From Ectobacillus sp. JY-23 (GTDB lineage Bacteria > Bacillota > Bacilli > Bacillales > Bacillaceae_G), in the NCBI RefSeq assembly GCF_023022965.1, contig NZ_CP095462.1, positions 2,708,001-2,772,000 on the forward strand: DNA of 64,000 nt, in the 5' to 3' direction. Position 1 is the stretch's first letter, and every line of letters starts with the position of its first letter. Made by a program: the position numbers and the translations under genes. Below are positions 1 through 64,000 of this stretch, piece by piece. A model generated the notes under the pieces. It had not been told where the DNA came from, ran no database searches, and worked only from the letters and a program-made list of their open reading frames with translations.

Positions 1-308
1 ATACAATGGATGCTTGCGAGACAAGTCAGTTTCAGCAGCATGTTCGTGCCGTATGCGGTTGGCCTCTTGGAGAAACAACTTTAACGAAAAATGTTGTCAT
101 GGTTAATATTTTAGGAGAACATATAGAAGGGGTTCTAAGCAATGTAAATCAATTTGCACATTGCAAGCTGCATTTGTACGGTAAAGCGGAAGCAAAGCAC
201 AAGAGAAAAATGGGGCACCTCAATATTTTGTGCGACATTGATACGGCTTTGCAGAAGGTACAAATGCTCGAGATATGGAACCGTGAAGAATTGGAGGTTA
301 CGGAATGA
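1..308 (+). CDS. purK: PurK, ATPase subunit of 5-(carboxyamino)imidazole ribonucleotide synthase (3' end only)
   Basis: This is the C-terminal ~100 residues of the ATP-grasp enzyme that carboxylates aminoimidazole ribonucleotide to N5-CAIR, the step before PurE. The frame is open to the left edge and the real start lies outside the window. The visible part has the PurK C-terminal signature (VCGWPLGET, then NILGEH and [12 protein letters not shown]), and it sits directly before purB as in Bacillus pur operons. The stop overlaps the purB start in an ATGA, so the two are probably translationally coupled. The identification rests on the C-terminal motif and on operon position. Confidence 0.93.
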
Positions 309-1600
309 TTAATCGTTACACACGCCCAGAAATGGGTGCAATTTGGACGGAAGAAAATAAGTTTCAAGCATGGCTCGAGGTAGAAATCCTTGCATGTGAA
401 GCATGGGCTGAGCTTGGCGATATTCCTAAGGAAGATGTAAAAAAGCTCCGTGCGCATGCTTCGTTTGACATCAACCGTATTTATGAAATCGAAGAAGAAA
501 CACGTCATGATGTAGTAGCATTTACAAGAGCCGTTTCCGAAACACTTGGTGAAGAACGTAAGTGGGTACATTACGGTTTAACATCAACAGATGTGGTGGA
601 CACAGCGTTATCTTATTTGTTGAAGCAAGCAAACGATATCTTATATAAAGATTTGAACAACTTCATTGAAATCTTGAAGAACAAAGCCCAAGAGCATAAA
701 TACACAGTGATGATGGGACGTACGCACGGTGTACATGCGGAGCCGACTACTTTTGGTTTGAAGCTGGGTCTTTGGTACGAAGAAATGAAGCGTAACCTGG
801 AGCGCTTTAAGCATGCGGCTGACAGTGTACGTGTTGGCAAGATTTCTGGTGCAGTTGGTACATATGCCAATATTGATCCGTTTGTTGAGAAATATGTGTG
901 TGAAAATTTAGGGCTTGAGGCTGCAAAAATCTCCACACAAACATTGCAGCGTGATCGTCATGCCCACTATATGTCTACCCTTGCGCTAATTGCAACCTCT
1001 ATTGAAAAGATGGCTGTAGAAATTCGCGGTCTGCAAAAGAGCGAAACACGTGAAGTGGAGGAGTTCTTTGCAAAAGGTCAAAAAGGCTCTTCTGCGATGC
1101 CGCATAAACGTAACCCGATTGGTTCTGAAAATATGACAGGTCTAGCACGTGTCATTCGAGGTTACATGATGACAGCTTATGAAAATGTTCCACTATGGCA
1201 TGAGCGCGATATCTCCCACTCTTCTGCGGAGCGCATCATCTTACCAGATGCAACAATTGCTTTGAATTACATGTTGAATCGCTTCGGCAATATCGTGAAA
1301 AACCTGACGGTGTTCCCTGAGAACATGAAGCGCAATATGGAGAGAACATACGGTTTAATTTACTCACAGCGCGTTATGCTTTCTCTTATTGATAAAGGCA
1401 TGGTTCGCGAAGAAGCTTACGATATTGTACAGCCGAAGGCAATGGAAGCTTGGGAAACGCAAGTTCCTTTCAAAACATTGGTAGAAGGCGATGAGCGTAT
1501 CACTAATAAGCTCACACCAGAGGAAATTGATGAGTGTTTTGACTATTCGTATCACTTGCAGCATGTGGATACAATCTTTACACGACTTGGCTTGGATTGA
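305..1600 (+). CDS. purB: PurB, adenylosuccinate lyase
   Basis: This 431-aa enzyme of the fumarase/aspartase superfamily cleaves SAICAR to AICAR plus fumarate in the IMP pathway, and adenylosuccinate to AMP plus fumarate. The superfamily signature [10 protein letters not shown] lies near residues 261-270 and carries the catalytic serine loop. An earlier conserved stretch, [14 protein letters not shown], holds an active-site histidine. The length is normal for the short Gram-positive form. The start ATG overlaps the purK stop and follows GGAGG. Third visible gene of the purine operon. Confidence 0.97.
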
Positions 1601-1610
1601 TAAATGCATA

Positions 1611-1640
1611 GGCACAGGATTATATTCTGTGTCTCTTTTT
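1611..1640 (+). terminator. Hairpin with T-tract between purB and purC
   Basis: GGCACAG (1611-1617) pairs with CTGTGTC (1627-1633), with one G-U pair and a 9-nt loop, followed by a short T-rich run. It lies in the only sizeable gap (134 bp) among the first genes of the operon. It could be a weak intra-operon terminator or a processing site. Strength was judged by eye only. Confidence 0.4.
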
Positions 1641-1734
1641 ATAATCAGATGATTTTTACTATTGGGAAATATTAAAACTTATAGCTGACTACAAATGGCT
1701 TTGCAAGAGCCGTTACAAAAGGGGAGTGCCGGGG

Positions 1735-2454
1735 ATGGAGAAACTGGATCTGCTGTATGAAGGAAAAGCAAAAAGAATCTATCGCACAGAGCAAGAGAAT
1801 GTGGTATGGGTGGCATATAAAGACAGCGCAACTGCCTTCAATGGTGAAAAAAAGGCTACAATTACAGGCAAAGGCCGATTAAATAATGAGATTACAAGTC
1901 TATTATTTATGAAGCTGAAGGAAGCCGGTATCAACAGTCACTTTGTACAAAAAATCTCCGATACAGAGCAGCTTGTACGCAAAGTGAGCATCATCCCGCT
2001 TGAAGTAGTTGTTCGCAATATCGTGGCTGGCAGCTTATCCAAGCGTTTAGGTATGGAAGAAGGCACGCTGCTTCCAGAGCCAATTGTAGAATTTTATTAC
2101 AAGAATGATGATTTAGGAGATCCGCTTATAACAGAAGATCATATCCGAATCCTGCAAATTGCGACACCTATGCAGCTGCAGGAGCTTCGAGACCGTGCTC
2201 TGCAAATCAACGACGTTTTGACAGCGCATTTTGAGGGCTGTGGTGTAAGATTGGTAGATTTTAAGCTTGAATTTGGGGTTACTGACGAAGGAGAAATCCT
2301 GCTTGCAGATGAGATTTCACCAGATACTTGCCGCCTTTGGGATGCAAACAGCAATGAGAAATTTGATAAGGACGTATTTCGTCGCGATCTTGGCAATTTA
2401 ACCGATGCTTATGAAGAAATATTAAAACGATTAGGGGGAATTTCACATGTTTAA
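1735..2454 (+). CDS. purC: PurC, SAICAR synthetase
   Basis: PurC joins aspartate to CAIR with ATP to make SAICAR. The N-terminus LLYEGKAKRIY is the family hallmark, and VVVRNIVAGSLSKRLG and DEISPDTCRLWD are the conserved substrate and ATP-binding segments. An upstream in-frame GTG at 1726 would add three residues. I chose ATG 1735 because AAGGGGAG ends 8 nt before it, giving 239 aa, the usual size. The 3' end overlaps purS by 8 bp. Confidence 0.96.
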   Translation: MEKLDLLYEGKAKRIYRTEQENVVWVAYKDSATAFNGEKKATITGKGRLNNEITSLLFMKLKEAGINSHFVQKISDTEQLVRKVSIIPLEVVVRNIVAGSLSKRLGMEEGTLLPEPIVEFYYKNDDLGDPLITEDHIRILQIATPMQLQELRDRALQINDVLTAHFEGCGVRLVDFKLEFGVTDEGEILLADEISPDTCRLWDANSNEKFDKDVFRRDLGNLTDAYEEILKRLGGISHV

Positions 2455-2701
2455 AGTAAAAGTATTTGTCACATTAAGAGAGAGCGTTTTAGATCCACAA
2501 GGAGTAGCTGTTAAGGGCGCACTTCACAGCCTTTCTTTTACAGAGGTGCAGGATGTTCGTATCGGCAAATACATGGAGCTTACCATTGACCGTACTGTAT
2601 CTGATCTTGATGCAATGGTAAAAGAAATGTGTGAAAAGTTACTTGCGAATGTAGTAATTGAAGACTATCGCTACGAGGTTGAGGAGGTAGTTGCGCAGTG
2701 A
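2447..2701 (+). CDS. purS: PurS, FGAM synthase small subunit
   Basis: This 84-aa protein is the small structural subunit that, with PurQ and PurL, forms the Gram-positive formylglycinamidine ribonucleotide synthase. The sequence begins [19 protein letters not shown] and contains [12 protein letters not shown], both typical of PurS. It overlaps purC by 8 bp and purQ by 4 bp. The start follows a GGGGG-type ribosome binding site inside purC. Confidence 0.96.
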
Positions 2702-3381
2702 AATTCGCCGTAATCGTTTTTCCGGGTTCAAACTGTGATGTTGATATGTATCATGCCATTAAAGATGAATTAGGTGTGGAAGTAGAATATGTCTGGCATG
2801 ATACGAAAAGTTTAGATGCATATGATGGCGTGTTATTGCCAGGTGGATTTTCATATGGTGACTATTTACGCTGCGGAGCAATTTCCCGTTTTTCCAATGT
2901 TATGAATGCAGTAAAGGAAGCTGCTGAAGCAGGAAAGCCGGTTTTGGGTGTATGTAATGGCTTTCAGATTTTGCTAGAGGCGGGACTGCTGCCTGGGGCA
3001 TTGATGCGCAATAAAAATTTGAAGTTTATGTGCCGTACAGTCGGTCTTTCTGTTGAAAACAACAAAACTATGTTTACTTCGCATTATGCGCAGGGTGAAA
3101 TCATTAACATCCCGATTGCCCATGGTGAGGGTAATTACTACTGTGATGAAGAAACATTAAAAACGCTAGAAGAAAATAATCAAATCGTATTCAGATATAC
3201 AGACAATCCAAATGGAAGCGTTTCTGATATCGCGGGTATTACAAATGAACGTGGCAATGTACTTGGTATGATGCCGCATCCGGAGCGCGCTGTAGATGAA
3301 CTATTAGGAGGAGCAGATGGCTTGAAGCTCTTTCTATCAATCTTAAAACACTGGAGGGAACACCATGCCGTTACTGCTTGA
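2698..3381 (+). CDS. purQ: PurQ, FGAM synthase glutaminase subunit
   Basis: This 227-aa class I glutamine amidotransferase supplies ammonia to PurL. The nucleophile elbow [10 protein letters not shown] puts the catalytic Cys near residue 86, and the C-terminal MPHPERA supplies the His/Glu of the triad. The start codon is GTG, overlapping the purS stop as GTGA. The 3' end overlaps purL by 17 bp, so purS, purQ and purL are tightly coupled. Confidence 0.96.
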
Positions 3382-5584
3382 GCCAAATCCAACACAAATT
3401 GAAGAGCAAAAAATTTATGCTGAAATGGGTCTTTCTGACGAAGAATTTCAAATGATTAAAGATATCTTAGGCAGAACGCCAAATTATACAGAAACAGGAT
3501 TATTTTCTGTCATGTGGTCAGAGCATTGTAGTTATAAAAACTCCAAGCCTGTTCTTCGTAAGTTCCCGACTACAGGTGAACGCGTCCTGCAAGGACCAGG
3601 CGAAGGTGCAGGTATTGTGGATATCGGCGACAACCAGGCGGTGGTATTTAAGATTGAAAGTCACAACCATCCATCCGCGATTGAGCCTTATCAAGGAGCG
3701 GCTACAGGTGTAGGCGGTATTATTCGCGATGTATTCTCTATGGGTGCGCGTCCTGTTGCACTATTAAACTCTTTGCGCTTCGGTGAGCTACAAACACCGC
3801 GCGTAAAGTACTTATTTGAAGAGGTTGTTGCAGGAATCGCAGGCTACGGCAACTGCATTGGTATTCCAACAGTAGGGGGCGAAGTGCAATTTGATCCTTG
3901 CTATGAGGGAAATCCGCTTGTGAATGCAATGTGCGTCGGCTTGATTAACCATGAGGATATCAAAAAAGGGCAAGCACACGGAGCGGGCAATACAGTGATG
4001 TATGTTGGCGCTTCTACAGGACGTGACGGTATTCATGGCGCGACGTTCGCTTCCGAAGAATTATCTGAGGATTCCGAGTCTAAACGTCCTGCGGTACAGG
4101 TGGGAGATCCGTTTATGGAGAAGCTCCTTCTAGAAGCGTGTCTTGAATTAGTAAAATCAGATGCTTTGGTCGGTATTCAAGATATGGGTGCTGCTGGCTT
4201 AACTTCTTCTTCAGCAGAAATGGCAAGTAAAGCTGGTATGGGAATTGAAATGCATCTAGACGATGTACCGCAGCGCGAAGCAGGTATGACAGCGTATGAA
4301 ATGATGCTTTCAGAATCTCAGGAGCGCATGTTGATTGTTGTGAAAAAAGGCCGTGAGCAAGAGATTAAAGATTTGTTCCAAAAGTATGGTCTTGCGGCAG
4401 TTGTAGTAGGTAAAGTAACAGAAGATAAAATGCTTCGTCTATTCCATAAAGGTGAAATGGTAGCAGAGGTACCTGCTGATGCTCTGGCGGAAGAAGCACC
4501 TGTTTATCATAAACCTTCTCAAGAGCCTGCTTATTTTGCGGAATTCCAAGCGATGGAAAATGATGTTCCGCAGGTTGATAACTATAATGAAACCTTACTT
4601 GCTTTGCTTAAGCAGCCGACAATTGCAAGTAAGGAATGGGTCTATGACCAATACGACCACCAAGTACGCACGAGCACAATCGTAACACCAGGATCGGATG
4701 CAGCAGTTGTACGTGTACGCGGTACACAAAAAGCGCTTGCGATGACAACAGATTGTAATTCTCGCTATATTTATTTAGATCCGGAAACAGGCGGTAAAAT
4801 TGCTGTGGCAGAAGCAGCGCGCAACATCGTATGCTCCGGTGCTGAGCCGCTAGCAATCACGGATTGCTTGAACTATGGAAATCCAGAGAAGCCGGAAATC
4901 TTCTGGCAAATCGAGAAGTCTGTAGATGGTATGAGCGAGGCATGTCGTACATTATCTACGCCGGTTATTGGCGGAAACGTATCTCTTTACAATGAGCGCA
5001 GCGGCGATGCGGTATATCCGACACCGACAGTTGGTATGGTTGGTCTTGTACATGACTTAGCGCATGTAACAACACAAGACTTTAAAGCAAACGGTGATTT
5101 AATATATGTAATCGGTGAAACAAAGTCAGAGTTTGGCGGCAGTGAGCTACAAAAGATGACATATGGAAAAATCTTCGGTAAAGCACCTGCGATTGATTTA
5201 GACGTAGAAGCGAAACGTCAACAGCAATTGCTTGCAGCTATTCAAGCAGGTCTAGTGCAATCTGCACATGATATTGCTGAAGGTGGCTTTGCGGTAGCCA
5301 TTGCGGAGTCATTGATGGGAACAGCGTTTGGTGCGGATGTAAAGGTAGAGGGCGATGCAACAGTGGCGTTATTTGCAGAAACACAATCTCGTTTTGTGGT
5401 ATCTGTAAAGCCAGAAAACCGTGCGGCCTTTGAGCAGGCTGTGGAAGCACAGTATATCGGGACAGTAACAGAAACAGGTAAACTCATCATTCGCGGTACA
5501 GAAGAGCTGATTCATGCGGATGTACAGGAGCTGAAAACTGCTTGGAAAGGGGCAATTCCATGCTTGCTGAACTCAAAGGCTTAA
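3365..5584 (+). CDS. purL: PurL, FGAM synthase large subunit
   Basis: This 739-aa enzyme is the ATP-dependent synthetase part of formylglycinamidine ribonucleotide synthase. It is the small-type PurL of Gram-positive bacteria, which needs separate PurS and PurQ rather than the ~1300-aa fused form. Recognisable segments are [11 protein letters not shown] near the N-terminus, the ATP/metal site [20 protein letters not shown], and the repeat-half segments [12 protein letters not shown] and [13 protein letters not shown]. The 3' end runs 25 bp past the purF start. Confidence 0.97.
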
Positions 5585-6966
5585 ATGAAGAGTGCGGTGT
5601 TTTTGGGATTTGGGGGCATGAAAATGCAGCACAAATCACGTACTACGGTTTGCATAGCCTTCAGCACCGCGGCCAGGAAGGTGCAGGAATCGTTGTAAAT
5701 GATGGTACTAGCTTAACCGGACATAAAGGACTCGGCTTAATTACAGAAGTTTTCTCACATGGTGAGCTTGATAAATTAAAAGGAAAAGCAGCAATTGGGC
5801 ATGTAAGGTATGCAACAGCGGGCGGGGGCGGCTACGAGAATGTGCAGCCGCTTCTCTTCCATTCGCAAACAGGTAGTCTAGCGCTTGCGCACAATGGCAA
5901 TCTGGTGAATGCGAATCGCTTAAAATATGAACTTGAGATGCAGGGCAGTATTTTTCAAACAACGTCTGATACAGAAGTATTAGCGCATTTACTCCGTCGT
6001 CATAATGAATTTCCTCTTATCGATCGAGTGAAGGTAGCATTGAATAAAATTCAAGGAGCATTTGCCTTTTTAATGATGACAGAAACACAGCTTTTGGTTG
6101 CGCTTGATCCAAACGGCTTCCGTCCCTTAGCAATCGGTATGCTTGACGGGGCATACGTAGTCGCTTCTGAAACATGTGCGTTTGATATCATAGGGGCAAC
6201 GTATATTCGTGATGTGGAGCCAGGAGAGCTGCTTATTATCTCTGACGAGGGGATAGAGTCAAGAGTGTTCACAACAGAAACAAAGCATGCGATCTGTAGT
6301 ATGGAATATGTGTATTTTTCCAGACCGGACAGCAATATCGATGGTATTAACGTTCATGCGGCTCGTAAAAATATGGGTAAACTGCTTGCAAAAGAAGCGC
6401 CAGTTGAGGCAGACGTAGTTACAGGTGTACCGGATTCCAGTATTTCAGCAGCGATCGGATTTGCAGAGGCATCAGGTATTCCGTACGAGCTTGGCTTAAT
6501 CAAAAATCGCTATGTAGGGCGTACGTTTATTCAACCCTCGCAAGAATTGCGTGAACGCGGTGTAAAGATGAAGCTCTCTCCTGTTCGCGGTATTGTAGAA
6601 GGTAAGCGTGTGGTAATGATTGATGATTCCATTGTGCGCGGCACAACGAGTAGAAGGATTGTACAAATGCTGCGTGATGCCGGCGCGACAGAGGTGCATG
6701 TGCGCATTGCGGCACCGCCGATCGTTAATCCATGCTACTACGGTATTGACACATCCACAAGAGAAGAATTGATTGCATCCAAGCATAGCATAGAAGAAAT
6801 GCGAGTGCTCATTGGCGCGGATTCTTTGTCTTTTTTAAGTGAAGAGGGTCTTGTTGATGCGGTGGGACGCAAGCGTGGCGAATGCGGTGGACAATGTATG
6901 GCTTGCTTTAACGGACAATATCCAACACCGATTTATGGAGAAGAGTTGGTACATCAGCGTAATTAA
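5560..6966 (+). CDS. purF: PurF, amidophosphoribosyltransferase
   Basis: This enzyme makes phosphoribosylamine from PRPP and glutamine, the committed step of the pathway. I chose ATG 5560 rather than the upstream TTG at 5542 because it follows GGAAAGGGG and leaves an 11-residue propeptide before Cys12. That matches the B. subtilis type, where the N-terminal peptide is cleaved to expose the catalytic Cys. The N-terminal Ntn glutaminase is followed by a phosphoribosyltransferase domain with the PRPP loop [17 protein letters not shown]-terminal cysteines ([10 protein letters not shown]) fit the oxygen-sensitive 4Fe-4S form. 468 aa. Confidence 0.97.
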
Positions 6967-7009
6967 TCAGGTATTTATATAGAATTGGTTTCAAAAGGAG
7001 GCGTACAAG

Positions 7010-8050
7010 GTGGCACATTCTTATAAAGAAGCGGGAGTCGATATTGAAGCGGGATATGAAGCGGTGACGCGCATGAAAAAGCATGTTCAAAAAACGACTC
7101 GTCCCGAGGTTTTGGGCGGTTTAGGCGGATTTGGCGGCATGTTTGATATCTCGAAGTTCGGTATGCAGGAGCCAGTTTTAATTTCCGGTACAGATGGTGT
7201 AGGCACAAAGCTGATGTTAGCGTTTATGATGGATAAGCATGGTACAATTGGAATCGATGCAGTGGCCATGTGTGTAAACGATATTGTGGTACAGGGAGCA
7301 GAACCATTGTTTTTCCTAGACTACATCGCTTGTGGTAAAGCAGATCCTGCCCGAATTGAAAGTATTGTAAAAGGAGTGGCAGAAGGTTGTTTACAAGCCG
7401 GTTGCTCTTTAATTGGCGGTGAAACTGCGGAAATGCCAGGAATGTACGCTGAGAATGAATATGATCTAGCTGGATTTACAGTTGGAATTGCTGATAAGCA
7501 AAGGCTGATCACAGGAAAAAGCATTGAAGCAGGGGATGTATTAATTGGTCTATCCTCAAATGGTATTCACAGCAACGGTTATTCGCTTGTGCGAAAAGTG
7601 CTACTAGAACAAGGACAATTGTCTCTGCATGAAACATATGGAAATTTGGAAACGACGCTTGGAGAAGAATTGCTTCGTCCGACACGTATTTATGTGAAAC
7701 CCATCCTAGAAGCGTTGAAGCATTTTGATATTAAAGGAATGGCACATATTACAGGCGGAGGCTTCATTGAAAATATTCCTCGTATGCTTCCGGAAGGAAT
7801 CGGGGCAGAAATTGATTACGGCTCTTGGCCTATTCCCCCAATCTTTGATTTGCTGCAAGAAACAGGGGACCTGAACCGAAATGAAATGTTCAATATTTTC
7901 AATATGGGCATCGGTATGGTACTTGCAGTGTCAGAATCAGAGTTTGCAGGTGTTATTAGATTGCTAGAAGCGCAGGGAGAAAAAGCATATATTATCGGCC
8001 GAGCGGCTTCAGGAGAAGGTGTAACGTTTGGCGGAGGAGCAGTCGTATGA
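7010..8050 (+). CDS. purM: PurM, phosphoribosylaminoimidazole synthetase
   Basis: This 346-aa enzyme closes the imidazole ring (FGAM to AIR) using ATP. It shares its fold with PurL. Conserved stretches are [21 protein letters not shown] and [17 protein letters not shown]. The start is GTG, well supported by AAAGGAGG 8 nt upstream. The 43-bp gap after purF shows no terminator. The 3' end overlaps purN in an ATGA. Confidence 0.97.
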
Positions 8051-8622
8051 AAATAGCGGTATTCGCTTCGGGGAACGGCTCCAATTTTCAAGCGATAATA
8101 GATGCAATGGAGAATGGTGCGCTGTCAGTGGAAATTGGTCTGCTCGTTTGTGATAAAGCAGGGGCGATGGCTATTGAGCGAGCAAAAGCGCATAGTATTC
8201 CGACCTTTGTATTTGCAGCTAAAAGTTATGCTTCTAAAGAAGCTTTTGAAACAGATATTTTGAAGCAGCTGCGTATTCATAACATAGAATGGATCTTTCT
8301 CGCTGGTTATATGCGTTTGATTGGTACAGTTTTATTGGAGGCGTATAAAGGTCGCATTGTCAACATTCATCCGTCGCTATTACCTGCTTTTCCAGGCAAA
8401 GACGCGGTAGGTCAGGCTTTGGAGGCCGGGGCAACGGAGACAGGCGTAACCATTCACTTTGTTGATGAAGGCATGGACACTGGGCCGGTGATTGCGCAGG
8501 CACCCGTGTCAATCGAACCGAGTGATACGCATGAAAGCCTGCATCAAAAAATTCAAGCGCTAGAACATACCTTGTACATCCAGACCATTCAAACTTTAGT
8601 AACAGGAGTGAAATTGTCATGA
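8047..8622 (+). CDS. purN: PurN, phosphoribosylglycinamide formyltransferase
   Basis: This 191-aa enzyme transfers the formyl group of 10-formyl-THF to GAR. The catalytic region [20 protein letters not shown] contains the conserved Asn and His, and the downstream [12 protein letters not shown] contains the conserved Asp. The N-terminal [12 protein letters not shown] is the GAR phosphate-binding loop. It overlaps purM and purH by 4 bp each. Confidence 0.96.
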
Positions 8623-10151
8623 AAAAACGTGCGTTAGTAAGTGTATCTGATAAAACGGGCATTGTGGAATTCGTTAAAGGATTAATAGAAGCAGATGTTG
8701 AGGTTATTTCTACAGGAGGCACGAAAAAGCTGCTGCAAGAAAATGGCTTGAACGTAATCGGTATTTCTGAAGTAACGGGATTCCCTGAAATTATGGATGG
8801 ACGCGTTAAAACACTTCACCCGAATATTCATGGCGGCTTGCTTGCAGTTCGTGACAACGAAACACATGTGGCGCAAATGAATGAGCTTGGTATTCAGCCC
8901 ATCGACTTTGTTGTAGTTAACTTATATCCGTTTAAACAAACGATCGCGAAGCCGGATGTAACATTTGAGGATGCGATTGAAAATATTGATATTGGTGGCC
9001 CAACAATGATTCGTTCCGCTGCGAAAAATCACGAATATGTTGCTGTCATCGTAGATCCTACTGATTACTCTGCAGTTCTTACAGAATTAAAGGAAAGTGG
9101 CGATGTGTCTAAGGAAGCAAAGCGTAAGCTGGCGGCAAAAGTATTCCGTCACACAGCTGCATACGACGCTTTAATCTCTGAATACCTAACAAAGCAAACA
9201 GGTGAAGAAAGCCCTGAGACAATTACAGTTACTTTTGAGAAGAAACAGGATTTGCGCTACGGTGAAAATCCGCATCAAAAAGCGACTTTCTATAAAAGTC
9301 CATTCGTAGCTGCTTCCTCGATTGCGTATGCAAAGCAGCTGCATGGTAAAGAATTGTCGTACAATAATATTAATGATGCAGATGCTGCGCTTAGCATTGT
9401 AAAGGAATTCGAACAGCCAGCTGTTGTGGCAATTAAACATATGAACCCATGCGGCGTTGGAATCGGTGCTGATATCCATGAGGCGTACCAACGTGCGTAC
9501 GAAGCTGATCCGGTTTCTATTTTTGGAGGTATTGTAGCGGCGAATCGTGAGATTGATAAAGCAACAGCTGAAAAATTGCATGAGATTTTCTTAGAAATTA
9601 TCATTGCGCCTTCCTTCTCGCAAGAAGCACTGGATATCTTACAAAGCAAGAAGAATCTTCGTCTATTAACGGTAGACATTGCGAAAGAGAAGGCAGCTAA
9701 TAAAATGACGTCTGTACAAGGTGGCTTACTTGTCCAAGAAGAGGATGTTCTATCCTTAGAGGCTGCAAATATCACAATTCCAACAAAGCGTCAGCCTACT
9801 GAACAAGAATGGGAAGATCTAAAGCTTGGCTGGAAAGTTGTAAAGCATGTGAAATCAAACGCCATCGTGCTGACGAAGGACAATATGACGATTGGTGTCG
9901 GCGCAGGCCAGATGAATCGTGTTGGTGCAGCTAATATTGCAATCGCACAAGCAGGAGAAAAAGCAATAGGGGCATCCCTTGCATCTGATGCATTCTTCCC
10001 AATGGATGATACGGTAGAAGCGGCGGCGAAGGCTGGCGTAACGGCAATCATTCAGCCTGGTGGCTCTATTCGCGATGAGGATTCTATTAAAAAGGCGGAT
10101 GAATACGGAATCGCAATGGTATTTACAGGTGTTCGTCACTTTAAACACTAA
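8619..10151 (+). CDS. purH: PurH, bifunctional AICAR formyltransferase / IMP cyclohydrolase
   Basis: This 510-aa protein performs the last two steps to IMP. The N-terminal MGS-like cyclohydrolase domain shows [20 protein letters not shown] and [17 protein letters not shown]. The C-terminal formyltransferase shows [25 protein letters not shown] and [10 protein letters not shown]. Its 10-formyl-THF requirement links it to purU at 46594. The start overlaps the purN stop, and a 12-bp gap precedes purD. Confidence 0.97.
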
Positions 10152-11426
<1,275 letters not shown>

Positions 11427-11428
11427 GA

Positions 11429-11459
11429 AACAGCCGGTGCTATTGTAGCACCGGCTGTT
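11429..11459 (+). terminator. Hairpin after purD, end of the pur operon
   Basis: A perfect 13-bp stem (11429-11441 with 11447-11459) has a 5-nt loop and begins 2 nt after the purD stop. It lacks a clear T-run, so it may stabilise the 3' end or terminate inefficiently. Confidence 0.65.
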
Positions 11460-11526
11460 GGTGTGTGGTAGAAAGGAAATTCAGTCGTTGCAGTGTTGAC
11501 AAGAAAATGCGTTTTCTCTTCCGAAT

Positions 11527-11901
11527 TCAAAATGATTTCGTACCCAAAATCGCTTCGGCTATGTCAGCCTCAATTTCCTTATCTGAAGCACTATAAGCTT
11601 TTTTATCATGATGTGAAGGCTCATCATGATGTGCTTTGTGTGCCTCTTGCTTATTAGAATGTCCCTTTTTCATAAAGCTCATCATAGGTAAATTCATGTA
11701 TTTGTTAAGCTTAAAGGCTTCCGTCACTGGACAGAAACGCACTATACCCTCGGCAACCTTCATTGCCCCTAATACAACAGAAAGCTTTGCGGAAAAGCAC
11801 CAAGGTTTACGCGTTAACTTAATAGCGGCAAAGGTAACCATTGTTAATCCCGCTGTAATGCGGATTAACGCATTCAACGTGCCGATGTTTGGTTTGAACA
11901 C
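11527..11901 (-). CDS. DUF2892 (YgaP-like) membrane protein with His-rich tail
   Basis: This protein of about 124 aa begins FKPNIGTLNALIRITAGLTMV and has two hydrophobic segments in the first ~60 residues, as in the YgaP-type DUF2892 domain. The C-terminal half is hydrophilic with a histidine-rich patch (HKAHHDEPSHHDKKAYS). I chose a GTG start at 11901 because AAGGAG lies 9 nt upstream and the conserved domain begins there; an ATG at 11940 would add 13 residues. The gene is antisense to its neighbours and sits where B. subtilis has the yer genes between purD and pcrB. Function unknown. Confidence 0.75.
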   Translation of the reverse strand: MFKPNIGTLNALIRITAGLTMVTFAAIKLTRKPWCFSAKLSVVLGAMKVAEGIVRFCPVTEAFKLNKYMNLPMMSFMKKGHSNKQEAHKAHHDEPSHHDKKAYSASDKEIEADIAEAILGTKSF

Positions 11902-12087
11902 GAGAAACAGCTCCTTTTCCTTCAGGTTGAAGTAAATCATCTACCTCGTCTCTTATTGTGTATCACCTCACGCACACTATACAATCCAACATTTAGGACA
12001 AACTATATAAGGTCATATTATCGGTTCGTTAATTCATAAAACTTTGTTATAATGAAATGATGCATAAAGCAGGAAAGAGGTGTTCTT

Positions 12088-12777
12088 ATGTACGACATAA
12101 AACAATGGAAGCATGTGTTTAAGCTGGACCCGAATAAAGAGCTAAGTGAAGAAGATCTTGAAAAAATTTGTGAATCGGGAACAGATGCCATCCTTGTGGG
12201 CGGAAGTGACGGTGTAACATTGGATAATGTATTATTCATGCTATCAAGCATTCGCAGATATACAGTACCTTGTGTACTCGAGGTGTCATCTTTAGAGGCA
12301 GTCACACCCGGTTTTGACTACTACTACATTCCCTCCGTTTTGAACAGTCGTAATCCCCAGTGGATTACTGGTTTGCACTACGAAGCGTTAAAGGAATTCG
12401 GCGATATCATGAACTGGGACGAGATTTTTATGGAGGGATATTGTGTTCTAAATCCAGATTCTAAAGTCGCGGCATTAACAGAAGCAAATTGCACATTAAG
12501 TCATGATGAAGTAATTGCCTATGCGCGTTTAGCGGACAAGTTGCTGCGTTTACCGATTTTCTATCTGGAGTACAGTGGTACATACGGAGATCCCGAGCTT
12601 GTAAAAAAGGTAAAACGCGAGCTAGAATCCGCCCATTTATACTACGGCGGAGGCATCGCAACGAAGGAGCAGGCTGCAGAGATGGCTCGGTATGCGGATA
12701 CGGTTGTGGTTGGCAATTTAATTTATACAGACGTAAAAGAGGCTTTGCGTACAGTGCAAGCGGTGAAAGGGGAGTGA
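12088..12777 (+). CDS. pcrB: PcrB, heptaprenylglyceryl phosphate synthase
   Basis: This 229-aa TIM-barrel prenyltransferase attaches a heptaprenyl chain to sn-glycerol-1-phosphate and is the bacterial relative of archaeal GGGP synthase. Family motifs are [27 protein letters not shown] and [12 protein letters not shown]. It starts at ATG after AGAGGTG, is followed 4 bp later by pcrA, and the pcrB-pcrA-ligA-camS order is the standard Bacillus arrangement. Confidence 0.95.
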
Positions 12778-12781
12778 CAAC

Positions 12782-16997
<4,216 letters not shown>

Positions 16998-17008
16998 GAG
17001 GTGTAAAT

Positions 17009-18214
17009 ATGAAGAAGCTTGCATTATGTATAAGTCTTGGGCTGATCCTGACAGGATGCGCCCCAAGCTTTCAAAAGGACGAAAAGATCGTCCAAAAAGT
17101 GGGAAAATCTAAAGAGAATTCGATTATTCCTAGCTACTCTATTTCCGATGAATACTATAAATCGATCATTCCGTTTGAAGAAGGCGCTGCCCGCGGCTTG
17201 GTGGTGCAAGGGCTTAACAGCCGCTTGGATATCGATGAGTTTGAAACCGGGCTGATGCGCATTGCACAAGAATCTTTCAGTACAAAAGATTACTTGTTTC
17301 AAGAAGGACAATTTCTAAGTAGAGACACCGTACAACAGCTTGTGCAGAGAAAGCGAACAGATGCGCAGCAAGCAGAAGCGGAGAAACGTCAAAACAACTT
17401 AAACAAAAAGGTCAAAGTGCCGAATTTAGGATTGAACCCACCATATGATAAAGATGCTCCTGGTTCTGTTGAAGATAAAAATGCGAAAAGCCCAATTTAT
17501 CTATCTAATATCTTAGAGCATAATTATATGATTAAAAACGGTAATGGTGAAGTAGAAATTGGCGGTGTTGTAATTGGTTTAGCGATGAATTCCGTTCATT
17601 ATTATAATCTTCCGCCGGAGCAAGGCGGTTATCCGCGTGAAACACCTATTCCGGAAGGAGAAATGCTAGAACAGGGCAAAAAAATGGCCCAAGCTATTTT
17701 AGATGTTTTAGTCAAACAAGAAAAATGGAGAGATGTTCCTGTTACTTTTGCGATTTATCGACAAGAAGCCAAGTCTTCCCTTGTGCCAGGGCATTTTGTA
17801 ACCTATACAAAGCTGGACAAAGGAGAAACAAAAGTTGGTGACTGGGACAGCATTGATGAGCGGTACTACTTATTTCCTTCTGAAGCAGGAAAAAAGGATT
17901 ATCGCGAAGATAATACAAAGATAGAAAACTTTAAGTCAGATATTGCTGAGTATTTCCCGAATAACTTCACGGCAGTAGTAGGTCGTGGCTTTTATAAAGA
18001 TAAGCAAATTCAAGAGTTAAAGCTAGATATACCTGTCCAGTTTAATGGAAAAGCGGAGGTCATTGGCTTCACACAATTTGTGACAGGTTTGATTATGGAG
18101 CATTTTCCAAACTACGTTAAGGTCGAGGTGAATATTCATTCGGTCGGCAGGCAAGAGGCTGTAATTTTACGGGATTCAGAGCAAGAACAACCAATTGTTC
18201 ATATATTTGACTGA
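17009..18214 (+). CDS. camS: CamS-family lipoprotein (YerH)
   Basis: This 401-aa protein has a lipoprotein signal peptide, MKKLALCISLGLILTGC, with lipobox LTGC and the lipidated Cys at residue 17. It should therefore be anchored on the outer face of the membrane. In enterococci and staphylococci the signal peptide of this family yields a sex-pheromone peptide; the mature domain's role in Bacillus is unclear. It follows ligA by 11 bp, the conserved context, and ends before a strong bidirectional hairpin. Confidence 0.93.
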   Translation: MKKLALCISLGLILTGCAPSFQKDEKIVQKVGKSKENSIIPSYSISDEYYKSIIPFEEGAARGLVVQGLNSRLDIDEFETGLMRIAQESFSTKDYLFQEGQFLSRDTVQQLVQRKRTDAQQAEAEKRQNNLNKKVKVPNLGLNPPYDKDAPGSVEDKNAKSPIYLSNILEHNYMIKNGNGEVEIGGVVIGLAMNSVHYYNLPPEQGGYPRETPIPEGEMLEQGKKMAQAILDVLVKQEKWRDVPVTFAIYRQEAKSSLVPGHFVTYTKLDKGETKVGDWDSIDERYYLFPSEAGKKDYREDNTKIENFKSDIAEYFPNNFTAVVGRGFYKDKQIQELKLDIPVQFNGKAEVIGFTQFVTGLIMEHFPNYVKVEVNIHSVGRQEAVILRDSEQEQPIVHIFD

Positions 18215-18258
18215 GCAGAGTCATTCTTATAAAAGCTTTGGATAGACAAAAATATTAT

Positions 18259-18310
18259 AGAGAGTGTATAAAAGGGAAGCTATTTCCTTGTTATACACTC
18301 TCTTCTTTTA
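18259..18310. terminator. Bidirectional terminator between camS and the acetyltransferase fragment
   Basis: A perfect 13-bp outer stem (18259-18271 with 18291-18303) encloses a further near-complementary stretch. It has T-rich flanks on the + side and A-rich flanks on the other, and lies between two convergent genes. Confidence 0.8.
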
Positions 18311-18315
18311 AAATT

Positions 18316-18811
18316 TTATTTCTTAATATAAGACTGATACTTTTCCATATCTGTACTAATTACTTTTGTAGGTACTCCTGCAATAACGCAATTACTTGGT
18401 ACTTCTTTTGTTACAACAGAGTTTGCGTCAACTACAACGTTATCTCCAATTCGTCCTCCCAGACACTTTGTACCTGGTCCTATAAATACGTAATCATCTA
18501 TTGTTGGTAGCGTCTCTCTAGAGCCGATGGTTACATTTTGTGATATAACACAGTTCGCCCCAATTTTTGCTTTCGCATGAATGACAACCCCAATCCCTCC
18601 ATAACCTAGTCGTGTTCCTTTTCCGATTTCGGCAGTATAAGGGATGATGGAGTTGAATCGGAAATGAATAAAGCTTTTAAGGAAGTTAGCTCCTTGTATC
18701 AAACCATTATAAATAATATGCGTAGCTTACTTTATCACTAGAAGCTGTTACCTTTACATATAAATGAAAAAATTTTTTGATTTCTGTACAAATCTCGCGA
18801 ATAGCTAACAT
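18316..18811 (-). pseudogene. Serine O-acetyltransferase-like hexapeptide protein, frameshifted
   Basis: The main open part (down from 18702) is a left-handed beta-helix acyltransferase: GGIGVVIHAKAKIGANCVISQNVTIG and GPGTKCLGGRIGDNVVVDANSVVTKEVPSNCVIAGVPTK. That resembles small CysE-like or O-acetyltransferase proteins. It has no good start. In another frame, ATG 18811 with AGGTGG upstream opens a 34-codon ORF (MLAIREICTEIKKFFHLYV...) that ends exactly where the next frame becomes coherent (YNG-LIQGANF). One base added or lost near 18725-18735 would restore a ~165-aa protein. Either a real pseudogene or a sequencing error. Confidence 0.7.
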
Positions 18812-19327
18812 AATTGTCCACCTGCTAAAAATTTATTTATAAAATGATTTCTTCATAATTATATATTAGTGTGTTATCGATTTACAATTCTACATACAGG
18901 CACGAATATCTTGAAAGAATCTTGCATCGTTAGGGTACTTGTAAATGGATGAATGATTTCTAGGGTATAAAGATAGTGATGAGAGCCTTAAAAATATTTT
19001 AAGAAAATGTTGCATGTATAAAAATATGTATAAAATTAAGTGTTTATTCGTTTCTTTACACTAAGTATGTAAGGAGATGTATTTTTATAAAAGTTAGAGA
19101 GTAATGAGGATAAAGGTATTTTATAGAATGTCTACAAGCTTTTTCAAGTGAATGTTATTAGAAGTTTTTAAGTGCTTTTATGAAAACGTGCACATTTTAT
19201 TTCGTTGTAAAATTATACACTTTATACAAAAACAATGTTTCAAGAAAGTTTGAACTAATCATAATAATCATGTAGAATAGAGATTGTGATGTAAACGCTT
19301 TTCATACAAAAAGGGGAGGCATTGATT
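18812..19327. other. Long intergenic region upstream of rocA
   Basis: This 516-bp AT-rich stretch has no supportable ORF. Its last part holds a cre-like palindrome and the rocA ribosome binding site (GGGGAGG at 19313-19319). I saw no convincing riboswitch. A sigma-54 type -24/-12 promoter, as used by some roc operons, was looked for and not found. Confidence 0.5.
19290..19304 (+). promoter_or_regulatory. cre-like palindrome upstream of rocA
   Basis: TGTAAACGCTTTTCA resembles a CcpA site but has one extra base in the right half compared with the 14-bp consensus. It lies about 24 bp before the start codon, where a bound repressor could block transcription. Confidence 0.4.
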
Positions 19328-20875
19328 ATGGTAGTAGCTTACAAACATGAGCCTTTTACAGATTATACGGTAGAGGCCAATAAACTTGCATTTGAAGAAG
19401 GGTTGAAGAAGGTAGAATCTTATCTTGGACAAGATTATCCACTAATCATCGGGGGAGAACGCATTACAACGGAAGATAAAATTGTATCCGTTAACCCTGC
19501 AAATAAAGAAGAAGTTATCGGTCGCGTATCAAAAGCAAACCGCGAGCTTGCAGAAAAGGCGATGCAAATTGCTGATACAACGTTCCAAACTTGGAGAAAA
19601 ACAAAGCCAGAAATGCGTGCCGACATCTTGTTCCGTGCAGCTGCAATCATCCGTCGTAGAAAGCATGAGTTCTCTGCAATTCTGACGAAAGAAGCAGGAA
19701 AGCCTTGGAGAGAAGCAGATGCAGATACTGCAGAAGCAATCGATTTCTTAGAGTACTACGGTCGTCAAATGTTAAAATTAAAAGATGGCATTCCAGTGGA
19801 AAGCCGTCCAATCGAATATAACCGCTTCTCATATATTCCACTAGGAGTAGGTGTTATCATTTCTCCTTGGAACTTCCCGTTTGCAATCATGGCAGGTATG
19901 ACAACTGCTGCAGTTGTATCCGGTAACACAGTTCTTTTGAAGCCTGCGAGCACGACACCTGTTGTTGCTGCGAAGTTCATTGAAGTATTAGAAGAAGCAG
20001 GTCTTCCTGCAGGTGTTGTAAACTTTGTACCGGGTAGCGGTTCTGAAGTGGGAGATTATTTGGTTGATCACCCTCGCACACGCTTTATCAGCTTCACAGG
20101 TTCAAAAGAAGTTGGTATTCGTATTTATGAGCGTGCGGCGAAAGTAAATCCTGGTCAAATTTGGTTAAAGCGTGTTATCGCTGAAATGGGCGGTAAAGAT
20201 ACAATTGTAGTAGATAAAGAAGCAGACCTTGAATTAGCAGCGCAATCCATCGTTGCGTCCGCATTCGGTTTTTCTGGTCAAAAATGTTCTGCTTGCTCTC
20301 GTGCGGTTATCGTAGAAGATGTATATGATACAGTACTTGAAAGAGCAGTAGAATTGACAAAAGAATTGACGCTTGGCAACCCGGCTGAACAAGGCACATA
20401 CATGGGTCCTGTAAATGACCAAGGCGCGTTCGATAAAATCATGAGCTACATCCAAATTGGTAAAGAAGAAGGTAAGCTAATGACAGGCGGCGAGGGAGAT
20501 GACTCCAAAGGTTGGTTCATTCAACCTACAATCTTCGCTGATGTAGCTGAAGATGCTCGTTTGATGAAAGAAGAAATCTTTGGACCGGTTGTAGCATTCT
20601 GTAAGGCAAAAGATTTCGATCATGCAATCGATATTGCTAACAACACAGAGTTTGGTTTAACAGGAGCAGTAATCTCCAACAACCGTGCAAACATTGAAAA
20701 AGCTCGTGAAGACTTCCACGTAGGTAACCTATACTTCAACCGCGGCTGCACAGGTGCAATCGTTGGATACCAACCATTCGGTGGCTTCAACATGTCTGGT
20801 ACTGACTCCAAAGCAGGCGGTCCTGACTATTTGCTTCTTCACATGCAAGCAAAAACAACATCTGAAACACTTTAA
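19328..20875 (+). CDS. rocA: RocA, L-glutamate gamma-semialdehyde (1-pyrroline-5-carboxylate) dehydrogenase
   Basis: This 515-aa NAD-dependent aldehyde dehydrogenase oxidises glutamate semialdehyde to glutamate in proline and arginine breakdown. ALDH motifs include [26 protein letters not shown], the catalytic Glu in VIAEMGGKD and the catalytic Cys in [11 protein letters not shown]. The sequence from [19 protein letters not shown] onward matches the B. cereus-type enzyme as I remember it. I chose ATG 19328 over the upstream TTG 19322 because GGGGAGG is 8 nt before it. The gene is monocistronic, ending in a strong terminator. Confidence 0.95.
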
Positions 20876-20880
20876 TAAAA

Positions 20881-20912
20881 AACCTTTCCGGCTGTGCCGG
20901 AAAGGTTTTTTT
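20881..20912 (+). terminator. Rho-independent terminator of rocA
   Basis: A perfect 12-bp stem (20881-20892 with 20896-20907) with a 3-nt loop is followed by a run of T. Confidence 0.9.
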
Positions 20913-21040
20913 GAGAAGTAAAACGGCCGATAGAGTATTAAAATTGATACAACAAGGAGGGCGATATCGCTCTTCTTTTTTTGTTTGGATGCACAGAGAA
21001 GAAAATGGAGAAAAACAACAAAATTGTACAACATTAAGGG

Positions 21041-21082
21041 TGCACAATTTGAAATAAGTATGCTAAAATACTAAATTGTGCA
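21041..21082 (+). promoter_or_regulatory. Inverted repeat in the permease promoter region
   Basis: TGCACAATTT (21041-21050) is perfectly repeated in inverse orientation at 21073-21082. Inside it AGTAT and ATACT also pair, giving a 15-bp interrupted stem. A possible -10 TAAAAT (21064-21069) lies within, and TGCACA is 17 bp upstream of it. It could be an operator or a leader hairpin. Confidence 0.5.
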
Positions 21083-21115
21083 GAAGTTTTGACAATATTG
21101 TAAGGAGGAGCATCT

Positions 21116-22510
21116 GTGAATCAATTCTTCCATAAGAAATCGATACAAGAGATTATGGGAAATCGCGATAAAGGTCTAGAAAAAACATTGGGAGCATTCG
21201 ACCTTGTTCTTCTTGGAATTGGCGCGATTGTTGGAATAGGAATTTTAGTATTAACAGGTATGATTGCGGCAAACTACGCCGGACCATCTGTTATTTTTTC
21301 TTTTATACTAGCTGCGATTATATGTACATTTGTAGCGTTTTGTTATGCCGAGCTGGCATCTGCTTTACCGACTTCAGGCGGGGTATATATTTATTCATAT
21401 CTTACTGTCGGAGAACTTGTAGCATTTTTGATTGGCTGGGCACAAATGCTGATGTATATATTGGCTGTAGCTGCGGTAGCTAATGGCTGGTCGGCTTATT
21501 TTGTGTCACTATTGAACGGCTTTGGAGTAGAAATCCCTAAAGCATGGCATACAGATCCGATGCAGGGCGGCTTTGCTAATATACCGGCCATTGTGATTGT
21601 CTTGTTATTAACATGGGTGTTAACACAAGGAGCAAAGGAAAGTAAACGAATTACTAATATGATGGTCATGATTAAAATCATAATTATTGCTTTGTTTGTT
21701 GTGGTGGGTATATTTTATGTAAAGCCGGATAATTGGACACCATTTATGCCATTTGGTGTAGAAGGGATTATTGGCGGTGCTGCAGCTGTATTTTTCGCAT
21801 TTTTAGGCTTTGACGCGGTAGCTGCGGCAGCAGAAGAAGTGAAAAATCCGAAGCGCGACTTGCCAATCGGGATTATTGGTTCTTTGGTCATTTGTACCAT
21901 TTTATACGTTGTCGTTTCGCTGATCTTAACGGGTATGGTGCCATTTGAGCAGCTGGATGTATCCGATGCGATGGCGTTTGCGTTACATGCTGTTGGACAA
22001 GATATGGTAGCAGGTATTTTATCGGTGGGGGCATTAGCTGGTATTACAACCGTTATTCTTGCGTATTTGTATGCGGGTGTGCGAATGTTATTTGCGATGA
22101 GCCGTGACAAACTATTGCCGCAAACGTTTTCTCGCATGGATGCTAAAACAAATACACCTGTGTTTTCAACATGGTTGCTTGGTTTACTTGCAGCAGTGTT
22201 AGGTGGCTTTGTTGACTTAAAGGCATTATCTGATTTGGTAAATATGATTGCGCTCTTAACGTTTATCATGGTAGCAATTTCAGTCATAATTTTACGTCGT
22301 ACCCATACAAACCTGCAACGAGGATTTACTGCTCCGTTTGTTCCGTATCTACCAGTACTAGTAATTGTTTGCTGCGCATATTTAATGTTAAAGCTAAACC
22401 ATCTTACTTGGATGTATTTGGCATTCTGGCTAATTTTAGGTGCCATTTCGTACTATCTTCATGGGAAATTCCAAATGAAATTGGACAATACCCTCAGAAA
22501 AATAGGATAA
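21116..22510 (+). CDS. APC-family amino-acid permease (YfnA/BcaP-like)
   Basis: This 464-aa integral membrane protein has about 12 predicted helices, typical of cationic or branched-chain amino-acid permeases. The first helix carries the glycine motif GIGAIVGIGILVLTG, and family segments EVKNPKRDLPIGIIGSLVICTILYV and ARMLFAMSRDKLLP-like (VRMLFAMSRDKLLPQTFSRMD) are clear. It starts at GTG with AAGGAGG upstream. BcaP-like proteins import Val and Ile, but the substrate cannot be assigned here. It stands alone between an inverted-repeat promoter region and a strong terminator. Confidence 0.85.
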   Translation: MNQFFHKKSIQEIMGNRDKGLEKTLGAFDLVLLGIGAIVGIGILVLTGMIAANYAGPSVIFSFILAAIICTFVAFCYAELASALPTSGGVYIYSYLTVGELVAFLIGWAQMLMYILAVAAVANGWSAYFVSLLNGFGVEIPKAWHTDPMQGGFANIPAIVIVLLLTWVLTQGAKESKRITNMMVMIKIIIIALFVVVGIFYVKPDNWTPFMPFGVEGIIGGAAAVFFAFLGFDAVAAAAEEVKNPKRDLPIGIIGSLVICTILYVVVSLILTGMVPFEQLDVSDAMAFALHAVGQDMVAGILSVGALAGITTVILAYLYAGVRMLFAMSRDKLLPQTFSRMDAKTNTPVFSTWLLGLLAAVLGGFVDLKALSDLVNMIALLTFIMVAISVIILRRTHTNLQRGFTAPFVPYLPVLVIVCCAYLMLKLNHLTWMYLAFWLILGAISYYLHGKFQMKLDNTLRKIG

Positions 22511-22511
22511 A

Positions 22512-22552
22512 CAAAACCCCTTTAGCAGCCACTAAAGGGGTTTTGTTTGGAT
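22512..22552 (+). terminator. Rho-independent terminator of the permease gene
   Basis: A perfect 14-bp stem (22512-22525 with 22532-22545) with a 6-nt loop follows 1 nt after the stop codon; the 3' arm ends in a T-rich run. Confidence 0.88.
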
Positions 22553-22627
22553 GTTTTTGACCCAGGGCATGTTATTAATTTGATATGCTGGCTTGCGATG
22601 GGTGTATAGGTTTGGTAGACCCGGATG

Positions 22628-22892
22628 AAAGTGCGCTGGTGGTCCGTGAGAAGTTCTTGCGGTACACCTAACCCTAGAAGAGTGCGCGCTGGTGGTCCGT
22701 GAGAAGCTGTTGCGGTACACCTAATCCTAGAAGAGTGCGCGCTGGTGGTCCGTGAGAAGCTGTTGCGGTACACCTAACCCTAGAAAAGTGCGCGCTGGTG
22801 GTCCGTGAGAAGCTGTTGCGGTACACCTAATCCTAGAAGAGTGCGCGCTGGTGGTCCGTGAGAAGCTGTAACGGTACACCCAACCTCTCTCA
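22628..22892. repeat. Tandem array of five 53-bp repeats
   Basis: The core CTGGTGGTCCGTGAGAAG starts at 22636, 22689, 22742, 22795 and 22848, a spacing of exactly 53 bp each time. The middle three copies are nearly identical, differing at TAATCC/TAACCC and at one A/G. The first copy lacks two bases and has TTCTTG for CTGTTG; the last decays after TGTAAC. Within each unit GGTG..CCG can pair imperfectly with CGG..CACC. The array sits between the 3' ends of two convergent genes and is richer in GC than its surroundings. There are no unique spacers, so it is not CRISPR. Confidence 0.92.
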
Positions 22893-22911
22893 TTCTAGAA
22901 AGAATCTTGTA

Positions 22912-25665
22912 TTAATATGTATGAATCTTCTTAACCTGACTCTCATGAATAAATAACGTTGTATACGCACTAGAATCAGAGAATACTTCGTAATAAGTTC
23001 CCTGTGATGTTTGGGTGGTTCCTTTAATAGCGACTGTAATGTCTTTGCCAACAGTTGCTGCTTTTTTGCCAGCTAGATTTGCAAGCAACACGGTTCCTTC
23101 TGTCACTCTCCCAAGTTCATATGTTTTATAATTACGGTTACTATACATTTTGTCTAATCGGTGCATCACGGACGAAATATTTCGAGACCAGTTGCTGTCG
23201 CTCGCATATAGTACATTCATGCCCCGAGCTTTATCTCCAAGAAACGCACCGTTATAAAACTTTGCATCAGGTGTTAGATAGTTTCTGTCAATATATCCTG
23301 CACAATAGTCAATGCCCTCTTGTAACGTTGCAAATGATGCGGCGCCATCATAAGGATTGGAGTCTACTGCTTTAAAGCCGAATAAATTGTTTTTTTCTCT
23401 GGCAATCCGGCTTGTTCCCCATGCAGACTCTACAATGGCATGTGAAAGTAGGTAAGCTGCATTCATGTTGTACTTGTTAGCAGCTTCAATAAAATAGATG
23501 CCTGTCCCAATTAAGGGGCTATCTGGTCGACTGGCGCGAATAAATGCATCTAGTTCAGCTGCTGTATAGGATGATGATACACGTAAAGGCAAGTATGCAA
23601 AGTATTGATAGCTCTCCTTTCCGCCAATTAAAGTTCGATCAAAAGCTGTATACTGTACGCCATCTTTTAAATGTGTAGGTGCATAGCCTTCATTTAAGAC
23701 ATAGTAGCTATTGGTAGCGACCTGGTATGAATTATAAAGAATATTGCCTGCTTTTACTGTATAAAAAGAGGTTTTCGTTTTGAGTAAATTAGGATGTAGT
23801 TCTACATCTTGTGCAAATACATACCCATTTTTACCATCGAAAGACACATGAATACGGGAGCCATCTACTTTAACAAACTTTAAATCTGTGTTTGGGGCAA
23901 CATATGTTACCTGTTTGTGAGTTTGCAGGTCATATATATTAGTAACTTTATTGGTACGTACAAACCCCTGTTTCATATCAATAATTTTTCCGTTTCGTGT
24001 CACGTAGCCGTCTGATTTTAATGAAGCAAAGGCTTTTGCAGCTTCTTGTTGGTTTGCCTGCAGCATGCTGTAGGAGCCGGTAACGATAGAATATGAAGCG
24101 GTCCCTTTGTCAGTTTTAACATATCCTAAAGAAATATAAGCATATTTACCATTAAACGCAATTTTCCCCCAGCCATTTTCTTTGCTTACGATTATAACGG
24201 ATTGACCTTGATTGAGCTTTCCTACAATGGCACCGCTGGTAGAAGGAGTAGATCTAACATTTAAAGTAGCTGTTGTAACAGATGTTTCTTCTTCTTGTAA
24301 GGGCTGTACTGCAAGAGCGGGTATAAATGCTTCTTTGTCGTTAAATAGAATGGTTAACCAACCCTTAGCCTCTGACAAGACTTGTACTTCGCTGTTCTGT
24401 TTTACAACACCGAGCGACTTTCCTGTATAAGCAGCCTTATCGTATACTGTGGTTTGTGGGACTGTAATCTGTTTTTTTATAGTCTCTTTTAAAGGTGTAT
24501 CTTTGAACTGTAAATACTTTGTTAATACGAATGCTTCGCGTCCGTTCAGCCAAATTTTTGTCCATGTTTTCTCCTGACCAATCACATCCACTTTACTTCC
24601 TTTTTTCATTTTATCTACAATCTCCGCTTGTGAAGAAGCTGTAGCATACACATGTAATAGGGTAGCTGTAACAGTTGCTGATTCTGTTTTAGGTGGTTCG
24701 GGAGTTGGTGCCGGAGCAGGATTCGTTACAAAACGCAAAAACTCAGTAGAAACGAAAGCGTCTGTACCGTTAAAAGAAATTTTTGTCCAAGCCCCTTGTT
24801 TGGCAAGAACAGAAACAGTTTGTCCCTTATTCAACTTGCCGAGCACTTTGGCAGAAGTAGAAGCAGAGGATCTGACGTTCAGTTTATCGGCAGTAACAGT
24901 GGCAGACTCAGGCGCACTCGGAGCGGGAGTTGGTGTCGGAGCTGGATTCGTTACAAAACGCAAAAACTCAGTAGAAACGAAAGCGTCTGTACCGTTAAAA
25001 GAAATTTTTGTCCAAGCCCCTTGTTTGGCAAGAACAGAAACAGTTTGTCCCTTATTCAACTTGCCGAGCACTTTGGCAGAAGTAGAAGCAGAGGATCTGA
25101 CGTTCAGTTTATCGGCAGTAACAGTGGCAGACTCAGGCGCACTCGGAGCGGGAGTTGGTGCCGGAGCAGGATTCGTTACAAAACGCAAAAACTCAGTAGA
25201 AACGAAAGCGTCTGTACCGTTAAAAGAAATTTTTGTCCAAGCCCCTTGTTTGGCAAGAACAGAGACAGTTTGTCCTTTATTCAATTTTCCAAGTAACTTG
25301 CTAGAAGTAGAGGCAGAAGCTCTGATGTTAAGCTTGTCAGCAGTAACAGTAGCTGTTTCACGAGACGTTGCATGCTCCTTTGATGCAATTGGTTTAATAT
25401 AGTCCATCGAAATATAAGCTTTTTCACCATTAAATAAGATGGTTCCCCAGCCATTTTGTTGTTTCGTTATAGAAACGGCTTGTCCTTTTTTTAGACTTCC
25501 GAGTACCTTTCCTTTTATAGAAGGCTCAGAGCGTACATATAAGTTGCTTGCTTCTACTGTTCCAGTTGGCTCTGATTGTTCCTTGGCAAACACATTGGGA
25601 GCAAATAGCGACAAGTTAAGTGCAGCGATTGTTCCTAAAACGGTGGCTTTGTTTGTATAGTTCAT
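22912..25665 (-). CDS. Secreted SH3b-repeat N-acetylglucosaminidase (autolysin, GH73-like)
   Basis: This secreted protein of about 917 aa has a signal peptide (MNYTNKATVLGTIAALNLSLF..., likely cut after VFA) and seven bacterial SH3 domains. Repeats 2-4 are almost identical and are joined by Pro/Ala linkers (PAPTPAPSAPE). A middle domain of unclear type follows. The C-terminus is a glucosaminidase domain with the catalytic Glu in SHAIVESAWGTSRIAREKNNLFGF, as in LytD/Atl enzymes. SH3b repeats bind peptidoglycan cross-bridges, so a role in wall turnover is likely. I chose ATG 25665 because GGGGGA lies 6 nt upstream and the signal peptide starts there; an ATG 28 codons further up gives a poor N-terminus. 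Confidence 0.88.
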   Translation of the reverse strand: MNYTNKATVLGTIAALNLSLFAPNVFAKEQSEPTGTVEASNLYVRSEPSIKGKVLGSLKKGQAVSITKQQNGWGTILFNGEKAYISMDYIKPIASKEHATSRETATVTADKLNIRASASTSSKLLGKLNKGQTVSVLAKQGAWTKISFNGTDAFVSTEFLRFVTNPAPAPTPAPSAPESATVTADKLNVRSSASTSAKVLGKLNKGQTVSVLAKQGAWTKISFNGTDAFVSTEFLRFVTNPAPTPTPAPSAPESATVTADKLNVRSSASTSAKVLGKLNKGQTVSVLAKQGAWTKISFNGTDAFVSTEFLRFVTNPAPAPTPEPPKTESATVTATLLHVYATASSQAEIVDKMKKGSKVDVIGQEKTWTKIWLNGREAFVLTKYLQFKDTPLKETIKKQITVPQTTVYDKAAYTGKSLGVVKQNSEVQVLSEAKGWLTILFNDKEAFIPALAVQPLQEEETSVTTATLNVRSTPSTSGAIVGKLNQGQSVIIVSKENGWGKIAFNGKYAYISLGYVKTDKGTASYSIVTGSYSMLQANQQEAAKAFASLKSDGYVTRNGKIIDMKQGFVRTNKVTNIYDLQTHKQVTYVAPNTDLKFVKVDGSRIHVSFDGKNGYVFAQDVELHPNLLKTKTSFYTVKAGNILYNSYQVATNSYYVLNEGYAPTHLKDGVQYTAFDRTLIGGKESYQYFAYLPLRVSSSYTAAELDAFIRASRPDSPLIGTGIYFIEAANKYNMNAAYLLSHAIVESAWGTSRIAREKNNLFGFKAVDSNPYDGAASFATLQEGIDYCAGYIDRNYLTPDAKFYNGAFLGDKARGMNVLYASDSNWSRNISSVMHRLDKMYSNRNYKTYELGRVTEGTVLLANLAGKKAATVGKDITVAIKGTTQTSQGTYYEVFSDSSAYTTLFIHESQVKKIHTY
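24720..25394 (-). repeat. Three 225-bp in-gene direct repeats encoding SH3b-linker units
   Basis: GATTCGTTACAAAACGCAAA recurs at 24720, 24945 and 25170, exactly 225 bp (75 codons) apart. The first two units differ at only a few bases by eye. The third is identical for its first ~95 bp and then diverges, consistent with recent unequal exchange. Confidence 0.9.
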
Positions 25666-26255
25666 ATAGAATCCCCCTTTTATATGACTCATATAAACTG
25701 TCATATGTAATCTAATCGTAAAAGATAGAAAAAATAGTAACCCTTTCATAATTTATATCTTTAAAACTGTTTTTATAAATATTTATATAATTAATTATAA
25801 TAAAATGAAGACGATAATTGTGTATTTTTAGAAAAAATATATGAAAAATTAAAAAACTTATAGAATCTGTTGAAATGTATTGTTACTTTCCATTACGGGA
25901 TTTCCCTTTAACCCGCTTAGTACGCAAGCTATTTCCTCCAATCAACAAGTGCTAATTCTCAACATAAGGCTTTCATACAGCCCTTATATTACGTACAATG
26001 AAACAAAACGAGGTTCTTTTTTAGATGAGAGAAACGAAAGGACACTGGCCAGCGCTCGATAGTCCGTGTTGAGCGAACCCATATACATTCATTGAGTTGT
26101 TCTAGCGCTTTTGTTTCAAGAACCTGCAAGTATAGAAGAAAGTAGTATTTTGAAGGAGACACAGGTTGCTTGTCGCTTTGAAAATTTGGTATTATCAGTA
26201 TCATATGAAGACAAAGATAGTTTGCAAGTTATACACTTTAGATGGAGGTGTCTGA
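25666..26255. other. Divergent intergenic region between the autolysin gene and gatC
   Basis: This 590-bp stretch has a very AT-rich part (about 25720-25860) likely to hold the autolysin promoter, an inverted copy of the dispersed intergenic repeat (25862-25984), and an unassigned segment to 26230 before the gatC ribosome binding site. No ORF with a convincing start or coding pattern was found. Confidence 0.5.
25862..25984 (-). repeat. Dispersed Bacillaceae intergenic repeat, copy 1 (inverted)
   Basis: Read on the minus strand it runs from GGCTGTATGAAAGCC through TGTTGATTGGAGG and TTAAAGGGAAATCCCG to GTAATGGAAAGTAACAA and TTTCAACAGATTC. These are in the same order as in the copies at 33073 and 35765. 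Confidence 0.7.
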
Positions 26256-26549
26256 ATGATGTCAAGAATTTCGGTCGAAAATGTAAAGCATGTTGCACAT
26301 TTGGCTCGATTGGCCATTACGGAAGAAGAAGCGGAAAAGTTTTCGAAGCAACTGGATGCAATCATTACATTTGCGGAGCAATTAAACGAGTTGGATACAA
26401 CAAACGTAAAGCCAACCTCGCATGTGTTAGAAATGAAAAATGTGATGCGTGAAGACGTTGCAAAACCAGGTTTACCTGTTGAAGATGTGCTGAAAAATGC
26501 TCCGGACCATAAAGAGAATCAAATACGCGTCCCGGCAATTTTAGAATAG
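26256..26549 (+). CDS. gatC: GatC, Asp-tRNA(Asn)/Glu-tRNA(Gln) amidotransferase subunit C
   Basis: This 97-aa subunit wraps GatA and GatB in the enzyme that converts Glu-tRNA(Gln) to Gln-tRNA(Gln). The sequence [27 protein letters not shown] is diagnostic. GGAGG lies 7 nt before ATG 26256; the next codon is also ATG (26259) and is the start used by close relatives. It is followed by gatA after 12 bp. Confidence 0.96.
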
Positions 26550-26561
26550 GGGGAAACATAG

Positions 26562-28022
26562 ATGGCTTTGTTTGAGCATTCTGTATCGCAATTACATAAG
26601 AAATTACAAGATAGAGAAATCTCTGTTACGGATTTAGTAGAAGAATCATATAAAAGAATCGCTGCAGTGGAGCAGAAGGTCCAAGCATTCCTGACACTTG
26701 ATGAAGAAGGAGCACGCCAAAAAGCGATTGCCCTTGATCAGAAACTAAGTAGTGGAGAAGAAACCGGTTTGTTATTTGGTTTACCGATTGGTCTAAAGGA
26801 CAATATTGTTACGAAGGGGCTTCGTACAACCTGTGCTAGCAAGATACTAGCAAATTTTGATCCAATTTATGATGCGACAGTTGTGCAAAAGCTGCATACA
26901 GCAGAAACTGTAACAATTGGAAAGCTGAATATGGACGAGTTTGCAATGGGTTCATCAAATGAAAACTCTGGTTTTCATCCGACGAAGAACCCCTGGAATA
27001 TTGAATACGTACCAGGTGGCTCCAGTGGTGGTTCCGCTGCCGCAGTAGCCGCAGGTGAAGTGTTGTTTTCTCTTGGTTCTGATACAGGCGGATCCATTCG
27101 TCAGCCCGCCGCTTATTGTGGTGTTGTCGGCTTAAAGCCAACGTACGGTCGTATCTCCCGCTTCGGTCTTGTAGCGTTCGCTTCTTCGTTAGACCAAATT
27201 GGTCCTATCACAAGAAGCGTAGAAGATAACGCATATTTGTTACAAGCTATTTCAGGTCATGATGAGATGGATGCCACATCTGCAAATGTAGCAACAGCAG
27301 ACTATGTGGCTGCTTTAACAGGAGATGTAAAGGGATTACGCATCGCTGTTCCGAAGGAGTACCTAGGAGAAGGTGTTAGCGAGGAAGTACGTCAATCTGT
27401 TTTACAAGCACTGCAGGTGTTAGAGAGCCTTGGTGCTACTTGGGAGGAAGTATCACTTCCGCATTCGAAGTATGCACTGGCAACGTATTATTTGCTATCT
27501 TCTTCAGAGGCATCTGCAAACTTAGCACGCTTTGACGGGGTTCGTTATGGCATGCGCTCTGATAATGCCTCTAGCCTGATTGAATTGTATAAGCAAACGC
27601 GTAGCGAAGGATTTGGAGATGAGGTAAAGCGCCGTATTATGCTAGGCACTTTCGCCTTAAGCTCAGGATATTACGACGCATATTATAAAAAAGCACAACA
27701 AGTACGTACGTTAATTAAGCAAGACTTTGAGAATGTATTTTCAAACTATGATGTGATTATTGGACCGACAACACCAACGCCTGCTTTTAAAGTAGGGGAA
27801 AAGGTAAACGATCCATTAACTATGTACGCAAATGATATTTTAACGATTCCGGTAAACCTTGCTGGTGTGCCTGCTATTTCTGTACCTTGCGGATTTGGTG
27901 CAAATGGTATGCCGCTTGGCTTACAAATTATTGGCAAGCATTTCGATGAGACAACGGTATATCGTACAGCTCATGCATTCGAGCAAGCAACAGAACATCA
28001 TAAAAAAAGGCCACAATTGTAA
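26562..28022 (+). CDS. gatA: GatA, amidotransferase subunit A
   Basis: This 486-aa amidase-signature protein hydrolyses glutamine and passes ammonia to GatB. The Ser-cisSer-Lys triad is visible: Lys in [11 protein letters not shown] and the serines in [16 protein letters not shown] and [12 protein letters not shown]. It sits in the gatCAB operon, 14 bp before gatB. Length is typical. Confidence 0.97.
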
Positions 28023-28036
28023 GGAGGGGAAAGATA

Positions 28037-29467
28037 ATGAACTTTGAAACAATCATTGGTTTAGAAGTACACGTGGAATTAAAAACAAAATCAAAAATCT
28101 TTTCCGCCAGCCCGAATGCATTTGGAGCACCACCAAACACGCAAACAAGTGTAATTGAGCTGGGTTATCCGGGGGTGCTGCCTGTTTTAAATAAAGAAGC
28201 TGTTGAATTTGCGATGAAAGCTGCTATGGCTCTAAATTGCGAGGTTGCAACAGAGACAAAGTTTGACCGTAAAAACTATTTCTATCCAGATAACCCAAAG
28301 GCATATCAAATTTCTCAATACGATAAGCCAATTGGCGAAAACGGCTGGATTGATATCGAAGTCGATGGTGTCAAAAAGCGAATCGGTATTACACGTATTC
28401 ATCTAGAAGAGGATGCGGGCAAGCTTACACATACGGGTGACGGCTATTCACTTGTTGATTTCAATAGACAAGGAACACCTCTTGTAGAGATTGTTTCTGA
28501 ACCGGATATTCGCACCCCGCAAGAAGCGTATGCATACTTAGAAAAGTTAAAATCCATCATTCAATATACAGGGGTTTCTGACTGTAAAATGGAAGAGGGC
28601 TCGCTGCGCTGTGATGCTAATATCTCATTGCGCCCAGTTGGACAAGAGAAATTTGGTACAAAAACAGAATTGAAAAACCTAAACTCCTTCGCCTTTGTAC
28701 AAAAAGGATTAGAATATGAAGAAAAACGCCAGGAGCAAATTTTACGTGCCGGCGGTGTTATTGAGCAGGAGACACGTCGTTACGATGAAGCAACCAAAAC
28801 AACTATTTTAATGCGTGTGAAGGAAGGTTCCGATGATTATCGTTACTTCCCAGAGCCGGATTTGGTTGAATTATATATCGACGATGCTTGGAAAGAGCGT
28901 GTTCGCGCTGAAATTCCTGAGCTTCCAGATGCGCGTCAAAAGCGTTATGTAGAAGAATGGGGGCTGCCAGGTTATGATGCAGGTGTATTAACAGCAACAA
29001 AAGAAATGGCAGATTTCTTTGAAGCGACAGTTGCAGGCGGAGCGGATGCAAAGCTTGCTTCCAACTGGCTGATGGGAGAGGTGTCAGCTTACCTCAATAA
29101 GCAGCAAAAAGAACTCAAGGATATCGCCCTGACTCCTGCAAGCCTAGCAAATTTAATTACTTTAATTGAAAAGGGTACAATCTCTTCTAAGATTGCCAAG
29201 CAAGTGTTTGCGGAGCTGGTTGAAAAAGGCGGAGATCCGGAAGCGATTATTAAATCAAAAGGACTTGTTCAAATTTCAGATGAAGGCACACTGCGAGCCA
29301 TGATTACAGAAGTGCTGGATAAAAACCCACAATCCATTGAAGACTATAAGAATGGAAAAGAAAAAGCGATTGGCTTCTTGGTTGGACAAATTATGAAGCT
29401 TACAAAGGGACAGGCAAACCCGCCTCTGGTAAACAAGCTTTTGTTGGAAGAGATAAATAAGCGATAA
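28037..29467 (+). CDS. gatB: GatB, amidotransferase subunit B
   Basis: This 476-aa subunit binds tRNA and activates the misacylated glutamate or aspartate with ATP. The N-terminal cradle domain ([15 protein letters not shown]-type start, [38 protein letters not shown]) is clear, and the C-terminal helical/YqeY domain ends [29 protein letters not shown] precedes the ATG. It is the last gene of the operon before a terminator. Confidence 0.97.
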
Positions 29468-29564
29468 GGTAATTTGTAAATAGGAATAAAGCCTTCCTTT
29501 TTATCAAAGCTTATGTTATCAGAGAAGTGCCCAATCAGCTTTACAGAAAATAATATATCGTTGT

Positions 29565-29602
29565 AAAAGAGGTGTCCTTATCACTTGGGGGCCCCTTTTT
29601 TC
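29565..29602 (+). terminator. Likely terminator of gatCAB
   Basis: AAAAGAGGTGTCC (29565-29577) pairs with GGGGGCCCCTTTTTT, with one mismatch and G-U pairs. The 3' arm ends in a T-run. It lies about 100 bp after gatB. Confidence 0.6.
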
Positions 29603-29669
29603 TGTTTAGCTCCGTGTTAATAGTTAGAAAAAATGAATTGTAACAGAGCTTTTCATAGAGGTAGGTGTT

Positions 29670-29687
29670 TAAACAAACGTTTGTTTA
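29670..29687. promoter_or_regulatory. Perfect 18-bp palindrome, TetR-type operator candidate
   Basis: TAAACAAACGTTTGTTTA is a perfect inverted repeat upstream of dgkB. The size and AAACRAACG-like half-sites suit a TetR-family repressor, but no such gene is in this window. Confidence 0.5.
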
Positions 29688-29750
29688 CTTATACTATACA
29701 GATGAGCATAAGCGTTCACCAAATTGTGCGATAGCATTCTTATGCTCGTG

Positions 29751-29780
29751 TTGGCTGTTTGTTCATAAAAATGGTAAAAT
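29751..29780 (+). promoter_or_regulatory. Predicted sigma-A promoter of dgkB
   Basis: TTGGCT (29751) and TAAAAT (29775) are separated by 18 bp, 60 bp before dgkB. A 9-bp inverted repeat (GAGCATAAG 29704-29712, CTTATGCTC 29739-29747) lies just upstream. Confidence 0.5.
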
Positions 29781-29839
29781 ATATGATGGTGTACATAGAA
29801 TAAAAAGAAATTTTATCTACTGTTGAGGATGGATAGGAT

Positions 29840-30736
29840 ATGAAACGAGCAAGAATTATATATAACCCAACTTCTGGACGTGAGATTTTTAAAAAGAATT
29901 TACCAGAAGTACTTGAAAAATTAGAAAAATCCGGCTACGAAACATCTTGTCATGCGACAACCTGTGAAGGCGATGCTACAAGAGCTGCAGCAATAGCGGC
30001 GCAGCGCGGTTTTGATTTAGTCATTGCAGCAGGTGGAGATGGTACATTAAATGAAGTAGTGAATGGGTTGGTAGGACAAGAGCATCGTCCGAAATTTGGT
30101 ATTATTCCGGTCGGTACAACCAATGATTTTGCCCGTGCAATTGGTGTACCACGTACCATTGAAGAGGCTGTTGATATTATTTGTGAGGGACATTCCGTAC
30201 CGCTTGATATCGGTAGAGCAGGGGATAAATACTTCATTAATATTGCAGGTGGCGGTCGTATTACTGAACTAACATTTGAGGTGCCAAGTAAGCTGAAAAC
30301 CGTTTTAGGGCAACTCGCCTATTATTTAAAAGGCATTGAGATGCTACCTTCTCTTCACCCTACCTATGTGGAAATTGAGTACGACGGCAAGCTGTTGCAA
30401 GAAGAGATTACCCTCTTCCTGATTACAAATACAAGATCTGTAGGTGGATTTGAAAAGGTAGCGCCATATGCATCTATTAATGATGGCTTATTTGATTTGC
30501 TTGTATTGAAAAAGGGGTCTGTAGCGGACTTAATTAAAGCTGCATCACAAGCGCTGCGAGGAGAACATATCAACAACCCACGTATTTTATATACACAGGC
30601 GAACCGCATCAAGGTTACAACACCTGAGAAGTTAATGATTAATCTTGACGGTGAGTACGGCGGAGATGCACCAATGGAATTTGAAAATATGTATCATTAT
30701 TTGGAGCTGTTTGTTCCAAAAACAAGAGCAGAGTAA
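29840..30736 (+). CDS. dgkB: DgkB, soluble diacylglycerol kinase
   Basis: This 298-aa kinase returns diacylglycerol, a by-product of lipoteichoic acid synthesis, to phosphatidic acid. The catalytic nucleotide loop AAGGDGTLNEVVNGL and the following GIIPVGTTNDFARAIG are the family signature, and the C-terminal half forms the beta-sandwich domain. The gene starts at ATG after AGGATGGATAGG and ends in a bidirectional terminator. In B. subtilis dgkB is next to rlmCD (yefA), as nearly here. Confidence 0.95.
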   Translation: MKRARIIYNPTSGREIFKKNLPEVLEKLEKSGYETSCHATTCEGDATRAAAIAAQRGFDLVIAAGGDGTLNEVVNGLVGQEHRPKFGIIPVGTTNDFARAIGVPRTIEEAVDIICEGHSVPLDIGRAGDKYFINIAGGGRITELTFEVPSKLKTVLGQLAYYLKGIEMLPSLHPTYVEIEYDGKLLQEEITLFLITNTRSVGGFEKVAPYASINDGLFDLLVLKKGSVADLIKAASQALRGEHINNPRILYTQANRIKVTTPEKLMINLDGEYGGDAPMEFENMYHYLELFVPKTRAE

Positions 30737-30772
30737 AAAATAAACGAAGGCCTGTGCCTTCGTTTATTTTTT
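30735..30772. terminator. Bidirectional terminator between dgkB and the deacetylase gene
   Basis: A perfect 17-bp stem (30735-30751 with 30756-30772) with a 4-nt loop has A-run and T-run ends. It overlaps both flanking stop codons. Confidence 0.92.
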
Positions 30773-31499
30773 ATTGTAAAAGCTGTTTGAATTCTTCCAA
30801 CGTCGTATCGTATTTTACAAATTGCCGGGGGAGCTTGTAGCGCTCGTTACTTACACCAGTTTCCTTGAAAAGACCTGCTCGTACCGTAACTGCAAACTGA
30901 TAATATTTCTTTGTTTCTTCAATAACTGTATCGTTAAAAAAACCGTATGGATAAGCAAAAGCGATAACCGGTTTTTCTGTGATTTCTTCAATTATTTCCT
31001 TTGCGGTTTTCAGCTCATATTCATAATTAGAAACCTTCGTTAAATCAGGGTGGAACATGGTGTGTGATTGAATGGAGAACAAACCGGAGTTTGACATAAG
31101 ACGTAAATCTTCTTTTGAAAGTCGCTTTGGCCTTCCGATAAAGCCTGCAGCTACGAAAATAGTGGCAGTGGGTTGGAAGTTAGCATCCTTGACTTTTTGT
31201 AGAATGCGAAAGGCATTCATATTGTTTTTGTATCCATCGTCCAACGTAATAAAAATAGGTTTTTTTACATGAGTAATCTCGTTCCAACGTTCAAATGTCA
31301 AAAGTGTATAGCCATTCTCTTTTAAGTAATGTAATTGAGCTTCAAAATTTTGTGGAGATACATACAAGTCGCGTAGACCGCTTCCGGTAAACTTTTCAAT
31401 ACTGTGATACATCAGAATGGGAACAGATTTCCCCGCCCCTTGCACAACCGATAAAGGTATATGAAAAAGTAAAATCATGAATATACATATCCATCTCAT
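30771..31499 (-). CDS. Secreted polysaccharide deacetylase
   Basis: This 242-aa protein has an N-terminal signal peptide (hydrophobic to about residue 22) and a NodB-homology carbohydrate esterase 4 domain. Motif 1 is TLDDGYKNN, where TFDDG is usual, with both aspartates kept. Motif 2 is SHTMFHPDL (HxxxH, zinc ligands) and motif 3 is FAYPYGFFND. N-deacetylation of peptidoglycan or another surface sugar is likely; the exact substrate is unknown. It is transcribed against dgkB and rlmCD, apparently as a single gene. Confidence 0.85.
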   Translation of the reverse strand: MRWICIFMILLFHIPLSVVQGAGKSVPILMYHSIEKFTGSGLRDLYVSPQNFEAQLHYLKENGYTLLTFERWNEITHVKKPIFITLDDGYKNNMNAFRILQKVKDANFQPTATIFVAAGFIGRPKRLSKEDLRLMSNSGLFSIQSHTMFHPDLTKVSNYEYELKTAKEIIEEITEKPVIAFAYPYGFFNDTVIEETKKYYQFAVTVRAGLFKETGVSNERYKLPRQFVKYDTTLEEFKQLLQ

Positions 31500-31647
31500 C
31501 GCACCTCCTCCTTTCGTATATAGTGTACCGCTTTAGCTATTTTTCTTGCACATTTTTGGTATAAGTGCACCAGCAATCGTAAATGGATAAAGGAAGGACA
31601 AATATGATACAATGATACGCAGTGAATTCAAAAAAAGAGGTCGAGAG

Positions 31648-33024
31648 ATGAGCGTAAAAATGACACCCCCTGTTGGGAAGAATGAATATATAGATGTAGT
31701 TTTTGAGGATTTAACACATGATGGTGCTGGTGTTGCAAAGGTGAATGGCTATCCGATTTTTGTAGCACAGGCGCTACCAGAAGAGCATGCGACAATCAAG
31801 ATTATTAAGGTAAAAAAGAATTTCGCGTTTGGCCGCTTGATTGAGCTGCATAAGAAAAGCCCCTATCGTCAGGAAGCTCCCTGCGCTGTGTATAAGCAAT
31901 GCGGCGGCTGTCAACTTCAGCATTTGAGCTACGAAGGTCAGCTAAAAGCAAAAGAAAAGCAAGTACGTGATGTGATGCGCCGTATTGGCGGCTTGGAAGA
32001 CGTGCCGATCCATCCGGTGTTAGGTATGGAAAAGCCCTGGGAGTATCGAAACAAGGCCCAGGTGCCAATTGGTGACAGAGAGGGCGGACTAGTTGCCGGT
32101 TTTTATCGCCAGGGTACACATGAGATTATTAACATGGAAAAGTGCTTAATTCAAATTGAAGAGAACGATATTTTGATTCAAGCGGTAAAGAGAATTTGCG
32201 AAAAGCATGGTGTACAAGCTTATCGTGAGGAGGAGCACACAGGTACGCTACGACATGTGATGGCGCGCTATGGACAAGTGACCGGTGAAATTATGCTTGT
32301 GTTTGTGACACGTACGGGAGATTTGCCGCAGCAGCAGCAAATCATCGACGAGATTGTCGTACAATTTCCAAATGTGAAATCCATCGTGCAGAATGTAAAT
32401 AAAAAGCGTACGAATGTTATTTTTGGTGATACAACGAAAGTATTGTACGGCTCAGAATATATTTATGATTGTATCGGTGATATTAAATTTGCAATTTCAG
32501 CCCGCTCCTTTTATCAGGTCAATCCAATACAAACAAAGGTATTATACGATAAGGCAATGGAGTATGCTGCACTTAGTGGGCAAGAAGAGGTAATTGATGC
32601 CTATTGTGGTATCGGAACCATTTCTCTTTTCTTAGCGCAGAAAGCCAAAACGGTGTACGGTGTTGAAATTGTTCCGGAAGCAATTGAAGATGCGAAGCGT
32701 AACGCTGCACTGAATGGAATGACAAATGTAGAGTTTGCGGTAGGAGAAGCGGAAACAGTAATTCCTAATTGGTATAAGCAAGGTATTCATGCCGATGTGA
32801 TGGTAGTTGATCCACCTCGTAAGGGCTGTGATGACTCGCTTTTGGAGACTATTATTGATATGAAGCCAAAGCGCGTTGTATACGTGTCTTGTAATCCTGC
32901 CACACTTGCTCGGGATCTACGCATCTTAGAGGATGGCGGCTTTAAAACGCGAGAGATTCAACCGGTTGATATGTTCCCGCAAACAATGCATTGTGAAGCG
33001 GTGGCGGTTTTAGAAAGTGTATGA
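31648..33024 (+). CDS. rlmCD: RlmCD, 23S rRNA (uracil-C5)-methyltransferase
   Basis: This 458-aa SAM-dependent methyltransferase of the TrmA/RumA family is the Bacillus YefA orthologue, which methylates U747 and U1939 of 23S rRNA. An N-terminal TRAM domain ([23 protein letters not shown]) is followed by the iron-sulfur motif [14 protein letters not shown]. The SAM site is [14 protein letters not shown] and the catalytic Cys is in [15 protein letters not shown] chose ATG 31648, preceded by AAGAGG, over ATG 31612 to match the ~459-aa family length. Confidence 0.92.
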
Positions 33025-33026
33025 GG

Positions 33027-33067
33027 AAAAGGTCTATTTAGGATTCAAACCTAAATAGACCTTTTTT
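33027..33067 (+). terminator. Rho-independent terminator of rlmCD
   Basis: A perfect stem of at least 15 bp (33028-33042 with 33050-33064) with a 7-nt loop and T-run begins 3 nt after the stop codon. Confidence 0.92.
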
Positions 33068-33072
33068 ATGAA

Positions 33073-33246
33073 TAGGCTGTTTTAAAGCCTAATGTTGATC
33101 ATTTGCACTGATTGATTGGAGTGAAGAGGGTGAGACTCCTGCGGGAAAAGCGAGTCAAAGGGAAACCCCGCAGGCGCATAGTGCTGAGGAGGCTCCCTGA
33201 CCGCCCGTGGAATAACGGAAATCAACAACGAACTTTAACAGACCCT
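33073..33246 (+). repeat. Dispersed Bacillaceae intergenic repeat, copy 2 (fullest copy)
   Basis: This copy contains TTTAAAGCCTAATGTTGATC, GATTGATTGGAGTG, GAGACTCCTGCGGGAAAAGC, GAGGAGGCTCCCTGACCG, CCGTGGAATAACGGAAATC and AACAACGAACTTTAACAGA in that order. CTCCTGCGGG and CCCCGCAGGCG, and GGAGGCTCC, give internal pairing. It fills most of the 341-bp gap before 33366. Confidence 0.85.
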
Positions 33247-33365
33247 ATGAATAAATTATCTTATTTTTAAAATTATTATATACAAAAATAATGTTTTTAT
33301 AATAGAATCTTCTTATGTGAAGTTATCCTATTCGCAATGTGAACGTGTAAAGAAGGAGTAAGAAA

Positions 33366-35723
33366 ATGACTGGGTTCTACATGTTAGGTGTTTATTTGCT
33401 TTCCATTACAAGTTGTTTTGTTATTATTAAGCTACGAATGAATTATGAAAACAAACGAGAAAAAAATAAAGCGATATGGGGGCCAGTATTATTAACCCTC
33501 CTTTTTTGGTGCATTCATATATTAACCGTCTTATCGCTCGGATTACCTCTTTCTGTAAATCCTATCACGTATTTTGTCATTAGCTTAGTTATGGGCGGAT
33601 TTATGGTATGGGTTGTTTTACATTTGGCCTATAGTATGTTTTTAACTCATGTTCGATTTCTTACGGCCGTTCTTGCTGTATCCACATATATGTTTGTAAG
33701 TCATTATGTTACCTCTTTATTTGTATATGAAACGTTTGTTGATATTAAGCCATTGCAGCTGATGATGGCATTCACATTAACATTAGCCTATATTTATGCC
33801 GGGCTTCGTTATTTAATTGAATTGGGGCGCTCTGCATCGTTAAAAAATATATATATTTGGAAAGTGTCAGGTTCACTACTAGGTGGTATTGTCATGGCGG
33901 GTATTCCTTATGTGACATTTTTAGCAATTATAGAAACGGAAGAACCGTTTATCGGCTTGCGGGAAGCAAGCTTTATACCTTATTACATACAGATTGTGTT
34001 CGTATTCTTATTGAATCTTGTTCCTGACTTAATGAGAGAAGAGACTGTGAGAGAGCAAGAGACACGAATTACAGATAATCAAAATAATCAACAACTGTTG
34101 TTTGATAACCATCCAGAGCCAGTATTTGTATTGAGTAGAGATGGTATATTTGAACAAGTGAACGAAGCTTTTGAACAATTTACGAGGCGACCTAAACAGA
34201 AGATTATAGGTAGTCACTTTGGAAACTTTATATGCGGGGAAGTAAAGCAGCAATTTGAACAGCTGTTTAAGAGTACAATAGAAGGTGGTGCTCATCATAA
34301 AGAGCTGCAAATTGAAAGGCAGGATACTTACAAGTTAGATGTATTGGTTACGACGATTCCTGTAGTTGTAGAAGGTAAAACAACAGGGGTATATGGCATT
34401 GTAAAAGATGTGACAGAAGCCAAAAAGGTCGAAGCAACCTTTCAAAGGTATGCCTATCAGGACGAACTAACATTGCTTCCCAATCGCCGCTCTTTTCTAA
34501 ACAAGCTACGAAACTTAGAAGAAAGTACGGCTCCATATGCCATCATGTTTATTGATATGGATAGCTTCAAAAAATTGAATGACTTGTTTGGACATTCATT
34601 TGGTGATCAAATTATTCAAGCTTTTGCCGGACGTATAGCTAAACTTTTACAAGGTAAACATGTATTTTCACGTATTGCCGGAGATGAATTTACAGTATTG
34701 ATACAAGAAGGGCTAGAAGAAGAATTATTATGTCAGTTAGCACAAGACATTATTAATTCCACGAAAGAGCCATTTTATTTAGCGGGTAAAGAATGCTATG
34801 TAACAGCAAGTATCGGCATAGCGATGTATCCAAAGCATGCAGGTGCAGCATCCATAGTGATGAAGTATGCCGATGCGGCTATGTATCATGCGAAAAAGAA
34901 GGGGCGTAATAACTTCCAAATTTATAATGAAACTATCCGTGAAAATACAGAAATGCAGTTAACGCTGGAAAATGATTTACGAAGAGCAATCAGCCTTGGA
35001 GAACTTACACTGCACTACCAGCCTAAATTACATGCATTATCAAATGAAGTGATTGGTTTGGAAGCATTGGTACGCTGGAAGCATCCTAGTCTCGGTATGA
35101 TTGCGCCAGGAAAGTTTATTTCGATAGCTGAAGAAACAGGTCTTATTGTAGCGCTGGAGCGCTGGGTCATGAAGGAGGTTTGCCGTCAAATTATCCGATT
35201 TGAACAAGAGGGTGTTGTGCCGCCACGCATTGCCTTTAATTTATCCACTCGTCATATCTGCCAAGAAGATATTGTATTATTTATCCAAGAGTTATTAGAG
35301 CAAACATGGGTTAACCCTAACTTATTAGAAATCGAAATTACGGAAAGTTTGTTTATGGAAAATACAAATCAAGCAATTGAAAAGTTACAAGTATTGAAAG
35401 ACATGGGCATTCGTATTAGCATGGATGACTTTGGCACTGGATTCAGTTCGTTAAGTTATTTGAAGTCTTTACCTCTAAACTGCATGAAAATTGATCAGTC
35501 CTTTGTTCGCGATGTAACAAGTGATGAGAATAGTAAAGCGATTGTTGCGATGATTATTTCTATGGCAAACTTATTGCAATTTGATGTAGTAGCAGAAGGG
35601 GTTGAAACACAGGAGCAATTGGAGTGCTTAATTAATCTTCATTGTCATCAAGTGCAAGGATATTATTTTAGTAAACCGTTACCTGTAGATGAAGTACAGC
35701 TATTTTTACGAAAAGCATCGTAG
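33366..35723 (+). CDS. Membrane PAS-GGDEF-EAL protein with MHYT-like sensor (YkoW-type)
   Basis: This 785-aa c-di-GMP enzyme has seven predicted membrane helices in residues 1-225, a PAS domain (about 240-355), a GGDEF domain and a C-terminal EAL domain. The cyclase signature is AGDEF at 438-442, a variant. The phosphodiesterase motifs look intact: EAL at 566-568, NLSTRH, EIEITES, DDFGTG, KIDQSFV and EGVET. The seven-helix region has IHILTV, SHYVTS and IPYVTF where MHYT domains carry Met-His-Tyr-Thr motifs, so it looks like a degenerate MHYT sensor of the B. subtilis YkoW architecture. Net c-di-GMP breakdown is the simplest guess. AAGGAG precedes the ATG. Confidence 0.88.
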   Translation: MTGFYMLGVYLLSITSCFVIIKLRMNYENKREKNKAIWGPVLLTLLFWCIHILTVLSLGLPLSVNPITYFVISLVMGGFMVWVVLHLAYSMFLTHVRFLTAVLAVSTYMFVSHYVTSLFVYETFVDIKPLQLMMAFTLTLAYIYAGLRYLIELGRSASLKNIYIWKVSGSLLGGIVMAGIPYVTFLAIIETEEPFIGLREASFIPYYIQIVFVFLLNLVPDLMREETVREQETRITDNQNNQQLLFDNHPEPVFVLSRDGIFEQVNEAFEQFTRRPKQKIIGSHFGNFICGEVKQQFEQLFKSTIEGGAHHKELQIERQDTYKLDVLVTTIPVVVEGKTTGVYGIVKDVTEAKKVEATFQRYAYQDELTLLPNRRSFLNKLRNLEESTAPYAIMFIDMDSFKKLNDLFGHSFGDQIIQAFAGRIAKLLQGKHVFSRIAGDEFTVLIQEGLEEELLCQLAQDIINSTKEPFYLAGKECYVTASIGIAMYPKHAGAASIVMKYADAAMYHAKKKGRNNFQIYNETIRENTEMQLTLENDLRRAISLGELTLHYQPKLHALSNEVIGLEALVRWKHPSLGMIAPGKFISIAEETGLIVALERWVMKEVCRQIIRFEQEGVVPPRIAFNLSTRHICQEDIVLFIQELLEQTWVNPNLLEIEITESLFMENTNQAIEKLQVLKDMGIRISMDDFGTGFSSLSYLKSLPLNCMKIDQSFVRDVTSDENSKAIVAMIISMANLLQFDVVAEGVETQEQLECLINLHCHQVQGYYFSKPLPVDEVQLFLRKAS

Positions 35724-35730
35724 CTGAAAT

Positions 35731-35758
35731 AAAAAAGCACGGATCTCCGTGCTTTTTA
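35731..35758 (+). terminator. Terminator after the GGDEF-EAL gene
   Basis: AAAAAGCACGGA pairs perfectly with TCCGTGCTTTTT across a 2-nt centre, ending in a T-run 8 nt after the stop codon. Confidence 0.88.
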
Positions 35759-35764
35759 TTTCTA

Positions 35765-35886
35765 TTGGCTGTGTCAGAGTCTCATGTTAATCATTTGCAC
35801 TTGTTGATTGTGAGACTCCTGCAGGAAAAATGAATCAAAGGGAGACCCGTAACGGAAATCAACAACGAACTTTAACAGAGCCTTTC
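35765..35886 (+). repeat. Dispersed Bacillaceae intergenic repeat, copy 3
   Basis: It runs GGCTGTGTCAGAGTC, TTAATCATTTGCACTTGTTG, GTGAGACTCCTGCAGGAAAA, TCAAAGGGAGACCCG, GTAACGGAAATCAACAACGA and ACTTTAACAGAGCC. It is a shorter version of copy 2 that lacks the GGAGGCTCC part. Confidence 0.85.
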
Positions 35887-35995
35887 TATTAAAATTTCTT
35901 GTTGTTTTTTACTGCTGGGGACTCTTTTAGTCTTCTTCTCTCTACGCTAATGAATAAATAACGATAAGCTTTAACAAAGTCTACGAAGGCGTAAT

Positions 35996-36811
35996 TTACT
36001 GCGCAATAACTACTTGATTGCGACCTTGTGCTTTGGCTTGGTATAAAGCTTCATCAGCTTGATGAATGAAGTGTGTAGTAGAGCTACGAGCATATTTTGC
36101 GACACCTGCACTGATTGTAATAGGGATATGTTTACCTTTATGTGTAAAATGGGCATTAGAAACTGCTATTCGAATTCGTTCTGCAATCTGTAGGCATTCC
36201 TTTGTTGTAGTTTCCGGAACTAACACAACAAACTCTTCTCCTCCTATACGAACCAAGCCATCCGAAGCTCTAATATTATCTTGTATGATGCCTGCGACCT
36301 GCTTTAAAATATTGTCTCCGGCTGAATGGCCATATGTATCATTCACTGCTTTAAAATAATCGATGTCAATAAGAATGATGTGAAGTGGGATGCCGATTTT
36401 ATTACTGAGCGGAATGGTTTTTTCCATATAAAAATCAAAATATCTGCGATTGTATACACCCGTTAACTGATCTATCAATGTCAGTTCTCTTGTTTCACGT
36501 AACGCCCGGTTGTATTGAATTTTACAATAAGCAACGGTGAATAGAACAGAGTGGTTCGTAATCGTTCCAACCATAAATTCAATGAGCATATCTCGAGATA
36601 TATCCTGCGATATAAAAGCAAACGAATATTTTACAGTGCTGAGGAAAAAAGCAACTAACACCGCTACCCTCCAACTCGGAAAAGCAGCAATAAGTAAAAT
36701 ACCGGGTAAAATCATAAGAGACCAAATTGCATTATAGGGAAATAACGAATATAAAAACAGAGGCGAGAGAACGGTAATAGGGATTAAGAATAATAGTATT
36801 TTCTTATTCAT
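35996..36811 (-). CDS. Membrane diguanylate cyclase (GGEEF) under a c-di-GMP riboswitch
   Basis: This 271-aa protein has about four membrane helices in residues 1-100 and a C-terminal GGDEF domain. The active site is GGEEF at 190-194, and the inhibitory RxxD I-site (RASD, 181-184) lies five residues before it. It should therefore synthesise c-di-GMP from two GTP and be subject to product inhibition. Substrate-binding residues in IDYFKAVNDTYGHSAGD are conserved. A c-di-GMP-I riboswitch immediately precedes its ribosome binding site (AAAGGAAG), adding feedback at expression level. What the membrane region senses is unknown. Confidence 0.93.
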   Translation of the reverse strand: MNKKILLFLIPITVLSPLFLYSLFPYNAIWSLMILPGILLIAAFPSWRVAVLVAFFLSTVKYSFAFISQDISRDMLIEFMVGTITNHSVLFTVAYCKIQYNRALRETRELTLIDQLTGVYNRRYFDFYMEKTIPLSNKIGIPLHIILIDIDYFKAVNDTYGHSAGDNILKQVAGIIQDNIRASDGLVRIGGEEFVVLVPETTTKECLQIAERIRIAVSNAHFTHKGKHIPITISAGVAKYARSSTTHFIHQADEALYQAKAQGRNQVVIAQ

Positions 36812-36825
36812 TGCAACTTCCTTTC

Positions 36826-36903
36826 GACAACCAAGCTATCATAGCGTTTCCGCCTTAGACCATAGGCTTTGCGTCCCTATCTTTCAACAGGTTTGCCCTT
36901 TTC
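36826..36903 (-). ncRNA. Cyclic di-GMP-I (GEMM) riboswitch
   Basis: On the minus strand the leader reads GGGCAAACC, a stem capped by GAAA, the invariant core GGGACGCAAAGCC, CTAAGGCGGAAACGC, then GGTTGTC pairing back to GGGCAAACC. This is the GEMM-I layout: P1, GNRA-capped P2, core, P3. Its 3' end is only a few nucleotides from the AAAGGAAG ribosome binding site, and no intrinsic terminator intervenes, so control of translation is more likely than attenuation. Confidence 0.92.
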
Positions 36904-36972
36904 GTAGGATGATTTTGTAACTTAATATTACTAAATCGAGATATTCATTTCAACGAAAATGAACAATATAAG

Positions 36973-37006
36973 AAAAAAACTTGCGCAATTTTGCGCAAGT
37001 TTTTTT
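36973..37006 (-). terminator. Rho-independent terminator of cdd-nupC
   Basis: A 13-bp or longer stem, AAAAAACTTGCGC with GCGCAAGTTTTTT, has an ATTTT loop and a U-run in the minus-strand transcript. It begins just after the nupC stop. Confidence 0.88.
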
Positions 37007-37007
37007 C

Positions 37008-38192
37008 TTATAGAATAAAGCTGACAATTACGGCAGACAAAACGCTTACAAGTGTTGCTCCGTATAGAAGACGTAAGCCGAATCGTGCAACTGTATTTCC
37101 TTGCTTTTCGCTCAATCCTTTAACCGCACCAGCGATGATGCCGATGGAAGAGAAGTTTGCGAAGGATACAAGGAAGACAGAGATAATTCCAAGTGTACGA
37201 GCACTCAAATCATTTGCTACCTTACCAAGATCGATCATAGCCACAAACTCGTTTGTTACAAGTTTAGTTGCCATAATACCACCTGCTGTTACTACTTCAG
37301 AAGCAGGAACACCCATAATGAAAGCAAATGGTGCAAAAATATAGCCAAGAATTTGTTGGAATGAGATACCGAATATCATATCAAATACGTTATTGATGGC
37401 AGCCATTAAAGCAACGAAACCAAGTAGCATTGCACCTACGATAATCGCAACTTTAAAGCCGTCCATGATATATTCGCCAATCATTTCAAAGAAGGTTTGT
37501 TTTTCTTCCTCTTCTTGAATTTCAAGAATATCTTCTTCCTCTGTAACTGTGTAAGGATTAATAATTGATGCGATAATAAAACCGCCGAATAGGTTAATAA
37601 CAATAGCTGTTACAACATACTTTGGCTCAATCATCGTCATGTATGCACCTACAATGGACATAGAAACTGTTGACATTGCGGATGCACATAATGTGTACAA
37701 GCGGTGAGAAGGAAGCATATCTAATTGTTTTTTTACAGTGATAAATACTTCAGACTGTCCCACCATAGCAGATGCTACTGCATTGTATGATTCTAATTTT
37801 CCCATTCCATTGATTTTGCTTAGAAGTAAACCAATCCATTTCATAACGAATGGTAAAATTTTGAAGTGTTGGAAAATGCCGATTAAAACAGAGATAAATA
37901 CGATTGGTAAAAGAACACCTAAGAAGAAAGACATCTGACCTTCGTTTACAAGACCACCGAATACGAAATTAATACCTTCATTCGCATATTCAAGCAACTT
38001 TTCAAATACGCCGGCAATACCTTTAATTAAAACAAGACCAAACTTTGTGTTTAGTAATACATAAGAAAGAACCAACTGAACAACAATCATAATAGCAATA
38101 GGTTTAAATTTAATGTTCTTTCTGTCGGAGCTTACTAACCAAGCTAAACCCAAAACAACAACTAATCCTAAAAGGGCGATTAAATATTTCAT
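37008..38192 (-). CDS. nupC: NupC-type concentrative nucleoside transporter
   Basis: This 394-aa polytopic CNT-family symporter takes up nucleosides with H+ or Na+. Conserved stretches are [30 protein letters not shown] and the C-terminal [16 protein letters not shown] and [12 protein letters not shown], which form the substrate and ion sites. ATG 38192 with GGAGG 5 nt upstream fits best; an upstream ATG would add four residues. It lies 49 bp downstream of cdd and is probably co-transcribed, pointing to pyrimidine nucleosides. Confidence 0.92.
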
Positions 38193-38241
38193 TGCTGCCT
38201 CCATGAAAATAATAATAATAGAAAATTACGAGTTACATAGA

Positions 38242-38634
38242 TTACAAGTCTTTAGAAGAAAAGCTACCTGGTAATAACTCTTGTATAGATGTTACTTTGT
38301 AGTCGCCTTTTAAATTGGCAAGGATAACAGGAGTATGATCTTCGCCAAACTCTGCAATAACTTGACGGCATGCACCGCATGGCGAGATAGGTCCCTCTGT
38401 ATCGCCGACAACCGCAATTGCCGCAATCTCTGTTTCGCCATCAGAAACCGCTTTAAATAAAGCTGTTCGTTCAGCGCAATTTGTTAAGCCATATGATGCA
38501 TTTTCTACGTTACAGCCGAGAAAAATCGTATTATTTTTTGTTAATACGGCGGCACCTACTTTAAAGTTAGAGTACGGAACATAAGCATGATTACGTGCTT
38601 CAATTGCTTTGGCAATAAGCTTTTGAACATCCAT
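38242..38634 (-). CDS. cdd: Cdd, cytidine deaminase
   Basis: This 130-aa zinc enzyme converts cytidine or deoxycytidine to the uridine form. The catalytic motifs are NCAERTALF (zinc Cys and catalytic Glu) and PCGACRQVIAEF (two zinc Cys), the three-Cys tetrameric type. I chose ATG 38634, with GGGAGG 8 nt upstream; further upstream the frame is the 5' leader. First gene of a cdd-nupC salvage operon. Confidence 0.96.
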   Translation of the reverse strand: MDVQKLIAKAIEARNHAYVPYSNFKVGAAVLTKNNTIFLGCNVENASYGLTNCAERTALFKAVSDGETEIAAIAVVGDTEGPISPCGACRQVIAEFGEDHTPVILANLKGDYKVTSIQELLPGSFSSKDL

Positions 38635-38735
38635 TTGCGAGCCTCCCAATCTTCTAAAGATAGTTGTCAGATTGTAGAATAATCTTATAAGTGAAATGTA
38701 GTGATTTGTATGATGTATGACTTCTGACAATATTG

Positions 38736-38764
38736 AATATATCCGAAAATTCGACACAAGTCAA
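38736..38764 (-). promoter_or_regulatory. Predicted sigma-A promoter of cdd-nupC
   Basis: On the minus strand, TTGACT and TATATT are separated by exactly 17 bp. The ~100-nt leader contains an 8-bp inverted repeat (TTGTCAGA at 38664-38671, TCTGACAA at 38723-38730). Confidence 0.7.
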
Positions 38765-38772
38765 CAAAAAAC

Positions 38773-38786
38773 TGATAACGTTTTCA
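38773..38786. promoter_or_regulatory. CcpA-binding cre site upstream of cdd-nupC
   Basis: TGATAACGTTTTCA matches the 14-bp cre consensus TGWNANCGNTNWCA at every defined position. It sits 8 bp upstream of the -35 box. Carbon catabolite control of nucleoside uptake is established in B. subtilis. Confidence 0.68.
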
Positions 38787-38972
38787 TTGATTTTATATTG
38801 TCTGAATAAAATACAGTTTCAGTGAAGGGGTGTGTTATAGATAAATAGAAGTAATACATGTTTAGTTTCTGACAAAATGTAAGAAGATATAGGACTTAAG
38901 TCGTATTTGTGTCTGTAGCAGTAGTATATATGAACAAATTGGTCTAGAATGAATATAGAGGGAGTGATGACT

Positions 38973-40082
38973 TTGGAAAATATACAAAAAGAATTATTGT
39001 CTCCGTCACCACAGGAGCATGTGGAGCCTATCGCAGATATTATTATTAGAGAAGAGGAGCTAATGCGCCTTAACAAAGAAGCAGATTCATATGTTGAGCA
39101 ATTAAATACAGAGAGAAATGCTGATATATCAAATGTTCTCACACAGCTTGCCGCTCTTGGCGATAAAGAACAGCGTGAAGCGGGTGATACGCTAACTGCC
39201 TTAAAACAACCGGTAGCTGCCATGATGAATGGAAAAAATGATGAAATTCCTGCGACTCTCCTTGAACTACGCAAGGTTGTGTCACAACTAGATCCGAACA
39301 CAGTACAAGCTTCTGGTCTCAAACGGATGGTTCATAAAATGATGCGTAAAAATCCGATGGAAGCATATATGCATAAATATCAGTCCATTGATAAACAAAT
39401 TGAAGTCATTATTAAATCACTTCTTGTTGGTCGTGACAATCTACAAGAAGACAGTGTTGGCCTGCAGATGCTTAAAGAGCAGTCTCTGAATAAAATTCAC
39501 AATCTGGATAAACAGGTATATTTAGGACGCAAACTGGCAGAGATGCTAGAAGTAGAGAGACAAAAGCCGGATCGTCAAAAAGATGTCCCACTTATTAATG
39601 ATGCGCTTGAAAAAATCTTGGTGCGAACCCGCAATATGCAACAAGCTAAAAGCGTCTTACTCCAATCCATTGCCTCGGTAGATATTATTAAGAAAAACAA
39701 TGAAAAGCTCGTTGAAGCGATACGAAATGCAATTACGATGACACAAAATGTTGTAACTGTTTCAGCTTCCATCCAATTAGCGCTCAACAATCAGCGTAAA
39801 AGTATTGATGCAGTAAACGCCACAAATGAAGCTATTGAAACAATGATATTAAGTAACTCTCGTGCGCTTAAGCAAAATACAGAAGAAACAACTCGCTTAC
39901 TTGAGAATCCGGCAATCGGTATGGATAAACTACGCGAATCGTTTCAGAACGTATTCGCCGCAATTAAAGCTTCAGAAGAGTCTACAGAGCGTATTATTCA
40001 ATCAAGCAAAACATTTGTTAAAGAATTGGATACCTTTAATGATGAGATGAAGAAGAAGCTGATTGAGTATAAGCGGAAGTAG
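38973..40082 (+). CDS. TelA-family (toxic anion resistance) protein
   Basis: This soluble, largely helical protein of about 369 aa belongs to the TelA/YceH/YaaN family. Family-typical stretches are LDPNTVQASGLKRMVHKM, QVYLGRKLAEMLEVER and NLQEDSVGLQMLKEQ. The family is linked to tellurite and other envelope stress, but its biochemical role is unknown. The start is uncertain: AGAGGGAG best fits TTG 38973 (8-nt spacing). ATG 38967 is too close to it, and ATG 38949 has no ribosome binding site. It probably forms an operon with the membrane protein at 40180. Confidence 0.82.
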   Translation: MENIQKELLSPSPQEHVEPIADIIIREEELMRLNKEADSYVEQLNTERNADISNVLTQLAALGDKEQREAGDTLTALKQPVAAMMNGKNDEIPATLLELRKVVSQLDPNTVQASGLKRMVHKMMRKNPMEAYMHKYQSIDKQIEVIIKSLLVGRDNLQEDSVGLQMLKEQSLNKIHNLDKQVYLGRKLAEMLEVERQKPDRQKDVPLINDALEKILVRTRNMQQAKSVLLQSIASVDIIKKNNEKLVEAIRNAITMTQNVVTVSASIQLALNNQRKSIDAVNATNEAIETMILSNSRALKQNTEETTRLLENPAIGMDKLRESFQNVFAAIKASEESTERIIQSSKTFVKELDTFNDEMKKKLIEYKRK

Positions 40083-40179
40083 AATTTAGGTAGGAAACAA
40101 GAGCAGGCGTGCGGTATGCTTGTGCAGAGGAAGACTATATGTATAGCGTGTATGTGTGAAAGAAAAAGTGAGGTGTAAG

Positions 40180-41016
40180 ATGGACACGATTATATCTATC
40201 ATTTTAACGATTCTTGGCATTGGGGCAGTGCTGCTGTTAGGTACAGGGGCAGTCGTTGTACTGGCGGGAAGGCGTTTGTATGTTTCCTGGAAACAGCCTT
40301 ATAAACGTGCAGTAGATTCTATGGAAAAGCTTTCACATAAATCTATTCCGTTTTTACAGGACTTCACGCATCATGCTTCCTTTAGACGCTGGCTGCGCGC
40401 AGAGGGCAGAAGTGATATAGAGGCCCTGAGTGTACTGTTTTGTGCGACAGATCATAGTACAAAAGGCGTCATTTTAGATGCTTTGCCAAGACATGAGCAA
40501 AAGCGTCTGCATATAAAAATTAAACAAAAAAAGAACTTTGCAAAAGAAGACATTGATTTTACGGCAGTGAAAATTCGAGAATACATGGAGCAGGCATATC
40601 AACAAGCTGACCAAACATTAGACATGTCTTTTTACACATTGTATTTTCATGAAGAATACGGGGAAACGCTCAAATATATTCAAAATGCAAGCCGAACTGT
40701 TCATGCAGAGCTCCGTGAAACCATTCAAGTGGTGGTAACAGCTGTTTTACGAAATATACCATATTATCGAACACGCCGTCTTTACGAACAGCAACATAAA
40801 TACGAATCTTTTTTAATGAAGGATTTGCCTGAGATGCTGGAGATTATTACACAGCTTCCTCCATCACAGCGTCCGCCTAAAGAGGAAGAACTAACCTCTT
40901 ATTTACAAAAGTTCTATGATGAGTTTCTTACAGAGGAAAGCATGATGTATAAAAACTTGGACAGTGCCTTGCAGGTGAAGATGCAGGCGACAAAAGAAAA
41001 GTTTTTTAAAAACTAA
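40180..41016 (+). CDS. Single-pass membrane protein of unknown function
   Basis: I do not recognise this 278-aa protein. It has one strong N-terminal membrane helix (IISIILTILGIGAVLLLGTGAVVVLAG) followed by a charged, mostly helical cytoplasmic part with LPPSQRPPKEEELTSYLQKF near the end. I chose ATG 40180, preceded by GAGGTG, over an ATG 8 codons upstream. It lies 97 bp after the TelA-like gene with no terminator between, so it may be a membrane partner of it. Confidence 0.7.
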   Translation: MDTIISIILTILGIGAVLLLGTGAVVVLAGRRLYVSWKQPYKRAVDSMEKLSHKSIPFLQDFTHHASFRRWLRAEGRSDIEALSVLFCATDHSTKGVILDALPRHEQKRLHIKIKQKKNFAKEDIDFTAVKIREYMEQAYQQADQTLDMSFYTLYFHEEYGETLKYIQNASRTVHAELRETIQVVVTAVLRNIPYYRTRRLYEQQHKYESFLMKDLPEMLEIITQLPPSQRPPKEEELTSYLQKFYDEFLTEESMMYKNLDSALQVKMQATKEKFFKN

Positions 41017-41127
41017 CCTGTTTTAGATGACAAAAAGAACGGATGATATATGGTTGCAGTCTTGTCTGTGCTGAGTAAGGTTTTAGTGAGGTGCTCTCTC
41101 ATTTTCATATGAAACCAGTTGTACTTG

Positions 41128-41155
41128 TTTAGGGGCGGATTCAACAGCCCCTAAA
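41128..41155 (+). terminator. Hairpin downstream of 41016
   Basis: TTTAGGGGC (41128-41136) pairs perfectly with GCCCCTAAA (41147-41155). There is no T-run, so termination is doubtful. It is the only structure seen in the first 200 bp of this 307-bp gap. Confidence 0.35.
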
Positions 41156-41227
41156 TGCATGTAGGATAAAAAGCGAGCGTTTATAATGTCATATGAAGAT
41201 GGAAATACGAGTAATATAATCATCGTA

Positions 41228-41272
41228 TTGACTTTTTTTTCTTTTTATATTATCATTATCGATAATGATAAT
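41228..41272 (+). promoter_or_regulatory. Promoter with overlapping GATAAT palindrome (Fur-like operator)
   Basis: TTGACT (41228) and TATCAT (41251) are 17 bp apart. A 24-bp perfect palindrome at 41249-41272, two ATTATC followed by two GATAAT, covers the -10 box. Fur-family sites are built from GATAAT units, but here the order is inside-out compared with the classic 19-bp Fur box. Repression of the three-gene operon downstream is likely, by Fur/PerR/Zur or another dimeric regulator. Confidence 0.65.
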
Positions 41273-41323
41273 ATTTTTTAATGTATGCACATATATAATT
41301 GTGTAGAAAGCAAGGTGATTGGT

Positions 41324-41878
41324 TTGGATGAAAAAGCAAAATTAATTATACATCCGGTTCGCATGAGAATCGTACAGACCTTTATCGGAGGACAAAAGTT
41401 AACCGTGCAGGAGATACAAGAAAAGCTAAAGGACGTTCCGCAGGCTACACTGTATCGTAATTTGAATAAGCTTGTAAAAGGCGGTGTGCTAGAAGTCGCG
41501 GCAACAAATCAGGTACGAGGAACTATTGAAAAAGTGTATGAATTGGTAGGCGGCGAGGCGGGCCTTTCAGCGGAAGAATTTCAAAATAGTTCGCGTGAAG
41601 AACAAATGGGCGTATTTATGAGATTTGTCGGCAATCTAATTGATCAGTTTGGTCGGTACTTGGATCAAGATGAAATTGACTTAGTCAAGGACGGTGTCAC
41701 AATGCGCCAAGTGGAGCTGTATTTAGATGAAAAAGAATATTTGGAGCTAATGAAAAGTGTCGCCAAGCTATATCAGGAGGCTATGAAAAACAAACCAGAG
41801 GGTGAGAGGAGAAAAAGATTTGTTACAACGATTGTTGTTCCAGAGGTATTGATAGGAAAGGAGAAAAGTCATGATTAG
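41324..41878 (+). CDS. ArsR-like winged-helix transcriptional regulator
   Basis: This regulator of about 184 aa has an N-terminal winged helix-turn-helix: HPVRMRIVQTFIGGQKLTVQEIQEKLKDVPQATLYRNLNKLVKGGVLEV. A C-terminal helical domain follows, probably for dimerisation or effector sensing. I chose TTG 41324 because AAGGTG lies 6 nt before it and the conserved domain begins there; ATG 41285 would overlap the operator-proximal leader. It overlaps the hydrolase gene by 8 bp, so it may control its own operon. Confidence 0.8.
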   Translation: MDEKAKLIIHPVRMRIVQTFIGGQKLTVQEIQEKLKDVPQATLYRNLNKLVKGGVLEVAATNQVRGTIEKVYELVGGEAGLSAEEFQNSSREEQMGVFMRFVGNLIDQFGRYLDQDEIDLVKDGVTMRQVELYLDEKEYLELMKSVAKLYQEAMKNKPEGERRKRFVTTIVVPEVLIGKEKSHD

Positions 41879-42842
41879 AGAAGAGAACATAAAGATTTTA
41901 AGCGCTTATGAATTAGGAGCAACCTTAACATTCCCAGCAACGGAAGACGTACAATCTCCCGCTATTTTGTTAATTCCGGGTACGGGTGGCAGCGACCGCG
42001 ATGGAAACAAAGGCGGATTAGATATGAATTTATATAAAGATTTGGCTCACTTTTTTACCCAGCAAGGCTTTGTTACACTGCGCTATGATAAAAGAGGGAT
42101 GCATGAGAGCAGAGGAGATGCCTATGCATGCGGTATGTGGGATATGGTTGATGATGCAGCAGCTTGTTTGCGCTTTTTAAAAACGCATCCGCAAGTTAAT
42201 CCTAACCGTATTATTATTTTTGGTCATAGTGAAGGTTGTATTCTTGGAACGGCTTTGCAGATAAAGGAGCCTGCGAGTGGACTCATCATGGTAGGTGGCG
42301 GTGCGATGTCATTAAAAGAAGCTATTGATCAGCAACGCGAGAGCGCATTCGTAGCTATGCAGGCACAAAAGGGATTTAAGGGCTGGTTGTTTCGAACATT
42401 AAAAGCAGTGGAAAAAGCGAAAAAGCAAAATGCAGCTTTTGATGAAAAAGTACTGAATTCTACAGAAGATACAATTAAAATGATGGGAAAAAAGCTGCCT
42501 GCGAAGTGGTTACGTGAGCATTATTCCTATGATATATGTGCAGATTTGGCAAGTGTGACATGTCCAACGCTTGTTATAAGCGGCTCTAAAGATTTACAGG
42601 CTCCTATTGAAGGTGTGTTGAGGGTAGAGAAGCTTGTACAAGGAGAAGTAGAGACACATATCATTCCAAATATGACGCATATCTTAAAAATATGGGATGG
42701 AGAAATAGATGGTTTGAATTTGATGAAAGTGTATAAAGAGCAGGTAAATCAGCCAATCGATGAGACGCTTCTACAGGTGCTAGAAAATTGGCTATTGCGC
42801 TATAAGGGGGCGAAGAGCGAATGGTTAGTCAATCAGCAATAG
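41871..42842 (+). CDS. Alpha/beta hydrolase
   Basis: This 323-aa hydrolase has the nucleophile elbow FGHSEG, an oxyanion region LLIPGTGGSDRDGN, and the late triad residues in SGSKDLQAP (Asp) and NMTHILK (His). The lid region is about residues 140-220. The substrate is unknown; esterase or peptidase-like activity is plausible. It overlaps the regulator gene upstream and the YhfC gene downstream (22 bp), so the three are one operon. Confidence 0.85.
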   Translation: MIREENIKILSAYELGATLTFPATEDVQSPAILLIPGTGGSDRDGNKGGLDMNLYKDLAHFFTQQGFVTLRYDKRGMHESRGDAYACGMWDMVDDAAACLRFLKTHPQVNPNRIIIFGHSEGCILGTALQIKEPASGLIMVGGGAMSLKEAIDQQRESAFVAMQAQKGFKGWLFRTLKAVEKAKKQNAAFDEKVLNSTEDTIKMMGKKLPAKWLREHYSYDICADLASVTCPTLVISGSKDLQAPIEGVLRVEKLVQGEVETHIIPNMTHILKIWDGEIDGLNLMKVYKEQVNQPIDETLLQVLENWLLRYKGAKSEWLVNQQ

Positions 42843-43594
42843 CAGGTCTCGTCGTGCAATGTATGATATCAATCCTTATTCCCATCTTTGTGTACGTGTT
42901 TATGAAAAAGAAATATAAAATCTCATTTCGTCCGGTGTTGGTGGGGGCAGCTATTTTTATAGGGTTTGTATTAATTCTTGAAGGCGCATTGAATGCTTAT
43001 GTACTGCATGTTAATGAAACCACAGCAAAAATTACGGAACATCCTTATTGGTTTACCTTGTATGGATCGCTGATGGCAGGTGTGTTTGAAGAGGTTGGAA
43101 GGTTTATCGCATTTACCTATCTGTTAAAAGTGTATCGAGACCGAAAAGATGGTCTTGCCTTTGGTCTGGGACATGGAGGAATTGAAGCTATTATCATTGG
43201 CGGCATGACAGCAATTCAAAGTATTGTATATGCGCAGCTGCTCAATACAGGAAAATTAGAAAGCGCGTTTGGTCAGCTTCCACCAGAAGCTTTACAAGGA
43301 ATAAAAGATTCTTTACTAGATTTAACCTTTGTCTCAGGCGTTATGGGTGGTGCGGAGCGTATCGCAGCGCTTGTCCTTCAGATTGCTCTTTCTATCTTAG
43401 TTTTATATGCAGTGAAAGAGAAGAAATTCAGTTATGTTATGTTAGCCATATTTCTGCATACCCTTGTTGATTATATTGTGTTCTTGCATCGAACAATCGG
43501 GTTATCTCTCATGGTTGTAGAAGTATTTTTATTGATAGTAGCGATATGTTCTTATATTTTCATAAAAAGAAGTAAATCTTTATTTAATATATAA
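42821..43594 (+). CDS. YhfC-family glutamic-type intramembrane protease
   Basis: This 257-aa protein has about seven membrane helices. The family motifs EEVGRF, GLGHGGIEA and FLHTLVDY supply Glu and His residues inside helices, as in the PrsW/CPBP group. Proteolytic function is inferred from the family, not shown. Translation begins 22 bp inside the hydrolase gene. Confidence 0.82.
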   Translation: MVSQSAIAGLVVQCMISILIPIFVYVFMKKKYKISFRPVLVGAAIFIGFVLILEGALNAYVLHVNETTAKITEHPYWFTLYGSLMAGVFEEVGRFIAFTYLLKVYRDRKDGLAFGLGHGGIEAIIIGGMTAIQSIVYAQLLNTGKLESAFGQLPPEALQGIKDSLLDLTFVSGVMGGAERIAALVLQIALSILVLYAVKEKKFSYVMLAIFLHTLVDYIVFLHRTIGLSLMVVEVFLLIVAICSYIFIKRSKSLFNI

Positions 43595-43810
43595 GTACAA
43601 CTAGAAAAACCGACATTCTTTTTTGGGTGGGAAAGAAGAACGGGCAATGTATGGTGGCGGTCAGTGCCTAAGAGATACACGTGTCAAGTAAGAACATACA
43701 CATGTAGCGAGGGGTTCTGTAGCCGTGATTTTCTTGCTGTTTATATTTCGAAAAAACCATGTAGACTTATATAGTAGTGTGAGGCTGGGATATAACTAGC
43801 TTCTACAAAT
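43595..43810. other. Non-coding stretch after the yhfC-like gene
   Basis: No ORF or clear structure was seen. It contains GTGAGGCTGGGATATAAC near 43780, which may be a worn repeat edge. Confidence 0.35.
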
Positions 43811-43847
43811 AAAAAAGTGAAATCGCTCCGCCGATTTCACTTTTTTC
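43811..43847. terminator. Bidirectional terminator between the yhfC-like gene and brnQ
   Basis: A perfect 15-bp stem (43811-43825 with 43832-43846) with a 6-nt loop has an A-run on one side and a T-run on the other, between convergent operons. Confidence 0.88.
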
Positions 43848-43857
43848 ACTTTATTGT

Positions 43858-43946
43858 TCAATTCTGTCCTAGCCACATTTTGATAATAGGCACTTGCCAA
43901 CCGTATTCCTGTAACGGAAATAAACAACGAATTTGAACAGGACCTG
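43858..43946 (+). repeat. Dispersed Bacillaceae intergenic repeat, copy 4 (degenerate)
   Basis: Only the ends are clear: TCCTAGCCACATTTTGATAA near the start, then GTAACGGAAATAAACAACGA and ATTTGAACAGGACC at the end. The latter match the last 40 bp of copies 2 and 3. Confidence 0.6.
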
Positions 43947-43949
43947 TTA

Positions 43950-45257
43950 TTAAGCAGCCTTGGAGACTGGTGGTGTATGTGTTGGTTTCGTTTGATCCCA
44001 AATCAAGCCAATACAAGCGCCAAATATGGCTGGAACAACCCAGCTAAGTCCTAGAGAGGAGAATGGTAGTGCATCAAATAATGGTTGTAATCCTGATAAG
44101 GAAACACCGAATGCCTTTAAGCCGTCACATAACGCAACGATTCCTGTCAATAGCATTGAACTTGCATACACTTTACGTTTCTTAGTCATAAAAGACAAAA
44201 TAACTAGCACAATGGTAAGTGGATACGCTGTTACTAAAAAGGGAATAGATACAGAAATGATTTGGTTCAATCCCATATTCGCAACGAGCAAGCTCACAAG
44301 CGTTACTACTGTAACTACAGTGCGATAGGTCAATTTCGGTGAAATGCTTTCAAAATAGTGACCACATGCGGTTGTTAAACCTACACAGGTTGTAAAGCAA
44401 GCCAACGTAAAGATAATCCCAAGTAAAACTGTTCCGCCGAAGCCGAGAAACGTACTTGCTGTTTTAGCAAGAATAGCTGTTCCATTTTCGAACGTACCTA
44501 CAGTACCCATTTTTGCCCCAGTAAATCCAATTGCAACGTATACAAAAGCAAGTGCTGCACCTGCTACGAGTCCGGATGCTAACGTATATTTCATCACAGC
44601 CCTTTTTTCCGTTACACCTTGACTGTGAATGGCAGATAAGATGACAATGCCAAATGCCAATGCAGCCAGGGCATCCATTGTGGCATAGCCTTCGATAAAC
44701 CCTCTGAAAAAAGCCCCTGTTTCATACTTCTCAGTTGGTGCGGAAAGCGAACCATCTAAATGGCTTAATGCAACAACACATAGAACGCCAATTGCTACAA
44801 GCAAAGTCGGTGTGATAAAGCGCCCCATGTAATTCACCATTTTTGATGGATTTAAGCTGACTGCATATACAAGTGAAAAAAACACAATACTAAATACAAA
44901 CAATGTTGCGGTAGAAGAAGCCCCTGTAAAAGACTTTACACTCATCTCAAATGCTACATTCGCATTTCGAGGAATGGCCAGAAACGGACCGATAGATAAG
45001 TAGACAACGGCAATAAAAAATGTACCGAATAATGGATGGACACGTCCTGCTAACTCTTGCGCGCCGCCCTTTACTAACGAAACAGCGGCTAATACGAGAA
45101 AAGGTAAACCAACGCCAGTTACAATAAAGCCGATAATAGCGGGAACAAAGGAAGTTCCCGCTTCCATTCCTAAAAAGGGCGGGAAAATTAAATTGCCGGC
45201 GCCAAAGAACATCGAAAATAGCATAAGACCGATAAAGAAAATTTCTTTTGTTTTCAT
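43950..45257 (-). CDS. brnQ: BrnQ, branched-chain amino-acid carrier
   Basis: This LIVCS-family symporter of about 435 aa has 12 predicted helices and imports Leu, Ile and Val. The N-terminal signature FSMFFGAGNLIFPPFLGMEAG is diagnostic, and GPFLAIPRNANVAFEM and TMDALAALAFGIVI are also typical. Two adjacent ATGs (45260, 45257) follow AAGGAG; the second gives the better 8-nt spacing. A T-box leader precedes it, so expression should rise when a branched-chain tRNA is uncharged. Confidence 0.92.
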   Translation of the reverse strand: MKTKEIFFIGLMLFSMFFGAGNLIFPPFLGMEAGTSFVPAIIGFIVTGVGLPFLVLAAVSLVKGGAQELAGRVHPLFGTFFIAVVYLSIGPFLAIPRNANVAFEMSVKSFTGASSTATLFVFSIVFFSLVYAVSLNPSKMVNYMGRFITPTLLVAIGVLCVVALSHLDGSLSAPTEKYETGAFFRGFIEGYATMDALAALAFGIVILSAIHSQGVTEKRAVMKYTLASGLVAGAALAFVYVAIGFTGAKMGTVGTFENGTAILAKTASTFLGFGGTVLLGIIFTLACFTTCVGLTTACGHYFESISPKLTYRTVVTVVTLVSLLVANMGLNQIISVSIPFLVTAYPLTIVLVILSFMTKKRKVYASSMLLTGIVALCDGLKAFGVSLSGLQPLFDALPFSSLGLSWVVPAIFGACIGLIWDQTKPTHTPPVSKAA

Positions 45258-45281
45258 CATGATCACTCCTTAAGATAAAAT

Positions 45282-45545
45282 AAAAAAGCTCGCCCCTATA
45301 ATAGGGACGAGCTTGACTCGCGATACCACCCTAGTTCCGTAAAATGAATACGGCCCTCAACAACGTACAAACATACGTGATCCTAGTAACGGAGGACATC
45401 CGGCAAAGCCTAGCCTACTTATCCCTTCAGCTTTGCACCTCAAAGATGATTTTCACACAAGCTTTGTACATCAGCTTTCACCAGTCGCTGACTCTCTGGG
45501 GAACAAAATTCTTGGCTACTCGTTCTTATCATTGGCTGTTGAACT
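45282..45545 (-). ncRNA. T-box riboswitch, probably Ile-specific, of brnQ
   Basis: On the minus strand there is the AGTA-type specifier-loop motif and AGAGAG..GGTGAAA distal stem I. The specifier strand reads GTGAAA-ATC-A (ATC at 45450-45448), followed by stem III (CCGTA..TACGG). The T-box core AGGGTGGTATCGCG is at 45332-45319, where TACCGCG is more usual. The terminator (45282-45315) pairs AAGCTCGTCCC with GGGGCGAGCTT and ends in a U-run. UGGU would accept a tRNA with discriminator A. The ATC assignment is by motif position, not folding. Confidence 0.92.
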
Positions 45546-45559
45546 TGAATATGTTGATA

Positions 45560-45588
45560 AGGTTAACACGCTAATTTCTGATAGTCAA
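45560..45588 (-). promoter_or_regulatory. Predicted promoter of the brnQ T-box leader
   Basis: On the minus strand, TTGACT (45588-45583) and TAACCT (45565-45560) are separated by 17 bp, a few bases upstream of the T-box start. Confidence 0.55.
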
Positions 45589-45597
45589 TATATTTTT

Positions 45598-45780
45598 TTA
45601 ATTCTGAAAATTTACTTGTGAATGTAATTGCTTTACGACAGCTGTTGCATTTCGCTCGTAACGCTTTTCGATTTTAAGCTCAATCTTTTCTAAAGCTTCT
45701 CGATCTCGCAATAGGTTTGCTTTGTTTTCTTGGACAAGCTGTTGAAATGATTTGCGCTGTGCTTTTATTCGTTTTAACAT
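45598..45780 (-). CDS. FbpB-family small basic protein
   Basis: This 60-aa protein, rich in Lys, Arg and Glu, reads KSFQQLVQENKANLLRDREALEKIELKIEKRYE. That resembles B. subtilis FbpB (FEKLVEENKRELLKDREELEKIE, from memory). FbpB is a Fur-regulated partner of the small RNA FsrA in the iron-sparing response. AAGGAGTAATGC precedes the ATG. No convincing Fur box was found upstream here, so regulation may differ. It lies just upstream of the T-box promoter on the same strand. Confidence 0.78.
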   Translation of the reverse strand: MLKRIKAQRKSFQQLVQENKANLLRDREALEKIELKIEKRYERNATAVVKQLHSQVNFQN

Positions 45781-45917
45781 GATGCATTACTCCTTTTAGT
45801 CAGTCTGGTTGTATAATTCAGAAAATATTTTATATTGGAATAATAAATCATTTTGTTATATTTGAATAGTATTTTTATAGCGTTTTCATAAAACGTTCAC
45901 ATGTTAAAATAACAGAA

Positions 45918-46448
45918 TCAGCATGGTAATTTGGAAAGCATCCATACATCATGAGATGTTCTGTTTTGCATGAGGTAGTTTCGTAAAATACCCTCTTTTT
46001 CAAATCCGTTTTTTTCTAATACACGTACAGAAGCCGGATTTTCTGGAAATACAGTGGCGCCGAGTCGAACAAGCTGCAGCTCAGAAAAACTATATGTAGT
46101 TACGGCTTGAATAGCTTCTGTTACATACCCCTTACTCCAATAGTCGGGATGAAGCTCGTATCCTACTTCAGCACGTCGATGTGTTGTATTCCAGTTATTT
46201 AACCCAATTGTCCCCACCAGTGTAGAGTCGCCTTTTAAAGAAATACCCCAGCGCATACTCCGCTTTGCTTCAAAGCCTTCGGCAAAGCTTTTTACCATGT
46301 GTTCTGCCTGTTCCAATGACGTGAAGGGCGCCATCCCATAATAGCGTGTTACATCGCTACGAGAAAAAGTAGAAAATAAAGCGGGTGCATCTGCAACTGT
46401 AACTTGTCGTAAATATAAGCGTTCGGTTTCTAATATAGGAAAGTCCAT
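45918..46448 (-). CDS. GNAT-family N-acetyltransferase (RimJ/RimL-like)
   Basis: This 176-aa acetyltransferase uses acetyl-CoA. Recognisable elements are FPILETERLYLRQVTVADAPALF at the start, VGTIGLNNWNTTHRRAEVGYELHPDYWSKGYVTEAI containing the CoA-binding turn, and PENPASVRVLEKNGFEKEGILRNY. The target is probably a ribosomal protein, peptide or antibiotic N-terminus, but is unknown. ATG 46448 with AAGGAGG upstream is preferred over an ATG 19 codons further out. Confidence 0.85.
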   Translation of the reverse strand: MDFPILETERLYLRQVTVADAPALFSTFSRSDVTRYYGMAPFTSLEQAEHMVKSFAEGFEAKRSMRWGISLKGDSTLVGTIGLNNWNTTHRRAEVGYELHPDYWSKGYVTEAIQAVTTYSFSELQLVRLGATVFPENPASVRVLEKNGFEKEGILRNYLMQNRTSHDVWMLSKLPC

Positions 46449-46593
46449 ATATTTCCTCCTTTTCTGTGATACTATCAATATAGAATGAAAATTTTGTAAA
46501 AACAAGTTATATATTCTATATAAAGACTGCGTTACAACCTGATGTTGCTATATATGGAAGAAAAAATGTTATCACAAGTAGAGGGGTGTAAAG

Positions 46594-47484
46594 ATGATGA
46601 AGAACTGGGATTGGTTTCGTAAACAAAATGAAAATAGAGGGATTTTGCTGGTGCGCTGCGCAGATCGTGCGGGAATTGTCGCAGCTGTTTCACAGTTTTT
46701 ATTTAGCTACGGTGCAAACATTATTGAGTCTCACCAATACTCTACAAACCCACAAGGCGGTACATTTTTTATACGAATTGAATTTGAATGTCCTGGACTG
46801 CGAGAAAAGGAAGCGGGTATGAAGCTCGGTTTTCAAGAAGTAGCGAAGGTATTTCTGATGGAGTGGAAATTAATTGCGGTGCGTGAAGTAAAGCGTATGG
46901 CAATCTTTGTATCCAAGGAATCACATTGTTTACTGGAGCTTCTTTGGGAATGGAAAAGTGGTGATTTGATTACGGAGCTTGTGCTTGTTATTAGTAATCA
47001 TGAGGATATAAAAGGTGTAGTAGAAGCGCTGGGGGTCCCATTTTATTATATACCTGCGACCAAGGAAAATAGGCAAGAGGCAGAGAGGCAGCATCTGGCA
47101 CTTTTGCAAGAACATCAGGTTGACTTCATTGTATTGGCACGCTATATGCAAATTTTAACATCGTCTTTTGTAGCGAATTATCAAAATCAAATTATTAACA
47201 TTCATCACTCATTTTTACCAGCCTTTGTCGGTGCAAAGCCGTACGAACGTGCATATGAACGTGGTGTGAAGCTGATTGGTGCAACCTCACATTATGTGAC
47301 AAACGATTTGGATGAAGGTCCCATCATTGAGCAAGACATTCAGCGGGTAAATCACCGAGATGACGCTGAGGCGCTTAAGCGGATTGGAAGGTCTGTTGAA
47401 AGAAGTGTCCTGACTCGTGCTGTGAAATGGCATTTAGAGGACCGGATTATTGTGGATGGCAACAAAACGATTGTTTTTCAATAA
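46594..47484 (+). CDS. purU: PurU, formyltetrahydrofolate deformylase
   Basis: This 296-aa enzyme hydrolyses 10-formyl-THF to formate and THF. An N-terminal ACT domain (LVRCADRAGIVAAVSQFLFSYGANIIE) is followed by a formyltransferase-like catalytic domain. NIHHSFLPAFVGAKPY, with His-His where PurN has NIHPSLLP, and GATSHYVTNDLDEGPIIEQD mark it as PurU rather than PurN. It balances one-carbon pools used by PurN and PurH. It stands alone, starting at ATG after AGAGGGG. Confidence 0.94.
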   Translation: MMKNWDWFRKQNENRGILLVRCADRAGIVAAVSQFLFSYGANIIESHQYSTNPQGGTFFIRIEFECPGLREKEAGMKLGFQEVAKVFLMEWKLIAVREVKRMAIFVSKESHCLLELLWEWKSGDLITELVLVISNHEDIKGVVEALGVPFYYIPATKENRQEAERQHLALLQEHQVDFIVLARYMQILTSSFVANYQNQIINIHHSFLPAFVGAKPYERAYERGVKLIGATSHYVTNDLDEGPIIEQDIQRVNHRDDAEALKRIGRSVERSVLTRAVKWHLEDRIIVDGNKTIVFQ

Positions 47485-47585
47485 CTCATACGAAAGTATG
47501 AGATAGAAGTCACTCTACTTGGCGATGCTTCATTGTTCCTCTTTTTCTACAATATAAGTAGAAGAAATCGAAGGGGGATAACAAA

Positions 47586-48302
47586 ATGAATCAACAAGTT
47601 GTGATGATAACGGGAGCATCAAAAGGGTTAGGGAAGGCTTTAGCCTTAGCTTTTGCAAAAGAAGGGGCACGTTTGGCAATCAGTGCTCGCGGGGAAGCTG
47701 CACTTTTGGGAGTTGCGCAAGAATTACAAGAGCTGGGAGCAGAGGTTCTCGCAATTGCAGGAGATATGGCTGATGCAAATGATGTAGATCGCTTTGTTTC
47801 CATAACAGAAGCAACTTTTGGAAGAGTGGATGTATTAATTAATAATGCCTCAGTATTTGGACCTGGTCCTTCTCTCTTGTTGGATTATACAGATAAAGCT
47901 TTTGCTGATGTCTTGCGGATTAATGTAATGAATCCATTTTTGGTAACAAAGCGTGTATTACCCGGTATGCTTACGCAAGGTAGTGGGAGTATTATCAATG
48001 TAACGTCAGAAGCTGGTAAAACAGGATGTGGTGAATGGGGGGCCTATGGCATTTCTAAATTTGCGGTAGAAGGTTTGACGCAAACATGGGCTGACGAATT
48101 AGCGGGGACGGGTGTGCGCATGAATATGGTAGACCCGGGTGAGATGGATACGGAAATGCATGCGATTGCTGTTCCGGATTGTGATTATGAGCTAGGAAAT
48201 CCAGAAGAAAGTACAGCGGTATTTTTATATTTAGCTTCTGAAAAAGCCACAGCTGTAAACGGCCAACGATTTCAAGCCCGTCAGTTTGGGGGTGTCGAAT
48301 AA
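47586..48302 (+). CDS. Short-chain dehydrogenase/reductase
   Basis: This 238-aa Rossmann-fold SDR has the nucleotide motif TGASKGLG, the NNAS motif, the catalytic Ser in INVTSEAG, and YGISK with the catalytic Tyr and Lys. The substrate is unknown. Its stop overlaps the start of the QueA-like gene (TAATG), so the SDR, QueA-like and VOC genes form a coupled operon. Confidence 0.88.
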   Translation: MNQQVVMITGASKGLGKALALAFAKEGARLAISARGEAALLGVAQELQELGAEVLAIAGDMADANDVDRFVSITEATFGRVDVLINNASVFGPGPSLLLDYTDKAFADVLRINVMNPFLVTKRVLPGMLTQGSGSIINVTSEAGKTGCGEWGAYGISKFAVEGLTQTWADELAGTGVRMNMVDPGEMDTEMHAIAVPDCDYELGNPEESTAVFLYLASEKATAVNGQRFQARQFGGVE

Positions 48303-49318
48303 TGCAGGTAGCACGTACATTTCATATACCTTCATATCTAAATGCGAGCATTCCGGCAGAGTATAGAGGCATAAAACGAGATGAAGTACGTATGATGAGT
48401 CTTGATACAAAAGGGCGTATCTCGCACTTACGCTTTCATCATTTGGTTGATTGCTTATGCCCTGGTGATCTTCTTGTTTTGAACAACAGCCGTACGATTC
48501 CGGCGGTGTTATATGGAAAGAAAGGCAAGCAAACCGTAGAAATTCGTCTATCTCAGCGATTATCCGCGCAGGAGTGGGAGGCTGTTGTCATCGGGATGGT
48601 GGCGGTGGGAGATCAGATCATGTTACCAGGTGATGTGCAGGCAACAATTGTGGCGGCAGGTTCAGAAAAACCAATGGTCATTCTACGTTTTTCAGAAAGC
48701 AGCTTGGAGTTCATTTATAGATACGGTAGACCTATTCGTTATGAGTATATTGACACACCGTGGCCGCTTGATGCGTATCAAACGGTATACGCATCTGTGC
48801 CTGGATCTGTGGAAATGCCCTCGGCTGGCCGCGCGTTTACATGGGGCTTGCTCAATCAGCTACAAGACAAAGGAATAGGTATTGCTTTTCTACAGCTGCA
48901 CACAGGTCTTGGCTATTACGGAAATGATCAGTGGGCTAATCCGAAGTTTCACCATGAAGCGTATGCCATCCCGCAGAAAACAGCAGCGTTAATCAATGAG
49001 ACAAAAAAACGAGGCGGACGCATTATCGCAGTTGGTACAACTGTTGTGCGTGCCCTCGAAACGGTAGCAAATGATAATGGAGAAGTAACCGCTGCAGAAG
49101 GTACTACGAACGTATATATCAGAAAAGATTATAAGCTTCGTGTTGCAGATGGATTAATTACAGGATTTCACGAGCCGGAAGCAAGTCATTTGGATTTATT
49201 GACAGCTTTTATTCAAGAGGACATCCTATTAAAAGCCTATCAAGAGGCATTGCAACAGGGGTATTTATGGCATGAGTTTGGCGACATGAACTTAATTTTA
49301 CCGGCAGACTTACAATGA
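48302..49318 (+). CDS. Divergent QueA-like (SAM:tRNA ribosyltransferase-isomerase family) protein
   Basis: This 338-aa protein has the QueA fold along its whole length: GDLLVLNNSRTIPAVLYG, YQTVYAS, LQLHTGLGYYG, RIIAVGTTVVRALETV, DGLITGFHEPEASH and EFGDMNLIL. True QueA makes epoxyqueuosine from preQ1-tRNA. Here the APTAGLHFT segment is changed to PSAGRAFT and the LHVGLGTF segment to LHTGLGYY. It also lacks tgt, ruvB or yajC neighbours. It is therefore more likely a paralogue with a different SAM-related role, in an operon with an SDR and a VOC protein. Confidence 0.8.
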   Translation: MQVARTFHIPSYLNASIPAEYRGIKRDEVRMMSLDTKGRISHLRFHHLVDCLCPGDLLVLNNSRTIPAVLYGKKGKQTVEIRLSQRLSAQEWEAVVIGMVAVGDQIMLPGDVQATIVAAGSEKPMVILRFSESSLEFIYRYGRPIRYEYIDTPWPLDAYQTVYASVPGSVEMPSAGRAFTWGLLNQLQDKGIGIAFLQLHTGLGYYGNDQWANPKFHHEAYAIPQKTAALINETKKRGGRIIAVGTTVVRALETVANDNGEVTAAEGTTNVYIRKDYKLRVADGLITGFHEPEASHLDLLTAFIQEDILLKAYQEALQQGYLWHEFGDMNLILPADLQ

Positions 49319-49656
49319 AATCGCATCATGTGGGGATGTATGTACAAAGTATAGAGACGTCTCGCGCGTTTTATGAAGAGATGTTTGATTTTAAAGCAGC
49401 GAACTCATTTCAGTTTTTAGGAGAGCAAATTGTCTTTTTAAAGAGAGGCCAAGCATTGCTCGAGCTGATAGAAGGAAAACAAAATCTGAGCGGCATGCAT
49501 ATGTGCTTCGAAGTAGAGGATGTAGAAGTATGGATAGAGCGACTTCGCCAGCGGGGCTTATCACCTGTTGAAGGTCCGTTTCGACTGGACTGCGGCTGGA
49601 AGGTTGTCTTTTATGAAGGGCCGGATAGGGAAGTCATTGAGCTTTTGGCAAAGTGA
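49315..49656 (+). CDS. VOC-family (glyoxalase/dioxygenase-like) protein
   Basis: This 113-aa protein has the beta-alpha-beta-beta-beta vicinal oxygen chelate fold. HVGMYVQSIETSRAFYEEMFDF and FYEGPDREVIELL supply the N-terminal His and C-terminal Glu usually used for metal. The start overlaps the stop of the QueA-like gene (ATGA). The function is unknown; it is probably the third enzyme of a small pathway with the two upstream genes. Confidence 0.82.
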   Translation: MKSHHVGMYVQSIETSRAFYEEMFDFKAANSFQFLGEQIVFLKRGQALLELIEGKQNLSGMHMCFEVEDVEVWIERLRQRGLSPVEGPFRLDCGWKVVFYEGPDREVIELLAK

Positions 49657-49697
49657 CCGGAATATCTTCAAAGTGACCGGAATATCTCACAAAGTAG
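49650..49697 (+). repeat. Short direct repeat after the VOC gene
   Basis: AAAGTGACCGGAATATCT occurs at 49650 and 49670, and AAAGTAGCCG follows. It is two and a half copies of a 20-bp unit, starting over the stop codon. Confidence 0.7.
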
Positions 49698-49703
49698 CCG
49701 AAA

Positions 49704-49733
49704 AAAGGTGTCCCGCTTCCGCAGGACACCTTT
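49704..49733. terminator. Terminator between the VOC gene and natB
   Basis: AAAGGTGTCC (49704-49713) pairs perfectly with GGACACCTTT (49724-49733), with A and T runs on either side. It can serve both convergent operons. Confidence 0.85.
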
Positions 49734-49734
49734 C

Positions 49735-50901
49735 TTATGACTTACCGAGCACCCATTTGCTCTTTTTAAACATCATGTAAGCAATGGAGAAGCAAATTGC
49801 CATTAATGTGAGCGAGCTCAGCGCTACATAGAGAATGTTGATGGGAACATAGATGCCGTAAATGAGCTGCTTAATGAGCGCAAAGATATTCATGAACGGA
49901 ATGAGAAAATGCTTTGCGCCAAGTTCATTCGGTGAAAGACCAATAAGCATGAAATACGGAATCATCACAACTGTCATTAGCGGAGCGGTATAGTTTTGTG
50001 CTTCCTTCATCGTGTTTGCCAATAGGCTTAGAATCATCAGTACCGTTGCAGTCAGCAGAGCAAATGTAATGATGCCGATGCCGAGACTGGAGATGAAGAA
50101 AAAGAGATTCTCGCCAATGTTTAATGCCTTTGCCAGCTTATCTGTAAAGAAAGTTACCACAGTTACGAATGTAATGAGAGAGAAGATACCGCCAATCATA
50201 CCGAGTGAAGAGATAGCTAACCATTTTCCTAGAATGATATGAAGTCTGTTCACAGGTGTCATAATAAGTGCTTCCATCGTTTTACGTTCTTTTTCACCAG
50301 CAAATAAATCATTTGCTACAGATAACTGCCCAGTTAAAATGCCAAGAATGAGAATGAGCTGCGAAAAGATTGTAATCATGTATAATGACATGTCATCTTG
50401 CTCACTGATGCTTTCTAATGAAAGCTGAAATGGCTTAATCACATTAGGGTCTGTACCGCTTGCAGCGAGGCGTTCCTGAATGGCAATTTGTTGCTTAACG
50501 GTTAGCTGCGTCATAATCTTATCAGCGGCTGCACTTCCTTTTTGACTAGAGGAATCTGCATAGACGGTCACACCCGGGGATTGTCCAGATTTAAATTTCT
50601 CTTCAAAAGACGAGTCTACCTCTAATGCAGCTTGCGCGTCACCGGCTTTTACAACTTCTGTCGGGTCTTTGGCAATTTCAATCTCAACATCTTCGAGCTC
50701 TTTAATCCAATCTAATACTTGCAGACTAGTATTCTCTTTTACAGCGAGTGTATACGTTTCTTTTTTCTCCGCTAAAAAGACACGGTCCATGAACAGCACA
50801 AGGCCAATGTTAAATAATACAGGGATTAATACGCTCAGTATTAATGTCTTGCGGTCGCGAAGCGCATCTATCATTTCTTTTACATAAACATGCCATGTCA
50901 T
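49735..50901 (-). CDS. natB: NatB-like ABC transporter permease
   Basis: This 388-aa ABC-2 type permease has an N-terminal helix (residues ~20-40), a large extracellular domain, then five to six helices. FAGEKERKTMEALIMTPVNRLHIILGKW is the typical coupling segment. With the adjacent ATPase it matches the Na+-extruding NatAB exporter of B. subtilis. The start ATG overlaps the natA stop (ATGA). Substrate assignment is by similarity only. Confidence 0.85.
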   Translation of the reverse strand: MTWHVYVKEMIDALRDRKTLILSVLIPVLFNIGLVLFMDRVFLAEKKETYTLAVKENTSLQVLDWIKELEDVEIEIAKDPTEVVKAGDAQAALEVDSSFEEKFKSGQSPGVTVYADSSSQKGSAAADKIMTQLTVKQQIAIQERLAASGTDPNVIKPFQLSLESISEQDDMSLYMITIFSQLILILGILTGQLSVANDLFAGEKERKTMEALIMTPVNRLHIILGKWLAISSLGMIGGIFSLITFVTVVTFFTDKLAKALNIGENLFFFISSLGIGIITFALLTATVLMILSLLANTMKEAQNYTAPLMTVVMIPYFMLIGLSPNELGAKHFLIPFMNIFALIKQLIYGIYVPINILYVALSSLTLMAICFSIAYMMFKKSKWVLGKS

Positions 50902-51641
50902 TGTGTGTTCCCCCTTACGAGACGAGACATAAAGATATAATTTAAGTCTTCACTTTCCTCTTCCGCATATAGTTTTTCAATAGGCCCCTCATATACCAAC
51001 TGTCCTTTATGAATCATAATAATAGATTCGCATAGCTGCTTTACCTCTTCCATGATGTGACTGGAAAAAATAATTGTTTTTCCCTCTCGCTTTAACTGAT
51101 GAATGAGCTCACGGAACATATTTGCCGATGTAATATCCAAACCGGTTGTGGGTTCATCTAAGAGAATTACGTCAGGGTCATGAATCAATGTCCGCGCAAT
51201 CGTTACTTTTTGGCGCATTCCCTTTGAAAAGCCGCCCACCTTACGATCGAGATAATCCTTCATTCCAAAGCGCGAAGCTAAATATTCAATCCGATTTTTT
51301 GTTTCATGCTTGCCAAGACCGTATAGCTTGGCAAAATAGGCAAGATTTTCACGAGCTGTTAAGCGATCATATAAGCCCGTTTCGCTCCCAAATAGTACGC
51401 CAATTGTGCGCTTTACCTTCATCGGTTCTTTGCCAATATCAATACCATTTATAAAAATATGTCCGGTCGTTGGCTCCAATAAGGTGGAAATAATCCGTAG
51501 CAGCGTTGTTTTGCCAGCACCATTTTCACCAAGGAGCCCAATAACAGCCCCTTTTTGTATCGTAAAAGAAAGTTCATGTATCGCTTGAATTGTTACTTTT
51601 TTATCTTGAAAGCTACGAGAGACTCTTTGAACCTCAATCAT
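50898..51641 (-). CDS. natA: NatA-like ABC transporter ATPase
   Basis: This 247-aa ATPase has Walker A GENGAGKTTL, the Q-loop region VLFGSETGLYDRLTARENL, signature GFSKGMRQKV, Walker B VILLDEPTTGLD and the H-loop SSHIMEEV. I chose ATG 51641 (MIEVQRVSRSF) because AAAGGAG is 8 nt upstream and the length equals that of NatA. The longer frame upstream reads through the 21-bp direct repeats and is not coding-like. Confidence 0.9.
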   Translation of the reverse strand: MIEVQRVSRSFQDKKVTIQAIHELSFTIQKGAVIGLLGENGAGKTTLLRIISTLLEPTTGHIFINGIDIGKEPMKVKRTIGVLFGSETGLYDRLTARENLAYFAKLYGLGKHETKNRIEYLASRFGMKDYLDRKVGGFSKGMRQKVTIARTLIHDPDVILLDEPTTGLDITSANMFRELIHQLKREGKTIIFSSHIMEEVKQLCESIIMIHKGQLVYEGPIEKLYAEEESEDLNYIFMSRLVRGNTQ

Positions 51642-51709
51642 AGTCATCGCTCCTTTGATATCGTGATATTTGTATTGTAGCGAAATTAAGATATGATGAC
51701 TGCGATGAT

Positions 51710-51760
51710 GTCGTGAAATGGTCTTATTCTGTCGCGAAATGGTCTTATTCTGTCGTGAAT
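51710..51760. promoter_or_regulatory. 21-bp direct repeats upstream of natA
   Basis: The unit GTCGTGAAATGGTCTTATTC occurs at 51710 and, with one change, at 51731; GTCGTGAAT begins a third at 51752. The 21-bp period (two helical turns) fits LytTR-type response regulators, which bind direct repeats spaced this way. It lies 70-120 bp upstream of natA. Confidence 0.65.
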
Positions 51761-51815
51761 ATATCCAATTCATGGATGTAGATAGTAAAATTGGATAGGG
51801 GGGCGAACGGCATTT

Positions 51816-51875
51816 ATGATAAAAGTAGGCGTAGTAGATGATTCCAAGTATGATTTAGAAAAGCTGTTGCAGTAG
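51816..51875 (+). pseudogene. Response-regulator N-terminal remnant
   Basis: ATG 51816, preceded by GGGGGG, encodes MIKVGVVDDSKYDLEKLLQ and then a stop. That is the first beta strand and acidic pair of a receiver domain. The rest of the domain is absent downstream. It is divergent from natA and probably the relic of a NatR-type regulator. Confidence 0.65.
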
Positions 51876-51987
51876 CCTTAGATTATATGGATGTTGGTAG
51901 TATGATTGCAAAACAACTTGATAAAAGAGACATTAGACCAAATAATGGTTGGATAGATATATATTAATATAAGGAGTTGTCTATATA

Positions 51988-52167
51988 TTGAATGGCAAAC
52001 TAAAGTATTTAACATTATTTTTATGGGGGATTCTTTTCTTATATTTTTATAATATATCGATGCATAAACATAATATATTTTATCTTATAATAGGTATTCC
52101 GGTATTAATTATTAGTTCACTTTTAATATTAAGATTCTTTGAATGTAAGAAAAGAACAGATAAATAA
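51988..52167 (+). CDS. Small two-helix membrane protein, unknown
   Basis: TTG 51988, with AAGGAG 11 nt upstream, opens 59 codons encoding two hydrophobic helices separated by NISMHKHN: YLTLFLWGILFLYFY and IFYLIIGIPVLIISSLLIL. It ends in a charged tail (FECKKRTDK). I do not recognise it. It lies between fragments of a decayed two-component locus and may be an independent small gene or part of the debris. Confidence 0.45.
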   Translation: MNGKLKYLTLFLWGILFLYFYNISMHKHNIFYLIIGIPVLIISSLLILRFFECKKRTDK

Positions 52168-52312
52168 AATATGTAACTTTTTATGAGAAAACTTATATAT
52201 AAGGCCTGGTCACAGGGCTGCTGCTGTAGTCCGTCAGATCATTTACATAAAATGTCTATCCTGCTCTGGATCTACCTTGTCTGTTCCTTATATTTAGTGC
52301 CAAAAACGGTAT
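52168..52312. other. Debris region before the kinase fragment
   Basis: A short frame from ATG 52252 encodes a hydrophobic stretch (MSILLWIYLVCSLYLV) and runs out at 52349, in a different frame from the kinase fragment. It reads as further erosion of a sensor gene rather than a working gene. Confidence 0.35.
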
Positions 52313-52723
52313 TTGGTAGTAAAAATGTTACTTTGTTTTGTGGGGTATGATTGCAATGTACCTCTGTCAGCACTTCCTCTAAAGCCAATTGATCAAATCC
52401 AGCTACTAGGTAACTTAGTAGGCAACGCGTTAGAAGCAGCCGCTTTGTATCAAGAAAAAAGTGGTAGTGCTATACTTGAAGTACGGATGAGTCATCATGG
52501 GGGCATCTTTATCGTAGAGGTTGTAAACAGTACGTTGCCTTTACCAAAAGAAAAGGCAGATGGGTTGTTTCAGCATGTTGGTGTAAGCTCTAAGGAAGGA
52601 CATGATGGGTTAGGTACATATATCATTGCAGATACGGTATCTCGATACGGAGGCAATCTGTCTTATAAATATGAGAAAGAAAAGCTCGCGGTGAAAGTAA
52701 AACTACCAATTATCAAATCATGA
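52313..52723 (+). pseudogene. GHKL histidine kinase, C-terminal fragment
   Basis: Only the ATP-binding half of an AgrC/NatK-type sensor remains: VPLSALPLKPIDQIQLLGNLVGNALEAA (N-box), then HVGVSSKEGHDGLGTYIIADTVSRYGGNL (G-box). The histidine box and sensor helices are missing, and coherent sequence upstream shifts frame near 52343. The TTG start has no clear ribosome binding site. Its stop overlaps an ATG upstream of the helicase gene. Confidence 0.72.
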
Positions 52724-52737
52724 AGTCAGGTGATAAA

Positions 52738-55005
52738 ATGGAAACGTTTGGGATTTCAGTGCGTACTCTGGTGGAGTATGTGTTTAGTAGCGGTAGTATT
52801 GATGCAAGATTTCAGACGTCTCAAACACTATTGGAAGGAACCAGAATTCACCAAAGCATTCAAAAGACCTACAATGAACTCGACCGAAAAGAGGTTCCGG
52901 TGCGCATGGAGCTTGTGTATCAAGATGTGCATTTTACGCTAGATGGTCGATGCGACGGGCTGTTATGGGAGGACGGTTCGGTGGTTGTAGATGAAATTAA
53001 GTCAACGATGCGTGACTTAGCTGAAATTACCGAGAACTCTTATCCGGTACACTGGGCACAGGTCAAATTTTATGCTTATATGTACGCAAAAGAGCAGGAT
53101 TTAAACGAAATGACGGTGCAACTTACGTATGTCCAGGTAGAAAGTGGTGAGCAAAAGAGATTTCGAGAAACAATGAATTTTGCCGCATTAGAGACATTTG
53201 TATATGGTGTATTGGATGAGTATGTACCATATGCTGCGCTGCGCTTGAAACAGCGACAGGAGCGAAACGATAGTATGAAAAGTCTCGCTTTCCCTTTCCA
53301 GGCATATCGACAAGGACAACGGCAGTTGGCTGGTGCCGTATATAAAACGATTGCAGAAAAAAGAAATCTGTTTGCCAAGGCGCCTACAGGTATTGGAAAA
53401 ACCATTTCAACAACCTTTCCGGCCGTAAAAGCGATTGGAGAGGGACTGGCTGAGAGATTGTTTTACTTAACAGCGAAAACCATTACGCGCACAACGGCAG
53501 AAGAGGCGTTTGCGCGGATGGAGAAACAGGGTCTCTGCATGCGTAGTGTGACTATTACGGCGAAGGACAAGGTTTGCTTTAAAGAAGAAACTCGCTGTCA
53601 AAAGGAGTACTGTGAATTTGCGGATGGTTACTATGATCGAGTTAACGGAGCGGTGCTTGATATATTAGAACACGAAACGCTGCTTACTCGCGGTACTATT
53701 GAAACCTACGCGCGTAAGCATAAAGTATGTCCATTTGAGTTTTCTATTGAGTTGGCGTACGCTGCTGACGCGGTGATATGTGATTACAACTATATTTTTG
53801 ACCCGCGTATTTCATTCAAACGTTTGTTTGAAGAGCAGAAGAAGCAAACAGTACTGCTAATTGATGAAGCGCATAACTTAGTAGATCGTGCCCGAGAGAT
53901 GTATTCTGCGGAGATACAAAAATCACAATACTTGCAGCTACAAAGGAGCTTTAAAGGAGTAAACGTGTCCATTTTTGAAAGTGCGCGCGCCATTAACCAG
54001 CACTTGCTGGCAGTTAGAAAAAGGGCAGAGGGAGAATTGGTGGAAAAGCAGTTAGATGAAGAACTAGTGGGCTTGTTAGAAGATTTTGTACAGCATGCTG
54101 AGAAAGAGATAACTGCGCAGGAGAATGAAGAGTTATTAGATGCATATTTTAAGGCGCAGGCATTTTTGCGTATTGCCGCGCTTTATGATGAGCGTTTTGT
54201 GATGTATGCGGAGACTACAGGGAGCGAAGTTCGCTTAAAGCTATTTTGCTTAGACCCGTCACATTTATTGAGACAGATGGGGAAAAACTATCGTTCTAAA
54301 GTCTATTTCTCTGCTACACTGACACCACCTTCGTATTATCGTGATATGCTCGGAGCGCAGGAGGAAGACTTCTCAATCGGCATTCCGTCACCGTTTCGGC
54401 GTGAACAGCTACAGGTGTTAGTACAGCCTGTTTCTACTAAATATCATGAACGGGAAAAAACAAAGCCTCATATTGTCGCCGCGCTTGGGCGTATGACGGA
54501 AGTGCGAGGAAATTATTTAGTGTTTTTTCCATCCTATCAGTATATGAAAGATGTGTATGAACTTTATAAAAGTGAATCGCCACATATCCAAACCATCATG
54601 CAGGATACAGGAATGCGTGAAGATGAGCGTGAGTATTTTTTACAACTGTTTCAAGCTGACAATCCTGAAACGCTAGTTGGTTTTGCTGTGCTAGGAGGGA
54701 TTTTTTCAGAGGGAATAGACTTAAAGGGAGATCGCTTAAATGGTGTTGCGATTATTGGTGTTGGTCTTCCGCAGCTGGGACTTGAGCGTAACATTATTAA
54801 AGATTATTTCAATGAAAACGGCAAAAATGGATATGACTATGCGTACGTGTTTCCGGGCATGAATAAAGTGTTGCAGGCAGGTGGGAGATTAATTCGCTCG
54901 GAAGAAGATACAGGGACAATTTTGCTGATGGATGATCGCTTTTTACAAATGAAATATCGCCAGCTGTTGCCAGAGGAGTGGCAGCATTTTCAGATTCTGC
55001 AGTAG
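52738..55005 (+). CDS. XPD/DinG-like DNA helicase with N-terminal PD-(D/E)XK nuclease domain
   Basis: This superfamily 2 helicase is about 755 aa. Residues ~1-170 contain a RecB/Cas4-like nuclease core ([11 protein letters not shown], then VVVDEIKST, the D..ExK residues). The helicase has Walker [14 protein letters not shown] box [13 protein letters not shown], motif [12 protein letters not shown] and C-terminal [14 protein letters not shown]. Four cysteines between Walker A and DEAH ([17 protein letters not shown]) fit an XPD-type 4Fe-4S cluster. A repair role is likely. I chose ATG 52738 (AGGTGA upstream); ATG 52720 adds six residues. Confidence 0.85.
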
Positions 55006-55078
55006 CTTGAGCAAAATATTTGGCGCATGTGCGGAAGGTGTTATAATACAAGATAATTCAAGCAAAGAGGTGAAAAGG

Positions 55079-56038
55079 ATGAGCGAACAAAAAGAACTTG
55101 CGACGTTTGCGGGCGGTTGTTTTTGGTGCATGGTAAAACCATTTGATGAAATAGACGGTGTATATGGAATTGTGTCAGGTTATACAGGAGGTCATACAGA
55201 AAATCCGACTTATAAAGAGGTTTGTTCGGAGACAACAGGACATTACGAAGCGGTGCAAATCACATTCGATCCGTCTCGCTTATCGTACGAGGAACTTTTA
55301 GAAATGTACTGGCGTCAAATTGATCCGACAGATGCAGGCGGTCAGTTTCATGACCGCGGGCAGTCATATCAAACAGCTATCTTTTATCATACAGAAGAAC
55401 AACGTCAAAAGGCGGAAGCCTCAAAGCGCGCACTTGAAGAAAGCGGCATTTTTAAGAAGCCGATTGTGACAGAAATTCTGCCTGCTAAGCCGTTTTACCC
55501 GGCAGAGGAGTACCATCAGGATTATTATAAGAAGAACAGCTTCCGTTATGAAATGTATCGCAAGGGATCGGGCCGCGATGCGTTTTTAAAGAAGCATTGG
55601 CCGAAGAATAACGCGCATCTTAAGGAAAAGCTAACAGATATGCAGTTTTATGTGACGCAAGAAAACGGGACAGAGCCGCCGTTTCAGAATGAATTCTGGA
55701 ACCATCAGGAAGAAGGTCTTTATGTAGACATCGTTTCCGGTGAACCGTTATTCAGCTCCTACGATAAATTTGATAGCGGCTGCGGCTGGCCGAGCTTTAC
55801 AAAGCCGGTTATGTCGGCAAGTGTAAAAGAACATGTTGATCTCAGTCATCGCATGGTGCGAACAGAAGTGCGAAGTCGTGAAGCCGATTCTCACCTTGGA
55901 CACGTATTCGACGATGGACCGCGTGACAAAGGTGGATTGCGCTACTGCATTAACTCAGCAGCACTTCGCTTCATTCCCAAGGAAGATCTAGAGCGCGAAG
56001 GCTACGGTGATTTTAAAATTTTATTTGATAAGAAATAA
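55079..56038 (+). CDS. msrAB: MsrAB, fused methionine sulfoxide reductase A and B
   Basis: This 319-aa fusion repairs oxidised methionine, with MsrA reducing the S and MsrB the R epimer. MsrA has the active-site motif GGCFWCM near residue 15. MsrB follows from about 175, with [11 protein letters not shown] and the catalytic Cys in [13 protein letters not shown] see no CxxC zinc pairs in the MsrB half. ATG 55079 is preceded by AGAGGTG and begins directly at the conserved domain; an ATG 24 codons upstream is unlikely. Confidence 0.94.
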
Positions 56039-56099
56039 GACTGCTACAATTGATACGAAATTCAGCAATGAAAGGGAGGAGCAGATATGGCTCTTCCTT

Positions 56100-56208
56100 T
56101 TTAAATGAAAGCTAATGTTGCTCATTTGCATTTGTTAATTAAAGCGCCTAATCGCCCGCGGAAAGCGAACCCCGTAATGGAAATCAATAATGCGCTTTAA
56201 TAGAGCCA
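56100..56208 (+). repeat. Dispersed Bacillaceae intergenic repeat, copy 5
   Basis: It runs GAAAGCTAATGTTGCTCATT, GCATTTGTTAATTAAAGCG, CGCCCGCGGAAAGCGAACCC, GTAATGGAAATCAATAATGC and GCTTTAATAGAGCC. It keeps the beginning and the last 40 bp of the family and ends at the start of the next gene's leader. Confidence 0.75.
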
Positions 56209-56230
56209 AATGAAAAAGAAGGTGTTCGTA

Positions 56231-56935
56231 TTGAGGATACAAAAATATGTCAGCGAAGCAGGGATATATCCGAGACGAGAAATTGAGCGGATGATCCGAG
56301 ATGGCCGGATAACGATTAACGGCACGCCTGCTCATAAAAATAGCATGTTAGCAGAGGAAGATATGGTGCTTGTTGATGGTAAGCCGCTCGTAAAAGTAGA
56401 GATTCAGCCAGTGTACATAGCCCTGTATAAGCCGGTGGGCATTACGTGTACAGCACAAAGCAGTGTGAAGGAAAACATCATTGACTTTATGAATTATCCG
56501 GAGCGTATTTTTCCGGTGGGGCGTTTAGATAAGGATTCAGAGGGGCTTATTATCATGACAAATGATGGCAGCATTGTAAATCGGATGATGCATAGCTCAC
56601 ATGAGCATGAGAAAGAATATATCGTCACCGTAGATAAGCCGTTTGATGAGGCTTTTCTACAAGGAATGGCGGCGGGCGTACCGATTTTAAACACGGTCAC
56701 GAAGCCTTGCATAGTATCGCGGGTCGATGAAAACGTGTTTCGCATTATCCTCACACAGGGCTTAAACAGGCAAATCCGTCGTATGTGCAAAGTGTTTGGC
56801 TATAGAGTAACGAGGTTAAAGCGAATTCGGATTATAAATATTCATCTCGGTGAACTGCAGAGCGGAAAGTGGCGCTACGTGACAGAAAGCGAGCTTTCTG
56901 AGTTGATGTACCAACTAGAAGAGGACCTCAAATGA
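56231..56935 (+). CDS. RsuA/RluF-type pseudouridine synthase
   Basis: This enzyme of about 234 aa isomerises a uridine in rRNA. An N-terminal S4 domain (RIQKYVSEAGIYPRREIERMIRDGRITING) precedes the catalytic domain with FPVGRLDKDSEGLIIMTNDG, where the Asp is catalytic. GLNRQIRRMCKVFGYRVTRLKRIRI closes it and resembles RluF (23S U2604). I chose TTG 56231 because AAGGTG lies 6 nt upstream; ATG 56210 would add seven residues. The 3' end overlaps the convergent response-regulator gene by 8 bp. Confidence 0.85.
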   Translation: MRIQKYVSEAGIYPRREIERMIRDGRITINGTPAHKNSMLAEEDMVLVDGKPLVKVEIQPVYIALYKPVGITCTAQSSVKENIIDFMNYPERIFPVGRLDKDSEGLIIMTNDGSIVNRMMHSSHEHEKEYIVTVDKPFDEAFLQGMAAGVPILNTVTKPCIVSRVDENVFRIILTQGLNRQIRRMCKVFGYRVTRLKRIRIINIHLGELQSGKWRYVTESELSELMYQLEEDLK

Positions 56936-57569
56936 GATCCTCTTCTTTTGCTTTATTTACAGCCTGTAGGCGGTTTTTCACATCGAGTTTATGATATAAA
57001 CTTGAGATATAGTTTTTCACAGTACCTTCTGATAAAAAGAGGCGCTCTGCAGTGTCTTTGTTGCTTAAACCGTGCGCCAGACACTCCAATACCTGTACTT
57101 CACGTTCTGTGAGATCGTACGGAGTAGGAGCTTGGACCGCCTGAGTGACAGACGGTTGAATTTGTTGTACCAGTATCTTTGCCAAATCATTCGGCAGCAG
57201 TGTGCCTCCTGTATGAACAAGTTTGATGCCGGCAATAAGGTCTTTTGGATGCATCGCCTTGAGTAGATATCCTTCCGCACCGATAGAAAGTGCATCAATT
57301 ACATGCTGAATTTCCTGAAACGTTGTCAAAATCATAATGCGTATTTCAGGATAAGTAGCCTTAATGAACTTAGTAGCAGTAATACCGTCCATAATGGGCA
57401 TCTGAATGTCCATTAAAATAATATCAGGCTTCTTTTCCTTACTGAGCTCAACGGCTTCTTGTCCATTTTTAGCTAGGGCCACTACTTCCAGCTCAGGGTC
57501 CGTGTTTAATACAAACGCTAAGCTCTCCCGAATCAGTTCTTGGTCATCTACTAGCATAATCTTAATCAT
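56928..57569 (-). CDS. NarL/LuxR-type response regulator
   Basis: This 213-aa regulator has a receiver domain with the phospho-accepting Asp54 in IILMDIQMP, Lys in GYLLKAMHP, and a C-terminal LuxR helix-turn-helix: LTEREVQVLECLAHGLSNKDTAERLFLSEGTVKNYISSLYHKL. It forms a pair with the kinase gene upstream, which it overlaps by 8 bp; AAAGGAGG lies inside the kinase 3' end. Targets may include the divergent DUF1700/DUF4097 genes. Confidence 0.93.
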   Translation of the reverse strand: MIKIMLVDDQELIRESLAFVLNTDPELEVVALAKNGQEAVELSKEKKPDIILMDIQMPIMDGITATKFIKATYPEIRIMILTTFQEIQHVIDALSIGAEGYLLKAMHPKDLIAGIKLVHTGGTLLPNDLAKILVQQIQPSVTQAVQAPTPYDLTEREVQVLECLAHGLSNKDTAERLFLSEGTVKNYISSLYHKLDVKNRLQAVNKAKEEDLI

Positions 57570-58761
57570 ATTGTATACCTCCTTTTAATGGGATTGTACA
57601 TGTCACTACCACATGTTTTTCTATATTTTGTATGTGTAAATGTCCCTGTAGCTCTTCTAAGCGATTGCGCATACCAGTAAGTCCAAAGCCGTGCTGGATA
57701 TCCTGTAATGCTTCCCCGTCATTTGTAATTTGTAACACCAGCTGTTGTGAGGTTATGGACAGTTTTACCTCTATCTTCGTCGCATGGCCATGTCGTTTCG
57801 CATTCGTTAAAGCTTCTTGCAGACACCTAACCAGTGTGAGTTTAATCTGGGGTGACAGAGCGGTTTCTTCCCCCTGCAAAGTAAAGGTGACTGTTGTTTC
57901 CGCATGCTGTTGAAAATCAGAAGCAACACGCTGCAGTTGCTTCCAAAGTAGTTCATCATTGTCTGTTGGTGCGATTTGATGGATGTTTTTGCGAATGGCA
58001 TCTAAACCGGTGCGAGACACTTGTGCTAGCGACTCCGCTTTTTGCTTGGCTAACGCGGGATTACTGTCAATCATATACGATAACGCATCAAGCCCTACAA
58101 TTACTGATGTAAAATGATGGCCAATAGAGTCATGAAGTTCTCTGGCTAAGCGATTTCTTTCCTCAAGAAGAGTTACACCTTCAATTTGCGCTGCGTATTG
58201 CTCGAGCACTTTGTTTTGCTGTTGAATAAGGTGGTATTGTTTCATGTTTTCTTGTAATAAACGCTTTGCTTTCATATGGGAACTAATAATAACATTTAGA
58301 CTGATACCAAACCCGAAAAATATAATGATATCAACATACTGCATGAAAAATTCGAACGAAAATCCCAACGCTTTGTAGCGTGTAGCTGGCAGAAGAACAA
58401 CAAACACAGGAATGGCCCAGCGCCCGGTTTGCTTGGTTGCAAGATATCCAGCGGTAAGAGCGCTCATGAGAACCATCGCAGCCCCGAGCTCAGCCTCTAG
58501 AATAAGTTGTGTGTACAGAATAAAGCTACCTACCAATAAAAAATCTACTAAAAAAAAGAGCGCTGCGTTTTTATACTTAGGATTCCAGAAGAAATGCGGT
58601 ACAAAATACGCCAAGGTGATGAAAATTACAAAATACGTATAGGGAAAGCCTGAAAGTTTATGTGGCTCTAAGTAGAAGAACAGTAAACCTGAGGCAAACC
58701 AAATAAATCGAAGAGAACTGATAAACCAATCGACCCAAAGCCACTCCCGTTGTGTCTCCAT
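57562..58761 (-). CDS. Membrane histidine kinase (NarL-partner, HisKA_3 type)
   Basis: This 399-aa sensor has five to six membrane helices in residues 10-160 and no large extracellular loop, as in DesK-like sensors that read membrane state. A coiled linker leads to the HisKA_3 box with His210 (ERNRLARELHDSIGHHFTSV). The ATPase part has QEALTNAKRHGHA and HGFGLTGMRNRLEEL. GGAGAT precedes ATG 58761. It forms a two-component operon with the regulator; the signal is unknown. Confidence 0.92.
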   Translation of the reverse strand: METQREWLWVDWFISSLRFIWFASGLLFFYLEPHKLSGFPYTYFVIFITLAYFVPHFFWNPKYKNAALFFLVDFLLVGSFILYTQLILEAELGAAMVLMSALTAGYLATKQTGRWAIPVFVVLLPATRYKALGFSFEFFMQYVDIIIFFGFGISLNVIISSHMKAKRLLQENMKQYHLIQQQNKVLEQYAAQIEGVTLLEERNRLARELHDSIGHHFTSVIVGLDALSYMIDSNPALAKQKAESLAQVSRTGLDAIRKNIHQIAPTDNDELLWKQLQRVASDFQQHAETTVTFTLQGEETALSPQIKLTLVRCLQEALTNAKRHGHATKIEVKLSITSQQLVLQITNDGEALQDIQHGFGLTGMRNRLEELQGHLHIQNIEKHVVVTCTIPLKGGIQYD

Positions 58762-58931
58762 GTCATATCTCCTTTATATCAGTACAGCCATAACCGCACA
58801 GTATTACTTCTTCCTAATTTTACTATATAGCTGCTGAGAAAAAAATCACAATATATTATGACTCTCTTCACTTGGTCATGTGACCATTTCTGTCTATTAT
58901 AAAAGTATCACGATTAAAGGAAGCTGATGGT

Positions 58932-59435
58932 ATGAGCAGAGAAGATCTAAGAAAAGAGATGGAAGCAAGGTTCAAAGGCTTGCCTCCTGAAGAATACGAA
59001 AAAGTGCTGTCATTATATGAAGAGCTATATGAAACTGCCCAGCGAAACGGTAAAACAGAGAATGAAATTATGTCTGCTTTAGGTTTAGAAACAAAGCAGG
59101 TAAAGCCTGAGGTATCCGGAATAAGATTTACACTCTCAGTTTTGGGATTGTTGTTTTTCAATATCGTTGTTGTGCTAGGGCCCGCTTTAACAGTATTTGC
59201 AGTTTATCTTTCTCTATGGGCTGTAAGTTTTTCGCTGATTATCAGTGCCGTGGCGGCGATTGGTGCAATCCTGTTTTTGGGGGAAAGCAACGCCCTGCAG
59301 CTCGTATTTCTGGCGATGGCGCTCGGCGGAAGCGGCACGTTGCTTGGACCCGCTTTGATACCGCTTGGAAAGCTGCTGTATAAGGTCACAATTTGGTATG
59401 CAGCTTTGAATATCAAAATTGCGAGAGGAGAATAA
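58932..59435 (+). CDS. DUF1700-family membrane protein
   Basis: This 167-aa protein has an N-terminal helical HAAS-type domain (LPPEEYEKVLSLYEELYETAQRNGKTENEIMSALG) and three hydrophobic segments after residue 65. Such proteins usually sit between a PadR regulator and a DUF4097 protein. Here the PadR gene is missing and a two-component system is divergent instead. It is followed by the DUF4097 gene after 3 bp. Confidence 0.85.
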   Translation: MSREDLRKEMEARFKGLPPEEYEKVLSLYEELYETAQRNGKTENEIMSALGLETKQVKPEVSGIRFTLSVLGLLFFNIVVVLGPALTVFAVYLSLWAVSFSLIISAVAAIGAILFLGESNALQLVFLAMALGGSGTLLGPALIPLGKLLYKVTIWYAALNIKIARGE

Positions 59436-59438
59436 AGG

Positions 59439-60284
59439 ATGCTGAAAAAAATAGCATTGGCAGCAGTGATTATTACTACAGTAGGAATCGTCGGTTTAAC
59501 AACCACTGCTTTTACACAGGACGGAATTTTATGGGAGAATGTGATGGGCAAGCAGTACACATTTGATGAAAATAAATCGGCTGAAGCAGAGAAGGTTCAA
59601 AAGATACAAGTAGAGGTTGGGTCTGCAGATATTACAGTTAAACAAGGTGCGGGCGATCAAATTAAAGTCCGTTTACACGGGGAAGGAAATAAAAAAGGCA
59701 TTCAAAAGATGAAGCTGGAACTGGTAGAGGACAATGATGCGTTAAAAATTCGTACAAAAAGCAATCACTTTGGCTGGTTTACGTATATCAACGCGAAGCT
59801 CGATGTAATTGTTCCTGAAAAGCTGTATGACCAAATCGTGGTGGAAAGCGGTAGCGGTAATATAACAGTTGAAAATGTAAAAAGTAAGCAAATAGAAGTT
59901 GAAGCTTCTTCAGGTGATTTGCATGTGTCTAGGCTTACGGCTGAGACAATCAATCTGCACGTGTCATCTGGGGATATCTATGGCGAGCGTTTGACAGGGG
60001 AAGTGAAAACAGAATCAAGTTCAGGTGATACGTTCTTGAAGTTAACGGAAGTTGCACATAATATAAATCTCGACTCATCGAGCGGTGATATTGAAGTAAC
60101 AATAGAAAAGGAACCAACAAACATGGCGCTGGATTTTAAAAGCTCCTCAGGAGATGGGAGAGTATCCATCCCGATGAATTATGAAGAAAAAACAAGCGAT
60201 GAGATTCGCGGAAAAGTTGGTGCTGGTACACATCAGATGCAAGTAAGAATCAGTTCAGGTGATTTTACCTTGCATACGAATTAA
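59439..60284 (+). CDS. DUF4097 beta-repeat surface protein
   Basis: This 281-aa protein has an N-terminal membrane helix or signal (KKIALAAVIITTVGIVGLTTTA) and then repeated SSGD-containing strands: VESGSGNITVENV, VEASSGDLHVSR, VSSGDIYGER, ESSSGDTFLKL, DSSSGDIEVTI, KSSSGDGRVSI and ISSGDFTLHT. These predict a right-handed beta-helix on the outer face. Function unknown; it is co-transcribed with the DUF1700 gene. Confidence 0.87.
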   Translation: MLKKIALAAVIITTVGIVGLTTTAFTQDGILWENVMGKQYTFDENKSAEAEKVQKIQVEVGSADITVKQGAGDQIKVRLHGEGNKKGIQKMKLELVEDNDALKIRTKSNHFGWFTYINAKLDVIVPEKLYDQIVVESGSGNITVENVKSKQIEVEASSGDLHVSRLTAETINLHVSSGDIYGERLTGEVKTESSSGDTFLKLTEVAHNINLDSSSGDIEVTIEKEPTNMALDFKSSSGDGRVSIPMNYEEKTSDEIRGKVGAGTHQMQVRISSGDFTLHTN

Positions 60285-60290
60285 TATAGG

Positions 60291-60315
60291 GCCTCCTCAT
60301 ATAGGAGGCTTTTAT
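60291..60315 (+). terminator. Terminator after the DUF4097 gene
   Basis: GCCTCCT (60291-60297) pairs with AGGAGGC (60303-60309), followed by TTTTAT, 6 nt after the stop codon. Confidence 0.75.
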
Positions 60316-60505
60316 AAAGGCTGTTTTCGCAAACTTTGTTGCTATGTAACAAATAGTGGGGAGTGGTTGATTTCCGCTCGGGGTTGCTTGCTTTCCGCGA
60401 GGTGTGCGGTGAGCCTCCTCGGCTTACAGCCTGTGGGGTCTCACCTGACCCGCTGCTCCCGCAGGAGTCTAGCACCTTCCGCTCCAACCAACCTTAAACA
60501 AAGAA
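60316..60505 (-). repeat. Dispersed Bacillaceae intergenic repeat, copy 6 (inverted, long)
   Basis: On the plus strand it reads GGTTGATTTCCGCTCGG, GCTTTCCGCGAGG, GGTGAGCCTCCTCGGCTTAC, CTGTGGGGTCTCACCTGACC, CCGCAGGAGTCTAGCACC and TCCGCTCCAACCAACC. This is the reverse complement of the family order. GTGAGCCTCCTC, GGGTCTCACC and CTCCCGCAGGAGTC can form internal stems. Confidence 0.8.
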
Positions 60506-60628
60506 ACCCATCTTAAAACAACAATCTCTTAGAAAAGAGCTTTTATAAAACACGCATCAAAAAATATGTATGTTTTACTTTTTCCTACTTCTTGTCCTTG
60601 GTATGATAAAAAGGAGAGGAGAGGAATT

Positions 60629-61726
60629 ATGAAGGATAAAAAGGGAATATGGGCGACGCTGGGCGGTATTGGCCTGTTTGCGCTCACAAAAGCAAAGTTT
60701 TTAGCAGTGGTATTAAAGCTATTAAAATTTAAAACGCTGATTTCCATGCTAGTATCTGTATGGGCCTATGCGCTTTTATATGGATGGAAGTTTGGGATTG
60801 TTCTTGTGTACTTGTTGTTTGTACATGAAATGGGTCACGTGTATGGTGCGAAAAAGAAGGGTATACCGACATCTCCAGCATTGTTCATCCCGTTTTTAGG
60901 AGCGGTTGTTGGTATGAAGGAATTACCGAAACGCTTAAAGGACGACGTGTTCATCTCTATCATGGGACCATTTGCTGGCTTGCTTTCTATCATTCCATTT
61001 ATCGTATTGTATTACGTAACGGGAGTGGATTTTTGGCTGCATATGTTTAAGGTTGGCGCACTGCTAAACTTATTTAACTTACTGCCGATGATGCCGCTAG
61101 ACGGTGGACGTATCGCGCGTGCGCTGAGCACAAAATTGATTGCAATTGCCTTTACAATCATGCTTGCCTTTACGTTCGTAAATCCGGATCCAATTCTTGT
61201 CCTTATCATTGTGTTTGGCGGTTTATATTTTGTATCCGCAGCATCTGAACGCTACGGCTGGCGCGAGAAGGCTGCGTATCGAGATGAATATCAGACTGCA
61301 CTGCAAAAGTGGGAAAGTTTGCGAGCGGAGTGGCACGAAATTGCACCTGAAGATCGCTTATCTTGGTTAAATGGTAAGTTATATGAAGAAGGTCGCGTAT
61401 TGGCGCAATACGAGCAGGAGTTTTATGCTTGGAGCGGCAAACAAAGTAAGTGGCGCTGGACGCCAGAGACTGAAGCATTTAAGCGTGCCGAAGGAAAATT
61501 ACAAGGTCAGTATCTCATTACGAAGGAAATGCAAACTTGGTATGACAATGAACCAGGTGAGTTACACAGTATTCATGAGGAGCTAAAAGCGTTGTCTGAG
61601 GAACTGGCGAAACAAGAGCTGTATGAAAAGTTAAGCAAAAAAGAGCGTGTTATCATTTTACTGCAATATGTATCTCTTGTTCTTGTATTGTCTGGTTGCA
61701 TCGGTTTTGCGATGACTATGGAATGA
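60629..61726 (+). CDS. Site-2-protease-like membrane metalloprotease
   Basis: This 365-aa protein has five to six membrane helices. The zinc motif HEMGH (in YLLFVHEMGHVYGAKK) and the distal MPLDGGRIARAL are the S2P/M50 pair. The C-terminal ~130 residues are a hydrophilic, helical cytoplasmic domain, followed by a last helix (VIILLQYVSLVLVLSGCIGFAM). The substrate is unknown. I chose ATG 60629 because AGGAGAGGAGAGG lies upstream and the earlier frame overlaps the promoter region. Its terminator is the target of the insertion element. Confidence 0.88.
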   Translation: MKDKKGIWATLGGIGLFALTKAKFLAVVLKLLKFKTLISMLVSVWAYALLYGWKFGIVLVYLLFVHEMGHVYGAKKKGIPTSPALFIPFLGAVVGMKELPKRLKDDVFISIMGPFAGLLSIIPFIVLYYVTGVDFWLHMFKVGALLNLFNLLPMMPLDGGRIARALSTKLIAIAFTIMLAFTFVNPDPILVLIIVFGGLYFVSAASERYGWREKAAYRDEYQTALQKWESLRAEWHEIAPEDRLSWLNGKLYEEGRVLAQYEQEFYAWSGKQSKWRWTPETEAFKRAEGKLQGQYLITKEMQTWYDNEPGELHSIHEELKALSEELAKQELYEKLSKKERVIILLQYVSLVLVLSGCIGFAMTME

Positions 61727-61756
61727 AAAAAGGTTGCCGTTTGGCAACCTTTTTAT
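61725..61756. terminator. Terminator duplicated by the IS, left copy
   Basis: A 12-bp stem AAAAAGGTTGCC with GGCAACCTTTTT and a GTTT loop. The whole 32-bp segment is repeated exactly at 63320-63351 on the other side of the IS. Confidence 0.9.
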
Positions 61757-61854
61757 CAGGCTGTGGAGAAAGTGTTCTCCACAGCCGTTTTTTATGTTTA
61801 TGACTTCTTTCCACTGTGCAAACTGATTAAAAAGGAGAGAAGGAGAGATTTGAT

Positions 61855-63215
61855 ATGATGGGTGCACTGAAAAATCACCGAGATGAGCGTGTTACGACTT
61901 CAATCGAAGAGCTTGTTCCACAAGATCACTTTTTACGAGCTGTAGAAGCCACAATAGATTTTGCTTTTATTGAGGAAAAGCTTCGCCCGTATTACTGCGA
62001 AGATAATGGGCGTCCTTCCATTCATCCCATCACTTTATTCAAGATGATTTTTATCGGTTACTTTTATGGAATCCGTTCCGAACGTCAGTTAGAGAAAGAA
62101 ATTAAAATGAATCTAGCGTATCGGTGGTTTTTAGGCTTTTCTTTATCAGATCCTGTTCCTGATCACTCTACTATTAGTTGGAACCGACGTACTCGCTTTG
62201 TTCACACAACCATTTTTGAAGACATCTTTCAAGAGATTGTCAGACAAGCTCAATCCCACCGCATGGTGGGCGGTCGCGCTCTAATGACAGATTCTACGCA
62301 CGTAAAGGCGAATGCAAATAAAAATAAGTATGTACAAAAGCTAAAAAAAGAACAGCCCAAAATCTATCTAGAAGAATTAGAAAAGGCTGTAACTGAGGAT
62401 CGGCAAACAAACGGAAAAAAGAACTAAAACCTCGAAAGGAAGGCGAAGCCAAACAACCTACTTATATCCGTTCTAGTACAACAGACCCTGACAGTGGATT
62501 TCTAATGAGAGACGGAAAACCAAATGGGTTTCACTACCTCGATCATCGCACTGTCGATGCAAAATACAATATCATCACAGACACATATATTACGGCCGGG
62601 AATGTATCCGATTCTGGGCCGTATTTGGCACGTCTTAAAGCGCAAATAAAAACCTTTGGATTTCAGGTAGAAGCTGTGGCACTAGATGCGGGATACTTTA
62701 CAGGTCATATTTGTAAAAATTTAGCGAAACAAAACATTTTTATGGTCATGGGATATCGTAGATTCGGAAAAACAAATAAAGAGGTACCAAAACGTTCTTT
62801 TCATTATGTAAAAGAGTCAAATCGCTTTGCTTGCCCGATGGGTTGTATCTTATCTTATGTGACGACAGACCGTGATGGAAATCGACAATATAAATCGAAT
62901 CCAGATGATTGTGCGGCTTGTCCTCTTCGTCCCAAGTGTTTTTCTAAACAACAAAAAACGCGTACCATTACTCGACATATTTGGGAGGATTATAAGGACT
63001 TGGCTCGCGCCAACAAAAAGACAAGTGCCGGTAAGCGTCTGTACAAGCTACGTTGTTCTACAATTGAGCGCAGTTTTGCCGATGCGAAAGAACTTCATGG
63101 CTACCGGTATGCACGTTTTCGAGGGCGGGAGTCTGTCCAAATGCAGGCTTTTCTCACCGCAGCTTGTCAAAACATGAAAAAAATTGCCCTTCATCTGACC
63201 AAACAGGTCAGATGA
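61855..63215 (+). CDS. IS1182-family transposase, two frames joined by a -1 slip site
   Basis: Frame one (61855-62427, 190 aa) has the N-terminal DUF772-like domain (RPYYCEDNGRPSIHPITLFKMI) and the first catalytic Asp in ALMTDSTHVKANANK. Frame two, open from 62421 to 63215, carries the second Asp (AVALDAGYFTGH), a Cys-rich insert (CPMGC, CAACPLRPKC) and the catalytic Glu in CSTIERSFADAKELHGYRYARFRG. A -1 shift at 62415-62421 gives one ~453-aa protein, close to family size. If shifting does not occur the gene is broken by a one-base change. ATG 61855 or 61858 follows GGAGAG. Confidence 0.85.
62415..62421 (+). promoter_or_regulatory. Slippery heptamer A_AAA_AAG in the transposase gene
   Basis: In frame one the codons are GGA AAA AAG AAC TAA, so the heptamer is correctly phased for -1 slippage. 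The -1 frame continues GAA CTA AAA CCT without a stop into the second frame. Two short stems (CCTCGAAAGG, GGCGAAGCC) follow. Confidence 0.65.
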
Positions 63216-63224
63216 AGGGCAATT
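63182..63224 (+). terminator. 19-bp hairpin over the transposase stop codon
   Basis: A perfect 19-bp stem (63182-63200 with 63206-63224) with a 5-nt loop covers the stop codon at 63213-63215. It may end transcription or limit read-through at the IS end. Confidence 0.7.
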
Positions 63225-63319
63225 CCTGTTTATTTTTACTTCATTTCAGACATAGTTTCCATAAAAATTGAAACTAGGGACAGAGTATTAAGAAACCTTT
63301 TAGGTTTCTCAACACTCTG

Positions 63320-63351
63320 GAAAAAAGGTTGCCGTTTGGCAACCTTTTTAT
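63320..63351. terminator. Terminator duplicated by the IS, right copy
   Basis: Identical over 32 bp to 61725-61756. It now serves the convergent ywbE gene and overlaps its stop codon (63348-63350). Confidence 0.9.
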
Positions 63352-63542
63352 ATTCCAATCTCTTTTACCCGTCCCACTTGCCCATCGGTTAGCCGCACTT
63401 TAATGCCATGGGGATGAGATGGGGAATTTGTTAAAATATCTTTTACAATGCCAGAGGTCAGCTTACCTGTTCGTTGATCCTGCTTTAAGACGATTTTTAC
63501 GGCCGAGCCGCGCTGTATATCACGTCGATTGCGGCCGTCCAT
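63348..63542 (-). CDS. ywbE: YwbE-family small protein
   Basis: This 64-aa protein, NRRDIQRGSAVKIVLKQDQRTGKLTSGIVKDILTNSPSHPHGIKVRL, matches the YwbE family, a small beta-rich domain of unknown function found in many bacteria. Its start overlaps the stop of the upstream small basic protein (TAATG). The stop codon lies inside the IS target duplication, so the coding sequence survived the insertion intact. Confidence 0.88.
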   Translation of the reverse strand: MDGRNRRDIQRGSAVKIVLKQDQRTGKLTSGIVKDILTNSPSHPHGIKVRLTDGQVGRVKEIGI

Positions 63543-63724
63543 TATACACCCATGCGTCTACGTTGATTGTTCGGCTTCTTTGTTTGCTGACTCTTCATGC
63601 CTTTTGTAGCTGTCGAGCCTTTCAGACTCCCTTTCCCCTGCGCCTGCGCTTGTTTTTTTGCCGCCAATTGCTGCATCATTACTTCTTTTAAGCTTAGCTT
63701 TTTTCCGTTTTGTTCGGTTGCCAT
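63542..63724 (-). CDS. Small basic protein, unknown
   Basis: This Lys/Gln-rich protein of about 60 aa reads LKEVMMQQLAAKKQAQAQGKGSLKG and ends in TKKPNNQRRRMGV. It has a short predicted N-terminal helix and a disordered, very basic tail, which suggests nucleic-acid or ribosome association, but I do not recognise it. ATG 63724 has AAAGGAG 10 nt upstream; a longer frame from 63772 lacks one. It is coupled to ywbE. Confidence 0.7.
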   Translation of the reverse strand: MATEQNGKKLSLKEVMMQQLAAKKQAQAQGKGSLKGSTATKGMKSQQTKKPNNQRRRMGV

Positions 63725-63863
63725 GTATGTGGTCTCCTTTTGTATGAAGTTGGTATTCTCATTATAATACACCGCAACTCAGAAAGCCATGTGGCAAAAA
63801 GTTCAGCCGAGCGCCATGTTTTCCAGTATACTGAGAAAGGCATACTAAAGAAGAGGTGATGAT

Positions 63864-64000
63864 GTGAAGGACTTTGCAAGTCTTACCATACATGAAGATT
63901 TACAGAAAAGATTACAGCGTAATGGATTAAGTACCCCTACACCAGTACAGGAAAAGACGATTCCGTTACTGCTTGCGGGCAAAGATGTGGTTGCACAGGC
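63864..64000 (+). CDS. DEAD-box RNA helicase (5' end only)
   Basis: The first 45 codons encode FASLTIHEDLQKRLQRNGLSTPTPVQEKTIPLLLAGKDVVAQ. This contains the aromatic residue and Q-motif (PTPVQ) that precede Walker A in DEAD-box helicases. Start GTG 63864 has AGAGGTG upstream; the nearby ATGs are out of frame. The gene runs off the window, so the subfamily (CshA/B/C-like) cannot be set. Confidence 0.85.
   Translation, partial: MKDFASLTIHEDLQKRLQRNGLSTPTPVQEKTIPLLLAGKDVVAQ

Follow-up and report, generated by a model that had tools for sequence, protein, structure and literature searches.

A c-di-GMP-I riboswitch with the Shine-Dalgarno sequence in helix P1 suggests translational OFF control of an I-site-bearing diguanylate cyclase in Ectobacillus

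Locus and question

Can the product of a diguanylate cyclase restrain both the translation and the activity of its own enzyme, and in which direction would the RNA part of such a circuit act? This question is raised by a locus in the window, the whole 64,000-nucleotide stretch of DNA that we analyzed, which comes from an Ectobacillus genome (3.89 Mb, one contig) placed in the genus by its closest match, E. antri. On the minus strand, a promoter-like site is followed by a c-di-GMP-I (GEMM-I) aptamer, 11 bases, and the ATG of a predicted cyclase gene at 36811. The features are as follows.

36925 to 36953, minus strand: putative sigma-A-like promoter, TTGAAA-17-TAATAT (9 of 12 consensus matches; identical in E. 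antri)
36903 to 36909, minus strand: 5' strand of helix P1, UCCUACG, predicted to act as an anti-Shine-Dalgarno sequence by pairing with 36826 to 36819
36823 to 36907, minus strand: c-di-GMP-I aptamer with P2, P3, and binding pocket (full-length RF01051 match)
36827, minus strand: U at the position of C92 in Vc2 (Rfam alignment; E. antri has U too)
36819 to 36826, minus strand: 3' strand of P1, CGAAAGGA, containing the Shine-Dalgarno sequence (from the sequence and fold calculations)
35996 to 36811, minus strand: predicted membrane-anchored diguanylate cyclase of 271 amino acids (PF00990, hydropathy, and PleD as best PDB match)
36260 to 36271, minus strand: I-site RASD, residues 181 to 184 (aligned with RAID of PleD)

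A full-length aptamer lies directly ahead of the cyclase gene

Rfam cmscan returned an RF01051 match on the minus strand from 36907 to 36823 that covers model positions 1 to 87 and scores 81.6 bits against a curated cutoff of 35 bits (E value of 1.7e-14 over the window). Besides this covariance match, the Rfam alignment revealed the GNRA tetraloop (GAAA), the GACGCAAAG core, and G20 (at 36897), and a P1 helix is present; the one class feature considered that the aptamer lacks is C92. By its membership in this class, the RNA is predicted to bind and sense c-di-GMP. These results bear out an earlier sequence-only reading that placed a c-di-GMP-I riboswitch close before the cyclase gene, but its aptamer start at 36903 must be corrected, as the Rfam match begins at 36907 and P1 extends to 36909.

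We detected no terminator-like site between the aptamer and the cyclase ATG on scanning the leader sequence, and the sole terminator nearby is a strong one belonging to the upstream nupC-like gene. The absence of a terminator that had been claimed was thus confirmed for the 11-base gap, and we rejected terminator-type control of this leader. The close spacing together with the lack of a terminator supports the translational type of control that had been proposed. Since the strong terminator closes the nupC-like neighbor, the riboswitch-cyclase unit looks monocistronic. Transcription would be expected to start near 36918, as judged from the promoter-like site, which we regard as suggestive only because shuffled controls gave 1.2 equally good sites by chance in the region.

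The cyclase retains catalytic and I-site motifs

The predicted protein has a hydrophobic N terminus (about residues 1 to 67 by hydropathy) and a GGDEF domain at residues 112 to 266 (Pfam PF00990, 160.8 bits). The catalytic signature GGEEF (residues 190 to 194) and the metal- and substrate-binding motifs DIDYFKAVND (FKxxND) and GHSAGD (GHxxGD) are intact, as in diguanylate cyclases with GG[DE]EF signatures, and the protein is predicted from these residues to make c-di-GMP. In the PDB, the cyclase domain was most similar to PleD of Caulobacter, which likewise combines GGEEF with an RxxD I-site, although the alignment covers the GGDEF part only; PleD is a response regulator and not a membrane protein. 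The RASD motif lies exactly five residues upstream of GGEEF, at the PleD I-site position, and so upholds the inhibitory site previously claimed. Through this motif, the cyclase appears to be open to inhibition by c-di-GMP. Among the approximately 14 GGDEF proteins of the genome with a readable motif, only 3 have RxxD at this position. Identity as a Hypr (cGAMP-making) enzyme is not supported: GHSAGD has the Asp found in canonical GGDEF domains in place of Ser or Thr.

The Shine-Dalgarno sequence is part of P1

In the GEMM-I fold, the two aptamer flanks form P1 and the ligand lies at the P1/P2/P3 junction (PMC4744006). With numbering anchored on G20 and position 93, P1 of the cyclase leader consists of two pairs (G14-C93 and C13-G94), a 1x2 internal loop, and four further pairs (U11-A97, C10-G98, C9-G99, and U8-A100). 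The Shine-Dalgarno (SD) sequence AAAGGA, at 36824 to 36819 and 7 nt ahead of the ATG, lies within CGAAAGGA. The riboswitch had been described as sitting before the ribosome binding site; the two are indeed closely adjacent, but the SD is not separate from the aptamer, being located inside the P1 helix. Across Bacillales aptamers, P1 as a helix is supported by an observed mean of 7.9 versus 5.0 +/- 0.34 for shuffled sequences (permutation test, n = 112, with related sequences counted and two loci misoriented or anchored only weakly). For the cyclase gene, the two near-identical species provide no P1 covariation.

ViennaRNA calculations indicated that the four P1-paired SD bases are largely free in the free ensemble (0.71 to 0.79 unpaired), less so with P2/P3 imposed (0.11 to 0.31), and hardly at all with P2/P3 plus P1 imposed (0 to 0.07). 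The aptamer-plus-P1 ensemble cost about 2.5 to 4 kcal/mol, a value that varies with the length folded and comes from nearest-neighbor folding, which takes no account of the pocket, Mg2+, or the ribosome. Because ligand binding could pay this cost, binding should close the SD, as in an OFF switch. Several points weigh against this model. Shuffled 5' flanks concealed the SD equally well in 9% of trials, which puts pairing between P1 and the SD just moderately above the chance level; P1 is interrupted by its internal loop; and the free SD also pairs downstream when longer coding sequence is folded.

Since the SD makes up the 3' strand of P1, we assign the sign of the switch as OFF with moderate confidence. 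The sequence-only reading had called the sign not evident, but the position of the SD allows an assignment. We consider the opposite sign unlikely. In a translational ON switch, c-di-GMP would raise expression of its own cyclase, resulting in positive feedback and bistability. Class I switches can be ON, as with Bc3-5 of B. thuringiensis (PMC4759541) and according to statements on Bc2 (PMC6366702), and the sinI leader of the same genome looks ON (see below), but no stretch of the aptamer 3' strand in the cyclase leader complements the SD, and we found no strong anti-SD in this leader other than the P1 5' strand, which ligand would stabilize.

An OFF assignment has precedent in Vc2, which has been described as switching translation OFF according to the stability of P1 (PMC9262584). 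Vc2 (Vibrio cholerae, VC1722 leader) shares the aptamer class and P1-governed OFF behavior with the OFF switch proposed here, whereas it has C92 where the cyclase leader has U, and in the latter the 3' strand of P1 is formed by the SD itself. The gene downstream of Vc2 is presumably not a cyclase. Bc3-5 (B. thuringiensis) and Cd1 (C. difficile) are Firmicutes members of the same class that work via transcription terminators, unlike the cyclase leader. A leader in another Bacillales genome (locus L208, genome G361) likewise has an SD, AAAGGAG, beside P1 and directly before the gene for a membrane PAS-GGDEF protein, but it keeps C92, and its protein has another sensor domain, no RxxD I-site, and a TTG start; SD occlusion in this leader was equal to, not above, that of shuffled controls.

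The ligand-pairing base is altered

In Vc2, C92 pairs with one guanine of c-di-GMP; the cyclase leader has U at this position. In the best-scoring Bacillales sample, position 92 was C in 109 of 112 aptamers and U in 3, two of which belong to the present gene, in this genome and in E. antri. A further U92 aptamer was found at L196, and U92 is independent in L113 and L196, both high scoring. As C92 is a less conserved position (PMC9049102) and U occurs in other high-scoring members, U92 does not exclude GEMM-I membership. In a docking and simulation study, mutants of G20/C92 bound less tightly, with a raised Kd (PMC9049102), and G20A/C92U shifts Vc2 toward c-di-AMP (PMC7288161, PMC9049102). In the cyclase leader, U92 probably lowers affinity for c-di-GMP, and the simplest expectation is a higher c-di-GMP threshold. 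Natural variants at position 92 reportedly still bind c-di-GMP usefully, as Smith and colleagues are said to have found (Biochemistry, 2010).

Three further readings of U92 were weighed. U92 binding might be too weak in the cell, leaving a decayed or nearly blind sensor and a leader that is a fixed, partly closed UTR. The rarity of U92 in the Bacillales sample and the weaker binding of simulated mutants (PMC9049102) point in this direction, but the aptamer scores well at every other conserved position (81.6 bits), U92 occurs independently in high-scoring L113 and L196, and the leader is near-identical in two species, which together make a blind sensor improbable in our judgment. The variants said to retain binding also speak against it. 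About as doubtful is a retuned aptamer that responds at far higher c-di-GMP levels or to another cyclic dinucleotide, e.g., 3',3'-cGAMP; if true, it would give an I-site-bearing cyclase an overflow brake or an input from another signal. A specific change of ligand, with U92 pairing with adenine so that the aptamer prefers 3',3'-cGAMP, is very unlikely. GEMM-Ib aptamers offer an analogy, preferring 3',3'-cGAMP through another position, and the G20A/C92U results indicate that position 92 helps set specificity (PMC7288161, PMC9049102). However, G20 is retained, the cyclase keeps Asp where Hypr cGAMP makers carry Ser (PMC6456294), and Ser was found at that position in 0 of the GGDEF proteins read in the genome; we disfavor cGAMP because of the retained G20 and the canonical Asp.

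Conservation and occurrence in Bacillales

The E. antri cyclase has 96% protein identity and a matching leader, and the surrounding neighborhood is conserved over about 6.3 kb; the transcribed leader is identical save one base, inside the aptamer. Among 19 family genomes, none of the 17 others contained a cyclase orthologue, and the next-best match in the genome collection, from Neobacillus (L006, 44%), showed no riboswitch when the 200 bases upstream of its start were examined by eye.

Convergent with the cyclase gene, a gene at 33366 to 35723 (plus strand) encodes a PAS-GGDEF-EAL protein with AGDEF in place of GGDEF, no I-site, and a strong EAL domain, which is probably a phosphodiesterase. 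In E. antri, an intergenic insert lies between the cyclase and GGDEF-EAL genes. It is absent from the corresponding place here, and a stretch at 43588 to 43778 that matches it at 83% is perhaps a dispersed repeat. The window also contains a T-box leader (45300 to 45541, minus strand; RF00230, 136.9 bits).

Genes following c-di-GMP-I aptamers in Bacillales encoded GGDEF proteins in 9, EAL proteins in 8, and SinI in 13 of 108 cases, a rough and probably low tally, as stretches were cut and first-gene calls were heuristic. Riboswitch control of c-di-GMP enzymes has been called rare in a review (PMC6366702); ahead of GGDEF genes, riboswitches are uncommon but recurrent in Bacillales. In Bacillus methanolicus MGA3, a c-di-GMP riboswitch likewise precedes an operon for c-di-GMP turnover (BMMGA3_04760-04765; PMC4342826). 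Genes for c-di-GMP enzymes behind riboswitches mostly have T-rich, terminator-like leaders. A stricter pattern search for leaders with the SD in P1 gave only the two Ectobacillus matches and two CGCAAGGA matches, and none of the other readable aptamer-following GGDEF genes in the Bacillales survey has RxxD at the I-site position. Each part of the cyclase unit is known; the combination of an I-site, a riboswitch with the SD in P1, and U92 is uncommon. Separately, stand-alone EAL proteins are encoded behind c-di-GMP-I riboswitches at seven loci in several Bacillales genomes (L087, L088, L139, L155, L174, L180, and L183), with several leaders being terminator-like.

A predicted sinI switch of the opposite sign

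The second strong riboswitch of the genome (L002, C1:1918928-1919012, minus strand) precedes sinI, which encodes a biofilm anti-repressor. Its leader carries GGTAGC at the SD, which is paired by GCTGCC from the aptamer. Folded freely, this leader keeps its SD closed, and imposing the aptamer makes the SD more accessible, the reverse of the cyclase leader. In these fold calculations, the sinI riboswitch looks to be ON-type. This arrangement is shared by many Bacillales: we observed sinI directly behind a riboswitch also at L116, L122, L111, L113, L144, L145, L165, L173, and L182. Several of these leaders have a hairpin between the aptamer 3' end and the SD (e.g., CCTGAAATAC...GTATTTTAGG), and translational ON control is predicted on this basis. 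We found one earlier report of a c-di-GMP riboswitch before sinI, in B. methanolicus (PMC4342826).

We counted 18 GGDEF and 12 EAL domain matches in the genome and none to a PilZ domain, and RNA sensors may thus be a main output, with c-di-GMP outputs leaning on riboswitches. A weak aptamer match (L004, C1:2964346-2964427, plus strand; 34.5 bits, just below the cutoff) is followed by a T-rich stretch and then a PAS-PAS-GGDEF-EAL gene, which may encode a second c-di-GMP enzyme under riboswitch control here. In Ectobacillus genome G002, c-di-GMP-I riboswitches precede two small Spo0E-like genes (L105, confirmed by PF09388, and L117, by resemblance); such targets would link c-di-GMP to sporulation control.

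A model of two nested brakes

Taken together, we favor as likely that the riboswitch turns translation of the diguanylate cyclase OFF and, with the I-site, forms a nested negative feedback. At low c-di-GMP, P1 need not be held, AAAGGA would be largely free, and the cyclase would be made. At high c-di-GMP, ligand at the three-way junction would stabilize P1, sequester the SD, and block initiation, with U92 probably raising the concentration needed, while cyclase already made would be slowed by c-di-GMP at RASD. The I-site would be a fast, local brake on activity, and the riboswitch a slower brake on translation that responds to the whole-cell pool. Because the genome encodes many GGDEF proteins, up to 17 other GGDEF domains may feed the pool that the riboswitch would sense, while the I-site would act on its own enzyme only. 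The earlier proposal that the product may act on both synthesis and activity of its enzyme is accordingly supported by the riboswitch and I-site sequences, with the regulation itself predicted from them.

Paired with an ON-type sinI riboswitch, an OFF-type cyclase riboswitch would form a coherent circuit in this organism. The locus presents a compact, testable case in which a product would control both the translation and the activity of its own enzyme, with a sign that can be predicted from sequence and a natural change at the ligand-pairing base.
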